Source: Nodosilinea sp. FACHB-141 (GTDB taxonomy: Bacteria; Cyanobacteriota; Cyanobacteriia; Phormidesmidales; Phormidesmidaceae). From it: 64,000 bases of DNA. The DNA is taken from assembly GCF_014696135.1 (NCBI RefSeq), contig NZ_JACJPP010000007.1, positions 186,001 through 250,000 on the forward strand. Direction: 5' to 3'. The notes below the pieces were generated by a model. That model saw only the letters and a program-made list of their open reading frames with translations, was not told the DNA's origin and searched no databases. The position numbers and the translations under genes are program-made. Shown piece by piece: positions 1 through 64,000 of this stretch. Each line of letters opens with the position of its first letter. The first letter of the stretch is position 1.

Positions 1-459
1 CACGGCAACATCTTCCAAGTGTGGAAATTTCGCACCATGGTGGTCGATGCGCCTCGGCTCCAGGCAGAGCTAGAGCAGCACAACGAGTCGGCGGATGGGG
101 TGCTGTTTAAGGTCAAGCACGACCCGCGCATTACGCGAGTAGGCCGCTTGCTGCGCCGCACCAGCCTTGATGAACTGCCCCAGTTGTTTAACGTGCTCTG
201 TGGCCAGATGAGCTTGGTGGGGCCGCGCCCGTTGCCAGTGCGCGATGTGGCTAAGTTCGATGGTTGGCACAACATTCGTCACCAAGTGCTGCCGGGGGTG
301 ACGGGGCTATGGCAGATTTCGGGTCGTTCTGACATCGACACTTTTGACGACGTGGCCCGCCTCGACCTGCACTACATCGACAACTGGTCGCTAAATTTGG
401 ATCTAGAAATTCTCACCGCCACCCTGGGAATTGTGCTTTGGGGCAAGGGGGCCTATTGA
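1..459 (+). CDS. Bacterial sugar transferase, C-terminal part (5' end outside window)
   Basis: The reading frame is open from base 1, so this is the last 152 residues of a longer gene. It carries the two hallmarks of the polyprenyl-phosphate sugar-phosphate transferase family (PF02397): the DELPQLFNVLCGQMSLVGPRP-type block near residue 57 and PGVTGLWQISGRS near residue 98. Such enzymes sit in the cytoplasmic membrane and move a sugar-1-phosphate onto undecaprenyl phosphate, the first step of exopolysaccharide or O-antigen synthesis. The next gene, a Wzy/WaaL-like polymerase, overlaps its stop codon, which supports a polysaccharide operon. Which sugar is transferred cannot be told from this fragment. 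Confidence 0.9.
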   Translation, partial: HGNIFQVWKFRTMVVDAPRLQAELEQHNESADGVLFKVKHDPRITRVGRLLRRTSLDELPQLFNVLCGQMSLVGPRPLPVRDVAKFDGWHNIRHQVLPGVTGLWQISGRSDIDTFDDVARLDLHYIDNWSLNLDLEILTATLGIVLWGKGAY

Positions 460-3062
460 CCGCCGATTCTTCCCCACCACTAGGGGCAACCGATGCTGGC
501 AACGCAGAGGACTCAGGGATAAGCCATCGTCGAAACTGGGCTAGCCAAAAGCCGGGACTATGGCTGGTTGGAGGGTTGGTGCTACTGACCTTTAGTTGGC
601 TGCCCCTGAGCTACTACCGCATGGTGGGCTGGGCCTGGATTTTGCTGTGGCAGGCGGGCAGCATAGCGTTGCTGGTAGGGCTGTGGCGGCGGCTGCGCTG
701 CCCAGAGCCTTTGAGAACTGATGCAGAGCGAGAATCTAGCTCAGAACGGGAACGGGCATTCTATGCCTTGGGCTACGGGCTAGATTGGGTGGCGCTGGGC
801 ATGGGCATTGTCCTGGCCCTGTCAGCCTTGGTGTCACCGTTTCCCCGAGTGGCGCTGTGGAATGTGAGCCTGGTAGTGACCTACGTTGCGGTGCTGTACT
901 TCTACCGCAATGTGGTCGATCGCAGCTGGCTGAGTCGTCTGCGTCTGTGGTGGGGTCTAGTCGTGGTGGCAGCGGGGGCCGCAGTGGTAAGCTTGGCCCT
1001 ATGGCGGCCCGACAACGCCATGTGGGCGGCAGATAGCTTTCTAACGGCGCTGCGCAACCATCAGCCCCTCGGGCACCACAATTTTGTGGGGGGCTATTTT
1101 GTGCTGCTGTTGCCCCTAGCGGTGGCGGCAGCGGTGGCCACAACGGGCTGGCTAAGAGGCATCTGGATAGCTTCCGCCGGACTGATCCTGGTGGCGTCAT
1201 ACGTCAGCGGGTCGCGGGGGGCGGCGCTGGGGTTGGTGGTATGGCTGCTGGTCACCTGGCTGAGCCGCTTTAGTTACCTCAAACCCTCCCAACGCTGGCG
1301 CTGGGGCTTGGCCGGGTTGGGGGGAGCCGTGGCCTTAGGGTTGGCCCTGGCCAGCAATCCTCGCATTCGCGTCTGGTTTAGCACGGGCGGCATCACCGAC
1401 GGCCCCACCCTCGATCGCTGGTTTATGCTGCGATTGGGCGGCAACATTCTGCGCGATCGCCCCCTGTTTGGCGTTGGCCCTGGCGTTATGAGTCGGGTGT
1501 CAAACCTCTACCGCCCGATCGAAACTGGGGCGGGCTTAGAGCACATTCAGCAGCTCCACAACACTCCGGTGCAGATCGCGGGAGAGCTGGGGCTAGTTGG
1601 GTTGGGGATATTTCTAGCCGGCATTGTACTGATTCTGCGATTGTGGATCCAACTTTGGCGGCAGCCGCTCGAAGCTACAGACCGGGCGCTATTGGGAGGC
1701 ATTGGCGGCAGCCTGCTGACCTACGGAGTCTCTAGCCTGACCGATTACCAGCTGGAGAATATCCCCATTGCGGGCGCGCTGCTGGGGATCGTCGTGCTGC
1801 TGCTGGCGTTAGGCGCTCGCTATCTACCCAAGGCCACACCCTTGGGAGGGGATGCCAGACGGCGATCGCGTCTAGCGGTTTCTTTATGGCTGGGGCTGCT
1901 GCTGACGATCTGGCTGCCCTTTACCCTTACCGTGGCCTACAGTGCTTTGGCCGATAGAGCATTCTACAACCAGCGGCTCAACTTAGCCGACACGCGCTGG
2001 TACAAAGCATATCGGTTGAGCCCATGGGATCCGACCGCCTCGGCGGTGGCCAGTGAGGCGCTGTGGGGCCTAGACCAAGTGTTGAATAGCTCTGACGCTG
2101 AAGATAATGTGCGATCGCTGCTGCTCGACTACGCCCATCAGGCCCAACAAGCTGCCCCCAACGATGCCTGGTTTAACCACAATCTAGCCGTTTTACACCA
2201 GACTACTGACCCGGCAACCGCTCTGCCCTACGCCGCCCGTGCCGTGCAGCTCATGCCGCGCCACCGACACTACGGCTACTGGCTATTGGGCGATCTGCTG
2301 CTGAAGACGGGGAATGAAGCGGGTGCGATCGCCGCCTTCACCCTAGAAGCCCTGGTCAACCCCGCTGCGCTGACCTATCCCCAGTGGAAAACCGCGCCAT
2401 ATCAGGCAGTTTATGCCTCTGTGGTGCAGGCTACTCTCGCCGAATACGATGCTCTACTTGCCGAAGTTGCTCCTGGCGAGGCTGGCTTTGCCACCCTTTA
2501 CGAAACCCGCGCCCTACTCGCCTGGTGGACCGAGCAACCCCTCGTGGAGGTCGACCCCAACTTGCTGCGGCCTGTGGTTTCGGGGTTGCTGCTGGCCGAC
2601 TCTGATCCTGATGCTGCCCTAGATGCGATCGCACCCCAACTGCGCCTAGAGCAGCTAACTCCTGAGCTACAGCTGCTTGCCGCCTGGCTCGACCCCAATA
2701 CCTATTCCGCCACTCCGGCCCAGCCCCAGAATGCCCCACCAGACCGAGACGCTTTGCTGATCGAAGAAAGCCTTGGCATCCAGCCTCTGCACCTGTGGCT
2801 CACCGCCATCGTCACCAACCCAGAAGAGGGCTATCGAGGGTCGCTCACCTTTGCCTACCGCAACTACCAGGCCAAACAAATTACCCTCATGCTGGCGCCG
2901 CAAAACCTCCGGCGCTATACCCTAGTAGCCAAGCTCAACCTCTTTCCTTCCTGGCCGAGAGAATTTCCACCCCTCGATCGCCGCATCGAAGCCCTGCGCA
3001 CCGAAGCCCTGGGGCTGCCCCACCCCACCCACAACCACTTTCGCCTCTCAAATTTAGATTAG
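456..3062 (+). CDS. O-antigen polymerase/ligase-like membrane protein with C-terminal TPR region
   Basis: About 868 residues. The first ~460 residues contain many hydrophobic segments with the O-antigen ligase/polymerase (Wzy_C, PF04932) signatures: GSRGA near residue 251 and LHNTPVQIAGELG near residue 366. The last ~370 residues are soluble and alanine-rich with TPR-like helical pairs. It probably polymerises or ligates exopolysaccharide units at the periplasmic face. No ATG exists near the start: TTG at 456 overlaps the upstream TGA and has a purine-rich AAGGGGG before it, while TTG at 438 is the alternative. It is followed 140 bases later by a paralogue of nearly the same size and architecture. 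The substrate is unknown. Confidence 0.8.
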   Translation: MTADSSPPLGATDAGNAEDSGISHRRNWASQKPGLWLVGGLVLLTFSWLPLSYYRMVGWAWILLWQAGSIALLVGLWRRLRCPEPLRTDAERESSSERERAFYALGYGLDWVALGMGIVLALSALVSPFPRVALWNVSLVVTYVAVLYFYRNVVDRSWLSRLRLWWGLVVVAAGAAVVSLALWRPDNAMWAADSFLTALRNHQPLGHHNFVGGYFVLLLPLAVAAAVATTGWLRGIWIASAGLILVASYVSGSRGAALGLVVWLLVTWLSRFSYLKPSQRWRWGLAGLGGAVALGLALASNPRIRVWFSTGGITDGPTLDRWFMLRLGGNILRDRPLFGVGPGVMSRVSNLYRPIETGAGLEHIQQLHNTPVQIAGELGLVGLGIFLAGIVLILRLWIQLWRQPLEATDRALLGGIGGSLLTYGVSSLTDYQLENIPIAGALLGIVVLLLALGARYLPKATPLGGDARRRSRLAVSLWLGLLLTIWLPFTLTVAYSALADRAFYNQRLNLADTRWYKAYRLSPWDPTASAVASEALWGLDQVLNSSDAEDNVRSLLLDYAHQAQQAAPNDAWFNHNLAVLHQTTDPATALPYAARAVQLMPRHRHYGYWLLGDLLLKTGNEAGAIAAFTLEALVNPAALTYPQWKTAPYQAVYASVVQATLAEYDALLAEVAPGEAGFATLYETRALLAWWTEQPLVEVDPNLLRPVVSGLLLADSDPDAALDAIAPQLRLEQLTPELQLLAAWLDPNTYSATPAQPQNAPPDRDALLIEESLGIQPLHLWLTAIVTNPEEGYRGSLTFAYRNYQAKQITLMLAPQNLRRYTLVAKLNLFPSWPREFPPLDRRIEALRTEALGLPHPTHNHFRLSNLD

Positions 3063-3204
3063 GTTGATGAACCGTCCGCCATTCCAGCCCCTTCCTCCCC
3101 CGTCCCTTTTTCTCTAAAAAGGCCGAGTGCAAAGCACTGACTTCGTAAACGGGCTTGAAACGCCCTCTGCCCGCCCCCTACCCATCCACCCATCTACCCA
3201 AACC

Positions 3205-5769
3205 ATGAGCGAGGATGCCCTACCCCAACCCAAACCCGCTGCCCAAGACCCCAGCGACGGCACCCTACTGGCCCTGCTGATAGGGACGTTCTTTACCATT
3301 TTCACCCTGCTACCGGGCAGTAGCACCCTGATAGTGTCGTGGCCCTGGGTATTTTTGTGGCAGGTAGGGCTGACTCTACCGATGCTCTGGCTGCTGTGGC
3401 AACTGTGGCACCGGCCCCTTAGTCGGTTGGGGAACGGGTTTGACTGGGTGGCCCTGCTGGCCATAGCCGGGCTGGTAGTCTCGACGCTAGGGGCAGAATT
3501 TCCGGCCCAGGCGCGATGGTATGGGTGGGCGGCCGTGGGGGCGATCGCCGCGTTCTACGCCCTTGGCAGCTGGCTCCGCTATCCCCAACGTTTTCACACC
3601 CTGCTGCGCTTTCAGGGCTACCTAGCTCTGGCGTTCATTCTGCTCAGTCTGTTGCTGTGGACCACACAGATCTATCAGCCTGAGCTAGCTCGGTTGTCAA
3701 CGCTTCAAGGCTACGGCGTTAACCAGACGTTTAACTTTGAGCTCACTAGCCTGCGCAACTGGCAGCCCATTGGCCATCAAAACTACGTAGCGGGCTATCT
3801 GGTGCTGGTGCTGCCTTTACTAGCAGGGTTGGCTTGGAGCGATCGCGGCTGGCGGCGATGGCTATGGCTGGTGGGTATGGTTCTCGGCTTGCTCAACCTC
3901 TACACCACCAGCTCGCGCGGCGGCTGGCTGGCGCTCATGGTGACCGGATTGATTGCGGTGGGTATTTCCCTACTCTACAACCGTCTGCCTCGGCCCCTGG
4001 CGTTGGCTATCGGCGGCACCGCCTTGGGGTTAGGAGTCTTAGGCGTCATCGCCAATCCCCGGCTGCGGCAGGTGCTGAGCAGCCTGGCCCAGGGTAACTT
4101 TGTTGGAGGGGAACTGTCTTATCGAGTGGTGACTAACGCTACGGGGTGGCGCATGGGCCTGAGCCGTCCCTTTACTGGGGTGGGACCGGGCAGTGTGCCG
4201 CTGGTCTACCAAAAGTATCGTCCCCACTGGGCTGGGCGCGATGCTGAGCTACAGTTTCAGCTGCACAGTACCCCGGCGCAGTTGTGGGGCGAACTGGGCC
4301 TTTGGGGAATTGCCGTAGCACTGACGCTAGTGCTAGTGCTGGTGCTTCTAACGGTGCGGTGGATGCGGCGTGGCGCTCAGGATACCCCCGCTGGGCTGCC
4401 CCCGGTGTTGGTGTGGAGTCCGCTGGCGGGGCTGTTTGCTTTTGGGCTGATGAGCTTGACCGACTATCAGCTGGATATTCCGGCGATCGCAGGCACTCTG
4501 GCCCTCTACCTGGCCGTGCTCGCTCGCACCTTTAACCCCGTTTCCACAACCGAGGACAGCGGTGCAACCCCGCGACGCCATCGGCTTATTGCCGGGGTTG
4601 GCCTCGGCCTGACGCTGGCCATGACCCTCTGGCTCGTGCCTGCCTACCGTGCCTGGGGCGCTGCCAGCAGTGGCTTCTCGGCCCTCACTGCCGAACCTGT
4701 CGATATCGATCGCTTTGCCAACCAGCTAGAGCAGGCCCACAAGCTGGCTCCTTGGGAGCCCTACTATCCCTATCAGCTGGGCTACCACCTAGGCGAGTTT
4801 GCCCTGCAATCGGCCGCTAACCCGCCCCTGCGTCAGGTGCTGCTTGACGATGCGATCGCCTGGTTTAAGACCGGCAACCAGGCGGTGCCCTACCAGGAGT
4901 TTGGCCAATCGAACCTGGGCTGGCTTCAGGTTGAAAAGGGTCAGTTCGCTGAGGCTGAGTCCTCGTTTAGGGAGGCGATCGCCCTAGTGCCGGCTAAAAT
5001 GGGCGTGTTCTTTGGCCTGGGGTTCGCTTGCCTGCAAACTGGCAACCGCGACTGCGCCACAGAGGCCTTCGCCTTGGAGGCCATCCGCCATCCTGCCCTG
5101 ATCACCAGCCCTCTGTGGCGAGTGGAGGGCTTTGCTGATGTCTACCCTGCCATGCTCGGTCAGGTTGAACAACGCTATGACGAACTGATTCAGCAGGCCA
5201 AAGAACCCACCTTGAGCAGCTTTTTGCACCAGGCTCGGGGCAGTCTGCACTGGTGGCGCGGCGACTTGGCCGGGGCGACCGAAGACTGGCAAACCAACGG
5301 CGGCGACCTCCAGCAGGGCTTTCTAAGTCTGGCGGATGGCCAGGCTGTGGATGTCAACCCCTGGCCCGAAACCCCAGCTAAGTACGCGATTCTCGCCTGG
5401 CAAACCCCCGATCAGCGCCAAGCGCTGCTAGAGAGAGCCTGGGTTACCCAGCCTAAAGATATTGATGACCTGGCTCAGGCCTTGCCAGAGCCCCAAATTA
5501 TTAGCCAGCTCGTGGCCAGCATGGAGACAGCTACAGACTTCACCGACTGGCTTCAGCGCACTGCACCTAGCTGGCAGCCCCGAAGCCAGCGCCTGGGCTT
5601 TGGCGTGCTCAGCCGTCACATTGATGGGCCTAATCCCTCGGACTTTTTGCCTCGGGTCGAGAACATCCCTGTGGTGCAGTTCTTCGAGCCGCTGTTTACC
5701 TCACCAGTGTTCTTGCCAGCGTTGGATAGGGCTTTGGAACCGTATCAGGTGAGGTTGCAAGGGCAATAG
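3205..5769 (+). CDS. O-antigen polymerase/ligase-like membrane protein with C-terminal TPR region (tandem paralogue)
   Basis: 854 residues from ATG 3205 (MSEDALPQ); an upstream GTG at 3127 is possible but gives a low-complexity leader. The architecture matches the preceding gene: about ten membrane segments, a TSSRGG motif near residue 235, LHSTPAQLWGELG near residue 352, the shared SLTDYQL(D/E) block, then TPR-type repeats in the C-terminal third. The two are diverged paralogues, which suggests a pair working on different acceptors (for example polymerase and ligase), but that is inference. The family also includes the cyanobacterial IctB group; those proteins are much shorter and lack the TPR tail. 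Confidence 0.8.
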   Translation: MSEDALPQPKPAAQDPSDGTLLALLIGTFFTIFTLLPGSSTLIVSWPWVFLWQVGLTLPMLWLLWQLWHRPLSRLGNGFDWVALLAIAGLVVSTLGAEFPAQARWYGWAAVGAIAAFYALGSWLRYPQRFHTLLRFQGYLALAFILLSLLLWTTQIYQPELARLSTLQGYGVNQTFNFELTSLRNWQPIGHQNYVAGYLVLVLPLLAGLAWSDRGWRRWLWLVGMVLGLLNLYTTSSRGGWLALMVTGLIAVGISLLYNRLPRPLALAIGGTALGLGVLGVIANPRLRQVLSSLAQGNFVGGELSYRVVTNATGWRMGLSRPFTGVGPGSVPLVYQKYRPHWAGRDAELQFQLHSTPAQLWGELGLWGIAVALTLVLVLVLLTVRWMRRGAQDTPAGLPPVLVWSPLAGLFAFGLMSLTDYQLDIPAIAGTLALYLAVLARTFNPVSTTEDSGATPRRHRLIAGVGLGLTLAMTLWLVPAYRAWGAASSGFSALTAEPVDIDRFANQLEQAHKLAPWEPYYPYQLGYHLGEFALQSAANPPLRQVLLDDAIAWFKTGNQAVPYQEFGQSNLGWLQVEKGQFAEAESSFREAIALVPAKMGVFFGLGFACLQTGNRDCATEAFALEAIRHPALITSPLWRVEGFADVYPAMLGQVEQRYDELIQQAKEPTLSSFLHQARGSLHWWRGDLAGATEDWQTNGGDLQQGFLSLADGQAVDVNPWPETPAKYAILAWQTPDQRQALLERAWVTQPKDIDDLAQALPEPQIISQLVASMETATDFTDWLQRTAPSWQPRSQRLGFGVLSRHIDGPNPSDFLPRVENIPVVQFFEPLFTSPVFLPALDRALEPYQVRLQGQ

Positions 5770-5802
5770 CAGTTTTTGTTGGCTTGGCGCTAAATCTTGA
5801 AC

Positions 5803-5825
5803 GGGCAAACGCCGTTTGTCCCTAC
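5803..5825. repeat. Short dispersed palindrome (GGGCAAACG family)
   Basis: GGGCAAACG-C-CGTTTGTCCC followed by TAC forms a near-perfect stem. Related copies lie at 42518-42537 and 45372-45395. It is a REP-like intergenic element with no coding content. Confidence 0.6.
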
Positions 5826-5904
5826 GTTGGGTTCTGGCTTTACCCCGAATCTTAAGCCCGCAACGCCCATTCAATCTATCCGTAGAGGCGTTGGCGCAGC
5901 CAAT

Positions 5905-5940
5905 CCAAAGGCTTCAGGGCGAATGTCCTGAAGCCTTTGG
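5905..5940. terminator. Perfect 14-bp inverted repeat between exopolysaccharide gene and nrtD relic
   Basis: CCAAAGGCTTCAGG (5905-5918) and CCTGAAGCCTTTGG (5927-5940) pair perfectly around an 8-base loop. It lies just beyond the stop of the decayed nrtD tail and downstream of the polysaccharide gene, so it can serve as a terminator for either strand. There is no clear T-run. Just upstream (5887-5900), GCGTTGGCGCAGCC resembles the reverse complement of GGCTTCGCCAACGC found inside the nrtD relic. Confidence 0.5.
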
Positions 5941-5962
5941 TGGTAGCAAACGGGATTTGGCC

Positions 5963-6120
5963 CTAGGCATCGGCGTGGGCGTGGCGGTTGTAGAGGAAGT
6001 CGAGGGCTTCGTTGCGCAGCTCGTAGAATTTGGGGTCTTCCATCATGCGGGCGCGATACTTCTTCGGAGTGGCTTCGCCAACGCGCGGGCGGGCAAAGGC
6101 ACCTGCATGATTTCACCGAT
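5963..6120 (-). pseudogene. Decayed 3' end of a second nrtD-like ATP-binding protein gene
   Basis: This stretch repeats, with substitutions, the last ~145 bases of the intact nrtD starting at 6146, including the C-terminal Arg-His-Ala-His-Ala-Asp-Ala followed by its own stop (TAG here, TAA in the intact gene). In the middle it carries an extra piece containing GGCTTCGCCAACGC, a short cyanobacterial interspersed repeat. After about 158 bases the similarity stops and the intact gene begins. No start and no catalytic motifs remain. It records an old tandem duplication followed by deletion. Confidence 0.75.
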
Positions 6121-6145
6121 TACCTCAGTCCTTTGGGCCTCTGAG

Positions 6146-6982
6146 TTATGCGTCGGCGTGGGCGTGACGCTTGTAGAGGAAGTCGAGGGCTTCATTGCGC
6201 AGCTCGTAGAATTTGGGGTCTTCCATCATGCGGGCGCGATCGCGGGGGCGGGCAAAGGGCACCAGCATGATTTCACCAATTTTGGCGGCGGGGCCGTTGG
6301 TCATCATCACAACGCGATCGCTCAAGAACAGGGCTTCGTCGATGTCGTGGGTGATCATCAGCACGGTGATCTGGTGGTCTCGCCAGATGGTCAGCAGCTC
6401 CTCTTGCAGTTCTTCCCGAGTAATTGGATCCAGCGCACCGAAAGGTTCGTCTAGAATCAACACCTTGGGGCGCAGGGCGAGAGCGCGGGCAATGCAGACC
6501 CGCTGCTTCATGCCGCCGGAGAGGGCGCTGGGCTTTTTATTGGCTACATCGGCCAGACCCACCATCTCTAGGTGCTCCATGACGATGTGCTTTTTCGCGG
6601 CTTCGGGCTTCTTGGGGAAGACCGAATTCACGCCCAGGTAAATGTTTTCGTAGGCGGTGAGCCAGGGCAGCAGGGAGTAGTTTTGAAACACCACCATGCG
6701 ATCGGGGCCGGGAGCTTGAATCGGCAGGGTTTGCAGGCGCACTTCGCCGTTGGTGGGCTGGTGAAACCCGGCCACCATATCGAGCAGGGTCGATTTGCCG
6801 CAGCCCGAGTGGCCAATGACGCAGACAAACTCGCCTTCGTTGATGGCGAGGTCGATGCCGTCGAGCACGACGAAGTCGCCGGTGGGGGTGGGATAGACCT
6901 TGGAGAGGTTATCAAAGATCAGGAACGGTTCCTGAGTCTGGAGGTGGGTGGTGGATTGGGTAGGAGTATTTAGCACTTGCAT
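6146..6982 (-). CDS. nrtD: Nitrate ABC transporter ATP-binding protein NrtD
   Basis: 278 residues with a complete ABC ATPase: Walker A GHSGCGKST at 57-65, signature LSGGMKQ at 154-160, Walker B LILDEP at 175-180 and the switch His in TVLMITHDIDEA. It belongs to the nitrate/taurine/bicarbonate class and is closely related to the first half of the neighbouring NrtC. In the cytoplasm it pairs with NrtC to drive uptake through NrtB. It is the last gene of nrtABCD, 89 bases after nrtC. A CmpD (bicarbonate) identity is possible on family grounds alone; the NtcA promoter upstream of the cluster favours nitrate. Confidence 0.9.
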   Translation of the reverse strand: MQVLNTPTQSTTHLQTQEPFLIFDNLSKVYPTPTGDFVVLDGIDLAINEGEFVCVIGHSGCGKSTLLDMVAGFHQPTNGEVRLQTLPIQAPGPDRMVVFQNYSLLPWLTAYENIYLGVNSVFPKKPEAAKKHIVMEHLEMVGLADVANKKPSALSGGMKQRVCIARALALRPKVLILDEPFGALDPITREELQEELLTIWRDHQITVLMITHDIDEALFLSDRVVMMTNGPAAKIGEIMLVPFARPRDRARMMEDPKFYELRNEALDFLYKRHAHADA

Positions 6983-7071
6983 GGTCGGGGGGTGTGAATG
7001 GGTGGGTGGTGGAGGCTGAGCACTGCTCAGCCCCTACGGCGAGTTCGTTACACAGTCAGGGGGGGAGAGGA

Positions 7072-9072
7072 TTAGCGGATAGTCACGGCATCCATTGGCA
7101 CTTCTTCGATGCGTAGGTCGCGCTTGATGGCGAACTGATCTAGGTATTTCAGCGGTTCGTCGGGGTCAAAGACCGGGCCATCGAACAGGTGAATGGGATG
7201 GCGATCGCGCCCCGTATCCACCAGCCCCAGCTCGCGGGCCGCCTGGCCAAAGATGTCGGCCCGCTTCACCCGCTCGGCCACGGCTAGCCAGTTACGGGGA
7301 AAGGGAGTAATGCCCCAGCGGGCCATTTGAGTCATCATCCACACCGCCTCAGAGACGTCGGGGTAGTTGGCCTTGCCGGTAAAGAACTGAATGTAGTTGA
7401 GCACCTGCTCGGGCTCGCTGCCGTCGCCGCGATCGTAGGGGTCTAGGAAGCCCTGGCGAATGTGGGCCTCGTCGGCCCCGATGTATTCAGGCTTGCAGAG
7501 CAGATCGGCAATTTCTTCGCGGTTGCGGCGATCGTCGCAGTATTCGCAGGCTTCGAGCAGCGCTTTGACTAAGGCCACGTGGGTTTTGGGATACTGTTCG
7601 GCCCAGGCCTCGGTGACGCCGAGCACTTTCTCGAGGTGGCCGGGCCAGATGTCGTTATCGATCGCCATCACCACGCCCAGCCCTTCGCTAACGGCGCGGG
7701 CATTCCAGGGTTCGCCGACGCAGTAGCCGTCGATGGAGCCCGACTTGAGGGTCGAGACCATCTGCGCCGGCGGAATCACCGTGACGCTGACATCGCGATC
7801 GGGGTCAATGCCGCCAGCGGCTAGCCAGTAGCGCAGCAGCAGGTTGTGCATCGATGTGGGGTGTACCGCCGCCAGGGTATGGACGCGATCGGGGCGGCGA
7901 TCAATCGCCGCTTTAAAGTCGCTCAGGCTGCGCACCCCCTCATCAAACAAGCGCTTACTAAAGGTAATGGCGTTGCCATTGCGGCTCAGGGTGAGGGCGC
8001 TGACCATGGGCCGGGGACGCTGGTTGCCGTAGCCCAGGGTCATGCCTAGGGGCATGCCGGCCACCATCATGGCGGCATCGAGGCGGCCGGTGGCCACGCC
8101 GTCGGCGATTGCATTCCAGCTCGGCTCGCGGTTCAGGGTCACATTGCTCAGGCCGTGGGCCTCAAACAGGCCCTTTTCTTTAGCCACCACCAGGGGTGCG
8201 CAGTCGACCAGGGGAATAAAGCCCAGCTCTAGATTCACCTTTTCCAGACCGTTGGCGGCCACGGCCACCACGGGCTTGGCCTTGTGCAGCTTGGCCCGCT
8301 TCTGCTGGTTGAGGAAGTAGACAATCTCGTTGCGCAGGCTGTAGTAGTTGGGGTGCTTGACCACCTCCATGCGCTCGCGGGGCCGAGGGAAAGGCACATC
8401 GACAATCTGGCCGACGTGGGCCTCGGGGCCGTTGGTCATCAGCACAATGCGATCGCTCAGCAGCAGCGCCTCATCGACATCGTGGGTAACCATGACGCAG
8501 GTGACTTCGTTCTCCTGACAAATCTGCATCAGCTGCTCTTGCAGCCCACCCCGTGTCAGGGCATCCAGAGCGCCAAAAGGTTCATCCAGCAGCAGCAGCT
8601 TGGGGCGAATGGCCAGGGCGCGGGCGATCGCTACCCGCTGCTTCATGCCGCCCGAGATCTGACCGGGGCGCTTGTGGGCCGCCTTTTGCAGACCCACCAT
8701 CTCGATGTGGTGGTCGATCATGCGATCGCGCACCGGCTGAGGGTGCTTCTTCATCACCCGGTCTACCGCCAGGGCAATGTTTTCGCGCACCGTCAGCCAA
8801 GGCAGCAGCGAGTAGTTTTGAAACACCACCATGCGATCGGGGCCGGGTTCTGTGACCTGCCGCCCTTCGAGCACAACGCCGCCCGCGCTGGGCTGATCGA
8901 GGCCCGAGAGAATGTTGAGCAGGGTCGATTTGCCGCAGCCCGAGTGGCCGACTAGCGAGACAAATTCCCCCTTGTGAATTTGCAGATCGATGTTTTTGAG
9001 GGCAATGTACTCGCCGCCGTGGGGCAGCTTAAAGACGCGATCGATGTGGTCAACTTCAACAAAGACAGCCAT
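7072..9072 (-). CDS. nrtC: Nitrate ABC transporter ATPase fused to a substrate-binding-like domain, NrtC
   Basis: 666 residues from ATG 9072 (MAVFVEVDH); an upstream GTG-type extension to 9195 is unlikely because it runs through a repeat hairpin. Residues 1-260 are an ABC ATPase (GHSGCGKST, ISGGMKQR, LLLDEP). From about residue 275 to the end it resembles NrtA, with the SGSIDGYCVGEPW block. This fusion is diagnostic of NrtC and CmpC. In known NrtC proteins the C-terminal domain is cytoplasmic and mediates inhibition of transport by ammonium; the same role is inferred here. Gene order nrtA-nrtB-nrtC-nrtD is preserved. Confidence 0.92.
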   Translation of the reverse strand: MAVFVEVDHIDRVFKLPHGGEYIALKNIDLQIHKGEFVSLVGHSGCGKSTLLNILSGLDQPSAGGVVLEGRQVTEPGPDRMVVFQNYSLLPWLTVRENIALAVDRVMKKHPQPVRDRMIDHHIEMVGLQKAAHKRPGQISGGMKQRVAIARALAIRPKLLLLDEPFGALDALTRGGLQEQLMQICQENEVTCVMVTHDVDEALLLSDRIVLMTNGPEAHVGQIVDVPFPRPRERMEVVKHPNYYSLRNEIVYFLNQQKRAKLHKAKPVVAVAANGLEKVNLELGFIPLVDCAPLVVAKEKGLFEAHGLSNVTLNREPSWNAIADGVATGRLDAAMMVAGMPLGMTLGYGNQRPRPMVSALTLSRNGNAITFSKRLFDEGVRSLSDFKAAIDRRPDRVHTLAAVHPTSMHNLLLRYWLAAGGIDPDRDVSVTVIPPAQMVSTLKSGSIDGYCVGEPWNARAVSEGLGVVMAIDNDIWPGHLEKVLGVTEAWAEQYPKTHVALVKALLEACEYCDDRRNREEIADLLCKPEYIGADEAHIRQGFLDPYDRGDGSEPEQVLNYIQFFTGKANYPDVSEAVWMMTQMARWGITPFPRNWLAVAERVKRADIFGQAARELGLVDTGRDRHPIHLFDGPVFDPDEPLKYLDQFAIKRDLRIEEVPMDAVTIR

Positions 9073-9147
9073 GGTGCGCAGGGAATGAAGGTGCAGCAGA
9101 ATGCGAGAATTTTGGCTTGGCGATTTTGAATTTTGGAGGGTTCTAGC

Positions 9148-9170
9148 TCCCCTCTTCCAGGAGGAGAGGG
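9148..9170. repeat. CCCCTCT/GAGAGGG hairpin between nrtB and nrtC
   Basis: CCCCTCTTCC and GGAGGAGAGGG can pair. It is one of three related hairpins in the nrt intercistronic gaps (others at 9276-9310 and 10245-10267). Confidence 0.5.
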
Positions 9171-9275
9171 CCGTAGGGTGGGCACCGCCCACCACAAACC
9201 CTTGGCAGAATCACAGGTTTGATGCGGCGTTTAATGAGCAGTGAACTATTGCCGCGATAGGAGGAGTTCTGTGTT

Positions 9276-9310
9276 CCCTCTCCCACGGGGAGCGGGGTTG
9301 GGGGAGAGGG
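9276..9310. repeat. CCCTCTCCC/GGGAGAGGG hairpin directly behind nrtB
   Basis: CCCTCTCCC (9276-9284) pairs with GGGAGAGGG (9302-9310), five bases from the nrtB stop. The right arm is followed by GCCTC. It belongs to the same family as 9148-9170 and 10245-10267, a widespread cyanobacterial intergenic repeat type. Confidence 0.55.
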
Positions 9311-9314
9311 GCCT

Positions 9315-10160
9315 CTACTGCTTTTCCTCTTCGGGCAGCACCAGGCCGCCAATGAACACAATCAGGCGATCGAGCAGCAGACCGACAATGCCCACGTAGA
9401 GAATGGCGATGATGATATCGCTGATACGAGAGCTATTCCAGGCATCCCAGATGAAGAAGCCGATGCCCACGCCGCCGATCAGCATCTCTGCCGCTACGAT
9501 CGCCAGCCAAGAGAGGCCGATGCCAATTCTCAGGCCGGTGAAAATGTAGGGCACCGTAGCCGGAAATAAAATCTTGAAGAAGTACTGAGACTTAGACAGC
9601 TGGAGCACCCGCGCCACGTTGTTGTAGTCCTGAGGAATTTGGCGCACACCCTCGGTGGTGTTGATGATGATGGGCCAGATCGCCGTGATAAAAATCACGA
9701 AAATAGCGGAAGGATTGGCCTGCTGAAACGCTGCCAGCGAAATCGGCAGCCAAGCCAGGGGCGGCACCGTCCGCAGGATTTGAAAGAGCGGGTCGAGGGC
9801 GCTATACATCAACGAGCTAGTGCCCACCAAGATGCCCAGGGCGATGCCCACAACCGCCGCCAGTGTAAAGCCTAGGGCTACCCGTTGGAGACTAGTCCAC
9901 ACCTGCCAAAACAGGCCCTTGTCAGTGCCACCGTAGTTGAAGAAGGGGTTGATGATCAGTTCCCAGGTGTCTTGCACTGTGCGCACCGGGGTGGGCAGGT
10001 TGGCGTCAGGCCCCATGGTGAGCACTTGCCAGATCACCAAGAAGATCAGAATCGCCACCACCGGCGGAATCAGTGCCTTGAGCGAGTCTAGAGACGAATT
10101 GGCAAGCTTTTGTAGGTTGAAGCGCGATCGCGCCGGACGAATATCGAGGGGTGCCGTCAT
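9315..10160 (-). CDS. nrtB: Nitrate ABC transporter permease NrtB
   Basis: 281 residues with about six membrane segments and the binding-protein-dependent permease signature between the middle segments, ending in the EAA-like loop around TEGVRQIPQDYNNVARVLQLS, which contacts the ATPases. The first ~35 residues are cytoplasmic. It forms the membrane channel of the nrtABCD importer, taking substrate from NrtA and energised by NrtC/NrtD. The length is typical of NrtB/CmpB. It starts at ATG 10160 and is separated from nrtA by a 148-base gap containing a hairpin repeat. Confidence 0.9.
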   Translation of the reverse strand: MTAPLDIRPARSRFNLQKLANSSLDSLKALIPPVVAILIFLVIWQVLTMGPDANLPTPVRTVQDTWELIINPFFNYGGTDKGLFWQVWTSLQRVALGFTLAAVVGIALGILVGTSSLMYSALDPLFQILRTVPPLAWLPISLAAFQQANPSAIFVIFITAIWPIIINTTEGVRQIPQDYNNVARVLQLSKSQYFFKILFPATVPYIFTGLRIGIGLSWLAIVAAEMLIGGVGIGFFIWDAWNSSRISDIIIAILYVGIVGLLLDRLIVFIGGLVLPEEEKQ

Positions 10161-10244
10161 TGCAATATATCTCCAGACTTATGGCAAAGAACCGAGCGAG
10201 CTAGTCAAACAGGTAAAGCAGGTAAAGATAAGGGCCTCTCTGGC

Positions 10245-10267
10245 CCCCTCTCTCAGTAGGAGAGGGG
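10245..10267. repeat. CCCCTCTC/GAGAGGGG hairpin between nrtA and nrtB
   Basis: CCCCTCTC (10245-10252) pairs with GAGAGGGG (10260-10267) and a second GGGGGAGAGGGG copy follows at once, so two alternative stems can form. It lies 41 bases beyond the nrtA stop. Confidence 0.55.
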
Positions 10268-10308
10268 TTGGGGGAGAGGGGTTGGTGGGGTAGCGCCCTA
10301 CGGGGAAT

Positions 10309-11622
10309 CTACACCCGCTTGATCTTGAGGCTGTCGAGGTACGCCTGAGGATCTTCGGGGTCGAAGGTAATGCCGTCGAAGAAGGTTTCAACGCCACGAG
10401 ACGTGCTCTTGGGAATCATGGCCTCTTGGCCCAAGGCGGTGGCCGCTTCGCGCCAGAGGTCTTCGCGGTTGACGGCATCGACCCACGCCTTGGTATCGGT
10501 GTCAGCGGGCAGCTTACCCCAGCGGATATTCTCCGTTAAGAACCACAGGTCGTGGCTCTTGAAGGGGTAGGAGGCGTTGTCAGCCCAGTATTTCTGCATC
10601 AGGTCGGGCAGCTCTTCGACCCGGTCGGTGCCAAAGTCGAACTTCCCTTGGGAGCGATCGATAATGTCTTCAAAGGGCACGTTAAACCAGGCCCGTTCGG
10701 AGAGAATATTGCACATTTCCTCCTTGTTCTCGGGCTGGTCGCACCACATCGCGCCCTCTAGCACACCCATCAGCAGCGCCTTGGCGGCCTTAGGGTTGGC
10801 ATCGACCCAGTCGGCCCGCATACCCAGAGCTTTCTCAGGGTGGTCTTTCCACATTTCGCCGGTGGTAATGGCGGTGTAGCCAATCTTTTGGTTCACCGTT
10901 TGCAGGGGCCAGGGCTCACCCACGCAGAAGGCATCCATGTTGCCCACTTTGATGTTGGCCACCATCTGGGGCGGGGGCACCACAATGGTCGAGATATCTT
11001 GGTCGGGGTCAATGCCGCCAGCCGCTAGCCAGTAGCGCATCCACATGTCGTGGGTGCCGCCAGGAAATGTCACCGCTGCCTTGAGTTCTTTGCCTTCGGC
11101 TTTGCGCTTGGCAAACGCTTCTTTGAGCGGCGTGCTGTCTTTGGTGACCTTGAGATCGAGGTAATCGTTGGAGAGCGAAATGCCCTGGCCGTTGGTGTTG
11201 AGGCGGGCCAGAATGTACATCGGCACCTTTTTGCCGTCGGTGACAATGCCCTCAGAGATCAGGTAGGGCATGGGGGTGAGAATGTGCGCCCCGTCGATGC
11301 CGCCGCCGCCAGAGCCCAGCACCAGGTTGTCGCGGGTGGTGCCCCAGGAGGCCTGCTTCTCGACCGATACGTCGGTCATGCCGTACTTGTCAAAGAAGCC
11401 TTTGACCTTGGCGATGATCAGCGGGGCAGAGTCAGTTAGCGCAATAAAGCCCAACTTGGCGGTAGTCGTTTCTGGGGCGTCAGCCGGGTTAACGGGCGCT
11501 GCGGCTGGGGTATCTGACGAAGCTGAGTCAGATTCGCCCTGACTGCAAGCGTGGAGCAGCACAGTACCGGCTGCTGCGGTGCCGGCGGTCATCAAAAATC
11601 TACGGCGATTTAGTCGAGTCAT
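10309..11622 (-). CDS. nrtA: Nitrate-binding lipoprotein NrtA
   Basis: 437 residues from ATG 11622; the upstream TTG at 11649 is less likely. The N-terminus has a twin-arginine-like NRRRFL (5-10) and a lipobox LHAC with the acylated Cys26, then a Ser/Asp/Ala-rich linker, so the protein is anchored on the periplasmic side of the membrane. The body is the NrtA/CmpA periplasmic-binding fold, with TFPGGTHDMWMRYWLAAGG and FCVGEPW blocks. The GEMWKDHPEK stretch contains the Lys that I associate with nitrate rather than bicarbonate binding; this is from memory, so CmpA is not fully excluded. It is first in the operon with a long leader from an NtcA promoter. Confidence 0.85.
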   Translation of the reverse strand: MTRLNRRRFLMTAGTAAAGTVLLHACSQGESDSASSDTPAAAPVNPADAPETTTAKLGFIALTDSAPLIIAKVKGFFDKYGMTDVSVEKQASWGTTRDNLVLGSGGGGIDGAHILTPMPYLISEGIVTDGKKVPMYILARLNTNGQGISLSNDYLDLKVTKDSTPLKEAFAKRKAEGKELKAAVTFPGGTHDMWMRYWLAAGGIDPDQDISTIVVPPPQMVANIKVGNMDAFCVGEPWPLQTVNQKIGYTAITTGEMWKDHPEKALGMRADWVDANPKAAKALLMGVLEGAMWCDQPENKEEMCNILSERAWFNVPFEDIIDRSQGKFDFGTDRVEELPDLMQKYWADNASYPFKSHDLWFLTENIRWGKLPADTDTKAWVDAVNREDLWREAATALGQEAMIPKSTSRGVETFFDGITFDPEDPQAYLDSLKIKRV

Positions 11623-12037
11623 AGTTGCGCTCACTCCAACGTTAGGCAATGCAATGAATTGGAAAAATGATCGGGTAGCGGCGTCTCACCGTTATAGTCG
11701 TCCCAAGAAAACCTGAATTTCAACCCAAATTGCTGCTCACAGATACCGGTGTTTAGCTCTCTATAGAATCAGAAATTGCTTAAACAAACTGTGGCAATGT
11801 TGGCAGAACAAACAAGAAATAGATGATTGATTAGTAGGCTTTGGGCTAGGATTCGTTCCCAGGGCAGCCAAGCTCCAGGTTGGCTGCTGCAAAAAGAAGA
11901 ACTTCTCTGTTTGGTTAAACCGTTTCGGCAAAGCAATGTTTAGGATTTACAAAGCCGTAGCTCCGCGATTTTTGACTATTAAAATACCGAGAGAAAAGTC
12001 GGTGTTTATGCGGTCTTACACTGCGGTATTTGAGATT

Positions 12038-12079
12038 AAATTATTCAAACTTTGCAACGTGTTTTGTATTTTTAGTTAC
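12038..12079 (-). promoter_or_regulatory. NtcA-activated promoter for nrtABCD
   Basis: Read on the minus strand, GTA-N8-TAC (GTAACTAAAAATAC, 12079-12066) is followed by exactly 22 bases and then TAATTT (12043-12038), matching the canonical NtcA promoter GTA-N8-TAC, N20-24, TAN3T. It points toward nrtA. Predicted transcription start is near 12031, giving a leader of about 400 bases before the nrtA ATG. The rest of 11623-12234 is AT-rich and holds no gene that I can see. Confidence 0.75.
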
Positions 12080-12234
12080 GCTTTGTAGCAAGCCATCCTC
12101 TTATCGCATGAGCGACATGTAGGATTTGCATAATTCGCCGGGTAGGCCGGTCTCAGCCCAGCGCTTACCATAACGACAGCCCAAGCTATGGGTTGAGGGT
12201 TGTGTAGAGGGCTGCTTTAGGAGCGATCGCAACC

Positions 12235-12999
12235 ATGGTGTTGCCAACGAAGTGGCGAATATTGCTGACGGTGCTACCACTGACGGGCCTGTACGGGCTG
12301 GCTAAGGTGGCCGTACACCGCTTGAACTGGGAACCGTGGGCCTTTGACCCCCTCACTGGGTCGCTATTTGGGGCGGCAACTTTTGTGATTGCCTTTGTGC
12401 TCAACGGCACCCTAAGCGACTTCAAGGCCAGTGCCGATATGCCGGTGCAGGTGGCCAATGCCATTGAGGCCATTCAAGACAGCAATTTATTGGTGGCCAA
12501 AGCCAACGGAGAGTATGACCCTATCCCTCTGACTCAAAATCTGGTGGCTATTTTGCAGGCCATCCTCGACTGGCTAGAGCAAGAAAAACCCCAAGCTGCG
12601 ATCGCCCCTGCCCTCGACCAGCTCAACGTCTCCCTAGCGGGGATGCTGCCCTACACCAGTGGCCCCATCATCAGCCGCACCCAGGCCGAACAGGCCAAGA
12701 TTCGCCTGCTGCTCGCCTACATCGGCATCAACCGTGATACCGACTTTATTGGCCCGGCCTACGTGTTGCTAGAGCTGTTTTTGGTGGGGGTCTTGTGCGC
12801 CCTGCTGCTAATTGGGGCTGCTAGCTTTAGCGAAACCCTGGTGGTGTCGTGCCTGCTGTTTACTGCCTTTACCTATTTGCTGCTGCTAATTCGCGATTTA
12901 GATAACCCATTTCAATACGATGGGCGATCGAGCGTTGATGCTGACCTGTCAATCTTGGCAGCCCTGCGCGATCGCCTGCAGCAAACCCTGGCATCGTAA
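12235..12999 (+). CDS. Four-helix membrane protein, possibly DUF4239 (bestrophin-like)
   Basis: 254 residues. Two hydrophobic helices near the N-terminus (about 8-26 and 42-62), a soluble middle of ~110 residues, then two more helices (about 180-200 and 205-225). The LLLIRDLDNPFQYDGR stretch after the last helix resembles the end of DUF4239/bestrophin-like proteins. It starts at ATG 12235 with AGGAG about 11 bases upstream, divergent from nrtA. A role in ion conduction is only a family-level guess. Confidence 0.6.
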   Translation: MVLPTKWRILLTVLPLTGLYGLAKVAVHRLNWEPWAFDPLTGSLFGAATFVIAFVLNGTLSDFKASADMPVQVANAIEAIQDSNLLVAKANGEYDPIPLTQNLVAILQAILDWLEQEKPQAAIAPALDQLNVSLAGMLPYTSGPIISRTQAEQAKIRLLLAYIGINRDTDFIGPAYVLLELFLVGVLCALLLIGAASFSETLVVSCLLFTAFTYLLLLIRDLDNPFQYDGRSSVDADLSILAALRDRLQQTLAS

Positions 13000-13013
13000 C
13001 GGCACCTTAAAAA

Positions 13014-13067
13014 GGACCGGGTATCTGACAGGCCGCCAACGCTGGCACCAGCTCAGATACCCGGTCC
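13014..13067. terminator. Convergent terminator with perfect 15-bp stem
   Basis: GGACCGGGTATCTGA (13014-13028) pairs perfectly with TCAGATACCCGGTCC (13053-13067). On the minus strand the stem is followed by TTTTT, so it fits a Rho-independent terminator for the DUF937-like gene, and it also lies just past the plus-strand membrane-protein gene. Confidence 0.75.
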
Positions 13068-13101
13068 CTCAGCCGAGAACCCTCAACTCAGGCGTCTCGC
13101 T

Positions 13102-13539
13102 CTACAAGAATTTATTAGCCATACCGATCAGCCCGGCCATTTGCCCCAGGTCAACCTCGCCGGAGAGAACCTTTTGCAGCAGTCCGCCGCCTTGGCTGTT
13201 CGACCCTTTGACCAAAAATTGAGCGATCAGCGGGGTCAAGCTTCTGACCATGGCCGGATCGGCCCCGACTCGCTGGGCGATCGCGCTAATCTGCTCATTG
13301 GCCAGCAAGCGATCCACAGCACCGGTCGCGGCGACGGTTTTCAGCGTCCCCATCAGCCCCCCCGGATTGCCTCTGCCTTTATCTTGCAGCACGCCCTGCA
13401 GGCTGCTGGCGATGCCGCCAATTTTGTTGTTGTCCACCGGAGCGTTGTTGAGGTTCCCCAGCAGCGTGCCGATCAGGCTACCGTTAGCTTCGGTATCGGA
13501 GGAGGCGATCGCCTGGTTGACTATACCCATTAAATCCAT
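13102..13539 (-). CDS. DUF937/YidB-like protein
   Basis: 145 residues, Gly/Ala/Leu/Asn-rich, with segments such as GGIASSLQGVLQDKG and GGLLQKVLSGEVDLGQMAGL typical of the DUF937/YidB group of small helical soluble proteins. No signal peptide and no membrane helix. It is preceded on the minus strand by the glutathione transferase gene (83-base gap) and ends at a strong hairpin. Function unknown. Confidence 0.65.
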   Translation of the reverse strand: MDLMGIVNQAIASSDTEANGSLIGTLLGNLNNAPVDNNKIGGIASSLQGVLQDKGRGNPGGLMGTLKTVAATGAVDRLLANEQISAIAQRVGADPAMVRSLTPLIAQFLVKGSNSQGGGLLQKVLSGEVDLGQMAGLIGMANKFL

Positions 13540-13622
13540 TGTTTCACCGTTTGAATTACGTTTTGCACAAGCTAAACCCTTTGCCCAGCAACGGCAAGGC
13601 GGTTTTGACCCAGGACTGACCC

Positions 13623-14612
13623 CTACCGGGCACTACCGGCGGTCAAGCTAAAGCGCTTGGCGCGATCGTTCTTTTCCTCAAAGTCGATCACCGGCCCCAG
13701 GGGCACAATCTGGTGAGGGTTCACGCCAGGATGGCTCATGTAGTAATGACGCTTGATGTGGTCGAGATTGCAAGTGTTTTTGAAAGCAGGCTGCTGGTAC
13801 AGATCGCGCAGGTAACCCCACAGGTTGGGGTAGTCAACAATGCGGCGCAGGTTGCACTTGAAATGCACGTAGTAGACCGCATCGAAGCGATAGAGGGTGG
13901 TGAATAGGCAGATATCGGCCTCGGTGAGGCGATCGCCGCACAGGTAGCGCTGGCGATCGAGCACGCCTTCCCAATGATCAAGAGCGTCGAACAGCTCGGT
14001 CACCGCTTCTTCGTAGGCCGACTGCTTGGTGGCAAATCCGGCCCGATACACGCCATTGTTGATGGGCTGATAGATGGCGTCGATGGCGCTGTCGATTTTG
14101 TCTTGCAGATTAGCGGGGTAGAGGTCAACGTCGTTGGTGGCCACCTCATTCCACTCCGTGTCGAGCATGCGGATGATTTCGCGCGACTCGTTGTTGACGA
14201 TGGTGTTGGTCTGCTTATCCCATAGAACAGGCACCGTCACGCGGCCAGAAATGTCAGGCTTGGCCTTGACATAAATCTCCTGTAAATACTGCGCCCCGTT
14301 CACCGTGTCAGGAATTGCTCCGGGGTAGTCGCTAAAGGCCCAGCCTTCCTCACCCATATAAGGATCCACTACCGATACTGAAATTGCATCGGTCAACCCC
14401 TTCAGCTCGCGCATAATCAGTGTGCGGTGGGCCCAGGGGCAGGCCAGCGAAACGTAGAGGTGGTAGCGATCGGCCTCTGGCTTAAACTCGCTCGTACCGT
14501 CTGCCCTTGTGAAATGGTGAAAGTCGGTTTCGGGACGCACAAATCGCCCCTGGTCATCTTCTTGGCTGCGCTCTTTCTGCCACTGACCGTTCACAAGTAG
14601 GCCCAATCCCAT
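13623..14612 (-). CDS. Glutathionyl-hydroquinone reductase (Xi-class glutathione transferase)
   Basis: 329 residues from ATG 14612, chosen because GGAG lies 6 bases upstream. The Xi-class motif ACPWAHR has its catalytic Cys at residue 58, unlike Ser/Tyr glutathione transferases. The C-terminal helical domain has the GDRLTEADICLFTTLYRFD block and the conserved Tyr-Tyr-HFKCN segment. Family members (YqjG, Ecm4, PcpF) use glutathione to reduce glutathionylated hydroquinones in the cytoplasm. In a cyanobacterium it may protect against quinone damage, which is inference. Confidence 0.88.
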   Translation of the reverse strand: MGLGLLVNGQWQKERSQEDDQGRFVRPETDFHHFTRADGTSEFKPEADRYHLYVSLACPWAHRTLIMRELKGLTDAISVSVVDPYMGEEGWAFSDYPGAIPDTVNGAQYLQEIYVKAKPDISGRVTVPVLWDKQTNTIVNNESREIIRMLDTEWNEVATNDVDLYPANLQDKIDSAIDAIYQPINNGVYRAGFATKQSAYEEAVTELFDALDHWEGVLDRQRYLCGDRLTEADICLFTTLYRFDAVYYVHFKCNLRRIVDYPNLWGYLRDLYQQPAFKNTCNLDHIKRHYYMSHPGVNPHQIVPLGPVIDFEEKNDRAKRFSLTAGSAR

Positions 14613-14735
14613 AGGGTCTCCTCTATTTTTCTTCACAATTGGGTTTCAGCATACTGCGGCTCACCAATGCTGTCCTCTGGCTGGGGAAAGAACTCCGCCG
14701 CTGGGAAGGAACCCAGTTATCGAGTCAGTAGCCAA

Positions 14736-14765
14736 CTTCCTAACATCGCCCTTCCTAACATCGCC
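14736..14765. repeat. 15-bp tandem duplication upstream of the Roc-COR-TIR gene
   Basis: CTTCCTAACATCGCC occurs twice head to tail (14736-14750, 14751-14765), 68 bases before the start of the large LRR protein gene. Its position in the presumed promoter/leader could affect expression. Confidence 0.6.
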
Positions 14766-14832
14766 AAGAAGAGACCCGATTTCTAGAATCGCCGGATACC
14801 CTTGAACAAAGCTCTCTTTGTCGCCAACGCCT

Positions 14833-17800
14833 ATGTCATCTTCATCGCGTGGTTTTCTCGCTAGCCCAGCGGGGCTGAAGCTGCTACAGGCGGCCAAGGC
14901 GGAGCGGGGGTGGACGTTTGCGGCGATCGCCGAGCGGGCGGGGGTAAGTGCCGACACGGTGAGCCGGTCGTTTCACCCAGAGCGGGGCAAGCGGGTGAGT
15001 GGGGAGAGTATGAGGGCGATCGCTGGGGTGTTGGGTATGGAGGTGGATGCGATCGGGCTGTGTGAGGAACCGCCTAACTTAACTGATGAGGCAGAATCTC
15101 GCATTCAAAAGGCCTTGAGGACTGGCGAAACCACCCTAACACTACCATCTCTGAATCTCACTACCATACCAGTAAGCATCACAAAGCTAATACATCTAAC
15201 TGTACTTAATCTTTCCTTTAACAAGATAAGGCAAGTGCCAAAAGAATTGTGCTGTCTTAGTAACCTTAAGATTCTTAACCTTGCAGGCAATAAGATTTCG
15301 GAGCTTCCAAGAGAACTGGCTCAACTCAAATCCTTAGAAACACTTAATATTTACAGCAACGAGTTAACTTCTTTGCCCGATGAACTAAACTGGCTAATCA
15401 ATTTAAAGAAGCTAAATGTTTCTCGCAATAAGCTTTTGTCAATCCCAAAAACAGGCTATCCAAGCAACCTAGATACCCTAATAGCTTCTGAAAATCAGTT
15501 ATCATACTTGCCAAAATCTTTAGAAAAATGTAAAAAAATCTTATACATAGACCTTTCTCAGAATCAATTAACATCCCTTCCAAAAGAAATAGGAGAGCTA
15601 GGGAACCTAGTTCAACTAGACCTTTCTCAGAATCAATTAACATCCCTTCCAAAAGAAATAGGAGAGCTAGGGAACCTAGTTCAACTAGACCTTTCTCAGA
15701 ATCAATTAACATCCCTTCCAAAAGAAATAGGAGAGCTAGGGAACCTAGTTCAACTAGACCTTTCTCAGAATCAATTAACATCCCTTCCAAAAGAAATAGG
15801 AGAGCTAGGGAACCTAGTTCAACTAGACCTTTCTCAGAATCAATTAACATCTCTTCCAAAAGAGGTTTTACATGAATTAGTGAAGCTAGGTGGGCTTGAT
15901 CTTTCCAAAAATAGATTGTCATCCCTTCCGAAAGAGATTGATAGACTGAAATCTCTAAATCGATTCAATCTTTTTCAGAATCGACTATCATTTCTTCCGC
16001 AAGAGATAGGAAACCTAAAAAAACTAGAGCATCTTAACCTTGCCGAAAACCAATTATCATCACTTCCAGGAAAGATAGGTGACCTGAAAAACCTTGTATA
16101 CCTAGATGCTTCTAACAATAAATTAAATTACTTGCCAAGGGAGGTGAGCGGCTTGGAACAGCTAATTCACCTCAACATTTCACAGAACAATATTAATTCC
16201 TTGACTCAAAACTTGGGTTGTCTAAAAAACCTACGTCAACTTGACATTGCAGACAACAATCTATCAGAAATACCAGAAAAAATAGGCAAAATAAAAACAT
16301 TGTTCAAACTTGATCTTTCCCGCAATCAGTTAAAAGCTTTGCCTAATGAGCTAGCCGAAATAAGAGCCTTGAGCGAGCTTTATTTGCATGGCAATGAAAA
16401 ATTAAACTTGCCTGTAGAGATTCTTGGATCTGCCGAAGGTGAAGAAGGACCGTTATATGAAGAAAGGAATTCCACCCCCCAAAGTATTCTTGATTATTAT
16501 TTCCGGGCGCTTGCTAATAGTCAACCCTTGAACGAAGCTAAGCTTATCCTCGTAGGATTTGGTGCTGCAGGCAAAACATCCTTGGTCAATCGTCTTATTT
16601 ATGAGAGTTTTGATCCTAAATCTGCAAAAACTGAGGGTATTCAAATTACCCCATGGGAGATGTGCCTTAACGATTCTGAAGACATCAAACTCCATGTATG
16701 GGACTTCGGTGGACAAGAAATCATGCACTCGACCCACCAGTTTTTTCTCACCGAGCGCAGCCTTTACGTGCTGGTGCTCAACGGTCGCCAGGGCCACGAA
16801 GATGCTGATGCTGAGTACTGGCTCGAACTGATCCAAAGCTTTGGCGGTGATTCTCCCGTTCTTGTCGTGCTCAACAAAATCAAAGAGCACCCGTTCGATG
16901 TTAACCGGGGAGCATTGCAGCAAAAATTCCCCAACATCCGCGAGTTCATTGCTACCGATTGCGAAACCGGCCAGGGTATCGACCTGCTCCGCGCCGCTAT
17001 CGAGCGCGAAACCGATGCTCTAGAGCACTTGCGTGATCCCTTTCCTGCCAGTTGGGTAGCGATCAAAAATAGGCTCTCCGAAATGGCCGACAACTACATT
17101 TCCTTCGAGCAGTATCGGGCCATTTGCCAAACCGATGGCGAAGCCGACTATGGCGCACAAGACTCTCTCGCCGTCCACCTCCACAGCCTCGGCATTGCCC
17201 TCAACTACAAAGACGATCCTCGCCTGCGCGATACCCACGTGCTCAATCCCCATTGGGTCACCAACGGCATTTACACCCTGCTCAACGCCTACGAACTCGC
17301 CGACACTAAAGGCGAACTCGAAGCCGCCTGCCTAGCCCGCAATTTAGATGTTCACAACTACCCCGCCGAGCGCCACGGCTTTTTGCTAGAGCTGATGCGC
17401 AAGTTCGAGCTGTGCTTTCGCTTTCAAGACGACGAACATCGCTACCTCATCCCCGACCTGCTCGACAAGCAGCAGCCCCCCGCCGCCGCTGAGTTTGACC
17501 CGGCAGACTGCCTCAACTTTCGCTACGAGTACCCGATTTTGCCCGAGGGTTTGCTGCCCCGCTTCATTGTGCGTACTCATGTGCTGATCGAGCACCAACT
17601 GCGCTGGCGCACTGGGGTTATTCTCACCTTTGAGGGCAACCGCGCCCTGGTCAAAGCCGACCCCCAAGACCGCTGCGTTTCCATCAGCGTAGATGGGCTA
17701 GGGGCCAGTCGGCGCAGGCTGTTGGCTGTAATTCGCTCCGACTTTGAGCGCATCCACCGCAGCTTTAAGTTCACCCCCAAAGAGCTAGTGCCGGTGCCGG

Positions 17801-18435
17801 GGCATCCCTCAGTAACGGTGGACTACAAAGAGCTGCTGGTGCGTGAAGAGCACCGGCAAACCAGCTTTGACGTGTTCACCGGGGAGGGGCTAATCAGCCT
17901 AAACGTGCGCGATTTGCTGAACGGGGTAGATTTAGAGGGCACCCGCCACCCCACCGTTGCGATGGATCGCCATAGCCAAGCCCTGCGCCTCTTCTACAGC
18001 TATTCCCACAAAGACGAAACTCTGCGCGACGAGCTAGAGACCCACCTGAAGTTGCTGCAACGGCAGGGGCTCATTCAGCCCTGGCACGATCGCAGAATCC
18101 TCCCCGGCGACGACTGGGCCAATGATATTGACGACAACCTCAACCGCGCCGACATCATCCTGCTGTTGGTAAGTTCTGACTTCATCGCCTCAGACTACTG
18201 CTACGACCTAGAGATGACCCGCGCCATGGAGCGCCACGCAGCGGGTGAGGCCAGAGTCATCCCCATCATCCTCAGACCCACGGATTGGAAGAATACGCCC
18301 TTTAGTAAGCTTCAGTCTCTGCCCAAAAATGCCGAGGCCGTGACCCAGTGGAGCGATCGCGATGCCGCCTGGCTCAATGTCGAAACCGGCATTAAGCGCG
18401 TGGCGGAGTTGCTTAAGGGCGATAAACGGCTGTAG
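14833..18435 (+). CDS. HTH-LRR-Roc-COR-TIR protein (Roco-type NTPase with C-terminal TIR)
   Basis: 1200 residues from ATG 14833. Order: N-terminal XRE-like helix-turn-helix (about 6-75, WTFAAIAERAGVSADTVSRS); leucine-rich repeats (about 90-545); Roc GTPase with P-loop GFGAAGKTS at 575-583, WDFGGQE at 623-629 and LNKIK at 680-684; COR region (about 740-1000); TIR domain (about 1050-1200, LFYSYSHKDE ... SDYCYDLEM). The TIR keeps an acidic residue in the YCYDLEM helix where NADase TIRs have their catalytic Glu. It reads as a soluble sensor-switch-effector, plausibly a biological-conflict or cell-fate protein; that role is inferred. The LRR section is AT-rich, unlike the rest of the gene, and contains perfect DNA repeats. 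Confidence 0.88.
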   Translation: MSSSSRGFLASPAGLKLLQAAKAERGWTFAAIAERAGVSADTVSRSFHPERGKRVSGESMRAIAGVLGMEVDAIGLCEEPPNLTDEAESRIQKALRTGETTLTLPSLNLTTIPVSITKLIHLTVLNLSFNKIRQVPKELCCLSNLKILNLAGNKISELPRELAQLKSLETLNIYSNELTSLPDELNWLINLKKLNVSRNKLLSIPKTGYPSNLDTLIASENQLSYLPKSLEKCKKILYIDLSQNQLTSLPKEIGELGNLVQLDLSQNQLTSLPKEIGELGNLVQLDLSQNQLTSLPKEIGELGNLVQLDLSQNQLTSLPKEIGELGNLVQLDLSQNQLTSLPKEVLHELVKLGGLDLSKNRLSSLPKEIDRLKSLNRFNLFQNRLSFLPQEIGNLKKLEHLNLAENQLSSLPGKIGDLKNLVYLDASNNKLNYLPREVSGLEQLIHLNISQNNINSLTQNLGCLKNLRQLDIADNNLSEIPEKIGKIKTLFKLDLSRNQLKALPNELAEIRALSELYLHGNEKLNLPVEILGSAEGEEGPLYEERNSTPQSILDYYFRALANSQPLNEAKLILVGFGAAGKTSLVNRLIYESFDPKSAKTEGIQITPWEMCLNDSEDIKLHVWDFGGQEIMHSTHQFFLTERSLYVLVLNGRQGHEDADAEYWLELIQSFGGDSPVLVVLNKIKEHPFDVNRGALQQKFPNIREFIATDCETGQGIDLLRAAIERETDALEHLRDPFPASWVAIKNRLSEMADNYISFEQYRAICQTDGEADYGAQDSLAVHLHSLGIALNYKDDPRLRDTHVLNPHWVTNGIYTLLNAYELADTKGELEAACLARNLDVHNYPAERHGFLLELMRKFELCFRFQDDEHRYLIPDLLDKQQPPAAAEFDPADCLNFRYEYPILPEGLLPRFIVRTHVLIEHQLRWRTGVILTFEGNRALVKADPQDRCVSISVDGLGASRRRLLAVIRSDFERIHRSFKFTPKELVPVPGHPSVTVDYKELLVREEHRQTSFDVFTGEGLISLNVRDLLNGVDLEGTRHPTVAMDRHSQALRLFYSYSHKDETLRDELETHLKLLQRQGLIQPWHDRRILPGDDWANDIDDNLNRADIILLLVSSDFIASDYCYDLEMTRAMERHAAGEARVIPIILRPTDWKNTPFSKLQSLPKNAEAVTQWSDRDAAWLNVETGIKRVAELLKGDKRL
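15550..15864 (+). repeat. Perfect 69-bp tandem repeat inside the LRR coding region
   Basis: Four units of 69 bases beginning at 15550, 15619, 15688 and 15757 are identical to the base. A fifth at 15826 matches for about 39 bases with one change before diverging. Each unit encodes one 23-residue LRR (LSQNQLTSLPKEIGELGNLVQL type). Identity at synonymous sites means very recent expansion. Confidence 0.95.
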
Positions 18436-18525
18436 GTATCGATGGCTGATTCGTCACCTATCGCTATTCAGCGCTTCGCCCCAATGTGAGACGCTAGAAA
18501 CCAGTGTTATCTGGACTCGCTCCCT

Positions 18526-19359
18526 ATGCAGGTTGCCTGGCAAGACGTTAAGCCCTACGAAGATATTGTTTACCAAAAGGCTGATGGCATCGCTAAGATC
18601 ACCATCAATCGGCCCCACAAGCGCAATGCCTTTCGCCCCAAAACCATTGTCGAGCTGTACGAGGCTTTCTCCAATGCCCGCGAAGACAGCCGCATTGGCG
18701 TGGTGCTGCTGACCGGAGCAGGCCCTCACACAGATGGCAAATACGCCTTTTGCTCGGGCGGTGACCAGAGCGTGCGAGGCCACGGTGGCTATGTGGATGA
18801 AGGCGGTGTGCCCCGGCTCAACGTGCTCGACTTGCAACGGCTGATTCGCTCGATGCCCAAGGTGGTGATTGCGCTGGTGGCGGGCTATGCGATCGGCGGT
18901 GGCCACGTGCTGCACGTGGTGTGCGATCTCACCATTGCTGCTGATAACGCTGTTTTTGGTCAAACTGGCCCTAAAGTAGGCAGTTTTGACGGCGGCTTTG
19001 GAGCTAGCTACCTATCTCGCATGGTGGGTCAAAAGAAAGCCCGTGAAATATGGTACCTCTGTCGCCAATACAGCGCTCAAGAGGCGCTAGATATGGGTAT
19101 GGTCAACTGCGTGGTGCCGGTGGTTCAGCTCGAAGCCGAAGGGGTGCAGTGGGCGCAGGAAATTTTGCAAAAAAGCCCGATCGCCATTCGCTGCCTCAAG
19201 GCTGCCTTTAACGCTGACTGCGATGGTCAGGCGGGGCTGCAAGAGCTGGCGGGCAACGCCACCTTGCTCTACTACATGACTGAAGAGGGCTCTGAGGGTA
19301 GGCAGGCATTTTTAGAAAAGCGAGAGCCCGATTTTCGTCAATATCCCTGGCTGCCCTAG
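18526..19359 (+). CDS. menB: 1,4-dihydroxy-2-naphthoyl-CoA synthase MenB
   Basis: 277 residues, crotonase fold. The segments [37 protein letters not shown] and [20 protein letters not shown] are characteristic of MenB and distinguish it from general enoyl-CoA hydratases. It closes the second ring of the naphthoate in phylloquinone (vitamin K1) synthesis; phylloquinone is the A1 electron carrier in photosystem I. The ATG at 18526 gives the usual family length. It is followed after 46 bases by a DUF4336 gene on the same strand. Confidence 0.95.
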
Positions 19360-19405
19360 GGGAGTGAGGGAGTGGATGAGTAGGTGGGTGGATGGGTGAG
19401 GTCGA

Positions 19406-20140
19406 ATGATGCTCAGAGCGATCGATCGGGATCTTTGGGTGGCCGAGCAGCCCTTGCGATATTTTGGGCTGGGCATCGGTACTCGCATGACGGTGATTCG
19501 GCTGGTGGGCAATCAGCTGGTAGTTGTTTCGCCCATTCAGGTGAGCGAGGAGTTGGTAGACGAGCTGAATAAGCTGGGAACAGTCACGCATATCATTGCT
19601 CCTAACCTGTATCACTACCAATTTGTCACAGGGTTCAAAGCGGCGTACCCAGCGGCAACGGTTTGGGCGACGGCGGGGCTGAGCGCCAAAAAGCCAGAGC
19701 TAACCATCGACCAGGCGATATCCGGCGGCTCGAACAGTCCATGGGAAGGCATTGAGCGTCTGTTCTTTGATGGGTTCAAAACCCTTAGCCCCAGTGGCCC
19801 AGATCCGCTTGAGGAATGGGTGTTTTTCCATGCTGCCAGTCGGACGCTGATCTTGACGGATACGGCTTTTTGTTTTGACGAGAGTTCTCCGTGGCTGACG
19901 CAGCTAGTCACTAAACTTGGGGGCGGCTACAAAAGCCTGAGTCCGTCCTTGTTAGAGCGAGTTGCGACTCGGGATAAGGAGAAAGTCAAAGCTTCGGCCG
20001 AGCAGGTTTTGCGATGGGATTTTGAGCGGGTAATTGTGGCCCACGGCAGCATTGTTGAGCAGGGTGGCAAGCAGCAATTCCAGCGGGGTTACGAGCAATT
20101 TTTGGGGTGTTCGCTCCAGGACAGCTCAACGACTGTCTAA
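19406..20140 (+). CDS. DUF4336 domain protein (metallo-beta-lactamase-fold-like)
   Basis: 244 residues. Starts with ID-DLWVAEQPLRYFGLGIGTRM, the usual opening of DUF4336 proteins, and contains IIAPNLYHYQFV, LFFDGFKTLSPSGP and RVIVAHGS blocks that resemble a degenerate metallo-beta-lactamase fold (HxxHxDH reduced). No signal peptide. The first two codons are both ATG. Function unknown; it follows menB, but nothing shows a shared pathway. Confidence 0.75.
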   Translation: MMLRAIDRDLWVAEQPLRYFGLGIGTRMTVIRLVGNQLVVVSPIQVSEELVDELNKLGTVTHIIAPNLYHYQFVTGFKAAYPAATVWATAGLSAKKPELTIDQAISGGSNSPWEGIERLFFDGFKTLSPSGPDPLEEWVFFHAASRTLILTDTAFCFDESSPWLTQLVTKLGGGYKSLSPSLLERVATRDKEKVKASAEQVLRWDFERVIVAHGSIVEQGGKQQFQRGYEQFLGCSLQDSSTTV

Positions 20141-20229
20141 GGGAGTAGGCAAGCCCACTGGGGCAGATGACGATCGCACCCCTCGGTGATAGGCTGCGAA
20201 AAGCCCGTCGTCATTGACTTTTATCGCCC

Positions 20230-21120
20230 ATGAACCTTCTGCTTGAGCGCATTCAAACCAGCTTGCTCGATTTGGTGGGGCAGTTTATTCAGCTCTTGCC
20301 GGGGCTGGCGATCGCGCTGGTGCTACTGCTGCTGACGGGGTACGCCGCCAAGGTGACCCAAAAGATGGTGGGCAAAATGGTCAAGCGCTTGGTGCCCAGC
20401 CGATCGCTGCAACTGCTGGCCGTGCAAGTGACTCGCATTGGCACCTGGGCGGTGGGAATCATTATTGCGGCGGTGATTGCCTTTCCGGATTTGCGATTGG
20501 GCGACATTATCGGCCTGCTGGGGTTGGGTTCGGTGGCGATCGGCTTTGCCTTTCAAGACATTTTTAAGAACTTTTTAGCGGGCATTTTGCTGCTGGTGGA
20601 AGAGCCCTTTCGCCTGGGCGATCAGGTGGTGATGGGCGACTATGAGGGTACGGTAGAGGCGGTTAAGATTCGCTCGACCCAGCTACGCACCTACAACGGA
20701 GAGCTGGTAGAAATTCCCAATGCGATCGTGTTTACTAATCCGGTGCGGGTGCTGACCGCCTTTCGCAGCCGCCGCACCGACCTCGACATTGGGGTTGACT
20801 ACACCACTCCGCTGCCCCTGGCCAAGCAGACCTTTTTAGATATCATTGCCCGTACCGATGGCGTGCTCAGCGCTCCAGAGCCCGAGGTCGATGTGGTGGG
20901 CTTTGGCGAAAGTTCCATTGACTTTAAGCTGCGCTACTGGACGACGCCCCAGATTGCCGAGGTGCGCCGGGTTAAATCGCGGGTGGCGATCGCTCTCAAG
21001 GCTGGCTGCGACGAGGCCGGCATTGCCATTCCCTACCCAATTCGCACGGTACACCTGTTTGATCAGGCTCAGTTTAGCGAAAGCAAACCCTTGGAAAAGG
21101 GCGACTCCGTAGGACAGTAG
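20230..21120 (+). CDS. Small-conductance mechanosensitive channel (MscS family)
   Basis: 296 residues. Three hydrophobic helices in the first ~110 residues, then the MscS pore-lining and beta-domain signature LGLGSVAIGFAFQDIFKNFLAG followed by EEPFRLGDQVVMGDYEGTV, and the C-terminal alpha/beta domain. The length is close to E. coli MscS. It sits in the cytoplasmic membrane and opens on hypo-osmotic shock to release solutes. Unlinked to the flanking genes as far as can be seen. Confidence 0.92.
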   Translation: MNLLLERIQTSLLDLVGQFIQLLPGLAIALVLLLLTGYAAKVTQKMVGKMVKRLVPSRSLQLLAVQVTRIGTWAVGIIIAAVIAFPDLRLGDIIGLLGLGSVAIGFAFQDIFKNFLAGILLLVEEPFRLGDQVVMGDYEGTVEAVKIRSTQLRTYNGELVEIPNAIVFTNPVRVLTAFRSRRTDLDIGVDYTTPLPLAKQTFLDIIARTDGVLSAPEPEVDVVGFGESSIDFKLRYWTTPQIAEVRRVKSRVAIALKAGCDEAGIAIPYPIRTVHLFDQAQFSESKPLEKGDSVGQ

Positions 21121-21277
21121 CCGAGGACTAGGCTCCTCCAGTGGTTCGGCGCTCCTGCGTCCTCAGACAACGCCTACAAATCTAAGGTAAGGTTCGTCAT
21201 TTCTTTAATGTGCCAGGACGGGCGACCGTTCTTAGCCCTTGTAGATAAGGGATAGATAAGAGAGCACACGCGGGAAG

Positions 21278-24200
21278 ATGACGCTACAACCAATGCACAG
21301 CAAAACGCTGAGGCTGAGACTGAACTCGACTGGAAATAGCTTTGGTTTCATGAAACGGCAGCACTGGGCGGGGAGTTTGGCCGCTGTAGCCTGCATGATA
21401 GCCAGCCCGGCTTGGGCTGAGCCAGGGGTACCGCCGGCAGAGGCGCTGGCGGTGCAGCCTTGGGCAGGTATTAGCTTTGAGACCACCGGGGGAAGCCGGG
21501 ACTTCGGCAGCCTGGAGGGGTTTTTGCCCCTAGGGCAAGTGCCGGGACAGCAGATTTTGTTTTTGCAGGGCCGAGCGCGGCTGGATACGGCTGGCTTTTT
21601 GGGCAGCAATCTGATGCTGGGCTACCGCACCCTGGGCGGCGATCGCACCAATCTCACCGGAGGATATGTCGGGCTCGATACCCAGGCCCACGGGGAAGGA
21701 ACGTTTTATCAGGCGGGGGCTGGCCTAGAACATATCAACAATGGGTGGGAGCTGCGGGGCAATGTCTATTGGCCGCTAGGCGATCGCAGCACCGCCACCA
21801 GCTTGCTCAGCACGCCCTTTTTTGAGGGCAATCAGCTACTGCTGCCCACGACTCGGCAAGTTGCTATGGCCGGTGGGGATGTGAGCGTGGGCGGGGCGAT
21901 CGCCACCTTAGGATCCCTGGGCACGCTCAATGCCTATGGGGGACTCTACTACTACAGCCCTCCTGACCAGCCGGGCTTTTTTGGAGGTCGGGCCTGGCTG
22001 GCCGCCAGCCCCACCCCGGGGCTAAATCTGCGGCTGGGTTTGCAGCACGACGACTATTTTGGGACCAATGTGCTGCTGCAAACGGGCTTTAGCTGGGGCG
22101 GGTCTGGTCCCCAAACGGCGGCGACAGGCCTGGCGCTAGGACAACCAATTCAGCGCACCATGGGCATTACTCTGGGTGCCGAAGCCCAGGTTGAGGCGGC
22201 GATCGATCCCGACACCAACCAGGCCTATCGGTTTTACCATGTGCAGCCGGGCTCTAGTGTCGCTGGTGATGGCACCGCCGCCGCCCCGTATGGCGCGATC
22301 GATCCGGCGTTGGGCGTAGCCAGTAGCGGCGATCGCGTTTACGTTCAGCCGGGCAGTTTGGCCAGCGGTTTCACCATTCCCACCGGGGTGCAGGTGTTAT
22401 CTACCGGCCCCATTCAGCCCCTGCGTACCCAGATCGGCACCTTGGCCCTGCCGGGATCGGGCAGCGGTCTGTTGCCCCACGTGCCCGGCACCGTGGTTAT
22501 GGGTCACGACAGTCTGCTGTCGGGGTTTGCTGTGGCCCCAGAACCTGGTCAAGACGGGATTCAGGCTCAGGGGGTTAGGTCAGTAACGATTTTAGACAAC
22601 CAAGTTCTGACGGCTCGCAACGGCATTTTGCTGAATGACGTCAGCGGCAACCTGATCGTTCGCCGCAACCAGATCCAGGATGCTAGCGAAAGCGGGATCT
22701 TGCTCAATATCTCAGGCCAGACGGTAGACACCGCTGACCTCAGCAACAACGACATCCACCGGGCGGCGGACGACGGGCTATTGGTGAGAGCCGCCGCCGG
22801 CAGCCAGATTAACAGTCTGCAACTCAGCCAAAACCGCATTGGCAGCAGCGGCGAAAACGGCATTGCCGTGCTGTCTGACAACAGCCGCGTGGGAACTGTG
22901 GCGATCGCCCAAACCCAGGTCGCCGCTGCCGGAGAAAACGGCGTATTGGTTTTGGCCGGTGCCGGTGGCCAAATTGACAACCTAGCGCTCAGCCAGCTTG
23001 ACCTCGGCACCACTGGCACCAATGGCTTGCTGCTACTGGCGGAGGACGGTGGCACCATCGCCGCTACCACTGTCGCCGACGTCACCCTAGAGCAAAGCCA
23101 AGCCAACGGGGTGCTGCTGCTGGCCGAAAACGGCGCTTATATAGGCCCCGTTGACCTGACCCAACTTCAGCTAGCGGCTACCGCCGAAAACGGAGTGGCC
23201 GTGCTGGCTTTTGGGGGTAGTCGCTTAGGCCCATTCACGCTTAGCCAAAGCAACCTCGGCCAGGTGGGTAGCAACGGGGTGCTGGTGCTGGCCGACACCA
23301 ACAGCGCCCTGGCCGACACTACTCTAGAGACTGTCACGATTCAGTCGGCTGGGGCCAACGGCCTGCTGGTCTTGGGCCAAAATGGCTCTAGCCTAGCGAC
23401 GGTCACGGTCAATGACCTAGCGGTAGACCAGGCCGACAGCAATGGCCTGGTCGTAATTGCCGACAGTGGTTCCCAGATTGCCGCCGCCACGCTGAGCGCC
23501 CCCCAGGTGACCAGCGCTGGCGCAAACGGAGTGCTGGTGCTGGCAAATAATAGTGGCCAGATCGCCACCGTCACCCTCGATGGCGGCGACATTCAGCAGG
23601 CTAGTGAAAATGGAGTGTTAGTGCTGGTCAATAGTGGTAGCCAAATCCAATCCCTAGCGGTTACCAACACGGGGGTAGGCAGCGAGGGCTCAGCCGCTGC
23701 GATCGTAGACAATGGCATTCTCATCCTGTCTGCTCAGGGCAGCCGCATCGGGACTGCTACCGTAGATGGCAACCGATTAACCGGGGTGGGCGCTGCCGGC
23801 ATTGAGCTAATTGCCAGCGGTCAAAGCCAGGTGGGTACAGCTCGCATTAGCGGTAACCAGCTCAATGCGATCGACGGCGACGGCATTTTTGTGCTGACCG
23901 AAGGCCAAAGCCAAATCAGCCAGACCACTATTACCGGCAACCAGCTCCAAACTATTGACCAAGCCGGTATTCAGGTTTTGGCGCTGAACCAGGGGCAGAT
24001 CTCGGCTACGCAAATTAGCGACAACACCCTCGAAACCATAGGCACAGACGGCATCGTCGCCTTTGCTGCAACCGGGGGGCAGCTCGCCACCGTCACCGCT
24101 GATAGCAACCGAGTCAGCCAGGTTGCCCAAGACGGCCTGAGCCTCTTTGCCACGGATGGTGGCACCATCGACCGAGCTGCTCTCGTCAACAACCAAACCC

Positions 24201-24526
24201 AAACAGTTGGCAACAACGGCATCTTTGGCTTCGCCGATGGCACCAGTCGTTTTTCCACGCTCACCGTAGTGGGCAACCAAATTCAGGAGTCGGGCAATCA
24301 CGCCGTAGAACTCGGTAGCGAATCAGCTCAACCCCTCTGTGCCCAAATCACCAACAATCAGAGCATTGCTACTACCAATCTCGACGCCAACCTGTTCGTC
24401 GGGGCAGGCAGTGCACTGCAAGTGGTCGATTTGGCCCAGCTCAATCAGCTGAACAACGGCACCTTTACCCAAATCAACAACGCTGGGGCCACCACCGGTA
24501 GCCAGGGCAATCCTCCCTGCCCCTAG
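21278..24526 (+). CDS. Surface protein: signal peptide, barrel-like N-terminal region, 28-residue beta-helix repeats
   Basis: 1082 residues from ATG 21278. A signal peptide is clear around residues 25-47 (KRQHWAGSLAAVACMIASPAWA), so a start at ATG 21350 is also reasonable. Residues ~50-275 alternate like an outer-membrane beta-barrel and resemble the inverse-autotransporter barrel (GYRTLGGDRTNLTGGYVGLD). A linker with DGTAAAPYGAIDPAL follows, then from about residue 470 some 19 coils of a right-handed beta-helix. Almost every coil is exactly 28 residues and begins (N/D)G(V/L/I)LVLA; one has a 6-residue insertion. The last ~60 residues are a Cys-containing cap. Probably exported to the cell surface; the ligand is unknown. 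Confidence 0.75.
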   Translation: MTLQPMHSKTLRLRLNSTGNSFGFMKRQHWAGSLAAVACMIASPAWAEPGVPPAEALAVQPWAGISFETTGGSRDFGSLEGFLPLGQVPGQQILFLQGRARLDTAGFLGSNLMLGYRTLGGDRTNLTGGYVGLDTQAHGEGTFYQAGAGLEHINNGWELRGNVYWPLGDRSTATSLLSTPFFEGNQLLLPTTRQVAMAGGDVSVGGAIATLGSLGTLNAYGGLYYYSPPDQPGFFGGRAWLAASPTPGLNLRLGLQHDDYFGTNVLLQTGFSWGGSGPQTAATGLALGQPIQRTMGITLGAEAQVEAAIDPDTNQAYRFYHVQPGSSVAGDGTAAAPYGAIDPALGVASSGDRVYVQPGSLASGFTIPTGVQVLSTGPIQPLRTQIGTLALPGSGSGLLPHVPGTVVMGHDSLLSGFAVAPEPGQDGIQAQGVRSVTILDNQVLTARNGILLNDVSGNLIVRRNQIQDASESGILLNISGQTVDTADLSNNDIHRAADDGLLVRAAAGSQINSLQLSQNRIGSSGENGIAVLSDNSRVGTVAIAQTQVAAAGENGVLVLAGAGGQIDNLALSQLDLGTTGTNGLLLLAEDGGTIAATTVADVTLEQSQANGVLLLAENGAYIGPVDLTQLQLAATAENGVAVLAFGGSRLGPFTLSQSNLGQVGSNGVLVLADTNSALADTTLETVTIQSAGANGLLVLGQNGSSLATVTVNDLAVDQADSNGLVVIADSGSQIAAATLSAPQVTSAGANGVLVLANNSGQIATVTLDGGDIQQASENGVLVLVNSGSQIQSLAVTNTGVGSEGSAAAIVDNGILILSAQGSRIGTATVDGNRLTGVGAAGIELIASGQSQVGTARISGNQLNAIDGDGIFVLTEGQSQISQTTITGNQLQTIDQAGIQVLALNQGQISATQISDNTLETIGTDGIVAFAATGGQLATVTADSNRVSQVAQDGLSLFATDGGTIDRAALVNNQTQTVGNNGIFGFADGTSRFSTLTVVGNQIQESGNHAVELGSESAQPLCAQITNNQSIATTNLDANLFVGAGSALQVVDLAQLNQLNNGTFTQINNAGATTGSQGNPPCP

Positions 24527-24680
24527 GGGTCGCAGCGTTGTTGATAGGTGTTGCTTAACGCATCCCCCAAGCCTCCATTCTGGGGAAACAGCTCAAAGTC
24601 CCCCACTTCTGGGGAACTTTAGAGAGCAGCGAGAGGATGCTGCATTCATAGATTCACTGCTCGCTGCAGCAATGCCGGGC

Positions 24681-25112
24681 TTATGCCCCTTGGGTTGCAC
24701 TGCGAATGCAGCGGCCGATGTTGGTGTCGATTTTGAGAATGTGGCTGGTCAGCCAACCGGCTAGCTGCTGATAAATTTCGATAGCGACCGCCTCGTTGGC
24801 GTCGCTGGCTTTGTAGCGATCGTGCAGTTGGCCAAAGTTCTCGATGAAGGTGGCGTGGGCCTGCTGGTTGACTTCGGCAATGGGGCACTTGTGCTTGGCG
24901 GCGCAGGCTTCTTCATGCTCAAAGTGCCACTCAGCGTAGAACTTAAGAAAGGCGAAGAGCTTTTTAATGGCGGTGCTGCCTTTGTGGTGGGCGATCGCCA
25001 GCCCTAGATCGTTGACGGCGGCAATCAGCTCTTTGTGGTGGGCGTCAATCATCGGTACGCCGGTGCTGAGGGAGTCGTTCCAAGTGAAGGGCTGGAGGGC
25101 GATGTTTTCCAT
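24681..25112 (-). CDS. Bacteriohemerythrin
   Basis: 143 residues. Diiron-site residues are visible: His26 (IDAHHKEL), His63 and Glu67 (WHFEHEEAC), His86 (AHATF), His124 and Asp129 (TSHILKID). The position of the usual first His of the HxxxH pair appears to be Asn82 (EVNQQAH), and Cys70/Cys76 lie nearby, so the site may differ from classical oxygen carriers. Last gene of the cluster with a globin, roadblock protein and GTPase; oxygen, NO or iron binding would fit that context. Hemerythrin identity is secure, the ligand is not. Confidence 0.88.
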   Translation of the reverse strand: MENIALQPFTWNDSLSTGVPMIDAHHKELIAAVNDLGLAIAHHKGSTAIKKLFAFLKFYAEWHFEHEEACAAKHKCPIAEVNQQAHATFIENFGQLHDRYKASDANEAVAIEIYQQLAGWLTSHILKIDTNIGRCIRSATQGA

Positions 25113-25162
25113 GGTGGGTCAGGGGGTTAAGTAAGGTGAGGTAATTGGGGGGTGACGGAGCA

Positions 25163-25363
25163 TTACTCGTTTACTTCCTGGCGGCTCAGTTCTAAAAGAG
25201 GAAGCAGGGCGAGGAGCCAGAGGGCAAGGGCACTGTCGTAGGACAGGGTGTGATAGAGCCAAAGCCAGAGCGTGACGGCTAGGCCCGGGGGACTGGTCAG
25301 CAGGTCGGCTAGCTTGAGCAGGCCGAGAAAGCCTTGGAGGAGTCGCAGGGCATCGTGGGTCAT
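25163..25363 (-). CDS. Small hydrophobic protein in the globin/GTPase cluster
   Basis: 66 residues starting two bases after the DUF4388 stop codon, so translation is probably coupled. Leu/Trp-rich with one or two membrane helices (about 24-58) and a polar C-terminal LSRQEVNE. No family recognised. Its tight spacing between the DUF4388 and hemerythrin genes is the main support that it is real; it could anchor the cluster's products to the membrane. Confidence 0.6.
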   Translation of the reverse strand: MTHDALRLLQGFLGLLKLADLLTSPPGLAVTLWLWLYHTLSYDSALALWLLALLPLLELSRQEVNE

Positions 25364-25365
25364 GG

Positions 25366-26241
25366 CTACACCTTGCCTTTGAGAAATCCGACGAGGTTTT
25401 GCAAAAAAGACTGGCTGACCGGGGCGGCACCAGCAGTATCGGCAGTGACGCTGGTGGCGAACCCGTGCTCTAGCGGGGCCGAGGCAGCGAGTTCGAAGGC
25501 GGCGGGGGGCGGGGCAGCCACCATTGGCATCTCTTCAGCTAGGCCAGTGACGATGAGGCGAAAGGCAATCTGCTGGGCCTTGGCCACGGGCAAGTTAAGC
25601 TGCTGAGCAATATCCTTGATGGCCATGGTGCCGTTGGTATACTCCCACACCTGCCATTCGTTGGGGTTGAGGCGCAGGCTGGGCTTGCTCTCGACCACGC
25701 TGATCAAAGCTGAGGAGGGGTCGGGCAGTTTTTCGTCGAGGGCGTCCCAGTCTTTGAGCGCGCGCAGCCCAGACAGGGTGACATCGGTGGCAGTAGCGAT
25801 CAGCCCGGTCATTTCGGAGACGGGCAGCGGGGCTTTGGGGTCAAACTGGAACCAGCCGTCGGGGAGGGCAAACAGGGCGCACACCTGACGCATTACCTGA
25901 GTGTAAAACAGCAGTTTGAGCTGTTCGGCAGTGAGCACGCCCTGGTTTTTGAGGCACAGGCCCAGAGGAGTGTGGATTTGGCAGGTTTGGGCCAGCCGGG
26001 AGACGGCGCGATCGCCCATCCAGCCCCGCTGGGCAATTAGTCGCATCAGGCCCTGCTGGTCAAGGCTGTTGCCAGCGGCAACAATTTGCCCCTGGCTCAG
26101 CCAGATGTGGTGGTTGTGGCGAGCAACGGTGGTGGGGTCGCTTAGAGTGCAGATTGTTAACAGGCCGGTTTTATTGCCCTGTTCTACTAGCTGAAACAGT
26201 TCGGGCAAAGAGAAATCGGCGAGGTATCCAGTGACAGTCAT
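25366..26241 (-). CDS. DUF4388 (PatA N-terminal-like) signalling protein
   Basis: 291 residues. It opens with GYLADFSLPELFQLVEQGNKTGLLTI, the standard DUF4388 start, followed by the HHIWLSQGQIVAAGN strand pair. The middle is helical, and residues ~195-240 look like a small winged-helix (WQVWEYTNGTMAIKDIAQQL). The tail is Ala/Pro-rich. DUF4388 occurs in PatA-type response regulators and with MglA/roadblock systems. Here it follows a GTPase and a roadblock gene on the same strand, so it is plausibly the output or scaffold. Confidence 0.82.
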   Translation of the reverse strand: MTVTGYLADFSLPELFQLVEQGNKTGLLTICTLSDPTTVARHNHHIWLSQGQIVAAGNSLDQQGLMRLIAQRGWMGDRAVSRLAQTCQIHTPLGLCLKNQGVLTAEQLKLLFYTQVMRQVCALFALPDGWFQFDPKAPLPVSEMTGLIATATDVTLSGLRALKDWDALDEKLPDPSSALISVVESKPSLRLNPNEWQVWEYTNGTMAIKDIAQQLNLPVAKAQQIAFRLIVTGLAEEMPMVAAPPPAAFELAASAPLEHGFATSVTADTAGAAPVSQSFLQNLVGFLKGKV

Positions 26242-26416
26242 GGGTGTTATCCCTTTCTGCGGGCGAGTGAGTGGGTTAGACGTAGGAAGTGGGGAAGTAA
26301 AAGGGTGGGGATGGGGTTGGGCCTGGGGAGTTGACGGTTTGTACCGCTAGCTTCAACACCGCATCCGTAAATCCCGCATGTTTAACTGAATTTCAATGGC
26401 GTTGCATTGGCAGGCT

Positions 26417-26965
26417 CTAGGTCGTAGGGGCTAAGCTGCCCGCCCAGGTAAACTGCACCAGGGAAATCACTGCCTGGGCCACCGATGCAGTTTCGTTGGC
26501 GTTGACGGCAACTATAGGCGGACGGCGAGCGGGGTCGGGGTAGCCAAGGGCCAGGGCAATGTTGGCGGCATCCCAGGCACCGGAACAGTCGGTGTGGGTA
26601 AGACCGATGATCATGGGTGCGGGCGATCGCTGTTTCATGAAGGTCATGATGCGGCGAGCCTCTCGAAACTCATGGGGTCGATGGGCCGCTACTAGCAAAA
26701 TGTAGGCGTGGGCCTTTTGAATCAGAATGTCCCACATGAAGTCGAAGCGCGACTGGCCAGGGGTGCCGTAGAGATGTAGGGCCATGTCGGGGCCAAACTG
26801 GAGGCGACCAAAGTCGAAGGCAACGGTGGTGCGCTTTTTAATCAGCAGGGTGTCGTCGGTGGCGCGGCGATCGGTGTCTACCACCTCAATTTCGCTGACG
26901 GATCGAATGAAGGTGGACTTGCCGGCCCCCACAGGGCCGGTGACCACTAAACGCATGATTTCCAT
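26417..26965 (-). CDS. Small Ras/MglA-like GTPase
   Basis: 182 residues from ATG 26965 (MEIMRLVVTG); a longer start at 27019 runs into intergenic sequence. P-loop GPVGAGKST at 10-18, switch II LYGTPGQSRFDFMW, and GLTHTD in the place of the NKxD base-specificity motif. This is the bacterial small-GTPase class usually paired with roadblock/LC7 proteins. It lies between the roadblock gene and the DUF4388 gene, supporting a GTPase/regulator pair as in MglA/MglB. Nucleotide preference is uncertain because the NKxD motif is altered. Confidence 0.85.
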   Translation of the reverse strand: MEIMRLVVTGPVGAGKSTFIRSVSEIEVVDTDRRATDDTLLIKKRTTVAFDFGRLQFGPDMALHLYGTPGQSRFDFMWDILIQKAHAYILLVAAHRPHEFREARRIMTFMKQRSPAPMIIGLTHTDCSGAWDAANIALALGYPDPARRPPIVAVNANETASVAQAVISLVQFTWAGSLAPTT

Positions 26966-27062
26966 GGGTGGGCGGAGGCAATGAAGAATAAGGTGAAACG
27001 TCGTGGGGGCACACCACAAATACGAGCGTTCAGAGCAAATCTGGGGACTAGTAATGGTGAAA

Positions 27063-27094
27063 GATCCCCCCTAAACCCCCTTTTTGAAGGGGGT
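27063..27094. repeat. Dispersed CCCCC-T-rich hairpin between roadblock and GTPase genes
   Basis: ACCCCCTT (27075-27082) pairs with AAGGGGGT (27087-27094), preceded by GATCCCCCCTAA. This type of repeat is common between cyanobacterial genes. Here it splits the roadblock and GTPase genes and might alter their relative expression. Confidence 0.6.
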
Positions 27095-27114
27095 GTGCTC
27101 TCCGCCATGGGGCG

Positions 27115-27486
27115 CTACATCAAAACGGCTTTCAGATCGGCTAGGGTGCGCTTGATTTCGAGCATCAGCAGGCCTTGCTTGGCCGCTTTGTCGGCCAGCA
27201 CCAGGAACACGGCGTCTTCGCCGCAGCTGGTGAGAATGCCGTAGCCTTTGTCGCCCTCGACAAAAATGCGATCGATGCCGCCGCGGGCTAGCTCGCTGCC
27301 AATGCGATCGCCCAGGGACAGCATGGCAGCCGACATAGCTGAAACCCGTTCTTCATCCATGCCGCCAGGTAGGCTGGCCGCCAAAGGCAGACCGTCGGGG
27401 GTGACCACTGCTGCCCCTTGAATGTCGGTGGTAGAGGTGACAAAGCTTTGCAAAATGTTGGTGAGTTTTTCGGTGCTAATCGCCAT
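27115..27486 (-). CDS. Roadblock/LC7 domain protein
   Basis: 123 residues covering one roadblock domain and nothing else: TDIQGAAVVTPDGLPLAASLPGG, then AAMLSLGDRIGSEL and YGILTSCGEDAVFLVLADKAA. Roadblock proteins dimerise and act on partner small GTPases as activating or localising factors (MglB, Ragulator). The partner here is almost certainly the GTPase gene downstream. ATG 27486, 77 bases after the protoglobin stop. Confidence 0.9.
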   Translation of the reverse strand: MAISTEKLTNILQSFVTSTTDIQGAAVVTPDGLPLAASLPGGMDEERVSAMSAAMLSLGDRIGSELARGGIDRIFVEGDKGYGILTSCGEDAVFLVLADKAAKQGLLMLEIKRTLADLKAVLM

Positions 27487-27563
27487 GGTTAGTTCTCTCT
27501 TTGGTTAAGGAAAATGAGGGTAATAAAGCTGAAGTAAAATCAACAGAAAAGGCGTGCGGGGCG

Positions 27564-28118
27564 CTACATTGCCGTGGCACCGGTTTTGACCAGCCGTCTG
27601 AAGAGACCCTCAGACCAGCCTGTTTCTTGCAGCACCGCTGCCGAAGAAACTTCGATATAGGCTTGCTCAATAAAGGCCAGATCGACCATGCAAATTTTGG
27701 CTAGGGCATCGCGCAGCTGGTCGTTTTTGCCGTCGGTCTGGGCGCGCTTGCCAGCCTCATGTACAACCACAGCCATGGCAGGCACCACGTGCTGGGGGCC
27801 GATGCCGATACGCACGTGAATTAGACCAATGCGCCAGCGCCGCTCAGCGTAGGCATCACCCCAGTTATCCATACCGGTGAACATCTCATGGAACCAGTCC
27901 ACAAAGGTTTCGCGCAGCCGGTGAATTCGGCCCTCAGACTCGTTGAGAATGGCGCTCATCTCGGCGTCGCGACCTAGATATTCATAGAAGTAGTCGGCCA
28001 TTTCTGGGGCGATTTCTAAACCCCAATCAGCTGTGGATTGAAGTACTTTACGGTCGTCGGCAGTGAGACCAATGCGCGACACCATCTTAGACATAAACTC
28101 ATTGGGCTCAAGGCTCAT
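27564..28118 (-). CDS. Protoglobin / globin-sensor protein
   Basis: 184 residues. All-helical, with the proximal haem ligand His101 in RWRIGLIHVRIGIGP, the signature of the globin-coupled-sensor/protoglobin family. The Phe/Trp-rich stretch TFVDWFHEMFTGMDNWG lies on the distal side. There is no transducer domain, so it is a stand-alone sensor that would signal to a separate protein. It is first in a cluster with roadblock, GTPase, DUF4388 and hemerythrin genes. Haem binding is a strong expectation; the gas sensed is unknown. Confidence 0.87.
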   Translation of the reverse strand: MSLEPNEFMSKMVSRIGLTADDRKVLQSTADWGLEIAPEMADYFYEYLGRDAEMSAILNESEGRIHRLRETFVDWFHEMFTGMDNWGDAYAERRWRIGLIHVRIGIGPQHVVPAMAVVVHEAGKRAQTDGKNDQLRDALAKICMVDLAFIEQAYIEVSSAAVLQETGWSEGLFRRLVKTGATAM

Positions 28119-28233
28119 TCAGCGAATCCTTAAAGTAGGGCTTTGTTTCAACATCCTTGTTTTATCGCTTTAGCCTTAGGAGTCAACATGGCGTGAATAC
28201 CTAAGATTTTGAAACTTAGAGCTTTTGTAGAGA

Positions 28234-28375
28234 GTTCAAAACATAACCGTTTGTTTGAACTTTAATCACAACTTTGGTGGGTATTTTTTGAGATGGGGAA
28301 CACCCTTATTGCTTAAAAGCGGTGTCAGCAATCCACCCACATAAATAAAGTGTTGTAACTGACTTAAACAACACT
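28234..28375. promoter_or_regulatory. Two inverted repeats upstream of the protoglobin cluster
   Basis: GTTCAAA (28234-28240) with TTTGAAC (28254-28260), 13-base spacer, and AGTGTTGT (28349-28356) with ACAACACT (28368-28375), 11-base spacer. They lie 116 and 231 bases upstream of the protoglobin ATG in a 720-base AT-rich gap (28119-28839) that holds no other gene I can see. They look like dimeric-regulator operators; no regulator is assigned. Confidence 0.35.
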
Positions 28376-28839
28376 GGGACTGTTAATATCAGTAAAGCAA
28401 TGCTAAAGCTAATGTTTAAGCGATCGCACTTTAGGAACCCCTAAATTGTTTATTTCAGGATCGTGCAACTGGATTTTGTACTTATAGATGTATTTATAGA
28501 TAAAGATTGCTTTTTCTCAGAAAACTCTGATTTGAACTACGCGCTCTTCCTTGGTTAGCGATCTCTAAACCGGGACCATTTGTCAACAGCATTAAGCTAT
28601 GTAAAGAAAAGGCTTGGTCTGCTCAACCTCAAACTGCGTAAGATTGCGGAAATTGGTGATACATTTCTTCAAATAGCATGGCGTAGGCGGGCGGTTGAGT
28701 CCTGAGCTGCTGTCAGAAGGCTATATAGTGAGATGCGATCGCAGCACCCTAGCTCAGATGGGCGACCAGTTGCCCCTTGCTATCGGCCGCAGCAATCGCT
28801 AGCCCAACCAATTTTTGGCACCTAGAGGCAGTTAGACCC

Positions 28840-29550
28840 ATGGCCCGACGACCAACGGCAGATGACGGGGTAGATCTAGCCCCCTATATCGACCACTCTT
28901 TGCTTAGCCCTACGGCTACGGCTGAGCAGGTGGCCCAATGGTGTGCTGAGGGCGATCGCTATGGGTTTGCCTCGGTTTGCATTGCCCCCTGCCATGTGCC
29001 TCAGGCCGTGGAGCTTCTGCACAATACTAAGGTGAAGGTCTGTACGGTAATTGGCTTTCCCACCGGGGCAACGACCTCAGGCACTAAGCTTTACGAGGCT
29101 CAGGAAGCGGCTGAGCGGGGAGCCGACGAGCTTGATGTTGTAATTAACTTAGGGTGGCTCAAAACGGGCAATACCGATGCCATTCACCGAGAAATTGCCA
29201 CTATTTGTGAAGAGACCGGTCTGCTGGTCAAAGCCATTCTCGAAACCGCCGTGCTCACCCCGCCAGAAATCGCTCTGGCCGCCGAAGTTTGCATGGATGC
29301 TGGGGTTTCATTCTTAAAGACCAGCACCGGCTGGCAGGGGGGTGCTACCGTTGAAGTTGTGCGCCAGCTGTGGGCATTGACCCAGGGCCAAGTGGGTATT
29401 AAAGCCTCTGGCGGCATTGGCACGGCCGCCCAAGCGGTGGCCCTGGTGCAGGTAGGGGCAACCCGCCTGGGCACCTCGCGCGGGGTCGATCTAATGCGGC
29501 AGCAGAAGGAAGAGCCCGCTGGTGAGGGTGAGGGCGCTGATCGCCCTTAG
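28840..29550 (+). CDS. deoC: Deoxyribose-phosphate aldolase
   Basis: 236 residues from ATG 28840 (MARRPTADD); the open frame extends to a TTG at 28777 but the family starts near here. TIM-barrel with [11 protein letters not shown] at the start, [16 protein letters not shown], the [11 protein letters not shown] strand and the Schiff-base Lys in [10 protein letters not shown]. It cleaves 2-deoxyribose-5-phosphate to glyceraldehyde-3-phosphate and acetaldehyde in nucleoside salvage. The C-terminal ~15 residues are Glu/Gly-rich and unstructured. A MITE-like element lies just downstream. Confidence 0.93.
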
Positions 29551-29603
29551 GCTATTACTTGACAAAGCTGATTGGGGCAAGAGCCACTTAGGGTTCAGGG
29601 TTT

Positions 29604-29716
29604 TATACCGAATCCTATTTGGTTACACCCAGTTTGTAGGGGCATTACACTGCAATGCCCCTACAAGATCTCCGTTTTGAACCGGGGTTTCTCAAGGCGG
29701 ATTTCGTATAAGGTAT
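29604..29716. mobile_element. MITE-like element, copy 1
   Basis: About 113 bases starting TATACCGAATCC and ending GGATTTCGTATAAGGTATA, so the ends are imperfect inverted repeats. The centre is a 29-base near-palindrome (29636-29664) of the GTAGGGGCATT type. A second copy at 62904-63014 is clearly similar along its whole length. No coding capacity. Confidence 0.7.
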
Positions 29717-29788
29717 ACGGCTCACGGTTTGCCTTGCACCTTAAACCCTGAACCCCCCTTAACTGGAGATCTCTGGACTGGCAGTCTA

Positions 29789-30115
29789 CTAGCCCAAGTT
29801 GAGCTTGAGGGCAATCAAGCCAATTAACGTGATCAATCCGAGGGACTGGCGGAAGTAGTTGACCCCGGTGAACAGCTCTAGCCAGGCCCAAGTGAACCAA
29901 GTGCCAAAGGCCACCAGCTCAACAGTGGTTTGCAGCGGCCCCTCGGGAAGAACGGCCTGGAGCACAGTCGCAGTCCCCGCCACTAGAATTGGCAGGTTTG
30001 GTGGTTGAGCAATAACGAGGTTGCCTTCGCGATCGTGAAAGATGCGATCGCGCCCTGCTGGTTGCGGTCCGTTGAGATATTCTGAGTTGCGATCGGTGGA
30101 AGAGGACATAGTCAT
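29789..30115 (-). CDS. Conserved cyanobacterial small membrane protein
   Basis: 108 residues. The N-terminal ~38 residues are polar (DRIFHDREGNLVIAQPPNLP). Two hydrophobic helices follow (about 40-60 and 82-105) with an amphipathic FTWAWLELFTGVNYFRQ segment between. I recall similar proteins in other cyanobacteria without assigned function. No partner gene is apparent; it is bounded by the MITE downstream. Confidence 0.65.
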   Translation of the reverse strand: MTMSSSTDRNSEYLNGPQPAGRDRIFHDREGNLVIAQPPNLPILVAGTATVLQAVLPEGPLQTTVELVAFGTWFTWAWLELFTGVNYFRQSLGLITLIGLIALKLNLG

Positions 30116-30265
30116 AATTTAGATACGGCTGCAAGTGATGCTAAAGCCGATCTACAAGCCAGTGCCTATATCAAACGTGGGATTAACCGCTATACCCGCA
30201 GGCGCGTAGTCAGACGGGGCAGTGAGTTGAGTGGGTAGCCGCTAACCTGAGGTGAAACCAGTGGG

Positions 30266-31162
30266 TTAAGCCCCAAAGGGGTTAGTGGGCAGGCCGGGCA
30301 CAGGGGCTTCGATCGCAAACAAATCCCCCGAATAAAACCCCTGCTGAATCTCCTTTTGGCTCAGCCCCACTGATGCGGTAGTGACATAGAGGGTCTGTCG
30401 GTTAGGGCCGCCAAATGTGGGGCAAGTGGGGCGCTGCACGGGCAGTTTCACTCGGCCCAAGGATTCTCCAGAGGGGCTAAAGCAGGCCACGCAGCCGCCA
30501 TTCCACAGCGCCGTCCAGATATTGCCATCGCTGTCGATCGCTAGGCCATCAGGCTCGATAGATTCATCTTCTTTGCCCAGGTCAATGGCAACGGTGCGAT
30601 CGCTAATTTCTCCCGTTGCCCCATCAAACCGGTAGGCAAAAATTTTGCGCTGAGGTGAGTCAGTCAAATAAAAGGTATGGCCGTCAGGGCTCCAACCCAG
30701 CCCGTTAGAAATTGTCAGCTCGGTTTCCATGGTGCGCACTGAGCCATCGGGGTCGTAGCGGTAGAGGGCCGCATGGCCAGGGTGGTCCGGGCTCATAGAG
30801 CCAATCCAAAAGCGACCTTGGGGGTCGCACTTGCCGTCGTTAAATCGGGTGCCGGGGGCATCAAACTCAAAGGTGTGGAGGGTTTCGACCTTGCCCGAGG
30901 TGAGATCGAGATGGGTGATGCGATCGCCCATGGCCACCAGCAGCCTCTCGCCTGCCATCAGGGCTATAGCACTGCCCATATCGCTCACATCCCAGTGGCA
31001 GTCGTCGCCGCTGCTGGGCTCAAACACGTGGACGCGGTGGTTGAGAATATCGACCCAGTAGAGCACCTGCTTGTCGCCGTCCCACAGGGGTCCTTCCCCC
31101 AGGCGAGCGCGGGCGTGGAGTACGTTTTGGGCCGATAGCTTAGGCAGAGTCGCAGCGGTCAT
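30266..31162 (-). CDS. SMP-30/gluconolactonase family protein
   Basis: 298 residues from ATG 31162; an in-frame ATG-like start at 31213 would add 17 residues. Six-bladed beta-propeller family with RLGEGPLWDGD at the start (metal-binding Glu), RFNDGKCDPQGRFWIGSM, ISNGLGWSPDGHTFYLTDS and EPDGLAIDSDGNIWTALW. Members hydrolyse sugar lactones such as gluconolactone with a divalent metal. No signal peptide, so cytoplasmic. Substrate not determinable. Confidence 0.88.
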   Translation of the reverse strand: MTAATLPKLSAQNVLHARARLGEGPLWDGDKQVLYWVDILNHRVHVFEPSSGDDCHWDVSDMGSAIALMAGERLLVAMGDRITHLDLTSGKVETLHTFEFDAPGTRFNDGKCDPQGRFWIGSMSPDHPGHAALYRYDPDGSVRTMETELTISNGLGWSPDGHTFYLTDSPQRKIFAYRFDGATGEISDRTVAIDLGKEDESIEPDGLAIDSDGNIWTALWNGGCVACFSPSGESLGRVKLPVQRPTCPTFGGPNRQTLYVTTASVGLSQKEIQQGFYSGDLFAIEAPVPGLPTNPFGA

Positions 31163-31231
31163 GGGGGCACCGGGATTACTTACAGAAGCGTCGCACAGCG
31201 TGGCTGAGCACATCCCTATCTAAAGGCAGAG

Positions 31232-31274
31232 GGTGTAGGGTTCAAGGTACAGGGCATCCCTTAAACCCTACACC
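31232..31274. repeat. Intergenic hairpin, GGTGTAGGGTT family
   Basis: GGTGTAGGGTTCAAGG (31232-31247) pairs with CCTTAAACCCTACACC (31259-31274) with one mismatch. Similar ACCCTACACCT/AACCCT stretches occur at 47050-47075 and 56824-56863, in each case between genes. Confidence 0.55.
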
Positions 31275-31290
31275 TTATACCCTGAAACCC

Positions 31291-32046
31291 CTACAGCCCC
31301 GCCGCCTGACGAATTTCCTCGGTTGCTTTAATCTGCTCCTGGCTAAATCCGGCCTGCTCTAAGTGGTCTAAATAGTCGCGGCTTGTGTAGCGACTGTCGA
31401 GCGCTAACGCCTGACGGTAGTTGGCGATCGCCTCGGCATTGTTCTTGGCTGACCAGTGGGCCAGCGCCAGCGCTACCCAGGGGTGGGGGTTGCTCGGCTC
31501 TAGCTCGGTGGCGGTTTGGGCTTCAGCTACGGCCTGCTCGACCTGTCCTAACCGCTGGTAGGCCAGGCTGAGGTTATAGTGGGCAATTTCGTTGCGGGGC
31601 TCAAGTTCGGCGGCGCGGGTGTGGGTCTCTACCGCCGCCTCTAGCTGCCCATCCACCAGATAGACAATGCCTAGGGCGTTGAGGGCGGGCACGTGCTCTG
31701 GGCTATAGCTCAGGGCGGTTTGTAGTGCCAAAACGGCGGGGGCCGCAAACCCGGCGAGGTGCTGAGTCCAGCCCAGCAAGACTTGGCCTTCGGGGTTGCG
31801 GGGGTCGAGGGCGGCGGCAATCTTGAGGGTGGCGATCGCCCGCTCCATATCGCCCTGCTGCCGAAAGGCTAGCCCCTCCTGGCGGTAGCGAGCCGCTGTC
31901 GCCACATCCACTAGGAAGGTTGGCAACGCCAGATTGTCCAGCGCCTCGGTCGAAAGCGTAGCGGACTGCCACGGCACCGCCGTCTCCCGCTGGCAGCCCG
32001 CCAGAACTAAAGCCGTGCAGAGTATCCAACCAGAGACTTTTCCCAT
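31291..32046 (-). CDS. TPR-repeat lipoprotein
   Basis: 251 residues from ATG 32046, chosen because it gives a lipoprotein signal peptide with lipobox LAGC and acylated Cys18. About four TPR units span residues 58-225 (LAFRQQGDMERAIATLKIAAALDPRNPE and following), ending with a short YLDHLEQAGF tail. It is likely a periplasmic or outer-membrane scaffold. The frame remains open upstream to 32223 but without a plausible signal. Confidence 0.75.
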   Translation of the reverse strand: MGKVSGWILCTALVLAGCQRETAVPWQSATLSTEALDNLALPTFLVDVATAARYRQEGLAFRQQGDMERAIATLKIAAALDPRNPEGQVLLGWTQHLAGFAAPAVLALQTALSYSPEHVPALNALGIVYLVDGQLEAAVETHTRAAELEPRNEIAHYNLSLAYQRLGQVEQAVAEAQTATELEPSNPHPWVALALAHWSAKNNAEAIANYRQALALDSRYTSRDYLDHLEQAGFSQEQIKATEEIRQAAGL

Positions 32047-32492
32047 AGACCGTGTTTGCTGGATTTGTTGAGGGGCTTGGGTTAATACTCTATAGGCTCC
32101 TGCCCCAAACCGTTCTACTCCCCATCTGCTCACCACTACTCTGGTTCCTATTCGATGTATTCCATGCAGCACGCCAGCCCCGCATCCCTGCTGTAGCGTA
32201 GCCTTGGGTTGCCCATAATCCATCAGGGTGAAAGTCCAACAGCGGCTTCCTGGGGCTGGCTCTAGCGGTTAGCCTTTTCCACAGAGAGTTCTCCCTGAAC
32301 TTTTTGGGGTTACCGTTTCATGGCATACCAGTGCCGGCTCTGCGATCGCCTATAAATAACTCCCCCAAGCAGCCCCAGATGGTGGATGCAGCCCAGCCAG
32401 CCGTTAGCGCTTACCTTTTGCTCTAGAATTTGGTCACGGCGGTTACCCTCCCGACAGCTCGGCTCTTAGTTCATTTCCCTCAACGGCACCTT

Positions 32493-34082
32493 ATGGCTAC
32501 TGGATATCTCGCACTCGTACTCCATGCCCACCTGCCCTATGTGCGTCACCCCGAGAGTGACTACGTACTGGAGGAAGAGTGGCTCTACGAGGCAATTATC
32601 GAGACCTACGTGCCTCTGCTCACCATGTTTGAGGGGCTAAAGCGCGACGGTATCGACTTCAAGCTCACCATGAGCATGACGCCGCCCTTGATTTCCATGC
32701 TGCGCGATCCGCTGCTGCAAGAGCGCTTCGACGCCCACCTGGCCATGCTCGAAGAACTCACCGAGCTAGAGGTTGAGCGCCACGTCCACAACGGCCACCT
32801 GCAATATTTAGCTGAAACCTACGCCAAAGAGTTCAACCACGTCCGCAACGTGTGGGAGAGCTACAGCGGCGACCTGGTCACCGCCTTTAAGCAATACCAA
32901 GACAGCAACAACCTCGACATCATCACCTGCGGGGCCACCCACGGCTACCTGCCGCTGATGAAGATGTATCCCGAAGCGGTGTGGGCGCAAATTCAGGTTG
33001 CCGCTGAGCACTACGAAGACACCTTTGGTCAGCCTCCAAAGGGCATTTGGCTACCCGAGTGTGCCTACTACGAGGGTCTCGAGCGCATGGTGGCCGACGC
33101 GGGTCTGCGCTACTTCCTCACCGATGGCCACGGCATTCTCTACGCTCGGCCCCGGCCTCGGTTTGGCAGCTACTCCCCCATCTTCACCGAGAGCGGCGTC
33201 GCCGCCTTTGGCCGCGACCACGAGTCGTCGCAGCAGGTGTGGTCGTCCCAGGTAGGCTACCCCGGCGCGCCCGAGTACCGCGAGTTTTACCGCGACCTGG
33301 GCTGGGATGCCGAATATGAATACATCAAGCCCTACATCATGCCCAACGGCCAGCGCAAGAATGTGGGCATCAAATATCACAAGATCACCGGCAAGGGCTT
33401 GGGCCTCTCCGACAAGCAGCTCTATGACCCTTACTGGGCTAAAGAAAAAGCCGCCGAGCACGCCGCCAACTTCATGTACAACCGAGAGAAGCAGATTGGC
33501 CACCTCCACGGCCTGATGCAGCGCCCGCCAATCATTGTGTCGCCCTACGATGCCGAGCTGTTTGGTCACTGGTGGTATGAAGGCCCCTGGTTCCTCGACT
33601 ACCTGTTCCGCAAGAGCTGGTTTGATCAAAGCACCTACGAGATGACCCACTTGAGCGACTACCTCCAGGGCCATCCCACCCAACAGGTCTGCCGTCCCTC
33701 CCAGTCGAGCTGGGGCTACAAGGGTTTCCACGAATACTGGCTGAACGAAACCAACTCCTGGATTTACCCCCATCTGCACAAAGCTGCCGAGCGCATGATC
33801 GACCTAGCCAAGCGCGAACCCGCTGACGAGCTAGAGTGGCGCGCCCTCAACCAGGCGGCGCGGGAACTGCTGCTGGCGCAGTCGTCTGACTGGGCTTTCA
33901 TTATGCGTACGGGGACGATGGTGCCCTATGCGGTGCGGCGGACCAGGTCGCACCTCATGCGTTTTCAAAAGCTGTGGGATGACATTCTGCGCGAAAAAAT
34001 TGACTCTGGTTGGCTAGAAAAGATCGAGATAGTAGACAACATCTTCCCCAATATCAACTACCGCGTCTACCGCCCATTGTAG
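32493..34082 (+). CDS. GH57 1,4-alpha-glucan branching enzyme
   Basis: 529 residues from ATG 32493 (MATGYLALVLHAHLPYVRHPE). GH57 motifs: HAHLPYV at the start, GATHGYLPLM, WLPECAYYEG with the nucleophile Glu189, and SPYDAELFGHWWYEG with the acid/base Asp near 353. The C-terminal helical extension of ~120 residues matches branching enzymes of this family rather than alpha-amylases. It would create alpha-1,6 branches in glycogen, in addition to any GH13 GlgB elsewhere in the genome. Confidence 0.9.
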   Translation: MATGYLALVLHAHLPYVRHPESDYVLEEEWLYEAIIETYVPLLTMFEGLKRDGIDFKLTMSMTPPLISMLRDPLLQERFDAHLAMLEELTELEVERHVHNGHLQYLAETYAKEFNHVRNVWESYSGDLVTAFKQYQDSNNLDIITCGATHGYLPLMKMYPEAVWAQIQVAAEHYEDTFGQPPKGIWLPECAYYEGLERMVADAGLRYFLTDGHGILYARPRPRFGSYSPIFTESGVAAFGRDHESSQQVWSSQVGYPGAPEYREFYRDLGWDAEYEYIKPYIMPNGQRKNVGIKYHKITGKGLGLSDKQLYDPYWAKEKAAEHAANFMYNREKQIGHLHGLMQRPPIIVSPYDAELFGHWWYEGPWFLDYLFRKSWFDQSTYEMTHLSDYLQGHPTQQVCRPSQSSWGYKGFHEYWLNETNSWIYPHLHKAAERMIDLAKREPADELEWRALNQAARELLLAQSSDWAFIMRTGTMVPYAVRRTRSHLMRFQKLWDDILREKIDSGWLEKIEIVDNIFPNINYRVYRPL

Positions 34083-34181
34083 GGATTCGGCTCCAGGGTT
34101 TTGGGAAAAAACTGGAGCCTGTAACTTGTTAGAGCTGTAGCTTACGAAAGAATTGCCCTAAGTATTTCACCAGGTTTGACG

Positions 34182-34442
34182 GTGCAGTTTGAGTATGACC
34201 CCAATAAAAGCCAAAGCAATTTAGCAAAACATGGCATTGATTTCGAGACAGCTCAACTGCTTTGGCAGGATCAGTATCGAATAGAACTCCAAGCCACATC
34301 GGCAGTAGAACCGCGCTTCCTAGTAATTGGTAAGATTAGGAGCAAGTACTGGTCTGCAATCATTACCTACCGAGATACAAACGTTCGTATTATTTCTGTA
34401 CGTCGCTCTCGCGACAATGAGGTATCACTATATGAACGCTGA
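34182..34442 (+). CDS. BrnT family toxin (type II toxin-antitoxin)
   Basis: 86 residues from GTG 34182; TTG 34176 is the alternative. The pattern FEYDPNKSQSNLAKHGIDFETAQLLW is the BrnT opening, and the C-terminal RIISVRRSRDNEVSLYER is its RNase-like end. BrnT toxins cleave RNA and are neutralised by BrnA. The antitoxin gene overlaps its last 11 bases. Confidence 0.85.
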   Translation: MQFEYDPNKSQSNLAKHGIDFETAQLLWQDQYRIELQATSAVEPRFLVIGKIRSKYWSAIITYRDTNVRIISVRRSRDNEVSLYER

Positions 34443-34668
34443 AGACCTAGATTGTAAATTCGATGATGGGGAAGATGTTCTAGAGTACTTTGACCTCTCT
34501 ACCCTCAAGCGGCCTGGGCTAGAACCTCAGTCGATCGAAATTACATTTCCGCAGTGGATGGTAGCGGCTCTGGATAAGGAAGCTCAGCGGTTAGGGATTC
34601 AACGCGAGGCCATTATCAAACTCTGGCTAGCAGAACGGTTGGATGCCAACCCTGTTTTGGGTGCTTAA
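34432..34668 (+). CDS. BrnA/CopG-like antitoxin
   Basis: 78 residues from ATG 34432, which overlaps the toxin stop codon. Acidic N-terminus (DLDCKFDDGEDVLEYFDLS) that would wrap the toxin, then a ribbon-helix-helix-like C-terminal half (IEITFPQWMVAALDKEAQRLGIQREAIIKLWLAERL) for DNA binding and autoregulation. The order toxin-then-antitoxin is typical of brnTA. Confidence 0.8.
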   Translation: MNAEDLDCKFDDGEDVLEYFDLSTLKRPGLEPQSIEITFPQWMVAALDKEAQRLGIQREAIIKLWLAERLDANPVLGA

Positions 34669-34671
34669 CGG

Positions 34672-34913
34672 TCTGCCAGTACCTTCGCTAAGAATCAGTT
34701 CTATGCCAGCCTGGGGGTGCCAGAGTTTTGGCGCTTTAACGGCAGGGTTTGGCGAGTGTATGTGCTGCAAAACGGCGTTTACAGTGAGGTGGAGCTAAGC
34801 CCAACATTTCCTCAGGTGTCTAAGGACGGCTCTACGAGTTTTTAAGCACTGCTAAGGATGATGAAATTGCCGCTGTGCAGGACTTGCGGGCTTGGTGGCA
34901 AGTGAATAATTAG
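34672..34913 (+). pseudogene. Frameshifted C-terminal remnant of a Uma2-family protein
   Basis: From 34672 the frame reads SASTFAKNQFYASLGVPEFW, the second half of a Uma2-family PD-(D/E)XK protein. It runs into a stop after SKDGSTSF near 34845; shifting one frame recovers LYEFLSTAKDDEIAAVQDLR to the stop at 34913. No N-terminal half is present, as the antitoxin gene ends three bases upstream. A dead fragment, probably truncated by the toxin-antitoxin insertion. Confidence 0.8.
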
Positions 34914-35000
34914 CCCAAAGAGCAATGGTATTTGCCGCTCAGCCTGCGATCGCAACTGGGTACTCTAGACACGACAAAATTCTGTCGCTAGAGCATACCT

Positions 35001-35852
35001 ATGGTGTCTTGCATGGTCGTCAACCCTGGGAAAACGGTGCGGATTTCTATTGGGGTCATGTTGCTGGGCCTAGTCGAAGTCTGTGGGGCAAGCGTTAACC
35101 CAGTTCGGGCTCAAGCAGGGGCGATCGCACCACCACCAGCCTATTGGGATGCCGTTGAAGACGCCAAAACGCCGGAACCCAACGAGGTCTTTGGAAACCT
35201 GACGGCCATTACGCACCAAAACAGCGCTCTGACTTGGAATGAGCAGGGCCAAGTTTTAGTCGCGACCTGGGCCGATTGGGTGGGCTATACCCAAAATGTG
35301 GGGCATCGACTGATTGTCACTCGTGATGTCTGGGTGACGGCCATCCCCGACCTGCAAAGCTTCTGCAAAGCCTACACTCCAACCGCTGAGGTTCCCTTAG
35401 CGGCCCGCCTTGGCCAGGTGCTCGGCTTACCACCTGAACCGGCTGCCCAGGCAGCTAATCGCCGGATGGTTGAGATCTGGGTTGATCCACAGTTTCTCTT
35501 TCGCCCTAGCCCCGACCCAGAAATTACTGACCATGAGGCTGAACTGCGCTTTCGCACCGCCAATGAATTTATCTCGGTGCCGATTAGCTATCAACACTGG
35601 TTTTATGCTCAGTACGATCAGCGCTATCAGTATCAGGGGCAGCCGATCGCAATTAATGGCGCAGAACCTCCTAGCGCCCTGCCCTATCCGTGGACTCAGC
35701 TGGGCTATACGTATGATTGGGGCGATCGCGCCGACTGGACTACGCTTGACCCAACCCGCCCAGACGATGTGGGCTTGAGCGAGTTCGTGATTCGTCAGTG
35801 GTCGCCGATCACAGTCCAAGCCGCGCAGCCGACTAACGACTACTGCCGCTAG
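35001..35852 (+). CDS. Exported protein of unknown function
   Basis: 283 residues. Signal peptide in the first ~37 residues (hydrophobic ISIGVMLLGLVEVCGASV, cleavage likely at RAQA). The mature part is Trp/Tyr-rich with short beta-type segments and two Cys residues (QSFCKAY, final DYCR). No family recognised. A decayed copy of its 3' end is present at 36943-37094. Confidence 0.65.
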   Translation: MVSCMVVNPGKTVRISIGVMLLGLVEVCGASVNPVRAQAGAIAPPPAYWDAVEDAKTPEPNEVFGNLTAITHQNSALTWNEQGQVLVATWADWVGYTQNVGHRLIVTRDVWVTAIPDLQSFCKAYTPTAEVPLAARLGQVLGLPPEPAAQAANRRMVEIWVDPQFLFRPSPDPEITDHEAELRFRTANEFISVPISYQHWFYAQYDQRYQYQGQPIAINGAEPPSALPYPWTQLGYTYDWGDRADWTTLDPTRPDDVGLSEFVIRQWSPITVQAAQPTNDYCR

Positions 35853-36075
35853 GGATGCAAACTTAGACATAAAGTAGGACGATTCGAGGATTTAAGAGGT
35901 TACCACCTCTCTCTTCTCCAGCAGAATCATTCCTCGCAACAATATTTTTCTAGAAGCGTGCTGAGAGTATAACGGTAAATGGTTAAAGTCCTGGAAGAGT
36001 ACAATTTTGCTGTTAGTCAGTAAGGTGTGTCACTACTTTATGGATACATAGAAGGCAACTCCTGAGAACAAAGCA

Positions 36076-36879
36076 ATGGCTCTCAACGGTACATCAGGCC
36101 CAAAAGGCCAACGGTCAGTTTCAAAACAACAACTGGCATGGCATATTAGCCTGCGAAGCACTGTAATAGGGCTGATGTCAGGGGCCATATTGGGGTCCCT
36201 TTTTGGCTTTTTCCCACTTTCACTTCTCTTGATCTTGATAGGAATAATCGGTGCTAGCTTGGGCGTGGGATTGGGGTTGATTAATGGGCTACTGTTGAGT
36301 GCTATAACGTGCCTGTTTTTTTATCCACTACGATCAGTTGGGCTCTATCACCTCATAGCCAAAGTGATAGGTGCTTTGATAGCTGGGGGCGGAGCTGCTG
36401 TCTTTGGACCTTGGTATTTTTCATCGCAAGCAATCACGCCTAATTCAGCTGTAACAATTGGCTTTGGCTCTGTAATAGCATCTATTATTGCGGGCTGGGC
36501 TGGTGGGCTGGCGGGGCAAAACATTGCCCAGTGGTATGAACAAAAAAATGTAGCTGCTCAGCATAAATCAATAGCTAGGCAAACTTCGTCTGGTGCAAAC
36601 TCTTTGCAGAAGCTGAAGCGATATTTGGGCGATATTTTATCGTCACAAAAGGCCGGCTGGATTAGTATTGCCATTTTCTCGTTGTTTAGCTTTTTTCTAA
36701 GAAATAGGGTTCTGCGGTTTCTAGTCTGCGGCGATCTGGTTACAGATGTGTATTTTTGTCTTCCATCTCCTCGCCTTTATACTTCAGTTATAGAAGGCTT
36801 CAAAGTCGCTCTTCCTATTACCTTTCTAATCACGTTGATAGTGGTACTACTGCAACGACTATATACCAGGCGTATATAG
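36076..36879 (+). CDS. AT-rich membrane protein of unknown function
   Basis: 267 residues, with four to five hydrophobic helices in residues 28-155 containing many Gly (GAILGSLFGFF, GASLGVGLGLINGLL), a hydrophilic middle (160-205), and two C-terminal helices ending in LLQRLYTRRI. Base composition and codons are more AT-rich than the flanks. It lies between the complete 35001 gene and a relic of that gene's 3' end, so it may have arrived with a rearrangement. No family recognised. Confidence 0.55.
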   Translation: MALNGTSGPKGQRSVSKQQLAWHISLRSTVIGLMSGAILGSLFGFFPLSLLLILIGIIGASLGVGLGLINGLLLSAITCLFFYPLRSVGLYHLIAKVIGALIAGGGAAVFGPWYFSSQAITPNSAVTIGFGSVIASIIAGWAGGLAGQNIAQWYEQKNVAAQHKSIARQTSSGANSLQKLKRYLGDILSSQKAGWISIAIFSLFSFFLRNRVLRFLVCGDLVTDVYFCLPSPRLYTSVIEGFKVALPITFLITLIVVLLQRLYTRRI

Positions 36880-36942
36880 TCGAATAACACTGGAAGGGCT
36901 AACGAGAAATGCAAACCAGGATGAGACTCGGCTTGGTTGAGT

Positions 36943-37094
36943 TCCGCTAGCGCTTTGCCCAACTTACGGTGTTGCTGTACTGCGATCGCACCGTCTTTGC
37001 CCCAAACCGCTCGGACGTTAAGCGAGTTTGTGATTTGCTAGCGGTACCGATCGCGCCCAAGGCAGCACAGCCTGTTGACAATTGCTGTCGCTAA
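36943..37094 (+). pseudogene. Relic of the 3' end of the 35001-35852 gene
   Basis: Bases here align in order with the last ~180 bases of the upstream gene: GCTAGCGCTTTGCCC with CCTAGCGCCCTGCCC, GCGATCGCACCG with GCGATCGCGCCG, AGCGAGTTTGTGATT with AGCGAGTTCGTGATT, and the final AAQPxxNxCR-stop. It contains a stop and indels and has no start. Evidence of a partial tandem duplication. Confidence 0.65.
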
Positions 37095-37175
37095 TAAGCC
37101 AGGGCTCAAGCCGCCAGGAAACTGACAACTCTAGCCATTAAGAACTATTCTCAAGAAGATGGTTTCTTCTCGGGC

Positions 37176-38177
37176 ATGGCTAAACAACCCTTCGCAAAAT
37201 TTCCGACGGCCTGGTCGCGGCGTCAGTTTCTGGGCTGGGGGGCTGGGGGTGTTGGGGCCGTCGCGGCGGCAGTGGTGGGGTCAACCTGGGTGGGGCGATC
37301 TCAGGCCGCGCGCATTCCCCCATTGCCAGAGGGTTATGGGCCGCCGACTGACAATAGCTTTGACCCCATCGCCCTGCTGCGAGACTTTGACTACGGCACC
37401 CTCAAGTCAGAAAACGGTCGCCCTGTACGGGAGTTTGAGGTGACGGCCAACAGTTCACCCCTCCAGCTCAACAGCGCCATTACCTTCATGAGCTGGAACC
37501 TCAACGGCAGAGTTCCAGGCCCCACCATGCGGGCCAAAGCCGGGGAGCGGGTGCGGATTATTTTCCACAACCAAGATGGGCATTCCCACAGCATGCACTT
37601 TCACGGCATTCACCCCGCTGAGATGGATGGTGTTCAGCCGATTCGCCATGGTCAGACGATGGTGTACGAGTTTGAGGCGGGGCCGTTTGGCGTGCATCCC
37701 TACCATTGCCACGTCGCTCCGGTGACTCGCCACATCAGCAAGGGGCTCTACGGCCTATTTATTGTGGATCCACCCGAGGGCCGTCCACCTGCGGATGAAA
37801 TGGTGCTGGTGATGGGTGGCTTTGACATTAATAACGACGAGCACAATGAACTGTATGCCTTTAACGGCGTTCCTAACTACTATCGCGATCATCCGATTCC
37901 TATCTACCAAAACCAGCGGGTGCGGCTATATCTGCTCAACATGATTGAGTTTGACGTAGCGGTGACCTTCCACATTCATGCCAACCTATTTCAAATTTTT
38001 CCGACGGGGCGCACCCTCACCCCGACCGGCGACTCTGACGTGATCACCATGGGCACCGCCGAGCGCCACATTCTAGAATTTGCCTACCCTTATCCCGGTC
38101 AATATATGTTTCATCCCCATCAGGATGCGATCGCAGAGCACGGCTGCATGGGGCTGTTTGATGTCTTGCCGGCCTAG
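37176..38177 (+). CDS. Two-domain multicopper oxidase, Tat-exported
   Basis: 333 residues. Twin-arginine signal SRRQFLGWGAGG (residues ~14-25) and a hydrophobic stretch to about residue 45. Copper ligands: HSHSMHFHGIH in the first cupredoxin domain, HPYHCHVAPVTRH, then FHIHANLF and MFHPHQDAIAEHGCMG in the second. Size and ligand layout fit small two-domain multicopper oxidases or nitrite-reductase-like proteins rather than three-domain laccases. Folded with copper before export to the periplasm. A Gly/Glu-rich lipoprotein gene follows 113 bases downstream. Confidence 0.88.
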   Translation: MAKQPFAKFPTAWSRRQFLGWGAGGVGAVAAAVVGSTWVGRSQAARIPPLPEGYGPPTDNSFDPIALLRDFDYGTLKSENGRPVREFEVTANSSPLQLNSAITFMSWNLNGRVPGPTMRAKAGERVRIIFHNQDGHSHSMHFHGIHPAEMDGVQPIRHGQTMVYEFEAGPFGVHPYHCHVAPVTRHISKGLYGLFIVDPPEGRPPADEMVLVMGGFDINNDEHNELYAFNGVPNYYRDHPIPIYQNQRVRLYLLNMIEFDVAVTFHIHANLFQIFPTGRTLTPTGDSDVITMGTAERHILEFAYPYPGQYMFHPHQDAIAEHGCMGLFDVLPA

Positions 38178-38290
38178 GTTTCAAGCCTGACTCATCGCCA
38201 CCGCCTCGGATCTTATTGACATGCGATCTCATATAGCCCTAGGCTCATGGAGATAAGATTTAACGCAATTTATTCTCAATTGACACTGAT

Positions 38291-39127
38291 ATGGCAAAGC
38301 AACTCAAGCCTGTAGAGCTGTTCCTGGCGGTTGGTTTAGCGGCGACGTTAGGAGCCTGTGGCGGGCCAACACCCGAAGGTGGTGAAGCCGGTACCGAACC
38401 CTCTCCCACCGCAGATGCGGCCCATGGCGGCGGCGAGGGCGGCGAAGGTGGCGAGGGCGGTGAAGGTGGCGAGGGCGGCGAAGCTGGAGCCACCAGCAAT
38501 CCTGATGCCGACTATATGACCACCCTGGCGCTGATGAAAGGCCACCTGATGGTGGCAGAAGAACTGATCGCCGCCGGTGACTATGAGGAAGCTGAACCTC
38601 ACATTGGCCACCCAGTTGAAGAACTCTACGGCGGGGTCGAGTCTCAGCTCGCTGAGCGCAATGTGACGCCGTTCAAAGACCAGCTCAATGAGCTGCTTGA
38701 CCTGACCAAGTCTGCCCCCGAAAGCCCTCAGGTTAAAACCGAATTTGACGAATCGATGGCGGCGATTGATGGTGCGATCGAGGCCTTGCCCGCTGACCAG
38801 CGCCAGTCACCTGACTTTGTGCTAGAAGTCATCACCCAGGTTCTCAAAACCGCTGCTGAAGAATATGAGGCCGCCGTGGTGGATGGCAAAATTGTGGAAG
38901 CGGTTGAATATCAAGACTCGCGGGGGTTCGTGGTCTATGCCGATCAGCTGTACCAAACCATTGCCCAAGAGATGGAACAGACCCGCGCCGAAGACCATAC
39001 TGCGATCGCCGAAAGCTTGGCAGAGCTAAAGACCGTTTGGCCTACGGTAACGCCTCCAGAAACACCGGTCAAAGAGCCTGCCGATGTCCATATTCTGGTC
39101 TTGCAGGTTGAACAGCGCAGTCAGTAA
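38291..39127 (+). CDS. Lipoprotein with Gly-Glu repeat linker
   Basis: 278 residues. Lipobox LGAC with Cys23, then an acidic low-complexity linker containing repeated GGEGGE units (about 45-65), encoded by roughly 9/18-base repeats at 38425-38490. The remainder (70-278) is helical and acidic, beginning YMTTLALMKGHLMVAEELI with His residues (HIGHPVEELYGG) that could bind metal. No family recognised; it weakly recalls imelysin/EfeO-type helical domains. It probably works with the multicopper oxidase just upstream and ends at a strong terminator. Confidence 0.7.
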   Translation: MAKQLKPVELFLAVGLAATLGACGGPTPEGGEAGTEPSPTADAAHGGGEGGEGGEGGEGGEGGEAGATSNPDADYMTTLALMKGHLMVAEELIAAGDYEEAEPHIGHPVEELYGGVESQLAERNVTPFKDQLNELLDLTKSAPESPQVKTEFDESMAAIDGAIEALPADQRQSPDFVLEVITQVLKTAAEEYEAAVVDGKIVEAVEYQDSRGFVVYADQLYQTIAQEMEQTRAEDHTAIAESLAELKTVWPTVTPPETPVKEPADVHILVLQVEQRSQ

Positions 39128-39154
39128 GCGGCACCGCCGAGCCATTCACTGCAA

Positions 39155-39195
39155 GGCACCCCGGATTTGGCTATGACAACCAAATCCGGGGTGCC
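39155..39195 (+). terminator. Perfect 16-bp hairpin after the oxidase/lipoprotein pair
   Basis: GGCACCCCGGATTTGG (39155-39170) pairs perfectly with CCAAATCCGGGGTGCC (39180-39195) around a 9-base loop, 28 bases past the lipoprotein stop. No T-run, but the stem is strong. Confidence 0.7.
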
Positions 39196-39300
39196 AAATC
39201 CAGGGTGATAGGTCGGGGTTAGCAACAAAGAACTCAGCTACGGTTAGCGAAACGTGGCAAAATGCCTGCGATCGCCTTGTCTTTGTTGCACCCCGGCCCC

Positions 39301-39930
39301 ATGGAAATTGACCCCGAGCTGCTAGACCCCTCAACTCGCTACAAGCTGCTGATTGGCAGCGTCGTGCCTCGGCCGATCGCCTTTGTCTCTAGCCTGTCGC
39401 CTGAGGGCGTGGCCAATTTGGCCCCCTTCTCCTACTTCAACGCTGCGGGCCACAAACCCCTGGCGCTGATGTTTAGCATTAGCCTCAAGCCCGACGGCAG
39501 CGAAAAAGACACCCTGCGCAACGTGCGCCCTGCCAGCGAAGGCGGCACTGGCGAATACGTAATTAACCTGGCCGTTGAGTCCTACGCCCACCAGGTGGCA
39601 GAAAGCTCAGAGCCGCTGCCCTACGGCGAGTCGGAGTTTGACTACGTAAATCTCTCGCCCGCCCCTAGCCGAGTGATCAAACCGCCCCGCGTGGCCGAGT
39701 CGCCGGTGGCCTTTGAGTGCCGCACCCTGCAAATTGTGCCGGTGGGCGAGTTTCACATTGTGATTGGCCAAGTGGTGCACCTATTTGTGCGCGACGACGT
39801 GCTGGGTGAGAATAACCGCATCAATGTCGATAAAGTAGGGGCGATCGGGCGGATGGCCGGCTACGAATATTGCCGCACGGGCGATCGCTTTGAGATTCCC
39901 AACGGCTTTCCTAAGCAGCCCTCAGTCTAG
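39301..39930 (+). CDS. Flavin reductase-like (FMN-binding split-barrel) protein
   Basis: 209 residues from ATG 39301 (MEIDPELLDP). The segments LLIGSVVPRPIAFVSSLSPEGVANLAPFSYFN and KDTLRNVRP are typical of the flavin reductase/HpaC-like split barrel that binds FMN. It likely reduces or carries FMN; the partner oxygenase is unknown. Cytoplasmic, no signal peptide. Confidence 0.88.
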   Translation: MEIDPELLDPSTRYKLLIGSVVPRPIAFVSSLSPEGVANLAPFSYFNAAGHKPLALMFSISLKPDGSEKDTLRNVRPASEGGTGEYVINLAVESYAHQVAESSEPLPYGESEFDYVNLSPAPSRVIKPPRVAESPVAFECRTLQIVPVGEFHIVIGQVVHLFVRDDVLGENNRINVDKVGAIGRMAGYEYCRTGDRFEIPNGFPKQPSV

Positions 39931-39968
39931 TGGCATGATTGGGTGAGCGATGAAGCGGAGAGCGACCG

Positions 39969-40442
39969 ATGAGCGATGTGAATGAGCAAGATTTAGGCCA
40001 TGTACGGCGGGCGATTGCCCTTTCCCACAGCGCCCGTGAGGCTGGCAACCGTCCCTTTGGTGCCGTGTTGGCCGATGCCTCGGGCCAGGTGCTAGCCGAA
40101 GCCGAAAACAACCAGATCACCGAGCGCGACTGCACCGGCCACGCCGAAACCGTGCTGCTGCGACAAATGGATAAAAGCCTCAGCCCAGACACCCTCAAAG
40201 ACTGCACCCTCTATGCCAGCACCGAACCCTGCCCGATGTGCGCCGGGGCGATCTTTTGGAGTGGGGTGGGACGGCTGGTGTATGCGCTGGGCAGCGATCG
40301 CCTCTACAGTTTTCAGGGCGAATCTCCCTTTCAGCTGGCCTTGGGCAGCCGCGAGGTGCTCAAGCACGGCAAACGCCCGGTCGAAGTGGTTGGTCCCGTG
40401 CTCGAAGACGAGGCCCTGGAAGCCTTTGAGGGTTTTTTCTAA
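39969..40442 (+). CDS. Nucleoside/guanine deaminase family protein
   Basis: 157 residues. Zinc-dependent cytidine-deaminase fold with HAE (GHAETVLLR) and PCPMC (STEPCPMCAGAIFWSG) motifs giving the His, two Cys and the proton-shuttle Glu. Short length and RPFGAVLAD start fit the guanine deaminase/nucleoside deaminase group rather than TadA, although TadA-like tRNA activity is not excluded. It follows the flavin reductase gene by 38 bases on the same strand. Confidence 0.85.
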   Translation: MSDVNEQDLGHVRRAIALSHSAREAGNRPFGAVLADASGQVLAEAENNQITERDCTGHAETVLLRQMDKSLSPDTLKDCTLYASTEPCPMCAGAIFWSGVGRLVYALGSDRLYSFQGESPFQLALGSREVLKHGKRPVEVVGPVLEDEALEAFEGFF

Positions 40443-40477
40443 AACTGATCTGCCGTTGATTTAGCCATCCTGGGGTT

Positions 40478-41188
40478 ATGGATCTATTCAAGTTTGCGCT
40501 GGGGCCCTACGAGTTTTTCGCCGCCATCCTTGGGGGTGTGCCCCTTGTACTGGCGATCTTCTTGCTCTATAACCCGGCAACTAGCGTGCAGGATTTTGCT
40601 GGTTTAATTCCAACCAGTATCTCCCTTCAGGTGTTAATTGCGCTGGCGTTCGCTAGCTATCTCTTGGGGGGCCTAGCGCAAGGCGTAACCTGGAAGTTTT
40701 TTTTGGCCCTATGTAACCTATCGAAGCGGGAATTTCACTATTTCCCAGCTGAAATTCTTCTCAACAGAGGCGAGTGGCTGCAAGGGTTGGCCAAAGATAC
40801 TGATCCCAAAACCCTCGATTTTGAGAACCGCTTAGTGCTGCTGCTGCACGATAGAGTTGGCATGCCAAAAACGATGAATCATCTCTATTCGAGGGTCTGC
40901 TCGTATTTAAAAGAAAATAACAGACCATCCCTGGTTACCGCGGATTTGTACCAGGCCACTCATATCATGTACCGCAACCTGTCGTTCGGGTTGCTGATCC
41001 TAGGCGGAGTGTTTTGGGTCAACATTTTTCGTGTCGGAGCAGCATCTTTCGAGCAGGTGGCGTTGTTCCTTGGGGCTTTAGTGTTGTCCTACATTGCATT
41101 TGTGCGCTCAGTCTCCTTTAAGCGGTGGCACGCTAGAGAAGTTTTGCTGGGGTTTTACTTTGCCGCCTGCGATAAGCGATCGCCCTAG
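40478..41188 (+). CDS. Membrane protein of unknown function (about four helices)
   Basis: 236 residues. Two helices at about 14-32 and 48-70, a soluble middle of ~90 residues (FHYFPAEILLNRGEWLQGL, HDRVGMPKTMNHLYSRV), then two helices at about 165-205 and a basic tail (FKRWHAREVLLGFYF). No family recognised. It starts 35 bases after the deaminase gene. Confidence 0.6.
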   Translation: MDLFKFALGPYEFFAAILGGVPLVLAIFLLYNPATSVQDFAGLIPTSISLQVLIALAFASYLLGGLAQGVTWKFFLALCNLSKREFHYFPAEILLNRGEWLQGLAKDTDPKTLDFENRLVLLLHDRVGMPKTMNHLYSRVCSYLKENNRPSLVTADLYQATHIMYRNLSFGLLILGGVFWVNIFRVGAASFEQVALFLGALVLSYIAFVRSVSFKRWHAREVLLGFYFAACDKRSP

Positions 41189-41302
41189 GGCAGGTCATCA
41201 ATTCTCGCTGCAATCCTGATCTCATCAGCGTTGCCACGTCCGACCCAAAAAACAGGCTAGGGGCTGTAACCCTAATTCTTGGGTCGTCAGCGGTTACAGG
41301 CC

Positions 41303-41584
41303 TTAGCGCAGCGGATGATGTTCGGCCAACAGTTTCTCAACCTTAGCTTCGTCGATGCGGGCGGTGACCTGCCTGGCCTCATGCAGGTCGCGCACTGTTT
41401 TAGAGAGGCTGGCGGTAGACCCTAGGGCAAACAAGGTGCCCATGCCCATGTAGCCCTTCACCCAGGCATCTACCGGCAGACAAAAGATGCCCAGCGATAG
41501 GCTGCCCACCGACAGCAAAAAGGCGAGCCAGGTTTGCACAACCCAGGCTTGACTGTGACTAGATGGTGGCTGCACAGAATTCAT
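41303..41584 (-). CDS. YiaA/YiaB-family inner membrane protein
   Basis: 93 residues from ATG 41584. Two helices (about 15-32 and 40-60) with the GYMGMGTLFALGSTASLSKTVRDLHEA block that is characteristic of the YiaAB family in which a SLxKxVRD motif follows the second helix. Function of the family is unknown. The gap 41585-41894 upstream contains a dispersed palindrome and no gene. Confidence 0.75.
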   Translation of the reverse strand: MNSVQPPSSHSQAWVVQTWLAFLLSVGSLSLGIFCLPVDAWVKGYMGMGTLFALGSTASLSKTVRDLHEARQVTARIDEAKVEKLLAEHHPLR

Positions 41585-41758
41585 CAGCTGACTCCTAACG
41601 GTGTGAATAACTACGTCAACCCTAGGCGAGCCTTCCGCTGCGTCATCCACAGTGGAGACACTTTCTCAAATGCTCTAGGGTGCAGTGTTACGGAGAACCG
41701 TTTGTAACTATTGCAACAGCTGATTTAGTTAGGACACTTCGACAAGCGGAATCCTCTG

Positions 41759-41787
41759 GTAGGGGCATTGCACTGCAATGCCCCTAC
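41759..41787. repeat. Perfect 29-base palindrome, GTAGGGGCATTGCA family
   Basis: GTAGGGGCATTGCA and TGCAATGCCCCTAC flank a single C. The same core sits in the centre of the two MITE-like copies (29636-29664 and near 62937-62965), so this may be a solo remnant or the independent ancestor. Confidence 0.75.
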
Positions 41788-41894
41788 GTTGAACCTATCT
41801 TCACCTCAATGGATATTTGTAATAGTTCTTCCCTTGACGGCCCCAAGAGGTGTATCTACAATGTAATTACTTCGCGTCTGGGCATACACCGTCT

Positions 41895-42155
41895 ATGGGC
41901 ACCGCCATTAGAACTCGCATTGTCAAGATTGGCAATTCCCAGGGCATTCGCATTCCCAAACTGTTGCTAGAGCAGAGCGGGCTGAATGCAGACGTAGAAG
42001 TAGAGGTAGAGGGCGATCACCTGGTAATTCGCACCGCCCCTCGCCAGCGAGCCGGATGGGATGCCGCCTTTGCCGCTATGGCAGACAGCCACGACGACAC
42101 ACTGCTCGACGACCTCAACCCCACCGACTGGGACGACGCTGAATGGGAATGGTAG
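41895..42155 (+). CDS. MazE-like (AbrB-fold) antitoxin
   Basis: 86 residues from ATG 41895. The N-terminal swapped-hairpin AbrB/MazE domain is clear (RIVKIGNSQGIRIPKLLLEQSG, VEVEGDHLVI). The acidic C-terminal tail (DDTLLDDLNPTDWDDAEWEW) would bind and block the toxin. The toxin gene overlaps its stop codon. The pair is probably self-repressed by the complex. Confidence 0.88.
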   Translation: MGTAIRTRIVKIGNSQGIRIPKLLLEQSGLNADVEVEVEGDHLVIRTAPRQRAGWDAAFAAMADSHDDTLLDDLNPTDWDDAEWEW

Positions 42156-42472
42156 TTAACCGCTTTGACGTTTTTCTCGTCAACCTCGACCCCACCGTTG
42201 GCAACGAAATTAGAAAAACACGACCCTGCGTGGTGATCTCGCCCGACGAGATGAATCGCTACATTACCACTGCGATCGTGGCTCCAATGACAACCAAGGG
42301 CAGGCTCTATCCCACCCGCATTACCTGCCGTTTTGAGGGCAAAAACGGCCAAATTGTCTTAGACCAAATCCGCACCGTTGATAAGTCCCGGTTGGTCAAA
42401 CGCCTAGGTCAAATCAGCGTTGGGGAACAGAGAATGCTGCTTGAAACCTTGGCTGAAATGTTTGCTGAATAA
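42149..42472 (+). CDS. MazF/PemK-type endoribonuclease toxin
   Basis: 107 residues from ATG 42149 (VVNRFDVFLVNLDPTVGNEI); ATG 42143 is in frame two codons earlier. Family motifs: LDPTVGNEIRKTRPCVVIS, the TTAIVAPMTTKGR strand pair and LDQIRTVDKSRL. MazF toxins cut single-stranded RNA at short motifs. The ATGGTAG overlap with mazE indicates translational coupling. Confidence 0.9.
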   Translation: MVVNRFDVFLVNLDPTVGNEIRKTRPCVVISPDEMNRYITTAIVAPMTTKGRLYPTRITCRFEGKNGQIVLDQIRTVDKSRLVKRLGQISVGEQRMLLETLAEMFAE

Positions 42473-42517
42473 CTCAAGGTCAAGCCCAAACGCTCTGTTG
42501 AGGCAATAGCATCAGGT

Positions 42518-42537
42518 GTAAGGGCAACGTTTGCCCG
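42518..42537. repeat. Short dispersed palindrome (GGGCAAACG family)
   Basis: GTAAGGGCAACGTTTGCCC, a compact relative of the palindromes at 5803-5825 and 45372-45395, between mazF and the hydrolase gene. Confidence 0.5.
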
Positions 42538-42558
42538 GCACTAAATGAGGAATGAGGA

Positions 42559-43356
42559 ATGCGCTCCATCACCATTGCCAGTGCTACCGGCAGTATTGAG
42601 GTGCTGGTGGCTGACGCCGCTACCAAAACTTCAGCGCTGCCAGCGGTATTTGTTCACGGCATGGCCTGCGCCGCCGATCTGTGGCAAGCGCAACTCGAGC
42701 AGACAGCCCAGCAGAGAACAGCGATCGCGATTTCTCTACCAGGTCATGGTGCGTCTGCCCCTCCATCTAACAACGACTATTCCCCTGCCGCTTGTGCAAA
42801 TGCCCTGTTTGCAGTGATGGATGCGTTGCAGCTAGAAAGCATCATCTTGGTTGGCCACAGCTACGGTAGCTGCGTTGCCCTTGCCGCTGCCGCCGCTCAA
42901 CCTCACCGCATCGCCAAGCTCATCTTGGTGGATCCGCCGATTGACTGCACCCAGTGTTCGCCAGAGGTCTACGAGGCACAGATGGCCCCGATGCAGCAAG
43001 CCATGGTCGGGGAGGACTGGCGAGCGGTGCTTGAACAATCCTTTCGCACCGCTCTGACCGGTGGTACCTCTGAAACCCAAGCCAACATCTTGGCGCGCCT
43101 GAATCGCACTGCAAAGGCAGCCCTAATTGGCACCGGCCGTGAGCTATTCACCTTTCAGTCCACCGCTGCCCTCGACAAGTATCTGGCTTCGCCCGGTGCT
43201 CAGGCCCATGCCATTCTGGCTCCATCCAACGCGATGCCCCTTAGCCTGCACGTGTTGCGGCCAGCGCTGCCGACGACAGCCATACCCAACACCAGCCACT
43301 GGCTCATGCTCGATGCCCCAGAGGCCTTTGCCCAAGCCCTAGAAGCGGTTTTGTAG
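42559..43356 (+). CDS. Alpha/beta hydrolase
   Basis: 265 residues. Oxyanion-hole VHGMACAADLW, nucleophile elbow GHSYGS with the catalytic Ser, acid Asp in VDPPID or later, and catalytic His in NTSHWLMLD near the C-terminus. Soluble with no signal peptide. Substrate unknown. A small gene starts at the very next base after its stop, so they form one unit. Confidence 0.88.
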   Translation: MRSITIASATGSIEVLVADAATKTSALPAVFVHGMACAADLWQAQLEQTAQQRTAIAISLPGHGASAPPSNNDYSPAACANALFAVMDALQLESIILVGHSYGSCVALAAAAAQPHRIAKLILVDPPIDCTQCSPEVYEAQMAPMQQAMVGEDWRAVLEQSFRTALTGGTSETQANILARLNRTAKAALIGTGRELFTFQSTAALDKYLASPGAQAHAILAPSNAMPLSLHVLRPALPTTAIPNTSHWLMLDAPEAFAQALEAVL

Positions 43357-43620
43357 ATGGAACTTCAGATCATTTATACCGAGACCGAGATGCTGCTGTC
43401 TAAAAAGCAGTATGGGTCTTGGCAAGAGATTCAAGCAGAGTTCTCAGACTACAAAACTTCGCTGGGGCCTTGGCCAGCCGATGCGGTGATTGACTATCTG
43501 CAAACGGATTATCCGGGCTTAGATCCTAGCCCTGCTATGCAAGTGGCTGAACTACTGAAAGCGACAGTCTGTTGCCAAGAACTTACCTTTCGCAAGGGCA
43601 GAACGTTGAGCGATCGCTAG
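43357..43620 (+). CDS. Small protein coupled to the alpha/beta hydrolase
   Basis: 87 residues; ATG immediately follows the hydrolase TAG with no gap. Soluble, mixed charge (YTETEMLLSKKQYGSWQEIQAEF), with two Cys in tandem (VCCQE). No family recognised. The zero spacing supports that it is expressed and may act with the hydrolase. Confidence 0.55.
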   Translation: MELQIIYTETEMLLSKKQYGSWQEIQAEFSDYKTSLGPWPADAVIDYLQTDYPGLDPSPAMQVAELLKATVCCQELTFRKGRTLSDR

Positions 43621-43810
43621 CCTGGGGTTAATCGTTGGAGGGCTATAGTCTGTCGAGCTTTTCTTTGGCGGCAGGTAAAGAATTCTCTCAGAGTTCCCCG
43701 GCTCACCCCTATGTTGGCGACAATCAAGACCGTTGGGTCTACCAGGGCTGCGCGGCTCAGGGTGTTTCGGCAAACTCACGCTGACCACCGCCACCAAGGA
43801 GACTCACCCG

Positions 43811-45349
43811 ATGAAACTGGCCTACTGGATGTATGCCGGCCCGGCGCATATTGGCACCCTGCGCATTGCGAGCTCGTTTAAGAACGTGCACGCAATCATG
43901 CACGCGCCGCTGGGGGATGACTATTTTAATGTGATGCGATCGATGCTAGAGCGGGAGCGTGACTTCACCCCCGTCACCGCCAGCATCGTCGATCGCAACG
44001 TCCTCGCGCGCGGCTCCCAAGAAAAGGTGGTCGATAACATCGTCCGCAAAGACAAAGAAGAGCAGCCCGATTTAATCGTGCTCACCCCCACCTGCACCTC
44101 CAGCATTTTGCAAGAGGATCTGGCCAACTTTGTGCAGCGCGCCAGCCTAGATTCCCAAGGCGATGTGCTGTTGGCGGATGTCAATCACTACCGCGTCAAC
44201 GAGCTGCAAGCCGCCGATCGCACCCTTCAGCAGATCGTGCAGTTTTACCTAGCCAAAGCCCGCAAGCAGGGCACCCTTCCCGAGGGCAAAACCGAAAAGC
44301 CTTCGGTGAATATCATTGGCATGACCACCCTGGGCTTCCACAACAACCACGACTGCCGTGAGCTGCGCACCCTGATGGCCCAGCTCGGCATTGAGGTGAA
44401 CCTGGTGATGCCCGAGGGCGCGCTGGTAACCCAAATTAAAGACATGGGCCGGGCCTGGTTTAACTTGGTGCCCTACCGTGAAGTGGGGCCGCTGACGGCC
44501 GAATATCTCAAAGACGAGCTGGGCATGCCCTACGTCGACATCACCCCCATGGGCATTGTCGAAACCGCCCGCTGCATTCGCGCCATTCAAACGGTGCTGA
44601 ACGAGCAGGGGGCTGATGTTAACTACGATGCTTTCATCGACGAGCAGACCCGGTTTGTGTCGCAGGCGGCTTGGTTCTCGCGATCGATCGACTGTCAGAA
44701 TCTGACTGGCAAAAAGGCCGTGGTGTTTGGCGACAGCACCCACGCCGCCGCCATGGTCAAGATTCTCGCCCGCGAGATGGGCATTCACGTGGTGCTGGCA
44801 GGTACTTACTGCAAGTACGACGCCGAGTGGTTTGCCGCTGAAGTGGGCGAGTACTGCGACGAGATTTTGGTCAGCGAAGACAATGGGGAGATCGGCGATC
44901 GCATTGCCCAACTCGAACCCGCCGCTATTTTCGGCACCCAGATGGAGCGCCACGTGGGCAAGCGGCTCGACATCCCCTGCGGTGTGATTGCTGCCCCCAT
45001 TCACATTCAAAACTTCCCAGTGGGCTATCGCCCATTCATGGGCTATGAAGGGGCCAACCAGATTGTTGACCTGGTCTACAACTCCTTCACCCTGGGCATG
45101 GAAGACCACCTGCTGGAGTTCTTTGGCGGTCACGACACCAAAGAGATCCTTACCAAAACCATGAGCGCCGATGCCGCTGTCGAGGCGGGCCTGGGCTGGA
45201 GCGCCGATGGCCTGGCCGAGCTGCAAAAAATCCCCGGCTTTGTGCGCGGCAAGGTGAAGCGCAACACCGAGAAGTTTGCCCGTGAGCAGGGGGTTGCCAG
45301 CATCACAGCCGAGGTGCTGTACGCGGCCAAAGAAGCGGTGGGAGCGTAA
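43811..45349 (+). CDS. chlB: Light-independent protochlorophyllide reductase subunit B
   Basis: 512 residues from ATG 43811, with AAGGAG nine bases upstream. Nitrogenase-like fold: [19 protein letters not shown] start, [13 protein letters not shown] with a cluster-ligand Cys, and the C-terminal region [18 protein letters not shown] that is found in ChlB/BchB. Together with ChlN it forms the catalytic component that reduces protochlorophyllide in the dark, fed by ChlL; neither partner is in this window. The oxygen-sensitive enzyme lets the cell make chlorophyll without light. Confidence 0.97.
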
Positions 45350-45371
45350 CCGCAAATTGCATCCCGTCTCT

Positions 45372-45395
45372 GTAGGGGCAAACGGTTGTTTGCCC
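45372..45395. repeat. Short dispersed palindrome (GGGCAAACG family)
   Basis: GGGCAAAC-GGTT-GTTTGCCC preceded by GTAGG. Related to 5803-5825 and 42518-42537; a weaker partner CGCTCCTACAG follows at 45431. Confidence 0.6.
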
Positions 45396-45477
45396 GGCGG
45401 GGTTCTTGCCCAATCAGGGTGAACACCGTTCGCTCCTACAGGCCTACCTGGTTGAGGCAGGGCTCAACTTCAAACAA

Positions 45478-45517
45478 TAACCCCCAGACTTTTCCCGTTG
45501 GAAAAGTCTGGGGGTTA
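45478..45517. terminator. Bidirectional terminator between chlB and a convergent lipoprotein gene
   Basis: TAACCCCCAGACTTTTCC (45478-45495) pairs perfectly with GGAAAAGTCTGGGGGTTA (45500-45517) around CGTT, an 18-bp stem. It serves both convergent genes. Confidence 0.8.
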
Positions 45518-45548
45518 ATCGATTCAAACGCTTTTACGGATTGAAGGA

Positions 45549-46088
45549 CTAGCTGCCCTGGCAGCCAATCCAAGTTCCCTGGTCTTCGTAGATAAAGGGA
45601 GTGCCGGTTTCGCAGAGTACAGAAACAGCGCTCTGGGGGCCAGGGATAGTCACCATAGAAACCGTGCCGCCGACGGGGCTGGGCACATCAGATAGCTCGG
45701 GCTCGGTCAGTGCCGACTCGGGGCCGACGGCATCATCGGGGTTAGGCACTTCGCAGCCCACCCAATCCATGCCCATGTCGCTGTAGGCGAAGGGCAAAAA
45801 GCCCTCTTGGTCGCAGGCCACCATCACGCCGGTCTCGGGGCCGGGCAGCCGAAGCTGTTTCACCGTACCGCCCTCTGGGCTCTCGACATCACCGAAAAAT
45901 ACATCAATCGTGGCTCCAGGCTCTTCGGGCGTGGGCTGCTCGGTAGAGGGAGCCTCTTCATAGGGATCCATAACTTCTACGGGGGTGGTGCAGCCTACGG
46001 CACCCACGAGGCAAAGTGCTGCCGCAGCACCCAGACGACCCCAGGCAGAGGCCGACAATTTAATACCAAGTAGACGAGAAAGAGCCAT
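45549..46088 (-). CDS. Lipoprotein with an internal duplication
   Basis: 179 residues from ATG 46088. An in-frame ATG at 46124 is unlikely because TATAAT (46135-46130) looks like the -10 box and would put the transcript start on it. Lipobox VGAVGC, then a Pro/Glu/Thr-rich linker, then two related ~47-residue units: SPEGGTVKQLRLPGPETGV... WVGC and SPVGGTVSMVTIPGPQSAV... WIGC, each with a pair of Cys. Function unknown; likely a periplasmic disulphide-bonded domain pair. Confidence 0.65.
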   Translation of the reverse strand: MALSRLLGIKLSASAWGRLGAAAALCLVGAVGCTTPVEVMDPYEEAPSTEQPTPEEPGATIDVFFGDVESPEGGTVKQLRLPGPETGVMVACDQEGFLPFAYSDMGMDWVGCEVPNPDDAVGPESALTEPELSDVPSPVGGTVSMVTIPGPQSAVSVLCETGTPFIYEDQGTWIGCQGS

Positions 46089-46383
46089 AGCAAAACTACC
46101 TATCGAGAGAGTACTTTTGAGCATTGAGCATTATAAACACTCTTGCGATGGATTTTTTAAGTCGCTAAAGGTACATTTTTGGCCAGACCGGGGCTTTTTT
46201 GCTCAAAAACCTCCGCTGGCTATGCCGTTTGATTGCCCGCTCAGCCCTTCGCCCTCAGACTTGATAGCGCGGAGGTAGGGTTAGCCGTGCAGTCGGGCGA
46301 TCGCACAGATTCATCATTGGCGGCAGCGACCCAAAACTGGGGCAATATGATGGCAACACCACATTTTGTATAACGGTTAACTA

Positions 46384-47001
46384 ATGCCTCAGGCTGCCCC
46401 TGTCCCCCCAACCCCTTCAGGTGGAAGCAACACAGCTAAATGGGTGGCGCTGGGTTGCGGTGGCTGCCTCGGCGTGACGGTGTTAGCTGGGCTAACCTTA
46501 GCGTTTTTCATCAACCGCACTATGCGGTTTACCGTTGGCCCCGACCAAGGCTCAGTCGATAGCCAAGAGCTGTTTACCTACACCATTCCCGGCGAGACTC
46601 AAACTATTTTGAACATGGGCATGTTTGGTATGCAGATGATTCAGGTGGCAAACACCGACTCGCCGCCCTCGATACTGCTAACTATGGGCCAGCTACCCAG
46701 CTACCTCAAAGGCAACGACGCTCAGCAAAGCTTTGTCGAGGAGTTTCAAAACAGCATTACTACTGAGGGCAACTATCAACTCACTGAGCAACGGGTTGAA
46801 GAGCGCACCCTCTGCGACCAACCCGTATCGGTCGTGATTCAGACAGGCAGCTTTGAAGACGGAACCACAACCTACAATGCCGCCAGCCTGTTGACCTTAG
46901 TCGAGCACAACAACGACGCTCGTTTTGTGTGGGTGCTGGCCCACGGCGATGCGCCCCAAACTACCGCTGACCAGGTGTTTGCTACCCTCGACTGCCGTTG
47001 A
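46384..47001 (+). CDS. Single-pass membrane protein of unknown function
   Basis: 205 residues. Pro-rich cytoplasmic N-terminus, a Cys/Gly-rich membrane helix (about 20-43, WVALGCGGCLGVTVLAGL), then a ~160-residue outer domain with alternating beta segments and two Cys (RTLCDQPV, TLDCR). No family recognised. A hairpin ACCCTCGAC/GTCGAGGGT (46984-47017) overlaps its last codons and may end the transcript. Confidence 0.6.
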   Translation: MPQAAPVPPTPSGGSNTAKWVALGCGGCLGVTVLAGLTLAFFINRTMRFTVGPDQGSVDSQELFTYTIPGETQTILNMGMFGMQMIQVANTDSPPSILLTMGQLPSYLKGNDAQQSFVEEFQNSITTEGNYQLTEQRVEERTLCDQPVSVVIQTGSFEDGTTTYNAASLLTLVEHNNDARFVWVLAHGDAPQTTADQVFATLDCR

Positions 47002-47075
47002 AAGGCCGGTCGAGGGTATTAGGTATAAAGTTCAAGGGGTTGGCCTGAGACCCTACACCTCAAACCCTAAACCCT

Positions 47076-48320
47076 CTATTTCACCTGCGTCACCCGCCAG
47101 CTCAGCTTGAGGTTGAGCCAGAAGTTCCAGAAAGTGACAATCGCGATCGCCACCAGATTTGCCAGGTAGGGCCAGCGCTGGTCAAACACCAGGTTGTAGA
47201 TCACGTTGAGCACCAGCACATTCAGCACCAGCCCCGCCAGACATACCAGGTTGAACTTAAGAAACCGCTTTAGCCGGGCCGACCAGCCCTGTTGCAACAT
47301 GCTGATATCGGCAAAGGTCCAGGCGTCATTCCAAATAAAGTTGTTGATAATTGCTACTTCGGCCGCCCCAATTTTGCTGCGGGTCAGGGGTAGCCCTAGG
47401 GGGCTGTGCAACAGGTAGAGAATCACCATATCCACTACCACGCCGCTGAGCCCGACCACGCCAAAGCGCACAAATCGCTGCATAGGAAAGCGCTGGTGCA
47501 GCTGTGACAACCGCCCCCCCAGCCGCAGCCGCAGCAGGTGGTGAATGTAGTCGATGTACTGGCGCCAGGTGACCTTGCTCGCCCCCTCCTGCCGCTCCTG
47601 AAAGACGTAGCCCACCTCGGCGATGGTGTCGATGGTGCCGCGCCCCAGCACCTCTAGCAAAATCTTGTAGCCCTTGGGGTTGAGCAGAGGTCCGGCGATC
47701 GCCTTCCGCTGCACCATAAAGTAGCCACTCATGGGGTCGCTCACTCGACCCACCACCCGGGGCAGCAGCAGCAGACCCACCGTCTGCGCCCCCCGCGACA
47801 GCACTCGCCGCGCCAGGCTCCACTCGCTAACGCCGCCGCCCTCGACGTGGCGACTGCCCACCGCCAAATCAGCCCCTTGCTGAATGGCTTTCAACAGCCC
47901 CAGAAGCACCTCTGGGGGATGCTGCAAATCAGCGTCGATCACCCCTAAAATGCGCCCTCGGGCGCTCTGCCAGCCGCGAATTACCGCCGAAGACAGGCCT
48001 CGCTCATCCTGCCGTCGCAGCACTCGCACCTGGGGATAGGTAGCCTGCAATTCTAGAGCTGTATTCCAGGTCAGGTCAGGGCTGTTGTCGTCAACCACAA
48101 TCAGCTCGTAGTCTTGAGGAATCGCGCTGTCGAGTAGTGTGACCAGGCGTTCCACTAGGGGGCCAATGTTCTGGCCTTCGTTGTAGGTAGGTATAGCTAA
48201 GGACAAGGTTAGGGCTTGTAGCGCAACCCCATCATCCCCAGCTAGAGCTGGCAACGGCTCAATTTGCAATAGGCCGCTGGGGCAAGGCTCAAGCTTTTGC
48301 AATTGGGATGGGGGAATCAT
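47076..48320 (-). CDS. Glycosyltransferase family 2 (polyprenyl-phosphate type) fused to GtrA domain
   Basis: 414 residues from ATG 48320; GTG at 48341 is possible. Residues ~30-265 are a DPM1-type GT2 domain (SLAIPTYNEGQNIGPLV, IVVDDNSPD, GVIDADLQHPPEVL with the DxD-like site). Residues ~285-405 are a GtrA-like four-helix membrane domain (FVRFGVVGLSGVVVDMVILYL). Such fusions transfer a sugar to polyprenyl phosphate and may flip it for glycan decoration. Sugar unknown. Confidence 0.9.
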   Translation of the reverse strand: MIPPSQLQKLEPCPSGLLQIEPLPALAGDDGVALQALTLSLAIPTYNEGQNIGPLVERLVTLLDSAIPQDYELIVVDDNSPDLTWNTALELQATYPQVRVLRRQDERGLSSAVIRGWQSARGRILGVIDADLQHPPEVLLGLLKAIQQGADLAVGSRHVEGGGVSEWSLARRVLSRGAQTVGLLLLPRVVGRVSDPMSGYFMVQRKAIAGPLLNPKGYKILLEVLGRGTIDTIAEVGYVFQERQEGASKVTWRQYIDYIHHLLRLRLGGRLSQLHQRFPMQRFVRFGVVGLSGVVVDMVILYLLHSPLGLPLTRSKIGAAEVAIINNFIWNDAWTFADISMLQQGWSARLKRFLKFNLVCLAGLVLNVLVLNVIYNLVFDQRWPYLANLVAIAIVTFWNFWLNLKLSWRVTQVK

Positions 48321-48731
48321 GGCACCGGCGCAACACACCAAGCATTCCGGTAGCCCGAGCCCTAGAGCGCACTAAGAATCTAGCGCTAATGCCTGAACCT
48401 AGCCGAAATTTTACATAGGCACCCATCCTACAGCAGTCGCTCCCCCAACGTAAATGACTGGGGTGTCTCGGCAGAAACCGTGCTATGGGCTTCTCTCGAT
48501 TCCAAGTTCTGTGTTAGGAGCGGATTTGAAACTGTAAGTCTTAAGTTGTTCAAGCAAGTCCTATCTGCCGCTAAAACTCAGCCCGTAAGATGTGCCTGGG
48601 GGTAGAGAGTTGCCAGCATTAAGTCTCATATTATACAGTTCAATCTGTTATTAGTTGTCAGCGGCTCTATTCTGTCGCTTCCTTACAGAACCGGATTTTC
48701 CCCACCTATTACTAAGGACTTTAAGAACTTT
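48321..48731. other. Gene-free divergent region
   Basis: About 410 bases between the divergent glycosyltransferase and the small exported-protein gene. AT-rich toward 48620-48730. I see no RNA gene, no clear operator and no recognisable riboswitch; it presumably holds two promoters. Confidence 0.4.
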
Positions 48732-49073
48732 ATGCAAAGTCTCATAATGCTCTCAAAAGAATTTATTAGCCGCCGCTTACGCGCGATCGCCCTAGTATGC
48801 CTAGCTGGGCTAATGAGCTGGCTAACATTGGCTACTCAGCCTGCTTTCGCTGCTAACAACAGGGGCACTGCGACCCCATCGGTAGATCAAACGATGACCG
48901 AAGAACCCCGTGACCAGGCCTACGAAGAGGCTGTAGAGGTCATTGATAATCCCAACGGCGTGCAAGAAACTTACGAAAAAAATCTAAAGCAGTACAAGCA
49001 GGAAAACCCTGATCAAAAGAGCCTAGTTGAAGGTGCCAAAGACCTAGTCGAAAAAGTCACAGGCGACAAATAG
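48732..49073 (+). CDS. Small exported protein
   Basis: 113 residues. Signal peptide with a basic start and hydrophobic core (IALVCLAGLMSWLTLATQ), cleavage after AFA. The mature ~70 residues are highly charged and Glu/Gln/Lys-rich (EEAVEVIDNPNGVQETYEKN, LKQYKQENPDQKS), helical. No family recognised. A very strong terminator follows. Confidence 0.65.
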   Translation: MQSLIMLSKEFISRRLRAIALVCLAGLMSWLTLATQPAFAANNRGTATPSVDQTMTEEPRDQAYEEAVEVIDNPNGVQETYEKNLKQYKQENPDQKSLVEGAKDLVEKVTGDK

Positions 49074-49147
49074 AGTGAGAGATTTTCAGCCTAGGCCAAT
49101 ACTTTTGCAGAGTTTTTAGCTAGGGCGAACTCCTAGATACGCTATTT

Positions 49148-49205
49148 AAGTTGCTCGGATGCAAGGTTCAAATATTCGAACCTTGCATCCGAGCAACTTT
49201 GTTTT
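49148..49205 (+). terminator. Strong Rho-independent terminator (22-bp stem)
   Basis: A perfect 22-bp inverted repeat with arms at 49148-49169 and 49178-49199, core GCTCGGATGCAAGG, and an 8-base loop. The right arm ends in CTTT and is followed by GTTTTG. Confidence 0.85.
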
Positions 49206-49318
49206 GTCCAGAGTTCAGATTTACTCTCCATTCAAGCTCGGCAAGCTTTTAGCGGTTGCTAAAGCAGTAGTGTAGCTGTAGAGTTTTAGCGGCTCAAACT
49301 GGACTTGAGCGTCTGATG

Positions 49319-49894
49319 CTAGGGCTGCTCTATTTCGGTCACCACCCCAGCCTCTATGGGGCGATTGGTAGTTTGAATCGAGCAGTTGGCCGGGGAGCTT
49401 TGGCTTTGGAGCACCCGAGTCGTTTGCTCACCGCGAATGTTGATGTAAGTTGTGGCCCCAGAGCCAGTTTCCAACCGGGCGGGGACATCGAGCCAGGTGA
49501 GGTTGTCGAGGCGATCGTGCACCCGCAGCTTGAGCTCGCCGTTTTGGCGGTACACGCGGGCCGTCGTGCGGTTAGTGCCATTGCAGACCATGACGGTGGT
49601 TACCGGAGAGTCGATGCCCGGCCCTGGCTGATCCAAAACGGTGACGTAGGGGGCGTAGACCCAACCCTCAATCGGGCCGGTAACAACATAGAGCCAGTCT
49701 CCTTGGGTTTGAATGATCTTGGCCTGGGCACCCCTGGGTATGGTGCCGCGAACACTGTGGTTAAGGCCGGGACCAGAGCGCACGTTGAGACTATCGATGT
49801 TGACCTCGGCGACCTGGGCAAAGGCCGCAGACATGGATAGGCCAACGGCAACAGCGGTGGAGAGCAGGGCAACAGCCAGGGTTTTGAGTTTCAT
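49319..49894 (-). CDS. Exported SH3-domain protein
   Basis: 191 residues from ATG 49894 (MKLKTLAVALLSTAVA); the open frame upstream is non-coding. Signal peptide ends at AFAQ. Residues ~32-82 are one bacterial SH3 domain (SLNVRSGPGLNHSVRGTIPRG, GWVYAPYVTVL). The rest (~95-191) is a second beta-rich domain with two Cys. Probably periplasmic and bound to cell wall. Confidence 0.82.
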   Translation of the reverse strand: MKLKTLAVALLSTAVAVGLSMSAAFAQVAEVNIDSLNVRSGPGLNHSVRGTIPRGAQAKIIQTQGDWLYVVTGPIEGWVYAPYVTVLDQPGPGIDSPVTTVMVCNGTNRTTARVYRQNGELKLRVHDRLDNLTWLDVPARLETGSGATTYINIRGEQTTRVLQSQSSPANCSIQTTNRPIEAGVVTEIEQP

Positions 49895-50046
49895 AGTTGG
49901 TAGAGTTCTCACTGAGAAAAAGGATGCCGCAGGCCTTAGACAACGGCCCTGATGAAGCGATGGTGAATAAATCGCCCGCACCAATCTAAGTGATGAATCT
50001 AAGGAACCAATAAAGCTGTAATTACGGATACCGGACGGCGCCCCAA

Positions 50047-50913
50047 CTACCCCTTGACCCCACTCCCTGTCTCCGTGGGCACAATGTAGCGCTGTAGCAG
50101 CACAAACACCACTATGGCGGGCAGCACCGACAAAATCGACCCAGCCGCAATCAGCCGCCAGTCGAGGGAGAAGCTGCCCGCTAGCCGGGCGACACCTAGG
50201 GGTAGGGTGTAACGCTCGGGGCGATCGAGCAAAATCAGGGGCCAAAGAAACTCGCTCCAGGTGCCAATGAACACAAAGATCCCGAGCGTTACTAGGGCAG
50301 GGCGAGTGGCGGGCAGCATGACATTCCACCAGATGCCGAGGTCAGAGCAGCCATCCATGCGAGCGGCTTCTTCTAGCTCCTTGGGCACGCCCTGAAATGC
50401 CTGACGCATGAGAAAAATGCCAAAGGCCGAGGCCAGGTAGGGCAGCACTAGCCCTAGGTATGTGTTCCGCAGGCCCAAATTGACCGCCAAAATATACAGC
50501 GGTATCATCACCACCTGAAACGGAATCATGATGGTGGCCACAATCAGTGCCAGCAAGGTATCGCGGCCCAAGAACGATAGCCGTGCCAGGGGATAGGCTG
50601 CTAGCGAGCACAGCAGCAGGTTTGCTGCCACCGTCAGCACCGCCACCACGGTGCTGTTGAGGAAATATTGACCAAAGGGGTTTGACTGCCATACCTGTCG
50701 GTAGTTAGCCAAGGTTGGCTGCTGGGGCAGGAGCTGGGGTGGGTTTGCTAGCAGATTCTCCGCTGATCCTTTGAAGGATGTGCTGAGCAGCCATAGCAAC
50801 GGGAAAACCATGATCACGGCGATCGCCAACAGCAATACATAAATACCCAAGTTGCGCCAGTGAGGCCACCGGGTAAGGGATTGAACTATGGGTTGCTGCT
50901 TACGATTGGGCAT
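50047..50913 (-). CDS. Sugar ABC transporter permease (MalG type)
   Basis: 288 residues from ATG 50913; ATG 50934 is in frame. Six membrane segments with the EAA loop ELEEAARMDGCSDLGIWWNVMLPATRPAL that docks onto the ATPase. The N-terminal VFPLLWLLSTSFKG is typical of MalG/UgpE permeases. The binding protein, partner permease and ATPase are not in the window, so this is an orphan component as far as can be seen. Confidence 0.9.
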   Translation of the reverse strand: MPNRKQQPIVQSLTRWPHWRNLGIYVLLLAIAVIMVFPLLWLLSTSFKGSAENLLANPPQLLPQQPTLANYRQVWQSNPFGQYFLNSTVVAVLTVAANLLLCSLAAYPLARLSFLGRDTLLALIVATIMIPFQVVMIPLYILAVNLGLRNTYLGLVLPYLASAFGIFLMRQAFQGVPKELEEAARMDGCSDLGIWWNVMLPATRPALVTLGIFVFIGTWSEFLWPLILLDRPERYTLPLGVARLAGSFSLDWRLIAAGSILSVLPAIVVFVLLQRYIVPTETGSGVKG

Positions 50914-51012
50914 GGGTACACCTGCCTGAAGCATTGGGAGACTGGAGCCAAAGAATTCAAAAGAACCTTTGAGACGGCTAGCGAGAAACGTTTGAGATGG
51001 GGCCTTTTCTAA

Positions 51013-51888
51013 CTACCCCAAAAGCAGCTCTTGCAGCAGCCAAAATCCGGCGAAAGATTCACTCTCGCGGCTGTCTTGGATGCCAATGAAGTGTACCTGG
51101 TTGGCCTTGGCTTTGGCAGCTTCAAAGGCTTGGGCCTCAGCCAGCAGCTTAGGGCCAGGCAGACCTGCCAAAACCCAACTATCGGAGGCTCCGGTTTCCA
51201 GAATGATTTGGGGAGTTTTGCTGGATTCTATGCGCCAGTAGGCTAACTCTAGGCCCGACATCCAGGCGGCGAGGGCGGTGGCGCGGGGGGAGAAAATCAG
51301 CAGTCCGGGTATTGGGGTATTGGGGGCTAGATTCACCATGTCTAGCGGAAAGGATTCCCCAAAGTCAATCTCCCAATCGGGTAGATCGTCAAAGGCGGCG
51401 GCTTCAAGGGTGACAAAGGTCCACTGCTGCCCCAGCAGGGCATCGGGTAGAGCCTGGGGGCTCGGGGGTGGCGCTGCTACGAAGGGGGAAGGAGCGCTGG
51501 TGTAGCCCTCCATCTGGGGGTACACGGTTTGGTTGCGATCGCTCAACCACCGCTGCAAGGCTACGGTGCGACGGCTGGGCCGAGCCGGAATGCCTGCGTC
51601 TTCACAAGCTCGCAGAATCATGTTTTGCATTTGGTAGCGAAAGTACCGAATGCGGCTGGGGGGAGCGATGCCCTGGCTAGTGGCCTCAGCGATCGCCTCC
51701 TCGATCGCTCCCTTGAGCACAATAGAGTTGACGTCGCTGCTGGGCAAAAACTTGCTGTAGCGAAACAGCTGATCGGCTTTCGCTCCGGTGCCAACTAACC
51801 CTTCGCAGAGCAGCACTTCCCAAAGTTTTTTGCCATTTTCATCCAGCACGGGCCGGGAGTAAAAGTCGAGTTCCCACACGGTGCCCAT
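51013..51888 (-). CDS. Tab2/Atab2-family RNA-binding protein
   Basis: 291 residues. Begins VWELDFYSRPVLDENGKKLWEVLLC and contains RYFRYQMQNMILRACEDAGIP and RPSRRTVALQRWL, the hallmarks of the Tab2 family; ends GFWLLQELLLG. In Chlamydomonas and Arabidopsis, Tab2 binds psaB mRNA and promotes photosystem I translation. The same role in cyanobacteria is inferred. It starts 5 bases after the S1-protein gene, so the two are co-transcribed. Confidence 0.9.
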   Translation of the reverse strand: MGTVWELDFYSRPVLDENGKKLWEVLLCEGLVGTGAKADQLFRYSKFLPSSDVNSIVLKGAIEEAIAEATSQGIAPPSRIRYFRYQMQNMILRACEDAGIPARPSRRTVALQRWLSDRNQTVYPQMEGYTSAPSPFVAAPPPSPQALPDALLGQQWTFVTLEAAAFDDLPDWEIDFGESFPLDMVNLAPNTPIPGLLIFSPRATALAAWMSGLELAYWRIESSKTPQIILETGASDSWVLAGLPGPKLLAEAQAFEAAKAKANQVHFIGIQDSRESESFAGFWLLQELLLG

Positions 51889-51893
51889 AGCGC

Positions 51894-52772
51894 CTAGGCC
51901 TCGCTGTCGTTCAGCATACGGCTGACGTCGCCCAAACGGTTCTCAGCGTCTTCAAACACGGCTTCAGCTTCTTTAATGATCTCGCCAGGATATTTTTCTA
52001 ACACCTTAGTCGAGAGAGAAATGCGGTTGCGCTCGGGGTCGAGGCCCACCACCACCGCTTTGATCGACTGGCCCACCTGTAGCACCGAGGGCAGCGACTC
52101 GACATAGTTTTTGCTGATCTGCTTGATGTGCAGCAAGCCGCTAATGCCGTCAAACTCCACAAACGCGCCAAAGGGCTTGAGGCTGGCCACGGTACCCTCG
52201 ACGAGCTGACCCAGCGCTAGGGTGCTCATCACCTGGCTGCGGGCGGCGGTGCGGGCCGACATCACTAGCTTGTTGGCGGCGGGGTTGACCTCTAAGAAGC
52301 CCACGGTGAGGCGCTGGCCTACTGCATCTTCTAGATTTTCGTAGGTGCGGCCTATGTGCGATCGCGGCACAAATCCTCGCAGGCCTTCCACATCGACGGT
52401 CACACCGCCCTTGTTGAAGCCGGTGACTTTGACATCCATGACGGCGCCCTCTTCGGCCTGCTGGGCTAGCTTATTCCACAGCTGCTTGAGCTGGAGCTTG
52501 CGGATGGATAGCAGCACCTGACCGTCGGCATCCTGATCGCGAATCACCTGAAACGAGTACTCACCGCCCGGTTCGAGCACACCCTCAAAGGAGGTAATGG
52601 CGCGCACCGCTGCTTCACGAATGGGCAAAAAGGCCGCTGACTTGCCGCCAATATCCACTGTGGCCCCATCGGGAGCAAAGGAGATGACGGTGCCCCGCAC
52701 GGTGCTGCCCACCTGAAAGTCGTAGTCGTGGGCCTCAAGGGCTTTGGCAAAATCTTCGGCGGAGAAAGTCAA
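51894..52772 (-). CDS. S1-domain RNA-binding protein (ribosomal protein S1-like)
   Basis: 292 residues with three S1 domains: about 20-90 (GSTVRGTVISFAPDGATVDIG), 105-170 (GFNKGGVTVDVEGLRGFVPRSHIG) and 190-260 (GQLVEGTVASLKPFGAFVEF). Shorter than E. coli S1 and typical of cyanobacterial S1 homologues. It would bind mRNA and assist translation initiation. Operon with the Tab2 gene; divergent from the uracil-DNA glycosylase gene. Confidence 0.88.
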   Translation of the reverse strand: MTFSAEDFAKALEAHDYDFQVGSTVRGTVISFAPDGATVDIGGKSAAFLPIREAAVRAITSFEGVLEPGGEYSFQVIRDQDADGQVLLSIRKLQLKQLWNKLAQQAEEGAVMDVKVTGFNKGGVTVDVEGLRGFVPRSHIGRTYENLEDAVGQRLTVGFLEVNPAANKLVMSARTAARSQVMSTLALGQLVEGTVASLKPFGAFVEFDGISGLLHIKQISKNYVESLPSVLQVGQSIKAVVVGLDPERNRISLSTKVLEKYPGEIIKEAEAVFEDAENRLGDVSRMLNDSEA

Positions 52773-52921
52773 GGGTGAGGCTCCTGGACAACAAACATAA
52801 TTTAACTAGCTTTCTACTATACAACGCCTTGCCTGGGGCACCGCTGAGCAATGGCCCCGGCAAGGCAGGCCGAGACCCTTTACAATAAATGCCAAGCGGA
52901 TGATGTTGCCCCCAAGAATCG

Positions 52922-53629
52922 ATGGCCGACGAGCAATTTAGCTTATTTAACGCTGGCATTGGCGCTACCGAAGGCGCGATCGCAGACCCCAGCACCGTAG
53001 ACTTTGATGCCATTCCCACTGATGGCTCGGTGCCCATTCCCTCCGGCATTTACCCTGACCTGGAGACTCTGGGCACCCACTGTCGCGGTTGTGTACGCTG
53101 CGACCTGTCAGAAACGCGCACCAATGTGGTGGTCAGTCGGGGCAGCCCCACCGCCCCGGTGCTGATTATTGGCGAAGGCCCCGGTCAGCAGGAGGACGAG
53201 CAGGGGATACCTTTTGTGGGCAAGTCGGGCCAGCTGCTGGAGAAAATTCTCGAATCAGTGCGGTTTAACACCGAGACCGATGTATACATTTGCAACATCG
53301 TGAAGTGTCGCCCGCCTGAGAACCGAGTGCCCACCACGGCGGAGGTAGCCGCCTGCAAGGGCTACCTGCTAGAGCAAATTCGTATGGTGGATCCTAAGAT
53401 CATTCTTCTCACCGGGGCAACCGCTCTAAAGGCGCTTTTGGGGGTGAAGTCGGGCATTAGCAAAGTGCGCGGTCAATGGATGGAGTGGGAAGGCCGCCTG
53501 TGTATGCCCATTTTCCACCCGGCCTACCTACTGCGCAACCCGTCGCGCGATAAGGGCAGCCCCAAGTGGTTGATGTGGCAAGACATTCAAGCAGTGCGGG
53601 CTAAAGTCAATGAACTGTCAGGCAGCTGA
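52922..53629 (+). CDS. Family 4 uracil-DNA glycosylase with Fe-S cluster
   Basis: 235 residues. Four Cys suited to a 4Fe-4S cluster: Cys57, Cys60 (CVRC), Cys129 (IVKCRPPENR) and Cys145. Motif A GEGPGQQEDEQG and motif B HPAYLLRNPS match family 4 (UDGa). The first ~45 residues are an extra acidic N-terminal extension. It removes uracil from DNA to start base excision repair. Confidence 0.92.
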   Translation: MADEQFSLFNAGIGATEGAIADPSTVDFDAIPTDGSVPIPSGIYPDLETLGTHCRGCVRCDLSETRTNVVVSRGSPTAPVLIIGEGPGQQEDEQGIPFVGKSGQLLEKILESVRFNTETDVYICNIVKCRPPENRVPTTAEVAACKGYLLEQIRMVDPKIILLTGATALKALLGVKSGISKVRGQWMEWEGRLCMPIFHPAYLLRNPSRDKGSPKWLMWQDIQAVRAKVNELSGS

Positions 53630-53832
53630 GGGCATCCGGCAGGTTGAGTTCGGCTTTCAATACCCAGGGGCCAACAAGATCTCTGACAGAATGAATGGGT
53701 GGCTAATTGGATGCAAGGTCAAAGGTTAAGGTTCAAGGCATGGCTCTAAGTGCCCTAAGCCTTGGTAAAACCCCTGGATCGATCGCCTGATGCCGCCATC
53801 GATCGCGCCCCGCAAATAGCAAGGAGATTTTA

Positions 53833-54156
53833 ATGGATACCAACAACCTTTTACGCCAGTTGCTGATGATTGGCGTGGGCACCACCTCTCTGGTCGCTGA
53901 GCGGGTCAAGCAGGTCAGCGAGGAGTGGGTGCGCGAGGGCAAGTTTAACCCTGAGCAGGCCCGTACTCTGATGGATGAGGTGATGGCCCAGCTCAACGAG
54001 GGCAACGGCGCGCTCGAAGAGCAGTTTCAGCGGCTGTTTCGCAATACGCTGCAAGACCTGGGTGTACCCCGTCAGGCTGAAATGGACGAGCTGCGCGGAC
54101 GGCTCGATCGCCTAGAGCGCCAGGTCAGAGATCTAGAAAACCGCGCTTGGAAATAG
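53833..54156 (+). CDS. Phasin-like coiled-coil protein
   Basis: 107 residues, entirely helical. FNPEQARTLMDEVMAQLNEG followed by a C-terminal coiled coil (MDELRGRLDRLERQVRDLENR). This pattern is annotated in cyanobacteria as phasin/PHA-granule-associated or PhaF-like protein. AAGGAG lies upstream of ATG 53833. A link to polyhydroxyalkanoate granules is not shown by the neighbours. Confidence 0.7.
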   Translation: MDTNNLLRQLLMIGVGTTSLVAERVKQVSEEWVREGKFNPEQARTLMDEVMAQLNEGNGALEEQFQRLFRNTLQDLGVPRQAEMDELRGRLDRLERQVRDLENRAWK

Positions 54157-54238
54157 TCTAGTTGTCTGTAGCCCAGCCACCGCTACGAGAAGAAAAATAG
54201 CCGTAGAGTAAAACCAGGTTTTCTCAGGCTAAACAGCG

Positions 54239-54907
54239 GTGCGAAGCTTTCTTGACTTTACGGTGGGCGGCATTGCGGCTCTGTTTCCGGTGGTAGACCC
54301 AATTGGGTCGGTGCCGATCTTCTTAGTGCTGACTACTGGGGTGCCCGCCGCGCTGCGCAACCAGTACGCCCTGAATATTGCCCGCAATGTCGTTCTGCTG
54401 CTGATCAGTACCCTCCTGGTTGGGGGCAGCGTGCTGCGGTTTTTTGGCGTGTCCCTGGCGGTGGTGCGCATCGCCGGAGGTATTGTGGTGTTCCATGCGG
54501 CTTGGAAGGCGATGAACTCTGACCCCAAGCTCAACGAGGTGGACAATCAGGATGCTGTCTATCGCATTGGCGAGCACAAAGATATTTCGTTCATGCCCAT
54601 GACCATTCCGCTGCTGGGGGGGCCGGGGGCGATCGCTGTCACCCTTGGCCTAGCCGCTCAGGCGGGCAGCGATCTATCCGTTTCCACCGCGATCAATATG
54701 CTGGCGATCGCCGTCGCGATCGGGCTGATCGGTGTCGTAATTTTTCTGTCGCTGCGATCGTCTACGCTGCTGCTAAAAGCCTTGGGGGCGAGCGGCATTC
54801 AGGCGATGAGCCGCCTGCTGGGCCTATTTGTCATGGCCATTGGGGTACAGCTGATTTTGAACGGGTTAGCCGACTGGTTGACCTCATTAAATCTGCCCGC
54901 CCCTTAA
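54239..54907 (+). CDS. MarC family integral membrane protein
   Basis: 222 residues from GTG 54239. Six hydrophobic helices with the MarC signatures FPVVDPIGSVPIFL near the start and FMPMTIPLLGGPGAIAVTL in the middle. MarC proteins were once tied to antibiotic resistance, but their role is unresolved. No coupling to neighbours. Confidence 0.9.
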   Translation: MRSFLDFTVGGIAALFPVVDPIGSVPIFLVLTTGVPAALRNQYALNIARNVVLLLISTLLVGGSVLRFFGVSLAVVRIAGGIVVFHAAWKAMNSDPKLNEVDNQDAVYRIGEHKDISFMPMTIPLLGGPGAIAVTLGLAAQAGSDLSVSTAINMLAIAVAIGLIGVVIFLSLRSSTLLLKALGASGIQAMSRLLGLFVMAIGVQLILNGLADWLTSLNLPAP

Positions 54908-55185
54908 GTCTGAGGGGCAGCTCGCTAGTGTTTGAAGACCTGGTCAAGGGCGTCTCGGCCCCATAGTTTTGACTTAGACTTGGGGTGTTCCCTGAAAATA
55001 CCGCCCTGGCTCTGCTGATTCGGCCATAGAGATTGGGTGCAGCCAGATGTAGAGAGATCGGTCAGTTTGGCGATGTTTAACATCTAACCGGTTGATAGTC
55101 TACGGTTGGTCTGCGTAGTCCACAACACTTCATCTAGTGGTGAACTTTCTGTTTGCCGCCAGCTGTTTCAGGGAACCATTTACCC

Positions 55186-55848
55186 ATGAGCTACCCAAGC
55201 TTCCACAGCTTTATTAAACTGCTGCGCAGTCTGCTCAAGCGCAGGCAGCCTTTGCTGTTCGAAGAATCCATTTTTTTGGCCGATCTGTGCCTCGCCTATG
55301 GCACCATTGCCGGCTTGGGCGATCGCGACAAAAAGACCCTCTTTCTGGCTGCCCACTTCAAAAATCTAGGGGCCATCTACCTCGAAGACCATCACCTCAG
55401 ACAAGAGTACCGAGACCATCGTGAAGCCATCGTCCAGATGGAGGTGCTGTTTAACGCCAGCGCCCAGCTGGCCAAAGATGCTGGCCTCCAGGAGGTCGCC
55501 GACGTTCTCGATGAGTACCACCTGCGAGCCATTCCTCACAATCATCTAGCCCGAATTTTTCAGGTGCTCAACGCCTGGGTGTCGTGCCGTCAGCGCAAGG
55601 GCTGGCGTAGCTCGATGAGCGACAAAGAGGCGCTGATTATTCTCAAGCAGCGGGCCGAGATGAAGTGGTCTGACCCCAAAGTGGTGTTCCACTTTATCGA
55701 ACACCTCTGCCGCTATTCGTCGCGGCCCGAGCGCCGCCAGGCCTGCACCGTTACGGGGTTTGAGGTGCCGGTCGAGATGCCCAAGGTGCGCGACTACAGC
55801 TTCGACACCCTAGAGGACCAGTTCCAGGAAGTCGAAACGACGGGGTGA
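55186..55848 (+). CDS. Degenerate HD-GYP-like protein
   Basis: 220 residues from ATG 55186. The helical order follows HD-GYP phosphodiesterases: LADLCLAYGTIAGLGDRDKKTLFLAAHFKNLG aligns with the HD helix region and ARIFQVLNAWVSC ... WSDPKVVFHFIEHL with the C-terminal end. The metal-binding HD is replaced (HFKN), and the GYP motif is absent, so it should not hydrolyse c-di-GMP. Possibly a binding or scaffold version. Confidence 0.65.
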   Translation: MSYPSFHSFIKLLRSLLKRRQPLLFEESIFLADLCLAYGTIAGLGDRDKKTLFLAAHFKNLGAIYLEDHHLRQEYRDHREAIVQMEVLFNASAQLAKDAGLQEVADVLDEYHLRAIPHNHLARIFQVLNAWVSCRQRKGWRSSMSDKEALIILKQRAEMKWSDPKVVFHFIEHLCRYSSRPERRQACTVTGFEVPVEMPKVRDYSFDTLEDQFQEVETTG

Positions 55849-55944
55849 ATCGGGTATAGCGTTGGGTACTGCGCTTAAAACACGAGTCATACCGCGGAAA
55901 AACTTGGGCAGTGCACCGGCATATAGTCATCGCTCTAAGGAGTT

Positions 55945-56025
55945 ATGCAAAACGTCCCAACCACCTGGCAATGGCTACAAATCTCCCGCCTCTGGATGAC
56001 GCGTTGGGCAGCCACAATTATTTAA
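55945..56025 (+). CDS. Possible 26-residue Trp-rich small protein
   Basis: ATG 55945 preceded by a good Shine-Dalgarno (AAGGAG, 2-3 bases from the ATG; slightly close), encoding 26 residues with four Trp (TWQWLQISRLWMTRW). The rest of the 480-base gap 55849-56328 holds nothing else I recognise. No known small photosynthetic subunit matches. Support is the ribosome-binding site only. Confidence 0.25.
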   Translation: MQNVPTTWQWLQISRLWMTRWAATII

Positions 56026-56328
56026 TATCACTCCAGCGGTAAGGTGGTAGGGCTGCTCGGGCTAGCGAGGGCGATTTACTCAAGTAATCTGCGCTTGGTC
56101 TACAGCTGCCGTTAAGCCGCGAGAAAGTCGATTGGGGGATAGTCAGCGATAGCGCAAGGGGCTACAGTTGGGGAGGCGCAGCGATGGCCCCGAGCCGGTC
56201 TCTGACCATCGCCGCAACGTTTTGACGGTTGTTGACCGCCGGTCGCTTTGACAGTTGAGGAACTACGCCCCTCACCGCAGATCGGCCGCACAATTGAATT
56301 GTTGATCAATAGCTACTAAGGGTCTGTT

Positions 56329-56805
56329 ATGGCTGACGACGCAATAGATATGGATCTATCCTGTTCCCCCCCACCCGCTGAGGATGGGTTGGATATTGTG
56401 TCCTACGTGGACACCATTGAGGCAGTAATTGCCTCTTTGGATCAAGGGGATGGGGCTATGGTTAGCCAAACCGATGAGGGCCATCTGTGGCGATTCAAAT
56501 ATGGCAGTGTCGATGTGTACGCGCAGCTAACTGGCGAAACTGAGACCGATACGCTAACCGTATGGTCCCCCGTACTCGTGCTGCCTGCCAAAGACGAGCC
56601 TCGTATGATGAAGCTGCTGCTTGAGAAGAACTGCAACGAAACCCTCGAAGCTCGCTTCGGCATCTCGGGTAATCAGGTGCTGGTGATCTCAAGCCGTATT
56701 CTGAAGGACATTTCCCCCGCCGAAATCTCTCGCCTGATGACCATTGTGGCTACCATCGCCGACGATTCCGACGAGGCGCTAGTCTCCGAATTTGGCATGA
56801 GCTAG
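56329..56805 (+). CDS. YbjN-domain protein
   Basis: 158 residues. Acidic N-terminus, then a YbjN/type III chaperone-like alpha-beta domain (VDVYAQLTGETETDTLTVWSPVL, MMKLLLEKNCNETLEARFGI). Soluble, likely a protein-binding regulator. Convergent with the M50 protease gene; a hairpin lies between them at 56824-56863. Confidence 0.75.
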   Translation: MADDAIDMDLSCSPPPAEDGLDIVSYVDTIEAVIASLDQGDGAMVSQTDEGHLWRFKYGSVDVYAQLTGETETDTLTVWSPVLVLPAKDEPRMMKLLLEKNCNETLEARFGISGNQVLVISSRILKDISPAEISRLMTIVATIADDSDEALVSEFGMS

Positions 56806-56823
56806 AGGGGTATAAGGTGTGAG

Positions 56824-56863
56824 GTCTAGTGTGTAAGAGCAGTCCTAAGCCTTACACCCTAGA
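56824..56863. terminator. Convergent hairpin after ybjN-like gene
   Basis: GTCTAGTGTGTAAG (56824-56837) pairs with CTTACACCCTAGAT (56850-56863), 12 of 14 positions. It lies between the ends of two convergent genes and resembles the repeat at 31232-31274. Confidence 0.5.
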
Positions 56864-56873
56864 TCTTGCAGCC

Positions 56874-58085
56874 CTAGGCCCGCGCCTCTTCAATCACTGA
56901 TTTTGCGATCGAGGATAGCTGTAACCCTGGGGGGTACTGGCCTTCTTCTTTGATGCGCTGAATCATGGCAGGAGAGACTCGCAGGCCAAGGCGATCTGCG
57001 ATCGCGCGCACCACGTCGCCGCGATCGATCGTGCCGGCCACGGCATCAGCGGGAGTGAGCACCGTGAGCCGAGGCAGCTGCAAGTCTTCGAGCTGGTCGA
57101 TGGCCTCGGTCAGCGGCGTACCCTCGCGCACCGAAGGAATACTCAGCAGCGGCTTGGCGATGTGGCTTAGGGGCAAGGTTTCCCACTGGCTACGCTCGAT
57201 CGCCCGCATATCTTCAACCGTGACCAAGCCCCGATAGCGCCCTTCAGAGGCCGCAAAGTAGGCCGGGGGGCGGTTCTCTTCAAGTAAATAGGTGTCGGCA
57301 AACTGTCGCAGCGACATGCCAGCATCAACGACCTTAAAGTCGCGGGCCATAGCGTCGGCAGCGGTAAGGGCCAGCATGGCCTCTTGCAGATTGGTCACCT
57401 GGTTATAGGCAGCGGCATTGCGCAGGGCAAACCAGCCGATCGCGGCAATCCAAAAGCCAGAGAACGCCTGATAGAACAGGGCCATGACCAGTCCAAAGGT
57501 AATTGCCAGCCAGCCCAAGAGCTGACCGGAGCGCGCCGCCCAGCGAATGCCCTTGATGCGGCTGTCGGTCACCTTCCACACCACGGCTTTGAGCACCTGG
57601 CCCCCGTCGAGTGGCAGGCCGGGAATCATATTGAACAGCGTCAGCACCAGGTTGATCTGAGCCACGCTGCCGGTGATCACGCCCACTGGGGTCGGTAGCG
57701 ATGGAATTTGGGAAATACCGGTGAGCAGCAAGAACAGCCCAAAGCTGACCAACGGGCCGGCGATCGCCACCTTGAGCGCGTCTTCCGGCGTTTTCGACTC
57801 TTTATCGATGGAGGCAATGCCGCCAAACAAAAACAGCGTAATGGAGTTGACTGCAATGCCCTGTCCCTTAGCGGCAAGGCTGTGGCCCAGCTCGTGCAGC
57901 AGCACCGAAGCAAACAGCAGCAGCGCCAGGCCAAAGCCCATCGCCCAAGCCAGGTTGCCCCAGGCCGAGTGCCAGCTGGGTTCTAACCCATAGGACACGG
58001 TCACCAGCAGCAAAATGATGAACCAGGAGCTATCGACAAATAGGGGAATTCCTAAAATGGCCCCAACGCGCCAGTTGGATTGCAT
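56874..58085 (-). CDS. Site-2 protease (M50 family) with CBS domains
   Basis: 403 residues. Zinc site HELGH at 64-68 in a membrane helix and the third-ligand motif NMIPGLPLDGG near 152-162. About six membrane helices to residue ~225, then two CBS domains (about 240-370) that usually bind adenine nucleotides, and a short C-terminal tail. It would cut transmembrane substrates such as anti-sigma factors within the membrane. It starts 34 bases after a hairpin behind psaK. Confidence 0.92.
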   Translation of the reverse strand: MQSNWRVGAILGIPLFVDSSWFIILLLVTVSYGLEPSWHSAWGNLAWAMGFGLALLLFASVLLHELGHSLAAKGQGIAVNSITLFLFGGIASIDKESKTPEDALKVAIAGPLVSFGLFLLLTGISQIPSLPTPVGVITGSVAQINLVLTLFNMIPGLPLDGGQVLKAVVWKVTDSRIKGIRWAARSGQLLGWLAITFGLVMALFYQAFSGFWIAAIGWFALRNAAAYNQVTNLQEAMLALTAADAMARDFKVVDAGMSLRQFADTYLLEENRPPAYFAASEGRYRGLVTVEDMRAIERSQWETLPLSHIAKPLLSIPSVREGTPLTEAIDQLEDLQLPRLTVLTPADAVAGTIDRGDVVRAIADRLGLRVSPAMIQRIKEEGQYPPGLQLSSIAKSVIEEARA

Positions 58086-58114
58086 TGCCTAGCTCCTATG
58101 AATGCTGTCTAATA

Positions 58115-58172
58115 CCAACCCAGACCCAAAAGTGACTAGCAAAACTAGGGCACTTGGGTCTGGGGTCTGGTT
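58115..58172 (-). terminator. Hairpin between psaK and the M50 protease gene
   Basis: CCCAGACCCAAAAGTG (58119-58134) pairs with CACTTGGGTCTGGG (58151-58164), one bulge, with a smaller CTAG stem inside. It lies 52 bases past the psaK stop and probably ends the psaK transcript. Confidence 0.6.
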
Positions 58173-58223
58173 CTATTCTATCAATCGCCCTAGAAAGTCG
58201 TTGGTCCAAGGCGTGGGTGGCAG

Positions 58224-58496
58224 CTAGAGCAGCCCGGCGTTGCCCAGCCCCAAAATCATGCCAGCGCCGAGAATGTGGCCAAAGCTAGCGATCGCCAACA
58301 GCTCAGGCAGGCCAAAGCCTTCAAACAACATTGGCAAGCCCACGGGCAGCGCTGGCCCGGCCCCAGGCCGACGGATGGCATACTTGCCAATGGCTAGCAC
58401 AAACAGGTTGCAGGTAATCATAATCAGCGCCACTTTATACGACCACTCGGGGGTGGTGGGCACGGTGTAGGCAGCAAGCAGGGTAGAAAACAGCAA
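58224..58496 (-). CDS. psaK: Photosystem I reaction-centre subunit PsaK
   Basis: 90 residues from TTG 58496; GGAGA seven bases upstream supports this non-ATG start. Two membrane helices with the conserved VALIMITCNLFVLAIGKYAI and LPELLAIASFGHILGAGMILGL stretches. PsaK sits at the edge of photosystem I and helps antenna or state-transition coupling. Short direct repeats lie just upstream (58521-58573). A strong hairpin follows the gene. Confidence 0.94.
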   Translation of the reverse strand: MLFSTLLAAYTVPTTPEWSYKVALIMITCNLFVLAIGKYAIRRPGAGPALPVGLPMLFEGFGLPELLAIASFGHILGAGMILGLGNAGLL

Positions 58497-58520
58497 TGTT
58501 ATTTCTCCGCTAGAGGTCTA

Positions 58521-58573
58521 AAATTAGGTCTTGAGAATCGAAATTGAGTCTTGAAAATTAAATCGAGTCTTAA
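58521..58573 (-). promoter_or_regulatory. Three spaced direct repeats upstream of psaK
   Basis: AAATTAGGTCTTGA (58521-58534), AAATTGAGTCTTGA (58541-58554) and AAATCGAGTCTTAA (58560-58573), spaced 20 and 19 bases, about two helical turns. They lie 25 to 77 bases upstream of the psaK start. They do not match the HLR1 consensus I know; a binding site for a dimeric or tandem regulator, or leader structure, is possible. Confidence 0.5.
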
Positions 58574-58682
58574 AGAAACAGAATCTCAGGCGATCGCTAA
58601 GCGCTTAATTTAGGCATTCAGCCATTGTTGGATTATAAAAATCCGGCGACACCCACCTAACGGAATGTTCAACAGAGTTAAC

Positions 58683-59342
58683 ATGCGGGTCAAGATTTGT
58701 GGCATTACCCAGACTGAGCAGGCGATCGCGATCGCCCGCCACGGTGCCACCCACCTGGGCTTTATCTGCGTGCCCCAGTCGCCCCGCTACCTCACTCCTG
58801 CTGCCCTTGCCGAGATCACCGAGGCCTTAGATGCTGCTGGGGTAGTGACTAAAACCGTGGGAGTCTTTGCCGATGCCTCCCTAGCGGAGATGGTTGCCAT
58901 TGTTCGTCGGGCTAACCTCAGCCACATTCAGCTGCACGGCCAGGAAACCCCTGAGCATTGCCAGCAGCTATTGGCCGAGCTACCCGGTATCTTTCTGATC
59001 AAAGCTATTCGAGTGCGCACCGCCGCCGACCTACTGCGGGCCGAAACCTACGCTCCCTACGTTGATGCGCTGCTGCTCGACGCCTACCACCCCCAACAGC
59101 TCGGCGGCACCGGCCTGACGCTCGATTGGGATGCTCTGGTGTCGTTTAAGCCCGCCTGCCCTTGGATGCTGGCCGGCGGGCTAACTCCTGAGAATATCCC
59201 AACGGCTCTTGCAACCCTCAACCCCGACGGCATAGACCTCTCCAGCGGCGTTGAACAGCATCCCGGCGTTAAGGATCTGGCTTTGGTTCAACACCTGTTT
59301 GAGCAGCTACAGCCCTGGCTACCGATCAGCGCTGAGGTGTAG
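58683..59342 (+). CDS. trpF: Phosphoribosylanthranilate isomerase
   Basis: 219 residues from ATG 58683 (MRVKICGIT). TIM barrel with the catalytic Cys in KICGIT, LSHIQLHGQETPEHC, the catalytic Asp in ALLLDAY, and LAGGLTPENI plus GIDLSSGVEQHPGVKD phosphate-binding ends. Third step of tryptophan synthesis from chorismate. It stands alone, as usual in cyanobacteria; convergent with nblS. Confidence 0.95.
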   Translation: MRVKICGITQTEQAIAIARHGATHLGFICVPQSPRYLTPAALAEITEALDAAGVVTKTVGVFADASLAEMVAIVRRANLSHIQLHGQETPEHCQQLLAELPGIFLIKAIRVRTAADLLRAETYAPYVDALLLDAYHPQQLGGTGLTLDWDALVSFKPACPWMLAGGLTPENIPTALATLNPDGIDLSSGVEQHPGVKDLALVQHLFEQLQPWLPISAEV

Positions 59343-59349
59343 ACCAAAG

Positions 59350-61368
59350 CTAGCTTTGGTCAGCTTGGGGAGCAATCAGTGACGCACTGGGAGTTGCAGG
59401 GCTGACGGCGGCGATTGCCAGATCCTTGCTGTCCGCTGCGTGATGGGTGCTGTCTTTGGCTGACACCGTGAGCACCTCAGGTTGGTAGGCGGCCACATCA
59501 AACCAGAAGGTGGTGCCGATGCCCACTTCGCTGACCAGGTGTACCTGGCTGCTGTGCTTTTCAATAATGTTTTTGACAATGGAGAGGCCCAGGCCGGTGC
59601 CCTCCAGGGTGTGGACACGGTTCTCAACGCGGAAGAAGCGATCGAAAATGGCCTGCTGGTCTTCGGGGGCAATGCCAATGCCGGTGTCAGAGATCTCAAT
59701 GCGAATGTAGCCGCCCTCGTTGGGGTCGTCGCCAGGGGGCACAATCTGGTGGGCCCGCAGCATCACCTGGCCACCCGACTCAGTAAACTTGAGGGCATTG
59801 CCCACCAGGTTGCTAAACACCTGGAGCAGCAGGTCGTAGTTGCCGATCACCGGAGGCAGGTTGGGCTCCACATCCTGTAATAGCTCGATCTTCTTGTCGC
59901 GGGCATTGAGGCGGTGGGTGCGCAGGGTCTGCTCAATCGGCTGAATGATATCCACCGCGTCGAGCTGGTACTGGCGGCTCGACTCGAGACGCGACAGGTC
60001 GAGCACATCGTTGACCAGGCGGGTGAGGCGATCGGTTTCGTGGTTAGCGGTTTCGAGGAATTCCTTGCGTTCGCCGTCGCTGAGGTCTTCGCCGTACTCG
60101 TGCAGGGTTTCAATGAACGACTTGATGTTAAACAGCGGCGTGCGCAGCTCGTGGGAGACATTGCTGATGAATTGGGCCTTGGCCTCGTTGAGGGCCACCT
60201 CACGGGTAATGTCCTGCACGGTGATGGCCAAGCCTTTGACGTTCTCTTTAGCCTGGTCAAGCACGGTGTTGAGCAAGATCCGCAGGGTGCGATGGCTGGG
60301 CTCGGTGATCGGCACCCGAAATTCCATCGCCTCTGAGTCGCCTTTGACAGCCTGAAACAGCGGCCGGGTTAGCTGCACTCGTACGGCGTTAGGGAAATGC
60401 TCCAAGATGTTTTTCCCGTCCAAAATCTGATCATCCCAGCCAAAGATACGGCGGGCGGTGGGGTTGACCAGCACGGCATGCATGTCGCTGTCGAGCAAAA
60501 TAGCCCCGTCAGCGATGGTAGAAACTAGGGTTTCGAGCTTGGCTTTTTCGGCGGTAAGCTCTTCAATGTTTTGTTCTTCGTAGCTTTCTAGGCGCTCGGC
60601 CATGTCATTGAAGCTGTAGATCAGCTCACCGAGTTCGCCCCCCAAAGGCAGGTCGATACGCTGCCTAAAGTTGCCATCGGCAATGTTTTTCACCCCCAGC
60701 GAGAGCTCTTTGATCGGCTGAGTGATGGTGAGAGCGTTGAACACAGCCCCTAAAATCACCATCACCCAGATGGAGACAAACACCGCAATGGTGACATCGC
60801 GCGTCAGGTGCGAGGAGGCGACCACCGTGGGGTTGGGGTTGATGCCCATGGCCAAGACGCCCAGGTGAATGCCGTTGTAGTTGAGGGGCACAAAGACGTC
60901 GGTGACTTCACCAGCTGGGGTAAGGTGCTGGCGCACCAGGGGGCGATCGGTATTTTGGGCATAGCCCTCAGGCAGCTGCATTCGCCGCCGCAGCGTGAGA
61001 GAGTTTTGGACCGCTGCTTCGGAAAAAGGGATGCCGAAGAAAATGTCGCCATTCTCGTCGGCGTACAGCATGTAGCGCACGCTAGAAGTGCTTTGGTAAA
61101 AGCTGTAGGAGAAGCGGGCCAGCTCAGTGCGATCGGCTTCTTTGACCAGAGGGGCGACGTTGGCGGCTAACAGTAGGCCCAGATCTCGGGCAAAACGGGT
61201 GTCGTTGAGGCGGGCATCCATCTGAATGGTGTTGACGGCCCAGAAGGTAAGGGCACTCGTAATCATTGACACCACCAGCGTTGCCCCAGCCATCAGCCGG
61301 GTTTGGAGGGTGAAGTCGCCCCACCAGTGCAGGAAGATATCGCGAATTTTAGCCAGAAGCCTGATCAA
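59350..61368 (-). CDS. nblS: Stress sensor histidine kinase NblS (Hik33/DspA type)
   Basis: 672 residues, TTG start at 61368. Two membrane helices (about 25-47 and 195-217) flanking a ~150-residue periplasmic sensor, then HAMP (~218-272), a PAS domain (~285-395), HisKA with the phospho-accepting His406 in SHELRTP, and HATPase (~515-640: NLVGNALKFTE, DTGIGI, GTGLGLSIVKNII). The layout and the start FTLQTRLM are those of NblS/Hik33, which controls high-light, cold and nutrient stress genes through RpaB. The last ~30 residues are a variable tail. Convergent with trpF. Confidence 0.93.
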   Translation of the reverse strand: MIRLLAKIRDIFLHWWGDFTLQTRLMAGATLVVSMITSALTFWAVNTIQMDARLNDTRFARDLGLLLAANVAPLVKEADRTELARFSYSFYQSTSSVRYMLYADENGDIFFGIPFSEAAVQNSLTLRRRMQLPEGYAQNTDRPLVRQHLTPAGEVTDVFVPLNYNGIHLGVLAMGINPNPTVVASSHLTRDVTIAVFVSIWVMVILGAVFNALTITQPIKELSLGVKNIADGNFRQRIDLPLGGELGELIYSFNDMAERLESYEEQNIEELTAEKAKLETLVSTIADGAILLDSDMHAVLVNPTARRIFGWDDQILDGKNILEHFPNAVRVQLTRPLFQAVKGDSEAMEFRVPITEPSHRTLRILLNTVLDQAKENVKGLAITVQDITREVALNEAKAQFISNVSHELRTPLFNIKSFIETLHEYGEDLSDGERKEFLETANHETDRLTRLVNDVLDLSRLESSRQYQLDAVDIIQPIEQTLRTHRLNARDKKIELLQDVEPNLPPVIGNYDLLLQVFSNLVGNALKFTESGGQVMLRAHQIVPPGDDPNEGGYIRIEISDTGIGIAPEDQQAIFDRFFRVENRVHTLEGTGLGLSIVKNIIEKHSSQVHLVSEVGIGTTFWFDVAAYQPEVLTVSAKDSTHHAADSKDLAIAAVSPATPSASLIAPQADQS

Positions 61369-61440
61369 CGGAACCTATGGAATACTGAATGTTGAATTCA
61401 GCCTTTATTCTGGCATGTTCTTCGCATCTTAGCCCTAGCG

Positions 61441-61785
61441 CTAGTCTTCGAAGAGGGTTTCAAACTCGTGGCGCAGACTATCGTAGTTGACCACACGGGC
61501 CACAATTAGATTTTGGTCACCCTGGGCGGCGGCGAACTGCTGTTTCCAGTGGCGCACGTCGTGCTCTTGACTCAGCCAGAAGGCGACAATGGTGCTGACG
61601 ATCGCATCCCAATCCCAATCGGGCTTGCGGTGCACGGCCTCGGTGGCGTCAATAAAGGCATCAAGGGTGCAGCAATAGCTGCCGAGGAAGGCCTGGCTGC
61701 GATCGCGCCGCGCCTCCACCTGCTGCTGGTGGTTGAAGAATTGCAGTACTGGGGCAATGCCAATGATGTCAAAGCTATAGCTCAT
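61441..61785 (-). CDS. Conserved cyanobacterial protein of unknown function
   Basis: 114 residues. Soluble, Trp/His-rich helical protein (FFNHQQQVEARRDRSQAFLGSYCCTLDAF, HDVRHWKQQFAAAQGD). No family recognised. It lies upstream of nblS on the same strand with a 72-base gap, so the two may be co-transcribed. Confidence 0.65.
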   Translation of the reverse strand: MSYSFDIIGIAPVLQFFNHQQQVEARRDRSQAFLGSYCCTLDAFIDATEAVHRKPDWDWDAIVSTIVAFWLSQEHDVRHWKQQFAAAQGDQNLIVARVVNYDSLRHEFETLFED

Positions 61786-62007
61786 GGTTTAACCGGAGGA
61801 TAAAGCTAAGCAGATTAAGCTGAAATCGGCGATGAATCGCGTGCAGAGTCAATACCGATGACGCAAGTTAGTGAACAGTTTAGACAGTTCACTCAGTGAA
61901 GTTGTTCGCCTGCAACGGTTTTTGACGATTTCTACAAAATAGACGAGCGCTACTATTAAGAGACACCGCCGTCAGTTAGAGATTGCCCAGTCCCTTCGGA
62001 GCATCCT

Positions 62008-62592
62008 ATGACCACCCTGGATTTGCCCCTTGAACTCAACCTTGAGGCTGTTCATTTTACCGATGAGCAGTTTTACCAACTCTGCATTCACAACCCGGAG
62101 ATGGCGATCGAGCAAAATGCCCAAGGAGTGTTGATCGTTATGCCCCCTGTTGGCGGTGAGAACGGCAATCAAGAAATGGAGGTTGGTGGTGAACTGTATC
62201 TCTGGAATAAGCAAACCCAGCTTGGCAAAGTCTTTAGCTCGTCCACCGTTTTTCAGCTACCCGTGGGCAGCAAGCGATCGCCCGACGCTGCCTGGGTAGA
62301 GCTATCCCGTTGGGAGGCGCTGACCCCAGAGCAGCGGCGTAGATTTCCTCCCATTGCGCCTGACTTTGTAATGGAAGTGCGATCGAGCACCGATAACCTG
62401 GCGACTCTGCGTGAGAAGATGCAGGAATACATGGCTAGCGGTGTTCGTCTGGGCTGGCTGATTAATCCAAAGGATCAGCAGGTGGAAATCTATCGACCTG
62501 GGCAGGAAGCGGAGGTGCGATCGCTACCTACTCAGCTCTCTGGAGAGTCCGTGCTGCCGGGCTTCGTCCTAGATGTTTCCCCGTTTGCTTAG
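62008..62592 (+). CDS. Uma2-family PD-(D/E)XK protein
   Basis: 194 residues. FTDEQFYQLCIHNPEMAIEQ start, then the restriction-endonuclease-like core with SPDAAWVELSRWEAL and PDFVMEVRSSTDNLATLREKMQEY (the D...ExK-like active site). The C-terminal strand pair is LGWLINPKDQQVEIYRPG. Uma2 families are abundant in cyanobacteria and of uncertain role. A broken homologue occurs at 34672. Confidence 0.88.
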   Translation: MTTLDLPLELNLEAVHFTDEQFYQLCIHNPEMAIEQNAQGVLIVMPPVGGENGNQEMEVGGELYLWNKQTQLGKVFSSSTVFQLPVGSKRSPDAAWVELSRWEALTPEQRRRFPPIAPDFVMEVRSSTDNLATLREKMQEYMASGVRLGWLINPKDQQVEIYRPGQEAEVRSLPTQLSGESVLPGFVLDVSPFA

Positions 62593-62813
62593 CCGTTGGG
62601 ATATTCTCATAGCCAGCCGACCCTCATAACACTTGCTTGCAGAGCCTTGTAAGTGACAGGCGTCACAGTTCGCAAAACTCTTGAGGGCGGCTGCCCCTCA
62701 AACAACCTGCCATGAAGATGCGGGTGCAAGGGATGACTCAGCCGTGCCCTTGAGGCATTCTAAGTACAGATAAGACGAGCTTCGCACTATAACTAACTCC
62801 CTATTCTAAGCAG

Positions 62814-62837
62814 CCCCCGGTGCCTCGGCATCGGGGG
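62814..62837. terminator. Hairpin with CCCCCG stem
   Basis: CCCCCGGTGC (62814-62823) pairs with GCATCGGGGG (62828-62837), one wobble pair, followed by TTATTT. Terminator-like; the upstream bases 62593-62813 hold no recognisable gene. Confidence 0.65.
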
Positions 62838-62849
62838 TTATTTAATGGA

Positions 62850-62884
62850 AAAGCCCCAGGATGCTCGCAGCGTCCTGGGGCTTT
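62850..62884. terminator. Bidirectional terminator next to ahcY
   Basis: AAAGCCCCAGGA (62850-62861) pairs with TCCTGGGGCTTT (62873-62884). A-rich and T-rich ends make it suitable for both strands. It lies between a MITE copy and the preceding hairpin. Confidence 0.75.
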
Positions 62885-62903
62885 AGTTAGGGAGACGATG
62901 GCT

Positions 62904-64000
<1,097 letters not shown>

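Follow-up and report, generated by a model that had tools for sequence, protein, structure and literature searches.

A recurrent cyanobacterial globin-roadblock-GTPase gene cluster in Nodosilinea sp. FACHB-141 as a candidate oxygen- or redox-controlled switch

Six adjacent minus-strand genes of Nodosilinea sp. FACHB-141 (positions 24681-28118 of the 64,000-nucleotide stretch of DNA analyzed here, the window) encode a globin, a roadblock protein, an MglA-type GTPase, a DUF4388 (PATAN) protein, a 66-residue hydrophobic protein and a bacteriohemerythrin. Many cyanobacteria have nearly the same set and, based on this recurrence, the cluster is probably an oxygen- or redox-controlled switch. We lean, if only slightly, toward reading the six genes as one module in which O2, NO or redox inputs act on a roadblock-GTPase switch that in turn reaches the type IV pilus motor via the PATAN protein. 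The basis for this reading is the identities, order and strand of the genes, the residues of the haem pocket, nucleotide site and iron ligands, and the exchange of input proteins between modules. The following scheme is inferred with respect to ligand, dimer formation, contacts between proteins, direction of control and pilus output. A dimeric haem globin, together with hemerythrin in the Nodosilinea lineage, would report the O2 (or NO or redox) state, and its ligand state would alter the way in which a roadblock dimer handles the MglA-type GTPase, be it as a GAP, a GEF or a scaffold. The GTPase in its GTP form would then engage the PATAN protein, which probably works at the membrane with the help of its conserved C-terminal helix and of the hydrophobic protein of 66 residues; its target would be the type IV pilus motor and the outcome oxygen- or redox-dependent motility or piliation.

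The original prediction had named six minus-strand genes with these identities, and all six ORFs are present (Table 1), including the smallest, whose start does lie 2 bases past the DUF4388 stop. From globin to hemerythrin the spacers measure 77, 149, 175, 2 and 50 bases, and the run is isolated because both flanking genes (21278-24526 and 28777-29550) are on the plus strand. The roadblock-GTPase and GTPase-DUF4388 spacers (149 and 175 bases) leave room for separate promoters, and one spacer contains an inverted repeat. The leader upstream of the globin gene is presumed to be the regulatory region of the cluster; no Rfam family and no sigma-70-like site were detected in it, and a promoter/terminator scan gave fewer sites than the mean of shuffles. 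A candidate conserved micro-ORF in this leader was dropped, its frame and stop being lost, as judged by eye, in some relatives. We refer to the globin, roadblock, GTPase and DUF4388 genes as the core; the host genome gave only one roadblock match and one related GTPase match.

Table 1. Features of the cluster, with positions in the window and supporting matches.
Feature	Position	Strand	Length (aa)	Match or remark
Globin, stand-alone	27564..28118	-	184	Pfam PF11563 Protoglobin, 72.8 bits (cut-off 25)
Roadblock/LC7 protein, single-domain, MglB-like	27115..27486	-	123	PF03259 Robl_LC7, 64.1 bits
MglA-type small GTPase	26417..26965	-	182	PF03029 ATP_bind_1, 50.2 bits
DUF4388 (PATAN) protein	25366..26241	-	291	PF14332, 98 bits
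Hydrophobic protein	25163..25363	-	66	Starts 2 bases after DUF4388 stop
Bacteriohemerythrin	24681..25112	-	143	NF033749, 94.7 bits (cut-off 84); Pfam, 43 bits
Globin upstream leader (presumed regulatory)	28119..28538	-		Conserved blocks within genus (11 leaders aligned, host's included)

Whether these genes are rarely neighbors elsewhere had been left as a check on the original prediction, and they are not: a globin-roadblock-GTPase core, usually with DUF4388, is found class-wide. Among 388 Cyanobacteriia genomes, at least 80 of 95 globin matches have a related GTPase within 4 kb, all 80 on the same strand; gene order varies, with the GTPase preceding the globin in nine of the 80 pairs. For 15 of the 95 there is no GTPase within 4 kb among the matches listed, and four globin-positive genomes (G236, G318, G325 and G335) have no GTPase match. 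The GTPase copies number 150 among the matches listed and derive from 123 of the 131 positive genomes, so the neighbor counts are lower bounds; each row is one copy and not one module, some loci having two copies, and genomes were counted regardless of shared ancestry. The four core genes occur together at 46 of 80 globin loci of named genomes (the best 80 of 109 relatives, some on short contigs, a set that overlaps with the 388 genomes and is not independent of them). They also occur together at 46 of 50 globin loci retrieved for inspection; these loci were chosen from the 95 matches, include the host's own locus and were mostly known beforehand to have a GTPase nearby. Only three of these 50 (L082, L113 and L114) were chosen without a nearby GTPase among the matches listed, and neither roadblock nor GTPase was detected at the globin loci L082 and L114.

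At least 31 of 51 close hemerythrin matches have the GTPase within 4 kb, in each case on their own strand, and hemerythrin stands beside it in at least seven genera besides Nodosilinea. The overall interpretation put forward in the original prediction, a single system, is partly supported by these data: the core, hemerythrin and the 66-residue protein recur as neighbors, but the complete six-gene set was found only in Nodosilinea and one further lineage (L079/L157). The module is accessory in Nodosilinea, where the GTPase was matched in 16 of 26 genomes and several of the ten genomes with no match are 96-100% complete. Chance proximity of the genes was rejected because their conservation elsewhere, in the counts for globin, hemerythrin, core and inputs, is far above chance.

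The roadblock protein carries an Asp-Gly pair (PDG) that a regular expression recovered from 145 of 178 homologous segments, with 33 unmatched. The GTPase scores barely above the cut-off for Ras (PF00071; 21.9 bits versus 21.6) and has the P-loop GPVGAGKS, GTPGQ in G3, THTD in G4 and TT in G2. It has the attributes of the MglA family, being a single domain of <240 aa with GxxxxGK[ST] and having an MglB/roadblock homolog within four genes, and those of MglA groups 2-5, GTPGQ in G3 (present in 156 of 158 GTPase segments by regular expression, some genomes being present twice) and Thr replacing the G2 Arg. That its NKxD motif is altered, as originally predicted, was confirmed: THxD or SHxD, with His for Lys, takes the place of [NT]KxD in all 19 aligned rows (the Nodosilinea sp. 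FACHB-141 copy included), making the guanine specificity of the GTPase uncertain. In the available text of a survey of the family, [NT]KxD is the G4 motif of MglA groups 1, 4 and 5, while groups 2 and 3 often have no Lys (PMC4316618); the substitution is therefore compatible with the MglA family and excludes only a plain group 5 assignment. A Rup-family identity was rejected because the same portion of that survey describes no member coupled to MglB (PMC4316618), whereas the cluster GTPase adjoins a roadblock gene.

In the DUF4388 protein we detected no receiver domain and no further Pfam match at E values up to 0.01, and no solved structure matched its profile at E values up to 0.1. A 25-row alignment revealed a variable linker and, beyond it, a conserved SFLQNLVGFLK-type motif at the C-terminal end. 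The 66-residue protein has no Pfam match, but its ORF has a third-codon-position excess in nine of nine within-genus comparisons, and its profile picked up relatives as the next gene after DUF4388 in several genera besides Nodosilinea, so that our initial candidate explanation of a protein restricted to Nodosilinea was dropped. A motility output is suggested by analogy with PATAN regulators that bind PilB in Synechocystis, as described in the parts available of two reports (PMC10519157, PMC9090330), and some MglA genes of groups 1 and 5 are near PATAN genes, according to the family survey in its available part (PMC4316618). We consider it rather unlikely that the genes form one system with some other output, the PATAN protein serving thylakoid or envelope organization, biofilm matrix, cell differentiation or polarity under globin/GTPase control. 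Such an output would fit the missing receiver domain, a difference from the PilB-binding PATAN-REC proteins, as well as the absence of pilus genes among the six cluster genes and the five flanking ORFs scanned, and PATAN is named after PatA of heterocyst formation in the available survey text (PMC4316618); however, type IV pili are involved in the best-studied outputs of both PATAN and MglA proteins. DUF4388 was undetected in 32 of the 80 globin loci of named genomes (best 80 of 109 relatives), so a PATAN output may not be required in every case.

On the input side, the hemerythrin keeps six (H26, H63, E67, H86, H124 and D129) of the seven residues of the DcrH pattern, which we take to define the iron ligands, and has Asn82 in place of His at the seventh position, a substitution that the original prediction does not mention. 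This Asn is present in all 36 rows aligned with DcrH (a set that contains the host copy and four or more duplicate loci), and the loss of one ligand may alter O2 binding. We dropped the idea that the substitution is specific to the module because, of 20 hemerythrins encoded elsewhere than near the GTPase, 18 have Asn as well.

In other modules a V4R/TRAPP-fold protein stands in for the globin or joins it, and some sets have hemerythrin only. The V4R/TRAPP assignment is by predicted fold only; Pfam, NCBIfam and PDB sequence searches gave no identity for this neighbor. A globin, V4R-fold protein or hemerythrin is within 4 kb of 128 of the 150 GTPase copies listed, always on the same strand, and 22 of the 150 have none of the three within that distance. 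Hemerythrin accompanies 11 GTPase copies without a detected globin among the matches listed; five of these (L218, L219, L220, L223 and L224) are flanked by 3 kb or more in both directions and L222 on the globin side only, while L127, L215, L216, L217 and L221 are at a contig end, where gene absence cannot be read, a caution that applies equally to the GTPase classes with V4R only or with no input. Based on this exchange we suggest, tentatively, that cyanobacteria could have a family of ligand-gated small-GTPase switches, with globin, V4R/TRAPP-fold protein and hemerythrin as interchangeable inputs that directly control a roadblock-bound MglA-type GTPase with a PATAN output.

The globin has the fold and pocket residues of a sensor globin. 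His101, singled out in the original prediction, aligns with HemAT His123, which we take to be the proximal haem ligand, and Y45 and T71 align with HemAT Y70 and T95, presumably distal pocket residues of sensor globins; these three residues are the same in each of the 33 aligned rows. Haem gas sensors are its closest structural neighbors (profile match to PDB 8H17, E 3.9e-97; fold comparison Z scores of 25.1 to 8H17 and 18.2 to HemAT). There is no covalent output domain of the kind found in a globin-coupled sensor proper, and the C-terminal tail (residues 157-184) is conserved. Together with the six iron ligands kept by the hemerythrin, the invariant pocket residues make the oxygen/NO/redox part of the original prediction plausible. 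In one genome the globin is identical to the crystallized Tlr1989 of Thermosynechococcus (PDB 8H17) and is followed by four of the five other cluster genes in order; this identity indicates that the genome is most likely that of Thermosynechococcus BP-1 or a near relative. Our literature search found no paper behind PDB 8H17 under either Tlr1989 or 8H17.

It is improbable, in our view, that the globin and hemerythrin are housekeeping proteins for NO/O2 detoxification or haem/iron buffering that are co-expressed with the switch at low oxygen and are not its inputs. Detoxification and O2-buffering roles have been proposed for protoglobins and hemerythrins, and 20 of the 51 close hemerythrin relatives are away from a GTPase among the matches listed. 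Arguing for an input role instead are the same-strand proximity of globin and GTPase in at least 80 of 95 globin matches, the modules in which a V4R ligand-binding fold or hemerythrin occurs with no globin detected, and the HemAT-like pocket with its extra conserved C-terminal tail. A role of the globin in sensing light or a linear tetrapyrrole (bilin) is very improbable and was set aside: BBAG bilin-binding globins cluster with V4R proteins in cyanobacteria, in the available part of their description (PMC10151467), and a V4R-fold protein joins the globin-GTPase module elsewhere, but the proximal His and the pocket positions shared with HemAT do not vary, the closest structures are haem gas sensors, and the sole Cys is in CMVD, with no CXRD bilin motif. 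Since the same text assigns CXRD to BBAG-1, BBAG-3 and many phycobiliproteins but not to BBAG-2 (PMC10151467), bilin binding keeps a small probability.

Our literature search returned no description of a globin-roadblock-GTPase cluster among the matches listed, and the term "gtpase" had no occurrence in a 2025 review on the type IV pili of cyanobacteria (PMC12288463) as indexed in that search. The cluster has likenesses to several known systems. With MglA/MglB of Myxococcus and Thermus, and with MglA groups 2-5, it shares a roadblock-GTPase pair, the P-loop, GTPGQ and the G2 Thr; it differs in having His for the G4 Lys and in its globin, hemerythrin and PATAN genes. The Streptomyces conservon (CvnA-D) likewise clusters an input protein, a roadblock protein, a further protein and a GTPase, and group 2 GTPases also have no G4 Lys in the available survey text (PMC4316618). 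However, globin and hemerythrin are found where the conservon has a histidine kinase, and DUF4388 where it has CvnC; family models matched neither the CvnA histidine kinase nor CvnC among the six cluster genes. HemAT, AfGcHK and Tlr1989 (8H17, of the same subfamily as the cluster globin) have in common the sensor-globin fold and the aligned Tyr, Thr and proximal His, but unlike globin-coupled sensors the cluster globin stands alone with a short conserved tail, its presumed output residing in separate neighboring genes. The phototaxis regulators PixE, PixG and TaxP2 share the PATAN/DUF4388 domain, whereas the cluster protein, with no receiver match, would presumably be controlled by the GTPase and not by phosphorylation. 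In sister modules a Bet3/V4R-fold protein occurs with a roadblock protein and a small GTPase, a combination like that of the TRAPP core (Bet3-fold, longin, Rab), although these are bacterial proteins, the likeness is one of genes and folds, and the Nodosilinea sp. FACHB-141 cluster has no V4R protein.

Bacterial small-GTPase switches are known mainly from Myxococcus polarity, with chemosensory input, and from Streptomyces conservons, with histidine kinase input. The GTPase described here has conserved neighbors from oxygen-binding families, and its hosts both release oxygen, in the light, and use it up in the dark. A direct link would make this a gas-controlled small GTPase and supply a context for the structurally solved globin Tlr1989; it would also open oxygen control of movement in cyanobacteria to testing, a Tlr1989-type genome having five of the six genes in the same order. 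Thermosynechococcus can be transformed and uses type IV pili for movement, as stated in the available part of one report (PMC9090330). If true, the arrangement would also be a bacterial counterpart of the TRAPP-like combination of input, roadblock and GTPase, and the exchange between globin and TRAPP-fold proteins bears on the origin of the ligand-binding partners of roadblock-GTPase regulators.

An ORF reading of the window places six consecutive genes on the minus strand with a plus-strand gene on either side. The original prediction of such a cluster was borne out by the family searches, which recovered every proposed family except for the unmatched 66-residue protein. The genome (5.9 Mb) has one related GTPase match and one roadblock match, along with four matches to DUF4388 (PATAN). 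Eleven named relatives, labeled Nodosilinea, Leptolyngbya, Shackletoniella, Phormidium, Tildeniella or filamentous cyanobacterium, carry globins 86-99% identical to that of the window.

Features of the cluster and its surroundings, genes of the cluster in order of transcription
Feature	Position	Strand	Family or remark
Six-gene cluster	24681-28118	minus	
1, sensor globin		minus	PF11563
2, single roadblock domain		minus	PF03259
3, small GTPase		minus	PF03029 best; Ras just over cut-off
4, DUF4388 protein		minus	PF14332
5, 66-residue hydrophobic protein		minus	no family match
6, bacteriohemerythrin		minus	identified by family search
Flanking gene	28777-29550	plus	DeoC-like
Flanking ORF	21278-24526	plus, convergent with cluster	1082 residues, many similar repeats by eye
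Region upstream of globin gene	28119-28538		block-wise conservation among 11 members of the genus; no Rfam family, no sigma-70-like promoter
Inverted repeat in roadblock-GTPase spacer	27075-27094		CCCCCTT..AAAGGGGG, single place in window

The compared genomes show directly which genes make up the module, in what order and on which strand they lie, which residues are conserved, and that the input protein is exchanged. Among 388 Cyanobacteriia genomes, 131 have a GTPase match and 84 a globin match (the latter in 34 of 159 genera); the GTPase is present in 80 of the 84 globin genomes versus 51 of the 304 without a globin match (Fisher p ~3e-42, shared ancestry ignored). The expectation that these genes would be regular neighbors elsewhere held, as at least 80 of 95 globin matches have a listed GTPase match no more than 4 kb away, always on the same strand, with the globin 5' of the GTPase in 71 pairs and 3' in nine. 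In the best 80 of 109 named globin relatives, several on short contigs, roadblock was found at 76 loci, GTPase at 69, DUF4388 at 48 and all four genes at 46. An overlapping set of 50 fetched loci, which we picked from the 95 matches and nearly all of them with a neighboring GTPase established beforehand, has the four genes in 46, the exceptions being L082, L092, L113 and L114. The module is accessory, since only 16 of 26 genomes of the window's genus have a GTPase match and several of the negatives are nearly complete. At eight Symploca-type and related loci (L154, L160, L164, L165, L168, L180, L230 and L231) roadblock genes come after the globin together with two distinct GTPase genes, hinting at paired GTPases; DUF4388 was not detected in these loci.

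The globin shares a subfamily with Tlr1989 of Thermosynechococcus elongatus BP-1 (PDB 8H17; profile match E 3.9e-97), and its predicted model (mean pLDDT 91.2) superimposes on 8H17 with a Z of 25.1 and an rmsd of 1.3 over 157 residues. At locus L096, a globin 100% identical to the 8H17 chain is followed downstream by roadblock, GTPase, DUF4388 and hemerythrin genes. Residues Y45, T71 and H101 align with HemAT Y70, T95 and H123, the last of which we take to be the proximal haem ligand and the others to be part of the distal pocket, and all three are invariant in 33 aligned globins. Also invariant in these are G167, W168, L172, F173 and R175 of a C-terminal tail outside the globin core, a candidate contact with the roadblock protein or GTPase.

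The GTPase appears to belong with MglA groups 2-5, as defined in PMC4316618, based on its GTPGQ motif (156 of 158 homologous segments) and the Thr-Thr in G2. The altered NKxD motif reported earlier proved general, with His replacing the G4 Lys in 19 of 19 aligned rows, a departure from the MglA group 5 consensus. That source notes that PATAN genes occasionally adjoin group 1 and 5 MglA genes, and the words globin and hemerythrin are absent from its main text. In Synechocystis, the pilus motor PilB is a binding partner of PATAN domains, according to PMC10519157 and PMC9090330. A family search of the cluster's DUF4388 protein gave no receiver-domain match; in alignment its C-terminal end has a conserved SFLQNLVGFLK-type motif preceded by a variable linker.

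Protein-level selection acts on the 66-residue protein, as seen in a third-position excess in nine of nine comparisons. A profile of ten seed sequences, run on six-frame ORFs of at least 40 residues in 160 loci all chosen around a globin or GTPase, matched 28 rows with an E of 0.01 or less, each from a locus with a same-strand DUF4388 gene. Twenty-six fall -165 to +223 bases from the DUF4388 end; in L118 and L136 the stop-to-stop frame begins further upstream, the 66-residue match itself lying just 3' of DUF4388. Rows from neither the seeds nor the window's genus are L075, L081/L206, L089, L127 and L159.

Many modules have, near the roadblock gene, a protein of ~155 residues (37 of the best 80 of 109 named relatives; 21 of 60 fetched loci), which Pfam, NCBIfam and PDB sequence searches did not name. 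Its predicted fold (mean pLDDT 86.2) matches the aromatic-sensing V4R domains of MopR, PoxR and DmpR at Z 15.7 to 16.9. A member of the vinyl-4-reductase family scores 13.8, and Bet3/TRAPPC3 proteins score up to 13.8. The resemblance to TRAPP specifically is a matter of fold only, because cellulose-synthase subunit D scores level with Bet3 (Z 13.6) and H-NOX reaches about 8. This V4R-fold protein occurs in 84 of 388 genomes, and for at least 59 of its 103 rows a listed GTPase is no more than 4 kb away. A single V4R/Bet3-fold homolog is encoded in the window's genome (G000:C6:121296-121751), unlinked to the cluster and flanked by ORFs resembling a histidine kinase and a Ser/Thr kinase by eye; it is present although the genome has a single roadblock match.

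Within 4 kb of the 150 GTPase copies listed, contig-end copies included, we found globin only (39), globin with hemerythrin (22), globin with V4R (22), V4R only (34), hemerythrin only (11) or none of these (22). All such neighbors share the strand of the GTPase (globin 83/83, V4R 56/56, hemerythrin 33/33). Globin pairs with either of the others; hemerythrin and V4R never adjoin the same copy among the 150.

The hemerythrin search of the class gave 136 rows, 51 close (E up to 1.2e-41) and 85 weaker, of which at least 31 and at least four, respectively, have a listed GTPase no more than 4 kb away. The linked close hemerythrins are all on the GTPase strand, 30 downstream and one upstream, and comprise at least 13 of 15 from the window's genus and at least 18 of 36 from outside it, in seven genera. 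In some GTPase modules hemerythrin is present and globin was not detected; L218, L219, L220, L223 and L224 are flanked by 3 kb or more in each direction, and the remainder reach a contig end in one direction or both. Two loci (L216 and L217) have tandem hemerythrins 3' of roadblock-GTPase-DUF4388, the expected globin side being a contig end. Six residues of the DcrH ligand pattern, presumed to bind iron, are retained in the hemerythrin, and Asn82 replaces one His, as in 36 of 36 rows (a count that takes in the window's own protein and no fewer than four duplicate loci). This replacement does not distinguish the module, since 18 of 20 hemerythrins away from a GTPase share it. One relative (L247) has lost several iron-ligand residues.

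As to ligand, contacts, direction of control and output, we infer that the globin, ligand-bound or ligand-free, would alter the action of a roadblock dimer on the GTPase, as would the hemerythrin in the window's lineage. With help from the 66-residue protein, the GTP form may then engage the PATAN protein close to the membrane, type IV pilus activity being the probable output. Neighborhoods of roadblock, GTPase and PATAN genes were known already. A conserved link to a sensor globin, for which a V4R-fold protein or hemerythrin can stand in, did not turn up among the papers listed by searches of an open-access library with few subscription journals.
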